Part shown: positions 1-35,181 of the stretch, piece by piece
Numbering within the stretch: position 1 is the first letter of the stretch
Layout: every line of letters starts with the position of its first letter
NCBI GenBank assembly: GCA_020050835.1
Contig: JAGVKB010000094.1
Location: 1 to 35,181, forward strand
DNA: 35,181 nt
DNA from: Candidatus Obscuribacterales bacterium
GTDB lineage: Bacteria; Cyanobacteriota; Vampirovibrionia; Obscuribacterales; Obscuribacteraceae
Reading direction: 5' to 3'
Translations under genes and position numbers: made by a program
The notes under the pieces: generated by a model
Told to the model about the DNA's origin: nothing
Databases searched by the model: none
The model's input: the letters and a program-made list of their open reading frames with translations, nothing else

Positions 1-72
1 AATCAAAATTTGCCTGTACGTTAACCAAAACAAATCGCTTGGAATGCCCATTTCGCGCCAGTCCTCGCTTGA

Positions 73-87
73 CATACTATATGTATG
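73..87. repeat. Perfect 5-bp inverted repeat with AT-rich centre
   Basis: The arms CATAC and GTATG flank the loop TATAT, directly after a TTGACA hexamer at 69-74. It lies in the 141 bases left of the patatin gene, which otherwise hold nothing I can name. It may be an operator or part of a promoter for a gene left of the window. No matching -10 box at 17 bases is evident, so the TTGACA alone is weak evidence. Confidence 0.35.
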
Positions 88-141
88 AATAAATCGGGTT
101 TAGTTCTTACCGGGCGATGCCATTCATCACCGCCAATGAAT

Positions 142-1092
142 TTAGAATGGGGCTATTTCTTCTACCGGCGTCTTGCCGATTAGATCCAGCTGCCTGATGG
201 CGTCCTCGTAGCCTTGTTTTATCAAGCGGCGAGATCGTTCTGGAGCTATCTCCAGCAAAGTTGTATCGACCGGTTCGTGCGGCTGGAATACGTGAATATC
301 GATCTTCCGTCTTCCTCGAGCAACTTCGGCGCCTTCGGCGATCAAACGATTGTACAGTTGAGCGAGATCGATCTCCTTTTTTGCAGATGCATCCAATACG
401 ATGTCCAAGCACCGTGATATCACCTGCCACATGTTAGTTGGACAAGCTTCTACCTTGTCCGGATGCAAAAGCACCGTGTAAATCTCCTCAGCGCCACTAT
501 CAATTGCAGCCTGCATTGGCGTATTTCTTACCAATCCGCCATCGACCCAAAGTCCCTTTCCATGTAGATGCCGGGGTGGAAAGGCCATCGGAACTGCTGA
601 CGTAGCCATGAGAATATCAATCAGCTCGTTTGTGGTGGTGATATCGTCTGTAGTGACCATCCTTGTTTCAAGACTGCAGAGATCGGTTGTGAAAAGTCCT
701 ACTCTAGTACGACTCGTTTTGAGTTTGTGAAGATCCGCTTCTCTGCGGAGCAGCTCTTCGAGCGGTGTCGTATCAAGTAGTCCCAGCTTGTGCCCCATCA
801 CCATGAAGCTCAGCTGTTGCGGCGAAGGAAGCTTGTAAATATCCTTGGGACGAATATTCATCCAAATCTCTTCCATCCGTCTGACTCCGCCCATGGCAAA
901 TAAAGTGGCGTTCAACCCACCGATGCTTGTGCCGAAGGCCATATCGAATTCCAACTCTCGCTCCGCAAGAGCTTTTACGACGCCGACCTGGTAAGCACCG
1001 CGCCCGCCTCCACCAGGCAAGACAAGCGCTCTTTTGGGTCTGTCAAGAAGAACAGGGCTGGGGTTCTCTTTATTGTGTCCGTTGTCGTCCAT
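142..1092 (-). CDS. Patatin-like phospholipase family protein (RssA-type)
   Basis: This is a predicted cytosolic serine lipid acyl hydrolase of the bacterial patatin family, 316 residues, which is usual for the short RssA/YchK-like members. The glycine-rich oxyanion loop GGGGRGAYQVG lies at residues 27-37. The nucleophile elbow GTSIG places the catalytic serine at residue 56, and the second dyad residue is Asp184 in DGGL, so both members of the Ser-Asp dyad are present. There is no signal peptide or membrane segment. The ATG at 1092 has no clear Shine-Dalgarno sequence, but the conserved fold begins about 20 residues later, so the start cannot be much further in. It lies 185 bases downstream of sucD on the same strand. 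The substrate cannot be told from sequence. Confidence 0.9.
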   Translation of the reverse strand: MDDNGHNKENPSPVLLDRPKRALVLPGGGGRGAYQVGVVKALAERELEFDMAFGTSIGGLNATLFAMGGVRRMEEIWMNIRPKDIYKLPSPQQLSFMVMGHKLGLLDTTPLEELLRREADLHKLKTSRTRVGLFTTDLCSLETRMVTTDDITTTNELIDILMATSAVPMAFPPRHLHGKGLWVDGGLVRNTPMQAAIDSGAEEIYTVLLHPDKVEACPTNMWQVISRCLDIVLDASAKKEIDLAQLYNRLIAEGAEVARGRRKIDIHVFQPHEPVDTTLLEIAPERSRRLIKQGYEDAIRQLDLIGKTPVEEIAPF

Positions 1093-1277
1093 TAGATGCC
1101 ATGTTTGAGGTAATCATTGAGGCACCACCAAAGTAAATACCTCACGGACTCATTTTACCCGTGACCTTTGTAAAGTAAAACGATTTCCCCTCGGTAGAGC
1201 AAGGATGCTAAACCCATCAGTTCCAAACGTTCGTCGACCGGATTTTGGTGCGGAGGGAGGAATTTGAGTGGAAATGT

Positions 1278-2159
1278 CTACTTGCGCGCCAACTGAGCTC
1301 TTGCCTTCGAAACCATTTCGACCACTTCGTTCGGTGTAGTGGCTACGGAAGCACCAGCATCGGTGAGCGCCTTCATCTTCGTCTCTGCCGTACCTTTGCC
1401 ACCCGAGATTATCGCTCCGGCATGGCCCATCCGCTTGCCAGGTGGTGCGGTTTGTCCGGCTATGTAGGCAACCACAGGCTTCTTGACGTGCTCCTTGATG
1501 AAAGCAGCGGCTTCCTCTTCTGCAGTTCCACCAATCTCGCCGATTAAAACGATTACTTCGGTGGCGGGGTCGTCATTGAAGGCTCTGAGCAACTCCGGAT
1601 AGCCCATCCCCTTAATCGGATCGCCGCCGACGCCTACACAGGTCGATTGACCATGTCCGGCATCACTTAATACGAGCGCAATCTCGTAAGTGAGTGTGCC
1701 GCTGCGGCTAATCATGCCGACCGGACCGGATTTAAAGATGACTCCAGGCAAAATGCCGATTAAAGTTTCGCTCGGCGTGATCACTCCCGGGCAGTTAGGA
1801 CCGACTAGCTTTACTCCTTTGGCTTTCGCTTGAGCGACGAGCTTGGCGGTGTCCTGCGGAGGAATTCCTTCGGTAATCAGAACCACCAGATCCAATCCGG
1901 CGTCTATCGCTTCGCAACCGGCATCGAGAGCCAGGTATGGTGGAACGAAAATTACCGAGCAGGTAGCACCGGTTTTTTCCACCGCCTCGTTTACGGTATC
2001 GAAGACAGGCAAGCCGTGAACTGTGTCGCCGCCCTTTCCCGGTGTAACTCCTGCAACTAACTTACTGCCATAAGCCAACATTCGCTTTGTGTGACTGGCG
2101 CCCATTTTTCCGGTTGCGCCTTGAACGAGTATTTTGGTGTCCTTATTGACCAGAATCAC
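1278..2159 (-). CDS. sucD: Succinyl-CoA ligase (ADP/GDP-forming), alpha subunit
   Basis: Alpha subunit of succinyl-CoA synthetase, the TCA-cycle enzyme that interconverts succinyl-CoA and succinate with nucleoside-triphosphate formation. The 293 residues cover the whole family length. The CoA-binding Rossmann start is at residues 8-25 ([11 protein letters not shown]), the conserved GPNCPG is at 120-125, and the phosphorylated active-site histidine is His246 in GKRMGHAGA. The start is a GTG at 2159 preceded by AGGAG with 8 bases of spacing, and the protein begins exactly where the family does. It follows sucC by 75 bases on the same strand, so the two subunits form an operon in the usual beta-alpha order. 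Confidence 0.96.
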
Positions 2160-2234
2160 GATATTTTCTCCTGAGACAAATTTGTTTCAACGATTCGCCG
2201 GTGCGCACGCGTATTGCTTGCGCGCATTTTAGCC

Positions 2235-3362
2235 CTAGGCCTTTGCTCCGACCGGTGTCTTCGACTGTTGGACTGCTTCCTTTACCGCACTTTGCAGATC
2301 GGGGATGAGCTTCAGACCGGACTGCGCCAGCATTTTCTCAGCTACATCTTGATTGTTTCCACGCAGGCGAACCACTAGTTTCGTCTCTGGATTCTTCTTC
2401 ATGAAATTCACAAGCGCGCCAGCAACGTCGTCACAGGCAGTAATTCCACCCAATATATTGAGCAGTATCACTTTCACGTTTGGATTCTCATTGACTATCT
2501 CCAGGGCAAACAAAGTTTTCTCCTGGTCCGAGCCGCCTCCGACGTCAAGGAAGGTTGCCGGTTGTCCACCGAACTTCTTGACCATGTCCATTGTCGCCAT
2601 GGTCAATCCAGCGCCATTGCACAAAATGCCGATATCGCCGTCCAGCTCGACGAGATTTAATCCCATCATCGTAGAGCGACATTCGCGATCGGATAGATCC
2701 ACTAGGTGCTTGGATTGCCAGCCTTTGAACAGTTCCTGCCGGCCGAGCGCGTCGTCGTTGACGGTAATCTTTCCGTCTAGAGCAAGCACGTCTTCACCGG
2801 TGGTGACGACCAGCGGATTGATCTCGGCCAAGTCGAGGTCGAGCGCCTCGAACGCTCTGTAGAGCTTGGTGGCAACATCGGCTACCTTAAGCAGAAGACT
2901 ACCCTTCAAACCTAATTTCTTCGCCAGATCACGAGCGACATATGGATGGAAAGGATACGGAATCGGCAGAGTCACAACGTTTTCCGATGATTCGATTTCG
3001 ATCCCGCCTTCGGCGCTGCCGATGAAGATCGGGCAGCCATGAGTACGATCTAGCGTCACGGCCAGGTAGAGCTCACGGGCGATCGAGACTTTCGGTTCGA
3101 CCAGTAGGCTTTCGGTCTTTGACCCGCCGATTGTAAGCTCGAGTAGATTCTTGGCTAACTCTTCGCCTTCTTTCAGGTCTTTTGCGAATTTGATTCCACC
3201 TGCCTTTCCTCGACCGCCGGATAAGACCTGGCACTTTAATGTAAGCGGAAAACCAAAGTGAATCTTTCGCAACTCCTCGGGCTTTGTGATTCGAGCACCC
3301 GGTGGAAGAGTGATTCCGAACTGGGCAAAAATGCTCTTGGCTTCATATTCGTACAGGTTCAA
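2235..3362 (-). CDS. sucC: ADP-forming succinyl-CoA ligase, beta subunit
   Basis: Beta subunit of succinyl-CoA synthetase, carrying the ATP-grasp domain and the nucleotide-specificity site. The N-terminus MNLYEYEAKSIFAQFGI is characteristic of the family. ATP-grasp elements such as CQVLSGGRGKAGG (around residues 44-56) and LAEINPLVV (around 178-186) are intact, and the C-terminal ligase half contains FLDVGGGSD and LLNILGGI. At 375 residues it is close to the typical size. It uses a TTG start with GAGGG seven bases upstream. It is the first gene of the sucC-sucD pair; no other TCA-cycle gene is in the window. Confidence 0.96.
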   Translation of the reverse strand: MNLYEYEAKSIFAQFGITLPPGARITKPEELRKIHFGFPLTLKCQVLSGGRGKAGGIKFAKDLKEGEELAKNLLELTIGGSKTESLLVEPKVSIARELYLAVTLDRTHGCPIFIGSAEGGIEIESSENVVTLPIPYPFHPYVARDLAKKLGLKGSLLLKVADVATKLYRAFEALDLDLAEINPLVVTTGEDVLALDGKITVNDDALGRQELFKGWQSKHLVDLSDRECRSTMMGLNLVELDGDIGILCNGAGLTMATMDMVKKFGGQPATFLDVGGGSDQEKTLFALEIVNENPNVKVILLNILGGITACDDVAGALVNFMKKNPETKLVVRLRGNNQDVAEKMLAQSGLKLIPDLQSAVKEAVQQSKTPVGAKA

Positions 3363-3541
3363 TTCCGTGCCCTCATCTTTTGCGCGACGCCAACATCCAC
3401 ACTTTTATCATTGCTGGTGCAGCATCCGGCCTTAAGAAAGCGAAACTTAATAGTCTCTGCCTGGGCTTAATTTAATCGCTGCTTGACTCGACTCCGTTTG
3501 TTCCAAAGTTCATAATCTGCTCTGTCTTGGAGGAAAGTGAG

Positions 3542-4099
3542 ATGAAAACCAGTGAAAGGCTAATTTCGGCCGACCAAGTGCGCTCGGCTACACTTGCGGA
3601 TATCGCAGAGTTGGAGCCTCTTATTCGATTTGCGTACAGAGGAGGAAAAGAGAAGGTCTCCTGGACTAATGAGCACAAGCTCGTGAAAGGTCCGCGCATC
3701 TCCGAAGCCGAGCTCAAAGAGACTATCTCGTCAGCTGAGAAAGTAATTCTGGTTGCAGAGCAGCAGGCAGATGATGGCAAGGTGTTGCTAGGTTGCATTC
3801 TGGTAGAGCAACAAGCTGACTGTGCATACATTGGTATGCTGGCAGTCGATCCCAACAAGCAAAGTGGCGGGATTGGCAAAACACTGTTGCAGTGTGCAGA
3901 GCGTTATGCGGTCGGAGTGTTTGGCTGCCAGAAAGCCAAGATGTGGATTTTGGCTGGACGGGACGAGCTTTTGGCCTGGTATAAGCGCATGAATTATGCC
4001 GAGACCGGAGAAACGAAGCCGTTTTTACCGCCAGAGAGCGGTGTTGTGCCTTTGGTTGAAGGGCTTCATTTTTTGGTGATTGCCAAGCAGCTTGATTGA
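3542..4099 (+). CDS. GNAT family N-acetyltransferase
   Basis: A single-domain GCN5-related acetyltransferase of 185 residues that should transfer an acetyl group from acetyl-CoA to an unknown amine. The acetyl-CoA loop (motif A) is visible as AVDPNKQSGGIGKTLL, with the Q-x-x-G-x-G core, preceded by the beta strand AYIGML. The ORF is open from a TTG at 3527, but GGAGGA at 3529-3534 sits seven bases before the ATG at 3542, so the ATG is chosen. The gene converges on the phosphate transporter with only 10 bases between stop codons. Substrate is not predictable from the sequence. Confidence 0.85.
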   Translation: MKTSERLISADQVRSATLADIAELEPLIRFAYRGGKEKVSWTNEHKLVKGPRISEAELKETISSAEKVILVAEQQADDGKVLLGCILVEQQADCAYIGMLAVDPNKQSGGIGKTLLQCAERYAVGVFGCQKAKMWILAGRDELLAWYKRMNYAETGETKPFLPPESGVVPLVEGLHFLVIAKQLD

Positions 4100-4109
4100 T
4101 CAGTACCTT

Positions 4110-5150
4110 TCACTGAGGAAGGAAGTCTGTCAGCCAGTGAAACAAAGCGCTGTACAACGTCCATGACAGCAACGCTGCCGAAGGTATAGTCAAGAACCAA
4201 GCTAAAAGCATGTCTTTTGCCACCAGCCAGTGCACACCTTTGCGCCTGGTCGAGAACCCGACGCCCATTACGCACGAAGAGATGACTTGCGTGGCCGACA
4301 GCGGTCCGCCGGTCACAGAGCCGCTTACGAGAATTCCGGCGGAGGCCACCTGAGTGGCTAGTCCGTGCAGTGGGCGCAGATTGAAAATTCCCGAGCCGAC
4401 TCGCCTGACGATGCCAGGCACCATCGAAGCCACTCCCAGAGCCATTACAAGACCAGTCAAGACTCTTACCCACAATGGTATTCCAGGTTCATGAGTAAAT
4501 CCGGCGGCGGTCAACCCGAGCGTAATAATGCCCATCGTTTTCTGCGTATCATTTGCACCATGTCCAAAGGCCACTGCGGCGGTACTCATCCACTGCAGCC
4601 TCTTTATACTCTTGTTGACTTTGGTGGTGGCGCGGGTCAATAAGAAGAGAGCCAGAGCCAGAAAGACAGCTCCTCCTGCAAAGCCGACCAGGGGAGAAAC
4701 GAAAAGACTCAGGATAACTCGCCAAACTCCGGTCGCATTGACAATTGCATTGGGCGCACCCCATTCAATGTAGTGAGTACTTTTGCTTGCCGCATAGACC
4801 GCTCCGAGTATCCCGCCGACCAGAGCATGTGTAGAGCTCGAGGGCAGTTTGAAGACTCTGGTGATCAAATTCCAGGCAACCGCTGCGGTTAGTCCGCTGG
4901 CTAGAACCGGCAGTAAATTTGGCTGCACTGGCAGGCTGGTAATGGAATGGATTGTGTCGGCAACGGCTGAACCGCCCAAGAGTGCGCCGAGAAACTCAAA
5001 GGTACAGACCAGGCAAACTGTTTGAATCGGTGTCAAAGCCCGACAGCCGATAGCGCTTGCTGCAACTGAGCTGCCGTCCTGAAAGCCGTTGGTATACGTA
5101 AAAGTCAGGCACAGAAGCAATACTAAGATGAAGATTGCAACGATTGCCAC
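4110..5150 (-). CDS. pit: Inorganic phosphate transporter, PiT family
   Basis: An inner-membrane low-affinity phosphate (probably metal-phosphate/H+) symporter of 346 residues. The two inverted PHO-4 signatures are recognisable: NGFQDGSSVAASAIG near residues 21-35 and GHGANDTQKTMG near residues 196-207. The rest is a succession of hydrophobic helices. In the first signature the usual Asn-Asp of the family reads Gln-Asp, a mild departure. The start is a GTG at 5150 with GAAGGA six bases upstream. It is divergent from the phosphofructokinase gene across a 65-base intergenic region. No phoU-like gene is adjacent, although Pit carriers are often paired with one. Confidence 0.92.
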   Translation of the reverse strand: MAIVAIFILVLLLCLTFTYTNGFQDGSSVAASAIGCRALTPIQTVCLVCTFEFLGALLGGSAVADTIHSITSLPVQPNLLPVLASGLTAAVAWNLITRVFKLPSSSTHALVGGILGAVYAASKSTHYIEWGAPNAIVNATGVWRVILSLFVSPLVGFAGGAVFLALALFLLTRATTKVNKSIKRLQWMSTAAVAFGHGANDTQKTMGIITLGLTAAGFTHEPGIPLWVRVLTGLVMALGVASMVPGIVRRVGSGIFNLRPLHGLATQVASAGILVSGSVTGGPLSATQVISSCVMGVGFSTRRKGVHWLVAKDMLLAWFLTIPSAALLSWTLYSALFHWLTDFLPQ

Positions 5151-5181
5151 CGGTTTTCCTTCTCGTTGCCCCCAGTTCTCT

Positions 5182-5210
5182 TATACTACTAATCCCTTGC
5201 AGAGAGGAGG
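5182..5210 (+). promoter_or_regulatory. Probable -10 box and strong RBS for phosphofructokinase
   Basis: TATACT at 5182-5187 is a good -10 hexamer; no convincing -35 lies at the right distance. AGGAGG at 5205-5210 lies five bases before a GTG at 5216. It decides the start of the phosphofructokinase, even though the frame is open from an ATG at 5135. Confidence 0.5.
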
Positions 5211-5215
5211 TCAAA

Positions 5216-6421
5216 GTGAAAAACATCGGAATTATCACGTCGGGTGGTGACTGCGGCGGATTGAACGGAGTGATCAAAGGAGCTGCGCTAACCGCCCTTG
5301 ACAAAGGGATGTCTGCCTGGATTATTCCGAACGGCTATGCGGGGCTTTACAACCTGCTCGATATCTCCAAGTTGACAGAGCTTACTCGAGAAAGGATCGA
5401 GCAGATTAATGTGATTGATGCCGGCAGTGAAGCTGGTAACTCGCGCGTAAAGATCTCGAAGATCCAGGACGAGAAAAAATACATTCGAATCAAGGATGGC
5501 TTGAAGAAGTTCAAGATTGACGCGTTGGTCATCGCTGGTGGTGACGATACCGGTAGTGTCGTAGTCGATCTCGCCGGGCAAGGAATACCCTGCGTGCATG
5601 CTCCCAAAACGATGGATTTGGACCTGATGCCATACAGCGTCGGCGGTGACTCGACGATCAACCGCATCGCGGAGTCTATTCGCGATCTCAAAACAACCGG
5701 TCGCACGCACAATCGCATCATAGTTTTGGAGGTTTTTGGTCGATATGCCGGACACACTGCATTTCGTGGTGGTGTCGCAGCTGATGCCGATGCAATTTTG
5801 ATTCCTGAGATTCCGGTCGATTTTGACGTGCTTTACAATCATTTGAAGTTAGCATTCATCAAACGGATTGAGCAGAGCGATGTCCATGCTGGCACCGCGA
5901 CGGTGGTGGTAGCCGAAGGTTTGAAAGATGCATCCGGTAACGAGCTGGTTGATATGACGTCAACTCCTGATGCCTTCGGACACCGCAAGCTGATGGGCGC
6001 TGGAAGATACGTGGTGAAGCAGATCGAAGATCGCATCAAGGTCGATCAAGAGATCAAAGACTTCATGAAGCGGACCGGACAGTTCGTAGCCGGTGTCTAT
6101 GAGATTCCCGAAGTGCGTGAGATTCGTCCCAGCCACCTGGTGCGATGTGGGTTCTCGTCTGCCGTAGATTCCAATTTCGGATTGGAAGTCGGCTCGGCGG
6201 CGGTCGAGCTAGTCCACCAGGGTGTCTTCGCCGTCACGGTCGTCTCTTACAATGCTGGAAAGATAGAGTATATGGACGTTAAAGACGCAATTGTGCAAAG
6301 ACATGTCGATCTCAATGACGCTGCGCTCTATGAAGCTTTGGGAGTATCGTTCGGCCGGCCACCGGTTAAAACCAGCGCCACTGCTCAGAAGATTACCGGC
6401 AAACCAAACCGGCTCTATTAG
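5216..6421 (+). CDS. pfkA: 6-phosphofructokinase family, pyrophosphate-type active site
   Basis: Phosphofructokinase-A family enzyme, 401 residues, phosphorylating fructose 6-phosphate in glycolysis. The phosphate-binding loop GGDCGGLN is at residues 10-17, GGDDT at 108-112, PKTMDLD at 130-136 and FGRYAG at 174-179. In the family, GGDGS with Gly before TIDND marks ATP enzymes, whereas Asp in GGDDT and Lys in PKT mark pyrophosphate-dependent ones. Both marker residues here are of the pyrophosphate type. The usual TIDND reads TMDLD: the catalytic Asp and the second Asp remain, but the Asn between them is Leu, so this is a divergent subfamily. The GTG start follows AGGAGG and begins at the first beta strand (KNIGIITSGGD). 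It is divergent from the Pit gene. Confidence 0.9.
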   Translation: MKNIGIITSGGDCGGLNGVIKGAALTALDKGMSAWIIPNGYAGLYNLLDISKLTELTRERIEQINVIDAGSEAGNSRVKISKIQDEKKYIRIKDGLKKFKIDALVIAGGDDTGSVVVDLAGQGIPCVHAPKTMDLDLMPYSVGGDSTINRIAESIRDLKTTGRTHNRIIVLEVFGRYAGHTAFRGGVAADADAILIPEIPVDFDVLYNHLKLAFIKRIEQSDVHAGTATVVVAEGLKDASGNELVDMTSTPDAFGHRKLMGAGRYVVKQIEDRIKVDQEIKDFMKRTGQFVAGVYEIPEVREIRPSHLVRCGFSSAVDSNFGLEVGSAAVELVHQGVFAVTVVSYNAGKIEYMDVKDAIVQRHVDLNDAALYEALGVSFGRPPVKTSATAQKITGKPNRLY

Positions 6422-6445
6422 GAGCTGCCGCTCAAGCCTTGCCGA

Positions 6446-7039
6446 CTAACGGCGTGCTTCCTTGCCGGTAGCCGGTTTTGAATCGGCTTCGGTGTGAGAA
6501 GTTACCACTCCTCTACTGACGAATGACAGATCTTGCGCTGACCCTGAGCTAATCATTACAGCTTCGACCAGCGGCTCGCTTACCTTTCGGGTAGCTACCC
6601 AATCGACAATGAAATTGGCGCCCGAGCCGCCCTGGCTGTGAGTGCGCGGCACGACGATGTCGGCTGTGGCCATCGGACCCAGTGCAACCGGGTTTGGACA
6701 GAGATCTTGCAGCATCTTGCCATCGCTTGCGTAATACTTGATCGACCTGAGAATGATCGGTGTCTTCGAGTCCGTATTTCGAATGCTTAGAGTGCCAGTC
6801 AGCAGTGTAAAGCGAGTATCGTCCTCGTGATAAATGTGCGAATAGATTGGCACGTAGATGGTTTCCTGGACATATAGAACCAGATTTGTAGGCAGATCGG
6901 CGGTCTCCAGATGCGCTTGCCAGGACTGTGGCGGTTTAATCTCAGTTGCATTTTGCTGAGCGCAACCAGATAGCGTGGCGCAGACGCAAGCTAACAAACC
7001 GGCATTCAGTCTTTTTCTTTTCCCGAAGGTAATTTTCAT
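6446..7039 (-). CDS. DUF3124 family lipoprotein
   Basis: A predicted envelope lipoprotein of 197 residues. The N-terminus has a basic start (KITFGKRKR), a short hydrophobic stretch and a lipobox LSGC. The body matches the DUF3124 pattern: VYVP-like YVPIYSHIYH, LSIRNTD, YYASDGK, a GGSGANFIVDW segment and a terminal SFVSRGV. The family is known mainly from cyanobacteria and some proteobacteria and has no established function. The frame is open from a GTG at 7048, but GGGAGG overlaps that codon and sits eight bases before the ATG at 7039, so the ATG is preferred. It converges on the phosphofructokinase with 24 bases between them. Confidence 0.82.
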   Translation of the reverse strand: MKITFGKRKRLNAGLLACVCATLSGCAQQNATEIKPPQSWQAHLETADLPTNLVLYVQETIYVPIYSHIYHEDDTRFTLLTGTLSIRNTDSKTPIILRSIKYYASDGKMLQDLCPNPVALGPMATADIVVPRTHSQGGSGANFIVDWVATRKVSEPLVEAVMISSGSAQDLSFVSRGVVTSHTEADSKPATGKEARR

Positions 7040-7088
7040 GGAGTTCACCTCCCCTCAATTTTAACTTGGGGTGACTCGGTACAGCAGC

Positions 7089-7105
7089 CAACGGTCAAGC
7101 CGTTG
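7089..7105. repeat. Perfect 6-bp inverted repeat in divergent intergenic region
   Basis: CAACGG and CCGTTG flank the five-base loop TCAAG. The repeat lies about 50 bases upstream of the DUF3124 gene and 184 bases upstream of the TonB-C-like gene. It could be an operator shared by the divergent genes. There is no T run on either side, so a terminator is unlikely. Confidence 0.35.
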
Positions 7106-7240
7106 AAAGAAGCACGATTGGGCTACTAAATTGTCATGCAACCAACAGTTTTGAAAGTGTGGAGAAAATGGCCTTACCTTATCAGGCAGATCGCTGATAA
7201 TGGAATTACTATCCTTTCGCCGAAAACCGAATGCTAACCT

Positions 7241-7262
7241 GCTGCCGTTGAAGATCGGCAGC
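7241..7262 (+). promoter_or_regulatory. Hairpin in the leader of the TonB-C-like gene
   Basis: GCTGCCG and CGGCAGC form a perfect seven-pair stem with an eight-base loop, ending 26 bases before the ATG and 14 bases before the GAGGG ribosome site at 7277-7281. The sequence after the stem is TTATTGCT, too poor in T for a clear terminator. It may be a leader stabiliser, an attenuator or an operator. Confidence 0.4.
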
Positions 7263-7288
7263 TTATTGCTCTGCTTGAGGGTAAAAAA

Positions 7289-7864
7289 ATGAAATTGACG
7301 ACCTGCGTTGTGACGGCATCGGGCATCCTGGTTTTATCTAGCTTCGGTTGGTCTGCGGCTGTCGCCTGCGAACCATCCTTGGCTATTTTGCCGAGTCCGA
7401 CTGTAATTGTAGCCACTCCCCGGCTACAGGTGAGCCATGCCGGAGTGAAGTCCGATTTGCGTAATAGCCGCAATCGAGCTGGCTGGTGGACTCCGGATAC
7501 GTCTGGCCCGCCGCCGGCCGCCGTCGGTAAGTACGAGCCGTTCATGAACAACCTTCAAAATAAGCTGAAGTCGGTTTGGACACCACCGGACAATGTAAGC
7601 TATTCGCCGGCCGAGTTCGAGTTTGCAGTAAGCAAGGACGGAAAGATCTCCAAAATCAAGCGGCTGAGGTCTTCTGGTTATGCGGCGGCGGATGATGCAG
7701 CCTGGTTGGCCTTGTTGCGGGCGTCGCCGGTGTCGAGTTTGCCAGCTGGCAGCCCGTCGACACTTCGTGTGCAATTCATTTTCGAAAGCTCGACCGGCTC
7801 TACCTGTTGCTGCGGTGGTAGCGTTTGCACCTGCGCAAAGCCTAATAGTTGCGGGCGGAATTAA
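7289..7864 (+). CDS. Secreted TonB C-terminal-like protein with cysteine-rich tail
   Basis: A 191-residue exported protein. The first 26 residues form a signal peptide ending AVAC; cleavage by signal peptidase I after AVA, or a weak lipobox at Cys27, are both possible. Residues about 80-170 resemble the TonB/TolA C-terminal fold as annotated in many TonB-family proteins: a start like YEPFMNNLQNKLKSVWTPP, a strand EFAVSKDGKISKIKRL, a helix with AAADDAAWLALLRASP, and a last strand LRVQFIF. The tail holds six cysteines in about 17 residues (CCCGG...C.C...C). There is no long proline spacer or N-terminal anchor as in classical TonB. GAGGG seven bases upstream supports the ATG. The metal or partner, if any, is unknown. 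Confidence 0.68.
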   Translation: MKLTTCVVTASGILVLSSFGWSAAVACEPSLAILPSPTVIVATPRLQVSHAGVKSDLRNSRNRAGWWTPDTSGPPPAAVGKYEPFMNNLQNKLKSVWTPPDNVSYSPAEFEFAVSKDGKISKIKRLRSSGYAAADDAAWLALLRASPVSSLPAGSPSTLRVQFIFESSTGSTCCCGGSVCTCAKPNSCGRN

Positions 7865-7909
7865 TTAAACTCCGGTAGATTAAGCCTTGTTCTGACCTGG
7901 CGGCTGCCT

Positions 7910-7918
7910 TGCTAATAT
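7910..7918 (+). promoter_or_regulatory. Extended -10 element just before the EamA gene
   Basis: TGCTAATAT is an extended -10 (TG, one base, TAATAT) ending only six bases before the ATG at 7925. Transcription would begin at or next to the start codon, giving a leaderless or nearly leaderless mRNA. No Shine-Dalgarno sequence precedes the ATG, which agrees with this. Confidence 0.45.
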
Positions 7919-7924
7919 GGGCCG

Positions 7925-8887
7925 ATGCGGTACAAGGACAGCGTAGAGTCGGAGTCGGCAATTGTAGTGCCTTCAGCCCAGCCGCTTGTTCCAGAGCGGC
8001 TGGCGATTGCGTTAGCTTACATCGCTTGCGGGCTAATCTGGGGCACAACCTGGTTCGCAATTCGTGTTTGTGTCGGGCCGGGCGGTTATCCGCCGTTCAT
8101 GGCTGGTGCTCTGAGATTCTCGTTGGCTACGGTTGTGCTCGGACTGATCTGGGTAGCTCGACCGTTCAAGATTGGTGAATTCACTCCGCGCAATCTGATC
8201 TGGATAGCGATTACTTGTTTGTCGAGCTCGGCCGGATTCGCAATGGTGTACACAGCCGAGAAGTGGATCTCCGGCGGTCTGGCTGCCATCATCAGCTCGA
8301 CGGCACCGTTGATGATGGCAGTGGTGGCAACTGTCTCCGGAACAGAAAAGGTGTCTCGCTCATCTTTGCTGGGATCTTTCGTGGCGCTCGGCGGCGTGAT
8401 GGCGATTTTTCAAGATAGTCTCCATGCCTCATCCGAGCAGGCTTTGGGAGTGGGGCTGTTGTTGGTGTCGGTAGTTGTTTCTCAGGTAAACAGCGCCTTG
8501 TTAAGGCAGCATACGCAAGGGTTGAATCCGTTCGTCACTACTACCTTATTTTCGATCGTCTCTGGATTGACTTTCTGGATAGCCAGCATTGCGGTGGAAC
8601 AGCGGGGACTGCCGGTTCCTCCTCCACTATTGCCTTCTTTCGCCTGTGCATATCTCGGCATCTTCGGGTCGGTGGTGGCGTTTCTCTGTTACTTCTACCT
8701 TCTAAAGAAAGTGCGACTGATGACCCTTACTACGCTGGTTTTTTATCCACCACTGATAGCGCTCGGTGTGGATGCGCTCTGGGAAAAGGGATTCGTTGCC
8801 GGTCCGGCCACCTATTCCGGCATGGCGATTACGCTTGTGGGAGTGGCAATCTGTTTGTTCGGATCGCGCACGAGCTTGGAGCATTGA
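7925..8887 (+). CDS. EamA/DMT superfamily transporter
   Basis: A 320-residue inner-membrane protein with two EamA repeats of about five membrane helices each, typical of the drug/metabolite transporter superfamily. The first repeat opens with the hallmark GLIWGTTWFAIR near residues 39-50 and includes a FMAGALRF helix; the second covers about residues 175-312. Such proteins usually export amino acids, metabolites or drugs, and the substrate cannot be read from sequence. About 25 polar residues precede the first helix, so a later start is possible, but no later codon has a better ribosome site. It converges on the zinc-binding protein gene. Confidence 0.88.
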   Translation: MRYKDSVESESAIVVPSAQPLVPERLAIALAYIACGLIWGTTWFAIRVCVGPGGYPPFMAGALRFSLATVVLGLIWVARPFKIGEFTPRNLIWIAITCLSSSAGFAMVYTAEKWISGGLAAIISSTAPLMMAVVATVSGTEKVSRSSLLGSFVALGGVMAIFQDSLHASSEQALGVGLLLVSVVVSQVNSALLRQHTQGLNPFVTTTLFSIVSGLTFWIASIAVEQRGLPVPPPLLPSFACAYLGIFGSVVAFLCYFYLLKKVRLMTLTTLVFYPPLIALGVDALWEKGFVAGPATYSGMAITLVGVAICLFGSRTSLEH

Positions 8888-8970
8888 CCAGAGTCATCCG
8901 TAATAGCTGCAATTGTCCGCGTGGTTGTCGAGCCGCCAAGGGCAGATGCCATACAGTCGCCCGATTGCAG

Positions 8971-9876
8971 TCAAGTCCGGCAGATTTCGCCGGTGAGCTT
9001 CTGGAGGTCAGCTTCCATCATTTTGAGGTAAGTATCGTAAGGTGGGGTCAAAAGTGAGTCCTCCACCATCTCAAGAATGAGCGGAATATGTGCTTCGTTC
9101 TTGACGGTGGAGAGTATCCGCGAGCCGTGCCCGGGATCTGCTACTACAGCTCTCACACCAACTGCGCGGGACTTCTTGATTAGCAGTCCCAGCTGTCTGG
9201 CCGATGGCTCGTGGAAACCGGTCGATTCGATGATCCCTGCGATAGTGTAACCATATCTGGTGGCAATGTGGGTCCAAGAATTGTGATAGAGGATGATGTT
9301 CTTGCAGCGAGTCGGCAGTTTAGAGCTGGCATGCATGAAACGTTGATCCAGCGCGCGAATCTTTTGCAGGTAGCTTTCGGCATTGCGCTCGTAGTCCTGC
9401 TTTCTTGCCGGATCTGCTTTACAAAGACTGAGAGCAATTGCCTTTACGTAATACTGCACCAGCTTCAAATCGAGCCAGTAATGCGGGTCGATGCCATTTT
9501 TTTCGGTTGAAGGAATGGCGTTCGAGAGATCGACCAGCTCGCATGTGCTGTTTCTAATCGCCAGCAGATTATTGCGGGCTGCTCTGTCAAGACCGTCTCC
9601 ATTCAAGAAGATCAGTTGAGCCTGGCTAATCGAATGTAGCGACGAGAAGGTCGGCTCGTAAGTGTGGGGATCGACATTCAACGGTACGAAGTGTCTGACC
9701 GATATGTTATCTCCGCCGATGTTGCTTACTATGTCGGCCAGCGGTGAGATGCTGGTCACCACTTTCAAGGCGGGCCGGCTCGTGCGCTCAGCTCCCTCGA
9801 CCGCACTGGCTGTTGCAGCCGGCAGCGAGAGGCAGACCACTAGTACTGTTAGCCGCCAGAAAAGGGAGATTTCCAT
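8971..9876 (-). CDS. znuA: Metal ABC transporter substrate-binding protein, zinc type
   Basis: Periplasmic cluster A-I (ZnuA/PsaA) metal-binding protein, 301 residues. A signal peptide covers about residues 1-26. Three histidines occupy ligand positions, His71 (DPHTYEP), His132 (DPHYW) and His198 (YHNSW), and Asp281 near the C-terminus (PYDTYL) fits the fourth. Three histidines, where manganese binders have Glu at the third site, favour zinc. The His-rich loop of many ZnuA proteins is missing. No permease (znuB) or ATPase (znuC) gene is adjacent, so the protein must work with components encoded elsewhere or have another role. It is divergent from ribD across 45 bases. The ATG lacks a clear ribosome site. 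Confidence 0.87.
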   Translation of the reverse strand: MEISLFWRLTVLVVCLSLPAATASAVEGAERTSRPALKVVTSISPLADIVSNIGGDNISVRHFVPLNVDPHTYEPTFSSLHSISQAQLIFLNGDGLDRAARNNLLAIRNSTCELVDLSNAIPSTEKNGIDPHYWLDLKLVQYYVKAIALSLCKADPARKQDYERNAESYLQKIRALDQRFMHASSKLPTRCKNIILYHNSWTHIATRYGYTIAGIIESTGFHEPSARQLGLLIKKSRAVGVRAVVADPGHGSRILSTVKNEAHIPLILEMVEDSLLTPPYDTYLKMMEADLQKLTGEICRT

Positions 9877-9885
9877 AAACTTAAC

Positions 9886-9914
9886 CCGACAGATCGAGGC
9901 GGCCAGTCTAACAT
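9886..9914 (+). promoter_or_regulatory. Promoter for ribD with leaderless spacing
   Basis: CCGACA at 9886-9891 and TAACAT at 9909-9914 are separated by exactly 17 bases. The -10 ends seven bases before the ATG at 9922, so transcription should start close to the first codon. No Shine-Dalgarno sequence is present. Confidence 0.42.
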
Positions 9915-9921
9915 AGTAGCG

Positions 9922-11028
9922 ATGATTGACGACCGAGACATCGAACAGATGCGAGCCTGCATCCAGCTTGCCTCCCGGGCCCTGGGGCGGACATCACCTA
10001 ATCCGGCAGTTGGTGCAGTCGTTTTGACCGCCGATGGAAAGGTGGCCGGAGTTGGCTATCACGAGCGGGCCGGACAAGCGCATGCCGAGGTTCTGGCGTT
10101 GGATAAAGCCGGCGAAAATGCTCGCGGTGGAACGCTCTATGTCAGTCTTGAGCCTTGCTCGCACTGGGGTAAAACCCCGCCCTGCACTGAGCGTGTGATT
10201 GCCAGCGGTGTTAAGAGAGTGGTCGCAGCGATGATCGACCCCAATCCATTAGTCGGCGGAAAAGGGGTTGCCGCGCTTGAGGCGGCCGGAATTGAAGTTG
10301 AAGTGGGGGTGCTGGAGGCAGAGTGTCGCTGGCTCAATCGCGGATTCGTGAAGAAAATGACCAGCGGCTTACCCTGGTTATGCCTGAAGCTCGCTACGAC
10401 GCTTGACGGCAAGATCGCCGACAGACACGGCTCGAGCCGCTGGATATCGGGCGGAGAGGCGCGCAAGCACGTGCATCAACTCCGGAACACTTTGGACTGT
10501 GTGTTGGTCGGCGGCACGACCGCCTTGCGCGACGATCCGGAGTTGAACGTGCGCGAGCTGGAGTCTGCTCGAAATCCTGCCCGAGCGGTGATCTGTCCGG
10601 ATCTTTCGATTTCGCCGTCCGCTCGCATCTGCCAGCAGGATTCCGGCGGGCGGACTTACATTTTTTGCACCGGTGACGCGCTCAGCCGGCGCGGTAAGGA
10701 GTTTCCGGAAAATGTGACGCTGATTGCAACTGAGCGTGACCGGCAGACAGTCGGCTACATCGATCTCAAAAGCGTCCTTACCTGGTTGGTTGAAAATGGT
10801 CTGTCGACGATTTTGTGCGAAGGTGGCGGGCGCTTAGCTGCCGGACTGCTGGCCGACGGATTGGTTGATGAGATTCATTGGATCGTCTCTCCGAAGATTC
10901 TCGGAGATGTTGAAGCTGTGCCGGCAGTAGCCCCACTCGGGGCTGTGCCGCTCAACGATGCCAGGCAGCTGCGTGAAGTAATTGTCAGGCAGCTCGGGTC
11001 GGACATTTTGATCAGCGGTCTTTTATGA
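9922..11028 (+). CDS. ribD: Bifunctional riboflavin biosynthesis deaminase/reductase RibD
   Basis: Bifunctional enzyme for two consecutive riboflavin steps: deamination of diaminohydroxyphosphoribosylaminopyrimidine and NADPH reduction of the product's ribose. The N-terminal cytidine-deaminase-like domain (about residues 5-145) has SPNPAVGAV, the zinc motif HAE at 54-56, and the second zinc site with Cys79 and Cys88 in PCSHWGKTPPC. The C-terminal reductase domain (about 150-368) has KLATTLDGKIA, SRWISG and CEGGGRLAAGLL. At 368 residues it is full length. Other rib genes are not in the window, so riboflavin synthesis is not clustered here. Confidence 0.95.
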   Translation: MIDDRDIEQMRACIQLASRALGRTSPNPAVGAVVLTADGKVAGVGYHERAGQAHAEVLALDKAGENARGGTLYVSLEPCSHWGKTPPCTERVIASGVKRVVAAMIDPNPLVGGKGVAALEAAGIEVEVGVLEAECRWLNRGFVKKMTSGLPWLCLKLATTLDGKIADRHGSSRWISGGEARKHVHQLRNTLDCVLVGGTTALRDDPELNVRELESARNPARAVICPDLSISPSARICQQDSGGRTYIFCTGDALSRRGKEFPENVTLIATERDRQTVGYIDLKSVLTWLVENGLSTILCEGGGRLAAGLLADGLVDEIHWIVSPKILGDVEAVPAVAPLGAVPLNDARQLREVIVRQLGSDILISGLL

Positions 11029-11158
11029 TCTCCGGCGCGTCTGCTTCCAAGTTTTAGTCAAGTAAGAGACAGCTTCCCTTACACAAATGCATAGATGATT
11101 AAAGTTTCATCGGTACCCCCTTTTGATTTCCTCCTGACAAGTGTAATCTAGCGCTCGT

Positions 11159-11181
11159 TGGTATACTTTCCCGAAAGGTGG
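11159..11181 (+). promoter_or_regulatory. Extended -10 and RBS of the small unknown gene
   Basis: TGGTATACT at 11159-11167 is a good extended -10. AGGTGG at 11176-11181 sits eight bases before a GTG at 11190, which decides the start of the small gene. CTGACA at 11134-11139 resembles a -35 but is 22 bases away, too far for ordinary use. Confidence 0.45.
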
Positions 11182-11189
11182 TCCTAGTC

Positions 11190-11384
11190 GTGAGCGCATT
11201 CAGCGTTTCAATTCGAAGAGACATTAACGGCAACCATGTTGTCCGCTTTCCCAAGCTCAAGGACGAGCTCAGCCCTCCCTTGCCCTATCCCGAGCGAATC
11301 GAGTGGATTAAGCTGTCTTGCGAGCGATTTTTTCAGAAGATTCGCGACAAAGAAGCTCTTACCGGAGCGGTGAGCAGCGTTTGA
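11190..11384 (+). CDS. Small protein of unknown function
   Basis: A short gene of about 64 residues with its own extended -10 and ribosome-binding site. The product is soluble and charged, with no signal peptide or membrane segment and no motif I recognise. Its middle reads VVRFPKLKDEL followed by a proline-rich turn and a helix-like IEWIKLSCERFFQKI. The frame is also open from a GTG at 11178, but that codon overlaps the ribosome site, so the GTG at 11190 is preferred. It stands alone between ribD and miaB. Coding status rests on the upstream signals and plausible composition rather than homology. Confidence 0.5.
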   Translation: MSAFSVSIRRDINGNHVVRFPKLKDELSPPLPYPERIEWIKLSCERFFQKIRDKEALTGAVSSV

Positions 11385-11454
11385 GACAGCGGTAATTTAC
11401 CGACTTCTGCCATTGCGCTTTCATCCGGACCTTCGTGCAATCAGCATTTCCGCT

Positions 11455-11463
11455 TGGTAGAAT
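11455..11463 (+). promoter_or_regulatory. Extended -10 element before miaB
   Basis: TGGTAGAAT is an extended -10 (TG, one base, TAGAAT) ending 14 bases before the ATG at 11478. The resulting leader would be about seven bases, and no ribosome site is visible for that ATG or for the one at 11508. Confidence 0.42.
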
Positions 11464-11477
11464 AGCTATTCGCCCTG

Positions 11478-12833
11478 ATGTTTGGGCAGTTAAACGCTCG
11501 AATCGATATGAACCAAGCTCCTAGCAAATCAGTCTACATAGAGACATTCGGCTGCCAGATGAATAAGTCTGACTCGGAGCACATGCTTGGATTGCTGGAG
11601 GAGATCGGATATCAGCCCACGCTCGAGCTGAAAGAGGCTGATCTGATGATCCTCAACACCTGCGCTATTCGCGGCGGTGCCGAAGACAAAGTGTTCAGCT
11701 ATCTCGGTGCCTGGCGAAGGCAAAAGGATAAGCGACCGGGCACGCTGATCGCCGTAGGCGTGTGTGTCGCGCAAGATGCCGGCGAAACTATGTTGCAACG
11801 CGCGCCTGGCGTAGACGTCGTCTTTGGTACGCATAACCTGCATCGCTTGCCCGAACTCATCCTGAAGGCAAAAGAGACTGGCCGTCCGGTCGTGGAGATC
11901 TTTCAAGAGCTGCCGGATGATCTGCCCGAAACTCCGGTCGTTCGGTTGAACAGTATCAGCGCCTGGGTTTCGATCATTTATGGCTGCGACTACAACTGTA
12001 CCTACTGCATTGTGCCATATGTGCGCGGGCGTGAGAAAAGCCGCAGTATGGACTCTGTCGCTCAAGAGGTCGAGGAGCTTGCGGCAAGCGGTTTTAAGGA
12101 GGTTACACTGCTCGGTCAGAATGTTACTGCTTATGGACACGACCTCGATCCGAAGGTGCATCTTGGACATCTGCTCGAGCGGCTCGGCACTATGGACAGT
12201 ATCAAGCGGGTACGCTTCATCACTGGCCATCCGCGCGATCTGAACCCGGAGATTATTGATGCCGTAGCCCAAGTTCCCAATGCCTGCGAGTTTTTCCATT
12301 TGCCTATCCAGTCCGGTGATGATCGGACTTTGAGGCGGATGGCTCGTGGCTACAAGGTCGATTTCTACCGCAAGCAAGTCGAGCAGATTCGCAACAAGAT
12401 TCCCGATGCTGCTATCACTACCGATTTGATCGTCGGATTTCCCGGCGAAACGGAGCAGGAGTTCTTGAACACGGTCTCGCTGGTCGAGGAGATCTGTTTC
12501 GACGCCTGTAATACGGCAGCCTACTCACCTCGCCCCCATACACCCTCTGCTAATTGGGACATGCAAGTTCCGGCAGATCTCAAATACGAGCGTCTGAGAT
12601 TCTTGAACTCGGTGGTAACCGAGGTCTCGCATCGGCGCAACAAGCGACATCTGGGCAGCACGATGGAGGTGCTGGTGGAAGGGCGCAGCGAACGTAATCC
12701 GGAACGCCTGGCCGGCCGGACGCGCACTAACAAGATAGTAAATTTCGAAGGACCTGAAGCGCTGATCGGGCAACTGGCTCAGGTTGAAATTGCGACCGCC
12801 AATGCGTGGGCCTTGCGTGGGGCTCTCAAGTAG
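11478..12833 (+). CDS. miaB: tRNA (N6-isopentenyl adenosine(37)-C2)-methylthiotransferase MiaB
   Basis: Radical-SAM methylthiotransferase that converts i6A37 to ms2i6A37 in tRNAs reading UNN codons. The N-terminal UPF0004 domain carries cysteines for the second iron-sulphur cluster in ETFGCQMNKSD, NTCAIR and VGVCVAQ. The radical-SAM CxxxCxxC is in YGCDYNCTYCIVPYVRG, around residues 172-188. The C-terminal TRAM domain covers roughly residues 385-450. The length of 451 is typical. The ATG at 11508, ten codons in (MNQAPSKSVYIETFGC), is an alternative start. It converges on the TPR gene with 20 bases between. The i6A synthase gene miaA is not in the window. Confidence 0.95.
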   Translation: MFGQLNARIDMNQAPSKSVYIETFGCQMNKSDSEHMLGLLEEIGYQPTLELKEADLMILNTCAIRGGAEDKVFSYLGAWRRQKDKRPGTLIAVGVCVAQDAGETMLQRAPGVDVVFGTHNLHRLPELILKAKETGRPVVEIFQELPDDLPETPVVRLNSISAWVSIIYGCDYNCTYCIVPYVRGREKSRSMDSVAQEVEELAASGFKEVTLLGQNVTAYGHDLDPKVHLGHLLERLGTMDSIKRVRFITGHPRDLNPEIIDAVAQVPNACEFFHLPIQSGDDRTLRRMARGYKVDFYRKQVEQIRNKIPDAAITTDLIVGFPGETEQEFLNTVSLVEEICFDACNTAAYSPRPHTPSANWDMQVPADLKYERLRFLNSVVTEVSHRRNKRHLGSTMEVLVEGRSERNPERLAGRTRTNKIVNFEGPEALIGQLAQVEIATANAWALRGALK

Positions 12834-12853
12834 ATTGAGCACTACCGGCGATA

Positions 12854-13585
12854 CTACGCCGCCTGAATCGCAGAATCATTGAGCAGAATCAGTTTGATGC
12901 GTTCATGAAAGTGTGCGGCTTGTTGCTTGCGATCGGTTTTTTCCAACAGCTCCGCGTAGTTCTGAAGGATCGGCACCAATTCTGGATGCTCAGCTACTCC
13001 GGCCTCTGACAGCGCGGACTCCATCTTTTCGAGCGCTTCTTGCAAGCAGCGCTCTCCGTCTCCATATTCGCCCAATCTGTTGTAGACCGCAGAAAGATTG
13101 TTGAACGCCCGGGCGATCTCCAGATCAGTTTCCGGATGCTCGTCTAAGACTAAAATCGCGCGGTGCAGAAAGCGTTCGGCATACTCGTAATTGTTCTGCA
13201 GGAGATGCACGGTGCCGAGGTTTACCAAAATCTGCGCGGTGGCGAGGTGTTCGCTGCCGAGCTTGTCTTCTACGATAATCAAGGCATGGGAAAGCAGCCG
13301 CTGAGCCTTTTTGTAGTTGCCGCTCTTAACTTGCAGGCTGGCTAGCTCGTAGAGAGTTTCGGCCAACTCTTCTCCGTCCTCTACCTCAGGCTTGATAAGC
13401 GGGCTTTGACTTTCCTGATACAACGAGGCTGCCCGCATCTGGGCGTCTAATAGTTCGAGGTCGGGCAGTTGGCTGGGGTTGCTTTTGGCATTGGCGGGCG
13501 GCTGGCCTGTTAGTTCGAGCTCCGGCAGTTTCAGCCAGAGGTTAATCTCCGAATGATTGGCGCCGTTGTTCCGGTTGTTTCCCAT
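12854..13585 (-). CDS. Tetratricopeptide repeat protein
   Basis: A 243-residue cytosolic TPR protein of the kinesin-light-chain-like type, presumably a protein-interaction scaffold. About 70 N-terminal residues are low-complexity and contain two similar short motifs (LPELELT and LPDLELL). Four TPR-like helical pairs follow, with recognisable cores such as LYELASLQVKSGNYKKAQRLL, ILVNLGTVHLLQNNYEYAERF and FNNLSAVYNRLGEYGDGERC in the family pattern. No signal peptide is visible. CGGAGG lies eight bases before the ATG at 13585, so that codon is preferred over the TTG three bases upstream of it. Partner proteins are unknown; it is next to, but not clearly co-transcribed with, the cyclase-nagZ-regulator operon, from which it is separated by 91 bases. 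Confidence 0.82.
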   Translation of the reverse strand: MGNNRNNGANHSEINLWLKLPELELTGQPPANAKSNPSQLPDLELLDAQMRAASLYQESQSPLIKPEVEDGEELAETLYELASLQVKSGNYKKAQRLLSHALIIVEDKLGSEHLATAQILVNLGTVHLLQNNYEYAERFLHRAILVLDEHPETDLEIARAFNNLSAVYNRLGEYGDGERCLQEALEKMESALSEAGVAEHPELVPILQNYAELLEKTDRKQQAAHFHERIKLILLNDSAIQAA

Positions 13586-13676
13586 CAAGCTGGCCTCCGA
13601 GCAAAGGCAGTTAGTGGATGCTTACCATCGAGTAAGAAGCCATAGTACTAACAGCTTGTGGAAAAGACGTGTCAGT

Positions 13677-14357
13677 CTAATCCAATTCGACCGAGAACTT
13701 GTAGCCAACTCCATGGACGGTCTGGATCAGTGACGGACCGTCCTTGCTGTCGATCTTCTGGCGCAGCCGCTTGATATAAGTTCGGATCGTCTCGGGAGAC
13801 GCTTCCGAGTCGGAGGCCCAGACTCGATCGAGCAAAGCCTCGGCGCTGAAAACTTGATTCGGATGGCGCATGAAGAACTCCAATAAAGCAAACTCCTTAG
13901 GCAAGAGTTGAATCTCCTCGCCGGTTTTGGTGACCCGATGGGTGTCGCGCTCGAGCACAATCTGTCCGAGCTTGAGCACATTGCCTGTAAGCGCCGCCGG
14001 TCGTCGCAATAATGCGCGCACTCGGGCTGATACTTCACCGACATCAAACGGTTTGGTCAGATAATCGTCCGCTCCTGCGTCCAGCCCGCTGATTTTTTCA
14101 CCGGTGGCAGTCTTGGCAGTCAGCATCAGGATCGGAGTTGTCCCGCCCGATGAGCGAAACTCCCGGCAGACGTCAACTCCCTGCATTCCCGGGAGCATCC
14201 AGTCCATGATGATTACGTCGTACTTATAGAAACGAAGCCTGTCAAGAGCCTCCAGTCCGTTCTCTACCACTTCGACAACATGGTGGTCGCGCGTCAGGAA
14301 CGCCCGAATCGGTTCGTAGAAGTCTTGCTCGTCTTCGACTATGAGAATCTTTGCCAT
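13677..14357 (-). CDS. OmpR/PhoB-family response regulator
   Basis: A two-domain DNA-binding response regulator of 226 residues. The receiver domain (about 1-120) has the acidic pair in VEDEQD, the phosphorylation Asp in MDWMLPG, the Thr in MLTAK and the Lys in DYLTKPF. The C-terminal winged helix (about 130-226) has the family features LLPKEFALLEFF, TYIKRLRQKID and VHGVGYKF. The start used is the ATG at 14357, two bases after the nagZ stop codon, giving tight coupling; an upstream extension to 14393 would overlap nagZ and lies ahead of the conserved first strand. No histidine kinase gene is in the window, so its signal is unknown. Confidence 0.93.
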   Translation of the reverse strand: MAKILIVEDEQDFYEPIRAFLTRDHHVVEVVENGLEALDRLRFYKYDVIIMDWMLPGMQGVDVCREFRSSGGTTPILMLTAKTATGEKISGLDAGADDYLTKPFDVGEVSARVRALLRRPAALTGNVLKLGQIVLERDTHRVTKTGEEIQLLPKEFALLEFFMRHPNQVFSAEALLDRVWASDSEASPETIRTYIKRLRQKIDSKDGPSLIQTVHGVGYKFSVELD

Positions 14358-14359
14358 GG

Positions 14360-15937
14360 TCAAATTATCTCGGTCTGCAAGCTGACTGGGCAAGATCCTT
14401 CCGGCGTCATGTTACCGGTCATTACTATTGATAAGGCCTCCATTGCCAGATCTGAGGGATCGAAAGTTGCCATGCAATTATTCCAGTCGGGAAGACCAAT
14501 CAGATCATATGGTACGTCACAGGCAACTGTCACTCGCTCCATTTTGCTCTCTGACAGTGCTTTACCCAGTCGCACCTGACCTGTATTAGACAGTGTCCGA
14601 TAAGTCAAGAAAATACAGTGTCTTTCCGCGCATGACTCGACGATTGACCGGCACTCCTTGGCTGATGGATTGAGCGGATACCGAATTTCAGAGACTTTCA
14701 CTCTTTTCGATTGGCCGTTTTTTTTCAAAGCTTGCTTGAGGAACTTTTCCAGCTCAAGCGCATAACGGGGATGCTTTGGTGCTACTACCACCCATTCACC
14801 TGATTCGATGCGAGGCAGCTCGCCTCTCAGCATCCCGACTGCAGACGTGGCGACTGCCAGGCTCAGCTTATTGCCAGCAGAAAGCGAGTCATGCAATTCC
14901 GCCGCCAGTGAATCCAAGTCACCATCGGGCAAAAGGCGTGGATCGACAGAAAGCTCGCGGCGAGAGCTTTCGATCCGCTCGACCGCCTGTTCGATTTGCC
15001 ATTCCGCAATTCGTCCATTCCGGACGGCCTTTACAATGGCCGCATGCACCGAACGAACCTCATGGGTCGAGCCCAGAGCCAGGAGCTGCTCGGCACCGGC
15101 TTCGACCGAGCGGACGGAGGCTTCTTCCAGCCCCCATTTATCGGTCACCGCCTTCATGAGTAGATCGTCTGTCATGATCAGACCGTCAAACTGCAGGTAT
15201 TCGCGCAGAAGCGCCGTGATTACTTTGGGTGACAGTGTGGCCGGCAACGTGTCGCGATCGACAGCCGGCACCCAGATGTGGCCGACCATGATCGCCGGTA
15301 AATGAACAGCGCAACCGCGAAATGGCACCAGATCTCTCTCCCAGAGCATTGCCGCATCAGAGCGATTAACCGCCAGCTGCAAATGCGAGTCTTCATGAGT
15401 AGCGCCATGACCGGGAAAGTGCTTTCCGACTGCCATTATTCCAAAGCGGGCGGTGGTTGTAGCAACCGTCAAACCGAGACTGGTCACCGTGGACGGTTCT
15501 GAGCCGTAAGAACGAGTGCCGATGATCGGATTGCGTGGATTGCTGGAGATATCCAGCACCGGAGCAAGCAAGCAGTTGACTCCGACAGCGTTGAGCTGTT
15601 TGCAACAGAGCTCCAGGACCTGTCTGGCGGCGTTGAGATCGCCAATCGCTGCCACAGCCATCGGTGCCGGCAATGGGCTCAAAATGTGATCGAGGCGCTG
15701 GACCGCACCACCTTCTTGATCGACTGAGAAGAGCGGAGTGCCCTGGCAGTTTCTGTATATGGAGACCGAAAGCTTCAACAATTGCTCGACAGACACCGCA
15801 TTCTCTTTGAAAAGCGTGATACCGGAGATGATACCGGACTGCAACAGATCCTTGGTCTCGTTGTCCAGCTCTGGCCCGGCTAATCGTCCAATCAGTAGCT
15901 TGCCTACTGCTCTTTCCAGGCTGTTAGAATCGGTCAT
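14360..15937 (-). CDS. nagZ: Glycoside hydrolase family 3 beta-N-acetylhexosaminidase (NagZ-like)
   Basis: A GH3 enzyme of 525 residues predicted to release terminal GlcNAc from peptidoglycan fragments during wall recycling. The catalytic barrel (about 1-340) has VDQEGGAVQRL, the NagZ signature KHFPGHGATHEDSH with the Asp/His dyad, and the nucleophile Asp in IMTDDLLM. About 185 further C-terminal residues make it longer than the single-domain E. coli NagZ (about 340) and resemble the two-domain Gram-positive form. No signal peptide is seen, suggesting a cytosolic enzyme. It overlaps the upstream cyclase gene by four bases (ATGA) and is followed after two bases by the response regulator, so all three are very likely one transcript. 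Confidence 0.9.
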   Translation of the reverse strand: MTDSNSLERAVGKLLIGRLAGPELDNETKDLLQSGIISGITLFKENAVSVEQLLKLSVSIYRNCQGTPLFSVDQEGGAVQRLDHILSPLPAPMAVAAIGDLNAARQVLELCCKQLNAVGVNCLLAPVLDISSNPRNPIIGTRSYGSEPSTVTSLGLTVATTTARFGIMAVGKHFPGHGATHEDSHLQLAVNRSDAAMLWERDLVPFRGCAVHLPAIMVGHIWVPAVDRDTLPATLSPKVITALLREYLQFDGLIMTDDLLMKAVTDKWGLEEASVRSVEAGAEQLLALGSTHEVRSVHAAIVKAVRNGRIAEWQIEQAVERIESSRRELSVDPRLLPDGDLDSLAAELHDSLSAGNKLSLAVATSAVGMLRGELPRIESGEWVVVAPKHPRYALELEKFLKQALKKNGQSKRVKVSEIRYPLNPSAKECRSIVESCAERHCIFLTYRTLSNTGQVRLGKALSESKMERVTVACDVPYDLIGLPDWNNCMATFDPSDLAMEALSIVMTGNMTPEGSCPVSLQTEII

Positions 15938-16908
15938 TGCTGCACCGTGTCTTTATGTCCAAGCAGGCGGTACGCCTCTACGGGTCGCTGGCGTCCCTTA
16001 ATGTTATATGAACCGAGCCATTCGAATCTGAAATGTTCCTCGGCCATATTGCGAGTTGTTTCGTCAACAATGATATCGCCCGGCTTGTCTTCAGCTACTA
16101 ACTTTTCCAGGCGAAAGGCGACGTTGGCGGTGTCGCCCAGGAGCGCCTGATTGCCCTTGGCGTGACCGAGCGCGCCGGTGGCAACCGGTCCGCTGGCTAA
16201 AGCGATATCAATCTCGAGCGGATGGTCCACGAATGGCCAGTGGTCCCGGCGCTGAGCTAGCGCTCTCACCAGCGTGCGCAAACGCAGCGCCGTTAAACAT
16301 GCCTGAAAACCCTGCACAGACCCGGACCCATCATCTTGCCAGTATGCCATGACGGCGTCGCCGGCAACCTTTTCCAATTCGCCGTGTTGTTTTTCAATCT
16401 CTCCCTTCAAACAAAGAAAGACCAGTTGGGTGGACTGCATCACAATTTCCGGTTGGTCCGCGTACTGCTCGGTCAGGCTCGTGAAGCCCCTGATGTCTGC
16501 GACCAGAATGGTGGCATTAATCAGATTAATTTTGAAATGAGTGATGTCTTGCTGCTCTTCGATACTCTCTGGTTGTCGTTGGCAGAGATCGGCCGGTAGA
16601 TCGACGAGCAGATCGATATGAGCTACTTGAATGCGATCACCTCCGTACAGCCGATATTCCTTGCCAGGGCTCAGTCTGTCTCCGTTCAATTTGGTACCGT
16701 TGGTGCTACCGGAGTCGCGAATCGTCCAACCGGCGGCCGTCGAGCGAATCTCGGCATGCTGCCCGGAGACCTCGGCTATCGGTATGACAAGCTTCCGGTT
16801 GCCGGTTGTGGTTGGCTTTCTGCCAATCTCAAGAGTCTGCCCCGGTTCCAGCTCCACGTTGTAGCTGTCTGGAGAATCTGGGTAGACGATGATACTGCCG
16901 GCTGGCAT
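15934..16908 (-). CDS. FHA domain-containing adenylate/guanylate cyclase
   Basis: A class III nucleotide cyclase fused to a phosphopeptide-binding FHA domain, about 324 residues. The FHA domain (roughly residues 15-100) shows IGR, the SGQHAEI strand and GSTNGTKLNG. The cyclase domain (about 125-310) has the first metal Asp in ATILVADIRGFTSL, the second in VAGDAVMAYW, and LLGDTANVAFRLE near the end. The frame extends to a TTG at 16956, but a TATAAT box overlaps that codon, so the first downstream ATG at 16908 is preferred; neither has a ribosome site. It is the first gene of the cyclase-nagZ-regulator operon. Whether the product is cAMP or cGMP cannot be fixed from what is visible. Confidence 0.87.
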   Translation of the reverse strand: MPAGSIIVYPDSPDSYNVELEPGQTLEIGRKPTTTGNRKLVIPIAEVSGQHAEIRSTAAGWTIRDSGSTNGTKLNGDRLSPGKEYRLYGGDRIQVAHIDLLVDLPADLCQRQPESIEEQQDITHFKINLINATILVADIRGFTSLTEQYADQPEIVMQSTQLVFLCLKGEIEKQHGELEKVAGDAVMAYWQDDGSGSVQGFQACLTALRLRTLVRALAQRRDHWPFVDHPLEIDIALASGPVATGALGHAKGNQALLGDTANVAFRLEKLVAEDKPGDIIVDETTRNMAEEHFRFEWLGSYNIKGRQRPVEAYRLLGHKDTVQQ

Positions 16909-16955
16909 GAGTTGGAGCAGGTGAATGGCGGCTGGATTGCACTGAAACCGCTTCA

Positions 16956-16985
16956 ATTATAAGCGAAAGTAAGCGCGCCTCTCAG
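16956..16985 (-). promoter_or_regulatory. Promoter of the cyclase-nagZ-regulator operon
   Basis: On the minus strand a perfect TATAAT (16961-16956) follows CTGAGA (16985-16980) with an 18-base spacer. The -10 shares its last base with the TTG at 16956, which argues that the TTG is not the real start of the cyclase. Confidence 0.5.
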
Positions 16986-17015
16986 CTCGATTGTCCCCGA
17001 TTGCCGGCCCTGGAG

Positions 17016-17049
17016 AAAACGCGGCGATGCTTGGCACCGCCGCGTTTTT
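17016..17049 (-). terminator. Rho-independent terminator of metK, potentially bidirectional
   Basis: ACGCGGCG (17019-17026) and CGCCGCGT (17038-17045) form a perfect GC-rich eight-pair stem, extended inside the loop by TGC/GCA around a single A-C mismatch. It is flanked by AAAA on the left and TTTTT on the right, so it gives a U tract when read in either direction. It lies 30 bases after the metK stop and before the cyclase promoter, and so insulates the two transcripts. Confidence 0.82.
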
Positions 17050-17078
17050 CGGTCATTCGGACTCTGCGCCCAAGCGTG

Positions 17079-18356
17079 TTATACGCTAACCGCCTGGGCT
17101 TGGAACTTTACCGATTGTGTAAGCGCCTGTTTGAGCGCGTCTACTTTGTCGAGTCGTTCCCAGGGCAGGTCGAGGTCCGGTCGGCCGAAGTGACCATAGG
17201 CCGCCACGTTTTGATAGAACTTTCCGCCGCGGCTGCGCGGCATAGCTGTGAGGTCAAAACGGGAGATGATTGCTGCCGGACGCAGGTCGAAGTCTTTCAG
17301 GACGAGCTCTGTGATCTCGTCGTCTGCGAGCTTGCCTGTGCCGAAGGTTGTGACGTTGACCGATACCGGGCGAGCAACTCCAATTGCGTATGCGATCTGC
17401 ACTTCGCAGCGTGAAGCCAGTCCGGCTGCGACGATGTTCTTTGCGACGTGCCGAGCGGCATAGGCGGCGCTGCGGTCGACTTTTGTCGGATCCTTACCGG
17501 AAAACGCTCCGCCGCCGTGTCGAGCATATCCGCCATATGTATCGACGATAATCTTTCGACCGGTCAAGCCGGCGTCTCCCTGCGGCCCGCCTACTACGAA
17601 GCGTCCAGAAGGGTTGATCAGATAACGCGTTTTTTGATCGGGCTTGATCTCCAGGTCGGTGAAAGAAGGCTCAATCACGTGCTTTTTGAGATCGGCTGCA
17701 ATTCTTTCTTGCAGCTTCTGGTTGTCTTCGATTCCGTCGATTACCGGGTCGTGTTGAGTGGAGATCACGATTGTTTCGACACCGACCGGCTGGTCGCCTT
17801 GATACTCGATCGTCACCTGGGTTTTGCCGTCCGGCCGGAGATACTTTAATAAGCCGGATTTGCGAACTTCCGATAGCCGTCTGGCCATTCTGTGAGCCAG
17901 CGAGATGGGAAGCGGCATTAATTCCGGCGTCTCATTACAGGCATAGCCGAACATCAAGCCTTGATCGCCTGCGCCTACTTCATCTAACGAATCCTTGGAC
18001 GATTCGGCGCGCTGCTCGAGCGCTTTGGTTACGCCGTTGGCGATGTCAGGTGACTGCTTGTCGATCGCGAGCAGAACTGCGCAAGTGTTGCCGTCGAAGC
18101 CACCGCCGTGCTCTCCTTCGTAGCCGATATCTCGGATTTTCTGGCGGACGAGATCGGCGATATCAACATTGGCGACAGTGCTGATTTCACCTGCGACAAG
18201 GACGAGACCGGTGGTAACCGAACATTCCGCGGCGACTCGAGCTTTAGGATCTTCCATCAGCATCGCATCCAGGATCGCATCAGATATCTGATCGCAAATT
18301 TTATCGGGATGTCCTTCTGTTACTGATTCCGATGTAAATAAATAACGGTGCGTCAA
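17079..18356 (-). CDS. metK: Methionine adenosyltransferase (S-adenosylmethionine synthetase)
   Basis: Makes S-adenosylmethionine from ATP and methionine in the cytosol. The 425 residues include the N-terminal [19 protein letters not shown] with the catalytic His and metal-binding Asp, the loop [12 protein letters not shown], and the phosphate-binding [16 protein letters not shown] around residues 280-300. It is slightly longer than the E. coli enzyme but follows the long bacterial type. The start is a TTG at 18356 with AGGAGG ten bases upstream; no ATG or GTG is available before the conserved N-terminus. I looked for a SAM riboswitch in the upstream region and recognised none. A strong terminator follows. 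Confidence 0.96.
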
Positions 18357-18812
18357 TGTCCCAGGTCCTCCTAAACAACATTTCGGGCCGGGCAGGATGA
18401 GCCTTGTTTGGCTAACGCTGTCATTTACCGCCAGATTAGCTGAAAGCTGGCTAACGACGCGCTCTTCGGTCTTACCCGGAAAGTAATGCTAGCACTTTTC
18501 CTGGTCCACGAATTAAACCGAACACAGGACGTGCCGCTTAGCCTATTAGCAAGGATAGCGGAACGCTCTTACCAAAGCCTCGGCAAGGAGTTGCAAGCTG
18601 AATCTCTGCTTAGCCCAGTCTGGTGTTCGGCTTTACAGGCGGAGCGCCAGGATGGCGGCTAGTGGGGTACTGCTCGGACGAAACCCTTATAATGATATTC
18701 GCTGCATCCAGCGCAATCCGTATTAAGCGGCTTTGCAATCGGGCAGAGATTGAGAGATTGCAGAGCAGGTGCTCCCGGATAATCACTGCTCAACAACTAG
18801 AGCGAGGCGCTG
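18357..18812. other. 456-base divergent intergenic region, metK to ECF sigma gene
   Basis: No gene is convincing here. On the metK side there is a ribosome site (AGGAGG) and a 9-base direct repeat TGGCTAACG at 18409-18417 and 18448-18456, with TTAGC/GCTAA elements around it and further TTAGC copies near 18538, 18546 and 18610. On the sigma side there is a TATAAT box at 18688-18693 and a GGAAC followed after 16 bases by CGGC (18560-18584), which loosely resembles an ECF-type promoter. No riboswitch consensus or tRNA was recognised. Confidence 0.5.
18688..18693 (+). promoter_or_regulatory. Perfect -10 hexamer upstream of the sigma operon
   Basis: TATAAT lies 119 bases before the ATG of the ECF sigma gene. 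I find no good -35 at 15-19 bases, so it may need an activator or may be fortuitous. Confidence 0.35.
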
Positions 18813-19439
18813 ATGGCTACACCCTACAGTCAAAAGAGCGACAGGGACCTGGTATTGGCTTGCCAGCGACGCGAGCCGGCGGCTTTCGAAGAACTCGTAA
18901 AGCGCCACCAGAGGACTGTCTATGCGCTCATATACCAATTGGCTCCCGAATGGTCCGATACCTCCGACCTTGCGCAGGAGGTCTTTATTCGGGTATGGCG
19001 ATCAATTAATAATCTGCGTAATCCGTCTTCGTTCCGCTCATGGCTAACTCAAATAGTTACCAACCTTTTCTATGACGAATTGCGCCGCCGTCCCAGACGG
19101 TTGCCAACAGTCTCCATGGATGAGGCGCTTGAGGGCGGCGAGTCTGAAGACGGACCGACTCGTGATATCCCAGATGATTCGGCTCGACCCGATGATATTG
19201 TTCTCAGCCGGGAGATAACCGAGGTAATTCGGGAAGCAATGTCTCGACTCCCGGAACAGTTTCGAACGGCCATCGTCTTGCGAGAAGTGGAGGGGTTGAG
19301 TTACGAGGAGATTGCGATTTTGACAAAAACTGAAATGGGAACCGTCAAGTCGCGCATTGCCCGCGCCCGGACTAAGCTTCAGGAGATGCTGAAGCCATAT
19401 CTCGAGAGTGCGAGCCCAACCAGCGAGGTATCCAACTGA
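18813..19439 (+). CDS. ECF-type RNA polymerase sigma factor
   Basis: An extracytoplasmic-function sigma-70 factor of 208 residues with only regions 2 and 4. Region 2 (about residues 24-95) contains FEELVKRHQRTVYALIY, the polymerase-binding DLAQEVFIRVWRSI and the -10 recognition helix with FRSWLTQIVTN. Region 4 (about 140-195) contains LPEQFRTAIVLREVEGLSYE and the helix-turn-helix ending GTVKSRIARARTKL. Between them is an acidic linker of about 40 residues. The stop codon overlaps the next ATG (TGATG), so it is translationally coupled to its anti-sigma gene. By analogy with other such pairs it should direct an envelope-stress regulon and may activate its own operon. Confidence 0.94.
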   Translation: MATPYSQKSDRDLVLACQRREPAAFEELVKRHQRTVYALIYQLAPEWSDTSDLAQEVFIRVWRSINNLRNPSSFRSWLTQIVTNLFYDELRRRPRRLPTVSMDEALEGGESEDGPTRDIPDDSARPDDIVLSREITEVIREAMSRLPEQFRTAIVLREVEGLSYEEIAILTKTEMGTVKSRIARARTKLQEMLKPYLESASPTSEVSN

Positions 19440-20350
19440 TGGCTGGGAGTTGTATAGAGTTGAAAGAGGAATTCTCCTGCTATCTAGACGGTGAGCTGGA
19501 TGGCGGCAGGCAATCCGAGATAGCCAATCATCTGGCAGAATGCAACGATTGCCGGAAGGAGTACGAGGGGCTCAAAGCAGTAAGCAGCTTGTTTGCAAAA
19601 GGCCCGCGTTCGGAGAGTTTGCCGGTACCAGACATCTGGGCGGCTTTATCGCAAAATCTGCCGAGCACATGCGAAGTCATCAAAGAAGACCTGTCCGCTT
19701 ACCTGGATGGCGAATTGCCGCTGCCGGCCCAAGAGGGCGTCAACGAGCACTTAAAAGAATGCAAATCTTGCGGTGAAGAATTTAGAAAGCTGAATGTCAC
19801 GAATCAGCTCATCTCCAAGTCTATGCTGTTACCTGCCAATCTCGAAGTGGATCTCTGGTCCGGCGTTAAGTCCAGGCTCAATGAAGATTGTGCGTTGATC
19901 GCTGGCGAACTCTCCGTTTTTGTAGATCAAGAGGTGGCCACGCTCAGGCATCGAGCGATCACCGGGCACCTTTTGGAATGCCCGTCTTGTCAAGGTGAAT
20001 TTAATGAGCTTTCACGGGTAGGGGACCTGGTTCGTACTCACTATCAACCGGTCTTTCCTGAGAATTTCGATCTCTGGCCGGGTGTCAAGCGCGAGATCAA
20101 TGTGATTCCGCTCAATGCTGGCAGCAAGGCAGGAACTCAGCCAGTAAGTATGGCCGCATATCGCAGCAATAAGCTGGCGCTGGTGGCGGTAGCGGCGGCA
20201 GCCGTCGGTCTTGCAGGAATGCTTGCCTTCTTGTTAAATACTCCCAGCGTCAAGCCGATTCAGATGGTAAGTGCGGAAGCCTATCTGCTTGAGTCGGCGA
20301 TGGCAGAGCCCGGTGATAGTGCGGAATCAGTGGTCTATGAAAATCAGTAG
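19439..20350 (+). CDS. Membrane anti-sigma factor with three tandem zinc-finger (ZAS/HC2) modules
   Basis: Predicted anti-sigma factor of 303 residues. Three zinc modules each keep the pattern C-x25-H-x3-C-x2-C: Cys5/His31/Cys35/Cys38, Cys78/His104/Cys108/Cys111 and Cys151/His177/Cys181/Cys184. They are spaced by exactly 73 residues, and a following D-[IL]-W motif recurs at 65, 138 and 211 with the same period, so the first 215 residues are three copies of one unit. A membrane helix (about residues 245-267) precedes a short outer tail of about 36 residues. Most ZAS anti-sigma proteins have one zinc module. The gene overlaps both neighbours, the sigma gene by one base and the CpxP-like gene by 14. 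Confidence 0.9.
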   Translation: MAGSCIELKEEFSCYLDGELDGGRQSEIANHLAECNDCRKEYEGLKAVSSLFAKGPRSESLPVPDIWAALSQNLPSTCEVIKEDLSAYLDGELPLPAQEGVNEHLKECKSCGEEFRKLNVTNQLISKSMLLPANLEVDLWSGVKSRLNEDCALIAGELSVFVDQEVATLRHRAITGHLLECPSCQGEFNELSRVGDLVRTHYQPVFPENFDLWPGVKREINVIPLNAGSKAGTQPVSMAAYRSNKLALVAVAAAAVGLAGMLAFLLNTPSVKPIQMVSAEAYLLESAMAEPGDSAESVVYENQ

Positions 20351-20846
20351 CGGACACAATTTTATCCTGGTCTGCGCGTTGGGGGCGAGCTGCTCCCAGG
20401 CTGCGAATGCCGATGAGCTCAGAATGGGAATTAACTGGCAACGGCTGAATTTGTCGCCCCAGCAGTCACAGCAGATTCAAACTCTGGAGTCCCAGTGGAA
20501 TCATGATTACATGGAGATTCAGCCTACGATTATCGATGAGCAGCACAAGCTAACGCGCTTGCTCTCCGATCCCAAATCGGATCCTCTGGAGATAATGGCT
20601 CTACAGCAATCGATTGCCCGAAAGAAGGAGCAATTAAGAGCGGCAGCAACGGCCAACTACTTACGAAAGAGACAGCTTCTTACCGACGGGCAGCAGCACG
20701 GATTGGAAGACATGATTCATCAGGCCGTTGCCGAAAGGCAGCGGGCAGCCAATCCCGGCGCTCAAACCGATGTAATGCCGGATCATATTCAGGATTTGAT
20801 TCAAAGAGTTCGCAACATTTGGACTCACAACGGTCCTGAGCAATAG
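20337..20846 (+). CDS. CpxP/Spy-like periplasmic protein
   Basis: A 169-residue exported helical protein. A signal peptide covers about residues 1-25 (hydrophobic FILVCALGASC, ending near ANA). The mature part resembles the Spy/CpxP/ZraP type with its first repeat LNLSPQQSQQIQTLESQW and a later helix ending in a second LT-x-x-Q-like motif, LTDGQQ. Such proteins act as periplasmic chaperones or metal/stress sensors that control a sigma or two-component system. The ATG at 20337 lies inside the end of the anti-sigma gene; the frame also opens earlier at 20271, but the signal peptide fits only the ATG at 20337. Context suggests it senses envelope stress for the sigma/anti-sigma pair. The family match is by pattern, not certain. 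Confidence 0.72.
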   Translation: MKISSGHNFILVCALGASCSQAANADELRMGINWQRLNLSPQQSQQIQTLESQWNHDYMEIQPTIIDEQHKLTRLLSDPKSDPLEIMALQQSIARKKEQLRAAATANYLRKRQLLTDGQQHGLEDMIHQAVAERQRAANPGAQTDVMPDHIQDLIQRVRNIWTHNGPEQ

Positions 20847-20953
20847 CTTTTGCCAGCAGTTCGGCCTGCACTGGTATTAAATGTGGTATCGTTCCGCCGC
20901 TGCAGCTCTTGCCGCGACCGTTCATAAATTTATACACGTCCAAGAGGCGACTT

Positions 20954-20990
20954 AAGCTTTGCCTGTAAGATCAGTCGAGAAAGCTTTTTT
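20954..20990 (+). terminator. Weak hairpin followed by six T residues
   Basis: AAGCTTT (20954-20960) and AAAGCTT (20980-20986) form a seven-pair AT-rich stem with a 19-base loop, running into a T tract at 20985-20990. It may end the sigma operon about 100 bases upstream, or act as a leader structure just ahead of the GGGGAGGG ribosome site at 20991-20998. The loop is long and the stem weak. Confidence 0.3.
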
Positions 20991-21004
20991 GGGGAGGGCT
21001 TACC

Positions 21005-21559
21005 ATGGCTGAAGGGAAGTTGGCAGGCACCAAGATTTTAATGGTAATCGCGCCCGAGCAGTTCAGGGATGAGGAGCTGCTCGAGCCACGGGCGATTTTT
21101 AGCGAGCAGGGCGCCGAAGTTGTTGTGGCGAGCACTCGGCCTGGACTGTCAAAGGGGATGTTGGGTGCTTCCTGCATGCCGGATGTTCTGCTTAAAGATG
21201 TAGACTCCGCCCGCTTCGACGCTGTGGTCGTGGTGGGCGGCATGGGCTCTCCGACTCATCTTTGGGATTGTGCGGAGTTGCATGAATTGCTCAAACAGAT
21301 GGATAAAGACGACAAGATTGTCTCGGCGATCTGCCTTTCCGGGGCTGTGCTTGCCAAAGCCGGTGTATTGAGAGAGCGGCAAGCGACTGTCTGGCCGATG
21401 CCGGAGTCGCTCGCCGCTCTCGAGCAAGGGAAAGCGCGCTATCTGAAGCTGCCGGTCGTCTGCGATGGACGGACGGTGACCGCAAACGGTCCCGAGGCTG
21501 CCAGCGAGTTCGGGCTGGCTGTCGTGCGGGAGCTTGCCCGCAAGCTTTCGAAAGTCTAG
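21005..21559 (+). CDS. DJ-1/PfpI family protein
   Basis: A 184-residue flavodoxin-like protein of the DJ-1/PfpI superfamily. The nucleophile elbow is SAICLSGAVLAKAG with Cys110, and the acidic partner lies in FRDEELLEP near Glu23/Glu24. The Cys is followed by Leu, not the His seen in PfpI-type proteases, so a glyoxalase/deglycase-like or chaperone role is more likely than proteolysis. A strong ribosome site (GGGGAGGG) precedes the ATG by six bases. It has no signal peptide. It is on the same strand as the sigma operon but 158 bases downstream, so co-regulation is only possible. Confidence 0.86.
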   Translation: MAEGKLAGTKILMVIAPEQFRDEELLEPRAIFSEQGAEVVVASTRPGLSKGMLGASCMPDVLLKDVDSARFDAVVVVGGMGSPTHLWDCAELHELLKQMDKDDKIVSAICLSGAVLAKAGVLRERQATVWPMPESLAALEQGKARYLKLPVVCDGRTVTANGPEAASEFGLAVVRELARKLSKV

Positions 21560-21675
21560 GTTACAATCTCAAGCGGGCTTAGAGCTTATCTTGCGAGCCT
21601 CCTGTCATACTGTAGGGCGTCTGCATTCTGTCCGAAGCGCCGTTGCCGTGCAACGTCAATTAATTGGAATCGAAC

Positions 21676-23430
21676 ATGATCAAAGATAAACTGAAGTCAG
21701 TCGTTGAAACAGCCGTTCAAAAGGCGATTGCAGCCGGAAAGTTAGGAGCGCTGTCAGCTTTGTCCACGCCGATAGTGATCGAGAAGCCACGGCTCGCCGA
21801 GCACGGAGATCTGGCATGTGGAGTGGCTTTGAAACTGGCTTCAGCTGTGCGCAGCTCCCCGCTCAAGATCGCCGAGGCGATCGCGGCCGATATCTCTGTT
21901 CCGGAAATTGACGTCTCTCGCTTTGAAGTCGCCGCTCCTGGTTTCATCAATTTCAGGCTGGGAACCGGCTGGCTCTGCGAGTCGCTCAAAGAGATCTCCA
22001 AGCTCGGCGCCGATTTCGGACGGTCTAATCTGGGCGCCGGGCAGAAAGTTTTAGTCGAGTATGTCTCGGCTAATCCGACCGGTGATCTTCATATCGGGCA
22101 CGGTCGAGGCGCGGTTTATGGCAGTTGCCTCTCTAATTTGCTTGCCTTCACCGGGCATGAGGTGGAGCAGGAGTTCTACATTAACGATACCGGTGAGCAG
22201 ATAGCTCAGCTCGGACGCTGTGCCTGGGCCTGTTACCAGCGCAAGCTCGGCCAAACGGTCGATTATCCCGAAGGTGGTTATCCGGAAGTTTCTATCGTTC
22301 AATTTATCGAGACGGTGATCGGCAAGCAAGGCGACCAGCATCTGAACTTGAGCGCAGCCGAAGGCGAGCAGAAGCTTGCTGAGCTCACCAAAGAAGTGAT
22401 CATAGATTGGCAGCGCAAATTGCTTTTGCAGTTGAAAATTGAATTCAATTGTTGGTATTCCGAGCTGTCGCTTCATGAGCGCGGCGCGGTCGAAGCAGTG
22501 TTGGAACAGTTTAGCCAACGCGGCATGAGCTACGAGTCGGAGGGAGCGCTCTGGCTCAAGGCTAAGGAGCTGGGAGATGAGCGCGACCGAGTCTTGAAGA
22601 AGAGCGCAGGCAACACCACATATCTGGCTGCGGATGCAGCCTATCACCTGGATAAATTCAAGCGTGGCTACGACCGGTTGATTACCATCTGGGGCGCTGA
22701 TCACCACGGTCAGGTCCCTGGGCTGAAAGCAGCAGTAGAAGCGCTTGGCCAGGATCCCGAGAAGCTCGAGGTCATTCTTACTCAAATCGTCAATCTTCAG
22801 CGCGATGGTCAGATGGTGCGCATGTCCAAGCGGATGGGCACGGTCGTCACGCTCGATGAGGTGATGGAGGAAGTGGGAGCTGATGCCGTTCGGTATTATC
22901 TGGCGGAATCCAATCCGCAGAATCCGATTAACTTCGATCTTGAATTAGCGAAGCAAACCAGCCGGGAGAATCCGGCGTTTTATATACAATATGCGCACGC
23001 ACGTTGCTGCGCGATCTTGCGAAGGGCGCTAGAGCCGACCCCAAATGCCGAGAGCGGGCGTGCAGAACAGCCGTTGCTCAGCCCAGAGCAGTGGGCTGAG
23101 TATTTGAAGGAGTACCAGAGTAATGCGTCCGTCTTTGAGCCGCTCTTCGACCTGGATTCACATGTTTTCATCCATCAGAAGTCGCTCATCATGCGACTTC
23201 AAGACTTCTGCGAAGAAGTAGAGGAAGCAATGCTTGCACGAATGCCCGGTCGATTGGCGCGCTATGCTTATGATGTTGCCAATGATCTGCAACGTTTTTA
23301 TGAATCATGTCGTGTGATTACAAGCGAGCCTGATGTCACGAAAGCTAGATTAGGCTTGATAGTTGCCACGAGGCAGGTGCTGGCCAATGTGCTGGGAATA
23401 ATAGGGGTGTCTGCTCCGGAGAGAATGTAA
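21676..23430 (+). CDS. argS: Arginyl-tRNA synthetase
   Basis: Class I aminoacyl-tRNA synthetase that charges tRNA-Arg. The 584 residues include the N-terminal additional domain (1-about 110), the ATP-binding signature as DLHIGHGRGA at about 136-145, the second signature as MVRMSKRMG at about 379-387 (Arg-Met-Ser-Lys-Arg in place of the usual KMSKS), and the C-terminal DALR anticodon-binding domain from about residue 455. All parts are complete. The frame opens at a TTG at 21664, but the ATG at 21676 (MIKDKLKS) fits the family N-terminus. It stands alone; the neighbours are unrelated. Confidence 0.96.
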   Translation: MIKDKLKSVVETAVQKAIAAGKLGALSALSTPIVIEKPRLAEHGDLACGVALKLASAVRSSPLKIAEAIAADISVPEIDVSRFEVAAPGFINFRLGTGWLCESLKEISKLGADFGRSNLGAGQKVLVEYVSANPTGDLHIGHGRGAVYGSCLSNLLAFTGHEVEQEFYINDTGEQIAQLGRCAWACYQRKLGQTVDYPEGGYPEVSIVQFIETVIGKQGDQHLNLSAAEGEQKLAELTKEVIIDWQRKLLLQLKIEFNCWYSELSLHERGAVEAVLEQFSQRGMSYESEGALWLKAKELGDERDRVLKKSAGNTTYLAADAAYHLDKFKRGYDRLITIWGADHHGQVPGLKAAVEALGQDPEKLEVILTQIVNLQRDGQMVRMSKRMGTVVTLDEVMEEVGADAVRYYLAESNPQNPINFDLELAKQTSRENPAFYIQYAHARCCAILRRALEPTPNAESGRAEQPLLSPEQWAEYLKEYQSNASVFEPLFDLDSHVFIHQKSLIMRLQDFCEEVEEAMLARMPGRLARYAYDVANDLQRFYESCRVITSEPDVTKARLGLIVATRQVLANVLGIIGVSAPERM

Positions 23431-23471
23431 CTCTTCTTTCACGAGTAGTCCAAGGTTTGTACGCAGATTAA

Positions 23472-23503
23472 CCGGCAGTTCGAACTGTCTAGACGACTAC
23501 CGG
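23472..23503. repeat. Nested palindromes between argS and the WYL gene
   Basis: CAGTTCGAACTG (23476-23487) is a perfect 12-base palindrome and GTCTAGAC (23487-23494) a perfect 8-base one. An outer pair CCGGCAGT/ACTACCGG (23472-23479 and 23496-23503) matches except for one position. No T tract follows. This looks more like a protein-binding site or a structured leader than a terminator, and it lies about 107 bases ahead of the WYL gene. Confidence 0.45.
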
Positions 23504-23609
23504 CATCTATCTCCTGGGTGTAGACTGGAATAAGGTAGTCAAGGGAGCGGGCTCGATCCAACTCTGAATCCAACTGGCGGGTCGGGTGCTACTAGATAAG
23601 GAATTCAGC

Positions 23610-24224
23610 ATGTACATGGAACAGAAGTTTTCCCTGGACCTAACGCCAGAGGAAGGGATATTGCTCTTAACTGGTGCCAGGCTGTTGGATAAGCTTGTAG
23701 CGGGTATCAGCATTCATGCAAAAGACCGGGATGAATTGATCCGGGAGATCATCGTAAAAATTTCCAATCACATTCCACCGGCTCTGGCTGGACTTTCCGA
23801 CGAAATAGCTGAAGCGATAGTAGAGTCCGTGCTGGGGGCTGTTGACCTTGATGAAGACGATGAGTTAGCCCGTGAAGCGGCCTCTACTGATATGGCTGAA
23901 TTGGAAGCGGAGCAATCCCCCTGTAATTACCCGATGTATCCGGTAGACAGGACCTTGCCGCTACTGGAACAGGCTGTTATCAGCCACAATATTGTGAGGG
24001 TCTATTACTACAGCTTCGCGCGCGAATCGGTCGATCTGATTACCTTGAATCCGTTGGCAATTTTGAAAGAAGGCGGCTTATGGAAAATGGTCGCATTCTG
24101 CCATGAGCGCAACGAAGTCATGCTTTTCCGGGTCGACCGAATTAAGGAGCTGCTTGAGACGTCCCGCCATTTCGAGGTACCTCCCGATTTCAATCCCAGG
24201 CGGCAATTACCATTTGCCTCTTGA
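23610..24224 (+). CDS. WYL domain-containing protein without a DNA-binding domain
   Basis: A 204-residue soluble protein. The C-terminal half (about residues 112-190) matches the WYL fold: LEQAVISHNIVRVYYYSF, a middle LNPLAILKEGGLWKMVAFCH and the closing strand FRVDRIKELLET. WYL domains bind nucleic acid or nucleotide-like ligands in many regulators. The N-terminal half is helical and acidic and does not show the winged helix that usually accompanies WYL, so DNA binding is uncertain. AAGGAA six bases before the ATG at 23610 decides the start over the earlier GTG at 23586. It stands as a single gene. Confidence 0.72.
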   Translation: MYMEQKFSLDLTPEEGILLLTGARLLDKLVAGISIHAKDRDELIREIIVKISNHIPPALAGLSDEIAEAIVESVLGAVDLDEDDELAREAASTDMAELEAEQSPCNYPMYPVDRTLPLLEQAVISHNIVRVYYYSFARESVDLITLNPLAILKEGGLWKMVAFCHERNEVMLFRVDRIKELLETSRHFEVPPDFNPRRQLPFAS

Positions 24225-24423
24225 TCGTTTGTTGAATCCATTGGTCTCGAGAATGTCCTGAACTCACCAATTCTGGGGATTATCTCGGTTCGAAACCAGG
24301 TCGACAAGAGCAACAACGATTTTTGTGACAAGTCGAGCTTGCCAGCGGCTGGTGCCGGATAAACTAGAATGGCGCTCCGGCGCAATTGATCTCCAGTTTT
24401 CGGATTCGGCTGCCTGAAGGCTA

Positions 24424-25527
24424 ATGCTCAAAGTATTGATAGCTCCAGCTGCTTACAAGGGGACGCTCTCGCCTGGCGCCGTCGCACAAGCAATCAGGCG
24501 CGGTGTTAGGCAGGCGGGCGGTTTCGCGCTGTCCATAGCACCGCTGGCCGACGGTGGTGACGGCACGATTGAAGCGCTCCGATTGGCTGTCGGAGGCCAA
24601 CTCCACTCACTTAATGTGCGGGGACCGAATTCAGCGCAAACAGCTGCCGTTTGGCTGCAGGTTAGCGGCGATTTTGCGGTAGTCGAGTTGGCATCGGCCT
24701 GCGGAATTGGGTTGGTGCCGCCGGGCGAGCTTTCACCGCTTACGGCACACACCTACGGGCTCGGGCAAGTGCTGGTCGATTGTTTGGGCCAAGGAGCGCG
24801 TGATATCGTGATAGCAGTTGGCGGCAGTGCCTCTACTGATGGTGGCACCGGCGCGTTGGCGGCGCTCGGGGCATCCTTCTTGGACGCCGCTGGCAACGCG
24901 CTGCCGCTTGGCGGGGCTGCGCTGCTCCGCTTGGCGTGCATACAGCTCGATCGCCTCGAACGATTGCCGGAAGGGCTGAAGGTACGAATTGCCACGGATG
25001 TCGAAAGCCCCTTGACCGGTCCCGGCGGTGCTGCATTCGTATTCGGTCCGCAGAAAGGTGCAAGCGAAGCAGAATGTGAATTGCTGGACCGCGCTCTCGG
25101 TCGTTTGGCAGTCGTGATGGAGCGAGCAACCGGTCGCAGTTTGAAAGACGCTGTTGGATCTGGCGCCGCCGGTGGTGCGGCATTCGGGTTGTCCAGCGTG
25201 CTCGGCGCTGAGATCATTTCAGGATTTCACTGGGTGGCTGAGCAGCTGAATTTGGTCGAAAGAATCAAGCAGGCGGATATCGTCGTGACCGGTGAAGGTT
25301 GCCTGGACAGCCAGACGCTTCAGGGAAAAGGGGTCGGGCAGCTGGCTCAACTCTGCCGGGCGGCAAAGCGGCCGCTCTGGGCCATCTCGGCGCGTTGCGA
25401 CCGATCGATCGATTGGCGGGCCCAGGGATTCGAGCGCGTGCTCTCAGTTGCAAGCAGCGATTCGCAGGCTACCGTAAGTGATTTAGAGTCGGCTGCTTGC
25501 CGGCTGTTCGCCGAATTGGCTACCTAG
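24424..25527 (+). CDS. glxK: Glycerate kinase (GlxK/GarK type)
   Basis: A 367-residue class I glycerate kinase that phosphorylates D-glycerate, giving 2- or 3-phosphoglycerate for lower glycolysis. Family landmarks are the N-terminal APAAYKGTLSPGAVA, PLADGGDGTIEAL near residues 39-51, ELASACGIGLV, the glycine-rich IAVGGSASTDGGTGAL near 122-137, and VTGEGCLDSQTLQGKG near 288-303. All are intact. The ATG has no strong ribosome site; a TAGAAT box at 24365-24370 lies 54 bases upstream. It converges on the LysM gene. No glyoxylate-pathway partner gene is adjacent. Confidence 0.93.
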   Translation: MLKVLIAPAAYKGTLSPGAVAQAIRRGVRQAGGFALSIAPLADGGDGTIEALRLAVGGQLHSLNVRGPNSAQTAAVWLQVSGDFAVVELASACGIGLVPPGELSPLTAHTYGLGQVLVDCLGQGARDIVIAVGGSASTDGGTGALAALGASFLDAAGNALPLGGAALLRLACIQLDRLERLPEGLKVRIATDVESPLTGPGGAAFVFGPQKGASEAECELLDRALGRLAVVMERATGRSLKDAVGSGAAGGAAFGLSSVLGAEIISGFHWVAEQLNLVERIKQADIVVTGEGCLDSQTLQGKGVGQLAQLCRAAKRPLWAISARCDRSIDWRAQGFERVLSVASSDSQATVSDLESAACRLFAELAT

Positions 25528-25561
25528 TCGACCGAATAACTGTCAGCTGCGGACCGGCGGT

Positions 25562-27601
25562 TTATCTAGCCGAGCGTCCGTCCATGAGAGCGCCGAGATC
25601 TGGTCTAAGTGATGACGGAGCGAGCGATTCGGAATTGAATGAGGGTAATCTGCCGGCCGGGCCTGCCATTTGAGCGGGAGTCGCCGTCGGTACGGCGGTG
25701 GCGTTATCGATTGTGCCTTGACTTTCCAGCCCGGAGCCGGCCGCTCCGGTGTAGGACGCCGGAGCGGCTGCCTGCGGAGCGGCCTGGGCTACCGCCGTCG
25801 GTGCCGAGGTCGATGCGCTGGCGACCATCTGTGAGCCTCCTTCGGCTCCGTTTAAACTAAGCTGCTGTCCAGGGAAGATCAGGCGTGGATTGGCGCCGAT
25901 CACGTCGTGATTCATCTGATAGATCTGTCCCCAGTTCTGACCGCCGCCGAGGTGATCGCGGGCGATGTTCCAGAGGTTATCGCCGGACTTGACCAGATAA
26001 TTGCTGAGCTCGCCACCGCCCGAAGCGATGTCACCGCCCGCGCCGGGCAGTTTGATTTCGATGCCGGTGTGTATCAAGTCCGGATTCTTGCCGAGGAGAT
26101 CGGCATTTAAATTGTAAATCTCCTGCCAGCGCGCACCAGAGCCCAGGTGGTCGCGGGCAATGTTCCAAAGGCAGTCACCGGCTCGGATAGTATAAGAAGT
26201 TGGGGGCGCATCGGTAGCGGCTGCCGCGTCGGTCGTGCGGCCGACTTCGGCTTGGGCGACTTTCTGCGAGCTGGCCGCCTTCGGTGCATCTGATTCATTT
26301 AAGAGCTTGCCGTGGGCTGGCTTATGATCCGCCAAACCGGCGTGATGGTCGCCGGCGTGCCCGACTCTGGTCTTTAGAAGAGAGCGGTGTGAAATCTCGT
26401 CCATACCGTTGTGGGATGGGTGAGAGCCGATTTTAGTTTGGTGCCCGATGCGGTCCATGACGTGGTTGACGGGAGCGGTTTTGACGCCCGGAAGCGTCAG
26501 TTGAGTAGCTTTCAACCCCTGTCCGGCTGCTTGCGCATTCATCGCCCCCCCGACCGCGCTGCTGCTCGGCGTGTAAGTGGCGGAATCAAAGCTGCCGCTG
26601 TCGCCTAGTGTTGGTCGGAAAGATGGAGTGCTTTCGGTCGCCAGCAGTCGAGGCTCGCCGAGCCGGTCGCTGACGGCGCCGGACGGACCGTAACCCTGAC
26701 CAGGGTGATTGCCGATCCCGTCGCCTAGCCTGCCGGCAGCCGGAAGACCGTCCAGCTGCTGCGGAAATGTTGTAGCGCCTACGTTTAATGAGTTTGGCAG
26801 CGATTGTGTCGTACCGCTCGCTGTTGATGACATGCCCTGTCCCAGTCCGCCCAGCTTATCGCTGAAGAGCCTGCTGTGACCGGCTAAATGGCTGGCCGGC
26901 ATGGCTGAGGACATCTCGGCGCCGGAGAGTTGTCCGCCGCCGGCAGCTTCAAAATGAGGATTGTTAGGCTTGAATTGACCGGAGCATTCAAGCGGATTGC
27001 GCAGCATGTGCTCGCCGGCAGAAGCGCTCACTTTACCTGTAACCGAGTCCAGCCCTCCCTGTTTCATTCCGAGCAGACCTTGACCATTGCTGCTTTGAAA
27101 GATTGGGGCATCGCTGGGCAATAAAGAAGGGTCGATCGGCAGATGCTCGCCAGCGACGCCGGCCAGTGAATTGAGGGCGGCATGAGCTTGATGAGCCAGG
27201 AGAGATGGATCGAGCGATCCGAACATACTCAAATCAGGAGCGAAGAGGTGTCCGAGCGCTTCAAAAAAGGAGTTCATAATGCCCAGGTGACCGGGCAGTC
27301 GCATGATTAACTGGATCAACGGTGAAATCGGCTCGTTGGCGCCCGGAATGATTGGAGCGACTGACATTGCGGCAGATTCGGCTCCTGGTGTCAGCACCTG
27401 GCTGCCCAGCACGCCGGCATCAGAGCCGATTGGCGGTTGAAAGAAATTGTGTGCTTTGGAGATATCGGCCGGGGCAGTCAATTGAGTTTCGACGCCGGCG
27501 CTCAATCCAGCGTGTGAAAGCTCGACCGAGCCGGTTGCCGGTGTGGCCGAATCGGCTCCGAATCTTGCTGAGAAGCTGGATGGTCTGTAGAACGGTGACA
27601 T
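25562..27601 (-). CDS. Large protein with two C-terminal LysM domains
   Basis: A 679-residue protein. Residues 1 to about 460 are low in recognisable motif and rich in Gly, Ser, Ala, Pro and Leu; I know no family for them. Two LysM domains follow, about residues 468-522 and 534-582, each with the core GD-x-LWNIARDHLG followed by a W-x-x-IY-x-(L/M)N segment. LysM binds GlcNAc-containing polymers such as peptidoglycan. A disordered Ala/Pro-rich tail of about 95 residues ends the protein. There is no clear signal peptide, so an unusual export route or an internal role is implied. The ATG at 27601 has no ribosome site. It is divergent from the secreted protein gene at 27818. Confidence 0.8.
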   Translation of the reverse strand: MSPFYRPSSFSARFGADSATPATGSVELSHAGLSAGVETQLTAPADISKAHNFFQPPIGSDAGVLGSQVLTPGAESAAMSVAPIIPGANEPISPLIQLIMRLPGHLGIMNSFFEALGHLFAPDLSMFGSLDPSLLAHQAHAALNSLAGVAGEHLPIDPSLLPSDAPIFQSSNGQGLLGMKQGGLDSVTGKVSASAGEHMLRNPLECSGQFKPNNPHFEAAGGGQLSGAEMSSAMPASHLAGHSRLFSDKLGGLGQGMSSTASGTTQSLPNSLNVGATTFPQQLDGLPAAGRLGDGIGNHPGQGYGPSGAVSDRLGEPRLLATESTPSFRPTLGDSGSFDSATYTPSSSAVGGAMNAQAAGQGLKATQLTLPGVKTAPVNHVMDRIGHQTKIGSHPSHNGMDEISHRSLLKTRVGHAGDHHAGLADHKPAHGKLLNESDAPKAASSQKVAQAEVGRTTDAAAATDAPPTSYTIRAGDCLWNIARDHLGSGARWQEIYNLNADLLGKNPDLIHTGIEIKLPGAGGDIASGGGELSNYLVKSGDNLWNIARDHLGGGQNWGQIYQMNHDVIGANPRLIFPGQQLSLNGAEGGSQMVASASTSAPTAVAQAAPQAAAPASYTGAAGSGLESQGTIDNATAVPTATPAQMAGPAGRLPSFNSESLAPSSLRPDLGALMDGRSAR

Positions 27602-27629
27602 AGGGTTCGCGAATCCCCTTGATAAGCCA

Positions 27630-27663
27630 GGAGTAATCTACTCCGGCTGAGCACTCAAGTCAA
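27630..27663 (-). promoter_or_regulatory. Promoter of the LysM gene with operator-like palindrome
   Basis: On the minus strand TTGACT (27663-27658) and TAGATT (27640-27635) are spaced by 17 bases. A perfect inverted repeat, GGAGTA/TACTCC around ATC (27630-27644), covers the -10 and extends to AGCC/GGCT if one bulged A is allowed. Because the palindrome lies over the -10 and not in the transcript, it is more likely a repressor site than an RNA hairpin. Confidence 0.5.
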
Positions 27664-27759
27664 ACGATTTATGGGAGAATTCCCATCCCGCTTGGTACTT
27701 TGAAGGTACATTTAACCTGAAGAACATGACAAAAGTGTGGAATGAGGCGGTCGAAAGTC

Positions 27760-27786
27760 TTATCACTTCGGTCGGCCGCTTATAAT
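27760..27786 (+). promoter_or_regulatory. Promoter for the secreted protein gene
   Basis: TTATCA (27760-27765) and a perfect TATAAT (27781-27786) are 15 bases apart, slightly short. The predicted start of transcription is about 25 bases before the ATG at 27818. It is divergent from the LysM promoter in the same 216-base region. Confidence 0.42.
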
Positions 27787-27817
27787 TAATCCGACGGCCG
27801 GTTATGGTGCGGGTTTT

Positions 27818-29137
27818 ATGATGAATTCGTCGACATTGGTTTACTGCGCTCTTGCGCTTACGCTGAGCTCACCGCTTTTGTTTGGCGGCGACACTTTGGC
27901 CGCCCAACAAAGCAAAGCGCCTCAGGAGTCTGCGGCAGCTAGTTCTAAAGCCGCCCACGGGTCCGATCCCGCCGCCGAAGAGTCATTAGCGTCCGCTGAG
28001 TTGTCGGCAGCTGCTCAAAACTTCAAGGGCAATGCCAACGAGTTGAGCTGGAGCGATGTTTTCAAGGCTCTCAAAGTTTTGCTCGTCAAGCCGCAAGCGG
28101 GCCACACCAGCCCGGCTTCGTTGATCAAGCAGAACCCGCTCCTGAATGATCTGGGGGTCAAAGTAGTAGCCGCCGGTTCGGCCCATCTCTGGACCTTCCC
28201 GCGCATACAGCAGTGTCAGGCGATCTTGGTCCAATGGAATGACACCAAAGTGACGAGCGTGCCGGGCGGCAGAAAAGGCAAAACCGCTTCGGTTGTGGTG
28301 TCGCGTGTCGAACCGCTGAGCTTGCCCTCCGGCGTCACGCTCAAAGACGCTCGTGTAATGGAGATCGGCAATCCAACTGAAAAAACAAAAGCAAAATATC
28401 TAATCTGTGTTGGCAGCAAGCCGGATGGTAGCGCCTTATGGCTCGGCAGCTTTCGGGCTGCTGCTGACGGCTGGCACGAAAACAACGAGCCTCTGACAGG
28501 GATACCGCCTTTTCTAATGAGCAATATCTCGGGGATCATCGGGTTTAGCGGGCAAGATTTGATAGTCACTATCGCTCCTACCCTGTCCAAGGCTGTTGCC
28601 GAACAGGAGCCAGCCAAAAGCACGGCCCGGTTGCCAGAATCTCCGGCATCCGGTTATAAGTTGGTATTGAGACTAATCGGCGGCAAGTTTACGCTGGAAG
28701 GCAGCGCGATTGATAACACACCTTACAACGCTGTTTATCAGTTCGTTCATGCAATCTCTCAGGGGAGAACCGACCTCGCAAAGGCCTGGCTCGTCGACCC
28801 CAGCTTGATTAGTATTGCTAAGTACATCGGGCTGGCGTCCAAGCCAGGTGAAACGCCCGCCCGCATAATCAACATGTCCAATGCAAATTTGAACAGCTAT
28901 CGCTACAGGCTTGTTACTTTCGAGCGTTACGATCTCATTTTCGAAGTGACGAAGAGCAAGCAACAATGGGCTATCAAGGCGATGTTCGTCGCTCCCTCCG
29001 ACCCGCTTCTCCAGAAAGTTGCGCGCAGTTTGCAGCCACCGGAAAGCAAGTTGCCGGCTGCCGGTGAAAGCGGCAAACCGGCAGATGCCGCGGAAAAAGG
29101 GGACGAAAAGGTGCCTGTTCGCAAGGGCAAGAATTGA
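27818..29137 (+). CDS. Secreted protein of unknown family
   Basis: A 439-residue protein with a signal peptide of about 29 residues (hydrophobic LVYCALALTLSSPLLFG). A Ser/Ala-rich linker follows to about residue 68, then a globular region (about 75-400) I cannot assign, and a charged Lys/Pro-rich tail. The stretch YQFVHAISQGRTDLAKAWL near residue 308 resembles the start of NTF2-like or lipoprotein-associated domains but is not enough to call one. It begins with two adjacent ATG codons. Its last codons overlap the TTG of the PATAN protein gene (TTGA), so the two are translationally coupled and probably act together. Function unknown. Confidence 0.62.
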   Translation: MMNSSTLVYCALALTLSSPLLFGGDTLAAQQSKAPQESAAASSKAAHGSDPAAEESLASAELSAAAQNFKGNANELSWSDVFKALKVLLVKPQAGHTSPASLIKQNPLLNDLGVKVVAAGSAHLWTFPRIQQCQAILVQWNDTKVTSVPGGRKGKTASVVVSRVEPLSLPSGVTLKDARVMEIGNPTEKTKAKYLICVGSKPDGSALWLGSFRAAADGWHENNEPLTGIPPFLMSNISGIIGFSGQDLIVTIAPTLSKAVAEQEPAKSTARLPESPASGYKLVLRLIGGKFTLEGSAIDNTPYNAVYQFVHAISQGRTDLAKAWLVDPSLISIAKYIGLASKPGETPARIINMSNANLNSYRYRLVTFERYDLIFEVTKSKQQWAIKAMFVAPSDPLLQKVARSLQPPESKLPAAGESGKPADAAEKGDEKVPVRKGKN

Positions 29138-31125
29138 GAAAGCTTGGGGCTGGGCATATAAGTGCAGAGCAATCCCGAAGGATAGGTCTACGGCCGTTGA
29201 CACCACCGCGACAAGGTCTGCCCGCCGGCAACGAGCCGTTTCCCGGAGACGAAGCGGCCGAAGAGCGCAGCTATCTGACTTATGCTTATTCCTTTCGCAC
29301 GTATGCTTATCGTGAAAACCTCCTGGCCGAGCTGGACCGTCTGGTCGATGAAGGCAAGACTTTTGACGGATTGATAGTGGATCTCACCCATACCGGCTAT
29401 TCTTTGCCGTTAGACGCGTTCGTCAACTTCCATGCTTATGCCAGGCGCCTCTTGAAACCGCAGGGGGTCTTGCTTTTCGTTAAGTCAGACGGTGCAATTA
29501 CTTTGACCCGCGACGATCCGGCTGGTGGATTGACATTCAACGTCTATGACAGCGTCTTTGGAATCTTCGCCAGATATCCACTGCTCGCTGACTATGTCTG
29601 TGCCACTATATCCGGTATTGACCGGCGACGCTTGCGCGGCGGTGGCAGTACGCTGGCAAATCACATCCTCTATACTTCGATTCCGATTCTGACCGAAAAG
29701 GGCGGGCAGGTTAAGAGCGCTTTCGAGCTGCCGGCTCCGCAGAATTGGGTCTTGCAGCTTATCGATGATTACAATTCCGTCGAAGCTATCTCCAAAACGA
29801 TGGAGACGCAATACCGTGTTCCTTGCGATGAAACGCTCCGGATCATGCAAGAGTTGGAAGCGGAGAAATTCATTTATCCGATCTTTTCGCGCATTCAATT
29901 CCTGTCTAACTGCTATCACAATCGCAAGCCGTTTCGGTTGGGTCGTTATCTGGTGGCAGCCGGAATCGTCACTCCATCTCAGCTCGAGGAGCTGCTGGAG
30001 ATTCAACAAGAAGAAGGCTGGGGCAGAGCGCAACGGACGATGCTTGGTCTGCTGGCAGTTAGGCATGGCTACTTGAATACGCGCGAGTTGGAAGTGCTAT
30101 TGCACGATCAATATCTTTATGGCGGCTATCATCGAGTCGCAGATGGAGATGACGGCTCCGGCAACAAATCTCGCAACATCGAGACGATGAAGGACTCGAT
30201 GATCGGCAGTTTGGGAGCGATCGATGCCTCCGGTCTCTTGCAGTCGCTGGCAACTGCCAGCAAAACCGGTGTACTGACCGTCGAGAAAAAAGACAAGACA
30301 ATTGTTGTAGCATTCAATGACGGGAAGCCGACGCATGCGCTAATGGGCAAGCTAAAAGGCTACGATGCCCTGACGGAGTTTCTTGTCTTCTGGACCGAGG
30401 GAATTTTTGTATTCAAGGACAAGGGCGAATCGCAGGATCTCGAAGCAAGCTGCGGCTTGAACCAGTCGCTCGATCGCTTGTTGCTCGACTCGGCGCTCTT
30501 CCAGGATCAAACCAGAGAAGTCTTGTCCAGGCTGCCTGCAGGAAAGAACGTCATAATGGAGCGGGTCTGGAACTTTGAGACGGTCTGGGCCACTGTACCC
30601 TTTCAGCAACTGAAATATATTGACGGCGTGCAGCTTTCGCCGGAGGACGCACAACGAGTCTATGCGATCTCTCGTCTGATCGACGGCTGGACTACTTTGG
30701 ATGAAGTGGTAAGGAATTTTGATGTTTGGCCGAGCTACATGGTGGTGAGGTCAATGCAACTTCTGCTCGACTATGGATTCGTGCAGTTTCAGCAAACGAG
30801 CCTCTTTAGACCGCTTTCGGTATTTCAGAAAATCGGTGCGGAGCTGGAGACTGTCCTGGGACCAGATCAGAACAAGGATATGCTCGAGTCCAGTCTGCAT
30901 TATGTGCACGGCAATTCGGATGCCGCTCGCCGATTTCAAGTCGATCCCGACGGCAGGGTCAGCGTCAATCTGACGCAGGTCAAGAAGTCCGGTACTCAGC
31001 TTTCGGCTGTGCTTCTGGATCTCAGGCGGTGGATGGAAGCTTACTTGAGTTATTGCCGGCGCGAAACCGATCCGCGCCTGGTAAATGAAGTGGTGGCACG
31101 GGCGGTGCATGGCACCCTCAATTGA
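29134..31125 (+). CDS. DUF4388 (PATAN) protein with type II secretion ATPase N-terminal-like module
   Basis: A 663-residue cytosolic protein with several parts. Residues about 40-190 form an alpha/beta region with LIVDLTHTGYSLPLDAF that I cannot place. About 210-265 is a helical winged-helix-like segment. About 269-325 resembles the N-terminal module of GspE/PilB ATPases (LGRYLVAAGIVTPSQLEELL), and about 350-430 matches DUF4388/PATAN (GSLGAIDASGLLQSLA, then TGVLTVEKKDKTIVV). The C-terminal region repeats a RLIDGWTTLDEVV-like segment. PATAN proteins occur in gliding and pilus-linked signalling. The TTG at 29134 overlaps the previous stop and has AAGGG six bases upstream; no in-frame ATG occurs for about 225 codons. 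Confidence 0.78.
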   Translation: MRKLGAGHISAEQSRRIGLRPLTPPRQGLPAGNEPFPGDEAAEERSYLTYAYSFRTYAYRENLLAELDRLVDEGKTFDGLIVDLTHTGYSLPLDAFVNFHAYARRLLKPQGVLLFVKSDGAITLTRDDPAGGLTFNVYDSVFGIFARYPLLADYVCATISGIDRRRLRGGGSTLANHILYTSIPILTEKGGQVKSAFELPAPQNWVLQLIDDYNSVEAISKTMETQYRVPCDETLRIMQELEAEKFIYPIFSRIQFLSNCYHNRKPFRLGRYLVAAGIVTPSQLEELLEIQQEEGWGRAQRTMLGLLAVRHGYLNTRELEVLLHDQYLYGGYHRVADGDDGSGNKSRNIETMKDSMIGSLGAIDASGLLQSLATASKTGVLTVEKKDKTIVVAFNDGKPTHALMGKLKGYDALTEFLVFWTEGIFVFKDKGESQDLEASCGLNQSLDRLLLDSALFQDQTREVLSRLPAGKNVIMERVWNFETVWATVPFQQLKYIDGVQLSPEDAQRVYAISRLIDGWTTLDEVVRNFDVWPSYMVVRSMQLLLDYGFVQFQQTSLFRPLSVFQKIGAELETVLGPDQNKDMLESSLHYVHGNSDAARRFQVDPDGRVSVNLTQVKKSGTQLSAVLLDLRRWMEAYLSYCRRETDPRLVNEVVARAVHGTLN

Positions 31126-31157
31126 AAAGTGGTACAGTTCGAATCAATGGAGCAGCT

Positions 31158-32657
31158 ATGGAGTTCAAAAAGGAAAGCGGTACGCTGTCGCGCGTCAAGT
31201 CAGACGTTCTGGTGCTGGGGGTGTTTCAGGGCGAGGCCGTTGCGAAGTTGATTGCCAAGTTGGATAAGGTCTTTCCATCGGACTTTCTAAAAGAGATAGA
31301 CAGTGCAGCCTCTGCGGAGTCTTTCGAAGGTAAATTCGGACAGACGCTTGCCTTGCCGTCGTATGGGAGACTGAAGTGCCGAAAGTTGATGCTCTGGGGT
31401 TTGGGCAAGAGCGCTGACTTTCAGCCGAACTTCTGTCGAAGGACGGCTGCCAATATGGCTCGTCGGGCCAGCGGCGGCGGAGCCAGCGGCACTGTTTGTT
31501 TTCATCTTCGTGCGGCCGAAGATCAAGCGCTCTATCTTCAAGCCGCAGTTGAGGGATGGATTCTGGGCTCTTATACCTTTCAAAAATATAAATCGAATGG
31601 CGACCACAACGGCAAGCGCGCGAAAGTCAAACTGGTCACCTTCGCCGGTCTGTCTGTCTCGCCGGCGGAGCTGACTCAAGCGGTCAAATTTGGGTCGGTG
31701 ATCGCCGAATCTACCAATTTCGCGCGCGACTTGATCGCTGAGCCGGCCGGCTACATGACTCCATCACGCCTGGCTCAGGAAGCAAAACGCGTTGCCAAAG
31801 AAAACGGACTGACTTGCTTGGTGATGGACCGTGCTGAGATGGAAAAAAACGGAATGGGAGCTCTACTGGGTGTGGCTCAAGGAGCAAACGAGCCGCCGAA
31901 ATTTATCGTGCTTAAATATGTAGCTTCTAAGGCGAAGCGAACAGTGGCGCTGGTCGGTAAAGGCATCACCTTCGATTCGGGCGGATTGTCGCTCAAGACC
32001 GCTCAGGGCATGGAGCATATGAAGTACGATATGGCCGGTGCCGCTGCCGTTATTGCAACGGTGAGCGCAATCGGCCGTCTCAAGCCGCGGGTCAACGTGC
32101 TTGGCTTGATTGCCGCCACGGAGAATATGCCTGGCGGCAAAGCGTTGCATCCGGGCGACGTGCTGGTGGCGATGAACGGCAAGACGATTGAAGTAAACAA
32201 TACTGATGCCGAGGGTAGGCTGGTGCTGGCTGACGCGCTTAACTACGCCGTCAAGCAAGGACCTGATGAGATAGTCGATATCGCGACTTTGACCGGGGGA
32301 ATAGTGACCGCGCTCGGACGCGCGGCTGCCGGTATCATGGGCAACGATCAAGACCTTGTCGGCAAGTTAATCGACTCGGCCGAGTCGGCTGGCGAAAGGC
32401 TCTGGCAGATGCCGTTGTTCGATGAGTATAAAGATTATCTCAAGAGCGATATTGCCGATCTCAAAAACGCCGGCTCCCGGGGCGAAGCGGCCAGCTCGGC
32501 CGGCGGTATGTTTCTCAAAGAGTTCGTCGACGGTACTCCCTGGGCTCATCTTGACATAGCTGGTCCCGGCTGGATGGACAAGGAGAAGGACGAGACGAAC
32601 AAGGGTGGTACCGCATTCGGTGTAAGGACGCTCTGCCGATACATTCTGACGCAGTAA
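31158..32657 (+). CDS. pepA: Leucyl aminopeptidase (cytosol aminopeptidase, M17)
   Basis: A 499-residue M17 aminopeptidase that removes N-terminal residues from peptides using two metal ions, normally as a cytosolic hexamer. The catalytic C-terminal domain has GKGITFDSGGLSLK, YDMAGAAAV and the family signature NTDAEGRLVLADAL, providing the metal-binding Lys, Asp and Glu residues. The N-terminal macro-like domain covers about 1-165. The frame is open from a TTG at 31122, but GGAG just before the ATG at 31158 makes that the better start. It follows the PATAN gene after 32 bases and may be the last gene of that transcript. E. coli PepA also binds DNA, but nothing here shows that. Confidence 0.94.
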   Translation: MEFKKESGTLSRVKSDVLVLGVFQGEAVAKLIAKLDKVFPSDFLKEIDSAASAESFEGKFGQTLALPSYGRLKCRKLMLWGLGKSADFQPNFCRRTAANMARRASGGGASGTVCFHLRAAEDQALYLQAAVEGWILGSYTFQKYKSNGDHNGKRAKVKLVTFAGLSVSPAELTQAVKFGSVIAESTNFARDLIAEPAGYMTPSRLAQEAKRVAKENGLTCLVMDRAEMEKNGMGALLGVAQGANEPPKFIVLKYVASKAKRTVALVGKGITFDSGGLSLKTAQGMEHMKYDMAGAAAVIATVSAIGRLKPRVNVLGLIAATENMPGGKALHPGDVLVAMNGKTIEVNNTDAEGRLVLADALNYAVKQGPDEIVDIATLTGGIVTALGRAAAGIMGNDQDLVGKLIDSAESAGERLWQMPLFDEYKDYLKSDIADLKNAGSRGEAASSAGGMFLKEFVDGTPWAHLDIAGPGWMDKEKDETNKGGTAFGVRTLCRYILTQ

Positions 32658-32718
32658 GTGTTCTAAACCTCGCCCGGCCCTACCCGAAAGCCAGAGCGGC
32701 AGTCGACAGCGGTGCCAA

Positions 32719-35181
32719 TCAGTGACTGACCAGCTGCGTGATGCTGCGCATCAAGGGAATCAAGCGCTCGGTTTCGGCGCCGTCGCTGAGCGTGACCAGA
32801 ATGCCTCCGCCGAAGTCAGCGATGATTAGATAGCCGCGCGGAGTGCGGCAGACCGCCTGGTGAACGTGATTGTGACCCATTCGCTTGATGGTGGTGTCAG
32901 TGTTTAAGTAGACTCCCAGCGCCCAGACTCCGATTGATTCGGCTTCGAGATCTTGAGGCATGCTATTGGCGATCAAGATTCCGTCGTGACCGACGATTAC
33001 AGAGCCGACTACTCCCGGTTGCTGTTGGATATGCGACAGGAGATTTTGCAGCTCCTGCGCTGCTTCCAGCGTCAAAATGCGCATTTTTGAGTCGGACAGG
33101 TCGGCGGCGGCGATATTGCCGATCTTCGACAGGTCTTGCTGATCCAGCAGAAACTTTCCAATACTGGCAATCTTGCCGCTTCCGGCTTCGGATGATGTAT
33201 CTGCGTGTGTAGCAAGCCTTCCTACCCCTTCGACGCGCGCCGGGGGCGCCGTACCTGGTACCGGCTGTGGTGCTACTGGCGGAGTCGGCGGCGGGGCCAT
33301 CGGTTGAGGCTGTACCTGTGGCGGTGCCATCTGCTGCGGCGGGGCCATGTTCTGCCCGGCCACTTCTGCGACCTGCCGGATCGACTGGACCGCTTCGTTG
33401 ACATTAACCTTTGGTGGCGGTGGGCCGGTATCCTTAACGCCAAGATTATCCGCGAACAGCCTGTCCATCGCGTCATCGTCGATACTGAGCAAGCCTCCGC
33501 CTCTCGGCTGGCTAGCTGCCGGCGGCGCTGGCGGCGGCACGACTGGTGTCACTTGAGATGGTGGCACTGGCGGTGCGGGTTGCGCAGGCGCTGTCGGCAC
33601 CGCCGGGGTCGTCGGGTTACCCCAGTTCTGTGCTGGCGGAGCAGTGGGCGCCGGTGGCTGTGTCCATCCACCGGCGGGCGTTTGTGGGGCCGTCGGCGCC
33701 ACCGGAACTGGTGCTGGTGGTGCCGACGCAGCGGCTGCTGCCGCCGCCGCTTTCTGTTGTTCGGTAACGCCGAGGTTGTCCGCGAACAGCTTGTCCATCG
33801 CTCCGTCATCCAAGTTCTTGAACAAACCGCCGCCAGGTTGGCTAGCTGCTGGTACAGGTGGAGCCGGTGGCACGACTGTTTCATTTTGAGCGCGAGCGGT
33901 GACGGGAGAGATCGTTGGAGCAGTTGGTACTGGCAGTGGTGGCGCAGTGAACGGGCTGGGTACCGGTGGTGGCGGTACCGGTGGTGGCGGTACGCTCGTT
34001 GCTGCCCGTGCGCCGCCGACTGGTTGATCTTGCACCCCGAGGTTCTTGTTGAAGAGATTATCCATCGCACTGTCGTCAAGGCTGAACAGACCTCCGCCCG
34101 GTTGGGGAGAGGCTGGTGCGACGGCTGGAGCTTGCCCTTGTTTCATTCGCTCTTGGATTGGCACGTCCCAGCGCTCCTGGGCGGCGGCCGCTGGAACCGG
34201 AGCTTGGGCTGAAGCTGGCGCTGCTTCCGGCTGTGCTTGCCGCAGCCGCTCTTGAATTGGCACATCCCAGCGCTCTGCGGTTGGAGCAGCTTCGGCAGCG
34301 GCTGCTGGCTTTTGCCGCTCCTGGATCGGCACATCCCAGCGATCGGCTACCGGAGCTGGACCTGCTGGTTCCGGCGTTTGCAGCGCCGGTGCCGGTGGGG
34401 CCGCTGCCGGGCCATCGCCGAGAATATTACTGAGTCTGTCCATGATGGAGTCTGCAGGCAATCCGCCAGAGGCGGCAGGTTGCGGCGCGACTGGTTGGGG
34501 CGCCGGTGCTTGACCGCGTTGCTGAATCGGCACATCCCAACGATCTTCTGCTTGTCCGGCTGCCGGCGCGGCCGGTTGCCCACGCCCTTGAATCGGCGTA
34601 TCCCAGCGCGCATCTCCCTCGGGCGTTGCCGCTGGCTGTGCTTGTTTCATGCGCTCTTGAATTGGCACGTCCCACCGCTCCCCGGCTGGTTCGCTGGCCG
34701 GCGCCGCCGGTGGTATCGGCGGCTGCGCCCCCCATTGCTGAGCGGCTGGATTCGGCGCTGCATTTGTGGCGCCTAGGACATTTGTGTTGCCGGGAGAAAA
34801 CGCTTCCCAGGTGCCTGTTTGTACCTGTTCCGCCTCGGCTGACCATCCGGCAGCCGGTGCTTGTGGCACGGGTGGCTCGTCCCAAGAGTTGTTGCCGGCA
34901 GTGGGCTGGTTCCAATCGGCTTGAGCAGCTGGCTGGCCGCTGCCGGTTGTCCAGTTGTCCGGCCCGCCGCCCCAACTGTTGTCTGCTGGAGCCGGTGTCG
35001 GCGGCGCACCAGCAGCTTGGTCTGAGCCGGGGGAATCCCAACCTGAGCCGGCTGCCGAACTGTTGCCGGCTGAGGTGTTACTCCAGCCGCCGCCTTGCGG
35101 TTGGGGTTGAGGTGGTTGTTCCCAGCCGCCGCCTTGCGGTTGGGGTTGAGGTGGTTGTTCCCAGCCGCCGCCTTGCGGTTG
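32719..35181 (-). CDS. Very long Pro/Ala-rich repeat protein with C-terminal Roadblock/LC7 domain (partial)
   Basis: The frame stays open to the right edge, so at least 820 residues are visible and the start is missing. The C-terminal 125 or so residues form a Roadblock/LC7 domain (VVGSVIVGHDGILIANSMP, then RGYLIIADFGGGIL), the fold of MglB and of GTPase regulators. The rest is rich in Pro, Ala, Gln and Gly. It carries tandem 13-residue QPQGGGWEQPPQP units at the edge, six copies of RWD[VT]PIQ[EGQ]R, and three modules of the type LDD-x-AMD-x-LF-x2-NLGV plus a degenerate one (SIMDRLSNILGDG). No signal peptide can be judged. The repeated conserved motifs in disordered sequence suggest binding sites for one or two partners. 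It converges on pepA. Confidence 0.85.
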   Translation of the reverse strand, partial: QPQGGGWEQPPQPQPQGGGWEQPPQPQPQGGGWSNTSAGNSSAAGSGWDSPGSDQAAGAPPTPAPADNSWGGGPDNWTTGSGQPAAQADWNQPTAGNNSWDEPPVPQAPAAGWSAEAEQVQTGTWEAFSPGNTNVLGATNAAPNPAAQQWGAQPPIPPAAPASEPAGERWDVPIQERMKQAQPAATPEGDARWDTPIQGRGQPAAPAAGQAEDRWDVPIQQRGQAPAPQPVAPQPAASGGLPADSIMDRLSNILGDGPAAAPPAPALQTPEPAGPAPVADRWDVPIQERQKPAAAAEAAPTAERWDVPIQERLRQAQPEAAPASAQAPVPAAAAQERWDVPIQERMKQGQAPAVAPASPQPGGGLFSLDDSAMDNLFNKNLGVQDQPVGGARAATSVPPPPVPPPPVPSPFTAPPLPVPTAPTISPVTARAQNETVVPPAPPVPAASQPGGGLFKNLDDGAMDKLFADNLGVTEQQKAAAAAAAASAPPAPVPVAPTAPQTPAGGWTQPPAPTAPPAQNWGNPTTPAVPTAPAQPAPPVPPSQVTPVVPPPAPPAASQPRGGGLLSIDDDAMDRLFADNLGVKDTGPPPPKVNVNEAVQSIRQVAEVAGQNMAPPQQMAPPQVQPQPMAPPPTPPVAPQPVPGTAPPARVEGVGRLATHADTSSEAGSGKIASIGKFLLDQQDLSKIGNIAAADLSDSKMRILTLEAAQELQNLLSHIQQQPGVVGSVIVGHDGILIANSMPQDLEAESIGVWALGVYLNTDTTIKRMGHNHVHQAVCRTPRGYLIIADFGGGILVTLSDGAETERLIPLMRSITQLVSH
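33433..34098 (-). repeat. Three LDD-AMD-LF-NLGV protein modules
   Basis: Copies lie at about 33433-33503, 33766-33836 and 34033-34098, each reading GG-L-x-(3-4)-DD-x-AMD-x-LF-x2-NLGV. They are predicted amphipathic helices separated by proline-rich linkers of roughly 65-90 residues. A weaker fourth copy is near 34416-34470. Confidence 0.8.
34148..34678 (-). repeat. Six copies of the RWD[VT]PIQ motif
   Basis: Copies lie at about 34148-34175, 34247-34274, 34316-34343, 34515-34542, 34583-34609 and 34652-34678. The nine-residue core is nearly invariant (one Val to Thr, two Glu changes) while the linkers vary freely, which implies selection on the motif and not recent DNA duplication. Confidence 0.85.
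35084..35181. repeat. Perfect 39-bp tandem repeat running off the window
   Basis: Two complete identical units (35084-35122 and 35123-35161) and the first 20 bases of a third are visible. The period is 13 codons in the frame of the Roadblock protein, encoding QPQGGGWEQPPQP. Absence of spacers rules out CRISPR. More units may lie beyond the edge. Confidence 0.95.

Follow-up and report, generated by a model that had tools for sequence, protein, structure and literature searches.

A predicted soluble anti-sigma factor of the Obscuribacterales that joins an RsiW-like zinc head to a Roadblock tail with putative MglA-docking helices

The reading frame at positions 32719-35181 (minus strand) of a contig from a Candidatus Obscuribacterales bacterium encodes part of what is probably a soluble anti-sigma factor, whose N-terminal head would sit on an ECF sigma factor and whose C-terminal Roadblock domain and repeated short helices would dock the GTPase MglA, a reading to which we assign a probability of roughly 0.6. 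The window analyzed, 35,181 nucleotides in length, is one entire contig (C145) of a 7.0-Mb draft genome (G000), and the frame of 820 codons is open at the contig end, with the 5′ end of the gene missing.

The contig terminates in a 39-bp tandem repeat, QPQGGGWEQPPQP (positions 35083-35181, minus strand), which is the site of the assembly break, and the same repeat terminates a second contig of this genome, C87. A search of the genome with the protein locates the N-terminal 355 codons on C87 (positions 93856-94920), in a frame that begins MNCNRFRFLIQQ...HLDSCQSC and runs into the contig end within the same 39-bp repeat. Both pieces align with a single 1109-codon gene of the orthologue L037, which joins the two halves, and relatives show a matching gene order on both flanks of the split gene. 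By this comparison of sequences, the frame in the window is the C-terminal part of a longer gene, cut by the contig end inside the 39-bp repeat. The 16 full-length orthologues, all from Obscuribacterales, range from 744 to 1734 residues, and the complete gene, as laid out in these sequences, encodes an RsiW-like zinc anti-sigma head, a disordered linker of 550-1500 residues, and a C-terminal Roadblock domain. The head and the sigma gene upstream of it escaped the first-pass annotation of the window because the sequence available to it ended with the contig; the assembly break within the repeat concealed the very domain by which the protein can be understood.

When 17 N-termini are combined in a profile, the Bacillus anti-sigma factor RsiW (5wuq_C) is matched with an E value of 9.3e-7, and no other PDB match falls below 0.1. 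The anti-sigma assignment rests on this family profile because single-sequence matches to the head are weak, with zf-HC2 at E 0.03-0.1 and an NCBIfam anti-sigma model at 0.0014, both below cut-off. The zinc motif, C3...H29xxxC33xxC36, is retained in 14 of the 17 N-termini, and the other three lose the ligands together, as metal ligands would. These ligand-less heads (L040:12553-12852, L045:13847-14146, and L044:7593-7892) are observed in proteins that retain the remainder of the architecture, and published anti-sigma groups likewise combine zinc and non-zinc members (PMC7406223). No transmembrane stretch is found in the protein. By its ligands, its homology, and its co-encoding with an ECF sigma gene, the predicted head fits the class I zinc anti-sigma factors (ASDI/ZAS), and the protein is very probably an anti-sigma factor.

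The features of the head also bear on where a signal might enter. In one alternative, the zinc head itself would sense the signal, as in the redox-responsive RsrA/ChrR type, and the linker and Roadblock domain would merely dimerize or position the protein. A soluble protein with an HxxxCxxC head, from a class that is often redox-sensing (PMC7406223), and the retention of the zinc ligands in most of the family are consistent with such a sensor. However, the three lineages without ligands still keep the modules, the Roadblock domain, and the sigma factor, which argues that the system can do without zinc, and the most conserved parts of the protein are found in its tail rather than in its head. 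We consider a redox-sensing head unlikely, and favor a head that holds the sigma factor while the tail takes the input.

The gene directly upstream of the anti-sigma gene is on the same strand in 17 of 17 loci and encodes a product of 189-195 residues; the two genes lie 15-39 nt apart in 14 loci and 63-120 nt apart in the remaining three. A profile of the upstream proteins matches ECF sigma structures from end to end (AlgU/SigH, 1.8e-10; RpoE, 1.1e-8; SigW, 1.3e-7), and the region 4 helix-turn-helix, Sigma70_r4_2, is present in all 17. No Pfam model matches the divergent region 2 of the 17 proteins, for which reason binding to core RNA polymerase is not assured; the full-length profile alignment to AlgU/RpoE does cover region 2 (1e-10), and TIGR02937 scores 40.6 bits, just below its cut-off of 42.9. 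The upstream protein likely works as a sigma factor. A sigma orthologue is found in 38 of 39 Obscuribacterales genomes and, at comparable scores, in none outside the order; the exception, G008, which is 98% complete, lacks both the sigma and the anti-sigma gene. The head and the linked sigma gene are kept at every locus with a readable 5′ flank, and the assignment of the two genes to an ECF sigma/anti-sigma pair in an apparent two-gene operon is strongly supported. A search upstream of the sigma gene for a conserved bipartite promoter yields no pair that is common above shuffles. An element, TGTAAACT, that by eye is common to several loci in this region resembles an ordinary -10, and there is thus no sign of sigma autoregulation.

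At the other end of the protein, the last ~100 residues constitute a Roadblock/LC7 domain (positions 32791-33048, minus strand), a fold that had been proposed from the letters alone and that is borne out here by three lines of evidence. Pfam PF03259 is matched at 33.5 bits, where the cut-off is 23; the AlphaFold model of the domain has a pLDDT above 90 and the expected order of helices and strands; and a Foldseek search with this model finds Asgard Roadblock, Ragulator, and M. xanthus MglB structures, with E values of 5e-8 to 2e-6 and a TM(target) of ~0.77-0.82 for Asgard Roadblock and M. xanthus MglB. Asgard/dynein Roadblock proteins resemble the domain more closely than MglB does, in both sequence and fold score. 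Directly N-terminal of the domain, the SGKIASIGKFLLD block (positions 33142-33180, minus strand) is more conserved than any other stretch of the tail, with a mean column entropy of 0.31 bits compared with 1.02 overall in 17 orthologues, and Roadblock proteins from other parts of the phylum share this block. Additional Roadblock genes are observed in two genomes (L051:7663-8538 and L052:7415-8251) directly downstream of the anti-sigma gene with a slight overlap, an arrangement that suggests Roadblock heterodimers. The genome studied here also contains a paralogue of 1191 residues (L035:6208-9780, on contig C97), which has a hydrophobic segment at its N-terminus and contains two Roadblock domains with SIGKML[LI]D ahead of each, and which sits among housekeeping genes near two phenylalanyl-tRNA synthetase genes.

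Between the head and the Roadblock domain, the protein is predicted to be largely disordered. The stretch that precedes the domain, more than 640 residues in length, is rich in Pro, Ala, and Gln, and the linker of the fully modeled orthologue L038 has a pLDDT mostly below 50, in agreement with the long disordered region described in the first-pass annotation. The motif counts given there, six RWD[VT]PIQ motifs and three LDDxAMDxLFxxNLGV modules, are reproduced by pattern searches. The six RWDxPIQ motifs (positions 34153-34173, 34252-34272, 34321-34341, 34522-34542, 34588-34608, and 34657-34677, all minus strand) are the only matches to a degenerate DNA pattern in the 7-Mb genome, with zero matches for the reversed control, and three of the five genome matches to the NLG pattern fall in this frame; within the genome, the two motif families are essentially private to this protein. 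The pattern DDxxxDxxF has three further carriers in the genome, a number equal to that of the reversed control. The modules are designated 1 to 3 from the N-terminal side: module 1, SLDDSAMDNLFNKNLGV (positions 34033-34083); module 2, NLDDGAMDKLFADNLGV (positions 33766-33816); and module 3, SIDDDAMDRLFADNLGV (positions 33436-33486), a predicted MglA-docking helix that is helical in the AlphaFold model and resembles the Ct-helix of MglB, all on the minus strand. Two other motifs on this strand occur in one copy each: DSIMDRLSNILGD (positions 34414-34452), which is retained in some orthologues, and AEQVQTGTWEAF (AEQxxTGxWxAF; positions 34798-34833), which is retained in nearly all.

The two repeated motifs differ in how they fare across the orthologues. 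Both had been taken to be conserved, and the comparison with related genomes upholds this for the module only: DDxx[IMV]Dx[LI]F modules are present in two to three copies in 16 of 16 full-length orthologues, despite the more than twofold range in protein length, whereas RWDxPIQ-like motifs vary from zero to six copies and are absent or degenerate in many. In L038, the three modules form helices in the AlphaFold model, with a block pLDDT of up to 78. RWDxPIQ as an essential conserved partner motif is rejected on account of this variability. The first-pass annotation had interpreted the protein as a multivalent scaffold, bringing partners of two kinds together at a polar site under Roadblock control, rather than as a transcription regulator. 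Short motifs repeated in a long disordered region and a Roadblock fold would suit such a scaffold, but because RWDxPIQ is dispensable, there is no support for a second type of partner as a requirement, and an anti-sigma head and linked sigma gene, conserved wherever the 5′ flank can be read, point instead to a transcription regulator. We regard the two-partner scaffold as very improbable.

What the modules might bind is suggested by a resemblance to MglB. A profile of 30 modules, compared with all PDB chains, gives three matches at E ≤ 10; each is to a construct of M. xanthus MglB (E 3-5) and falls at the Ct-helix, EISDDDIDNLFSE. The resemblance is short and, at such E values, not significant alone, and we treat it as suggestive only. 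It deserves attention because no other protein is matched and because the matched segment is the MglA-docking helix: the Ct-helix of MglB docks in a pocket of MglA, as established by crystallography and mutation, with contacts between D154 and K185 and between F157 and K181 (PMC6785124). In an ungapped alignment, the modules retain the D and F equivalent to D154 and F157 of MglB. When the 13-residue Ct-helix of MglB is scanned against 126,000 residues of ORFs from the studied loci, the best 20 hits are all LDDxAMDxLF modules of this protein family, and rank 21 is an MgtE-like protein. Among 5000 shuffles of the linker, the score of the best module is reached 0 times and that of the weakest 4 times. 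A reversed-module profile has no PDB match, although this is a weak control with 10 rows as opposed to 30. The module helices lie N-terminal of the Roadblock domain.

The proposed binding partner is present in the genome. The encoded MglA has 192 residues and gives an ungapped phmmer match of 1e-78 to M. xanthus MglA, and an Arf search of the genome returns one weak match (1.1e-6), a frame that corresponds to the full MglA; small GTPases, earlier named as candidate partners, are thus plausible. The catalytic residues Arg53 and Gln82 and the pocket residues K181 and K185 are conserved in 11 of 11 MglA orthologues, within and beyond the family. MglA is found in 37 of 39 Obscuribacterales genomes (the remaining two are 65-66% complete) and is absent from all 21 genomes of the same class outside the order. 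In a draw of 194 genomes from the phylum, MglA occurs in 13 of 13 genomes that have this Roadblock family and in 5 of 181 that lack it (Fisher 1e-16, with kinship ignored). The mglA gene is on a different contig from the anti-sigma gene and is not adjacent to it, and because of this lack of coupling, the anti-sigma/Roadblock protein is not filed as MglB. MglA is also carried by G008 without the sigma/anti-sigma pair, indicating that it has other roles. The MglA gene of the genome studied (L072:6958-7533; C109:50957-51532) encodes an unusually conserved protein, with 93-98% identity between the genera of the family; the P-loop in Obscuribacterales reads GTGLGGKT, not GPGLCGKT, and larger genomes hold a second, more divergent MglA.

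Relatives of the tail are found in a different genetic setting. Other members of the phylum have a homologous Roadblock protein without the anti-sigma head, carrying three to eight copies of a related module, GG[LM]FDxxxLDxALDDLF, and these headless homologues adjoin a small Roadblock gene together with pilB, pilT, and pilC. The pilus-linked proteins L106:4507-6699, L108:4959-6938, and L112:683-2590 are membrane-anchored or soluble. Similar to the protein described here, these three have a SIGK[FM]L[VL]DQ block, a Roadblock domain, a Pro/Ala-rich region, LDxLDxLF repeats, and MglA in their genomes; they differ in having no anti-sigma head and no adjoining sigma gene, and in being placed in a type IV pilus operon instead. 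The Roadblock-LDxLF layout seems older than the anti-sigma fusion because homologues across the phylum lack the head, and its original setting, judged from gene neighborhoods, seems to be type IV pili. This setting raises the alternative that the modules bind a component of the type IV pilus, such as PilB, and that the anti-sigma factor is a sensor of pilus assembly. A comparison of the pilus-associated modules of other phylum members with the PDB gives no match, and MglB is not retrieved, a result that weakens the case for MglA docking. The sole structural look-alike of the modules studied here is, however, the MglA-binding helix of MglB, and MglA always accompanies the Roadblock family; moreover, MglA controls type IV pili in Myxococcus, so that a pilus context fits MglA too. 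Direct binding to the pilus is, in our estimation, quite improbable, and docking to MglA is preferred.

The other genes of the window offer little in the way of partners. A DUF4388 (PATAN-type) protein encoded at positions 29134-31125 is a conserved neighbor with a sub-cut-off match to an MshE-type c-di-GMP-binding motif and is possibly c-di-GMP responsive. It had been suggested as a partner, but its gene carries neither RWDxPIQ nor LDD-AMD-LF motifs and is merely a neighbor. The aminopeptidase, LysM, and DUF4388 genes, which are convergent or not co-operonic and have no motifs, are rejected as functional partners.

In the mechanism that we propose, the head would bind and silence the upstream sigma factor in the cytoplasm, and the Roadblock domain would dimerize as in MglB. 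The Roadblock dimer and the LDDxAMDxLF helices, as equivalents of the MglB Ct-helix, would dock MglA, and the nucleotide state or location of MglA would decide whether the sigma factor is held or released. Whether the tail regulates through MglA we judge to be close to an even bet. Somewhat more tentative is the proposal that this GTPase, a Ras-like protein, directly controls the sigma factor, such that polarity or the state of the surface or pilus would be read out as transcription. By carrying several docking helices along its extended linker, the protein could bind MglA with higher avidity or count MglA molecules, but it is doubtful that the multivalency of the modules matters.

Comparison with known systems shows where the protein departs from each. 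Similar to RsiW, which pairs with SigW in Bacillus subtilis (PDB 5WUQ), it has a matching N-terminal profile, an HxxxCxxC motif, and a gene that immediately follows one for an ECF sigma factor, but in place of a transmembrane segment it has the 550-1500-residue linker and the C-terminal Roadblock domain. It shares with M. xanthus MglB (PDB 6IZW) a Roadblock fold and a DDxIDxLF helix outside the domain, and an MglA with K181/K185 is encoded in the genome; it differs in that two to three helices precede the domain, the identity is ~13%, an anti-sigma head is fused, and the regulation of a GTPase is only putative. The Streptomyces conservons (CvnA-D) likewise place an MglB-like Roadblock protein and an MglA-like GTPase in a signaling system, but as separate proteins with a histidine kinase and with no anti-sigma fusion. 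Each part of the protein is thus of a known kind, and the combination of an anti-sigma factor with a Roadblock domain and modules appears to be new to us. Full-text searches of an open-access library retrieve neither an anti-sigma factor with a Roadblock domain nor an MglA-controlled sigma factor, nor, in agreement with the first-pass annotation, a described protein of such a layout.

The signals to which anti-sigma factors respond usually enter by way of membrane-spanning or redox-active parts. If the proposal is correct, the Roadblock tail and the repeated GTPase-docking helices would give a soluble anti-sigma factor a new mode of input, joining ECF sigma factors to Ras-like polarity GTPases, a link that is likewise not found in the open-access papers searched. 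An orphan Roadblock protein thereby gains a testable function, and disordered repeats that seemed meaningless gain a testable partner.
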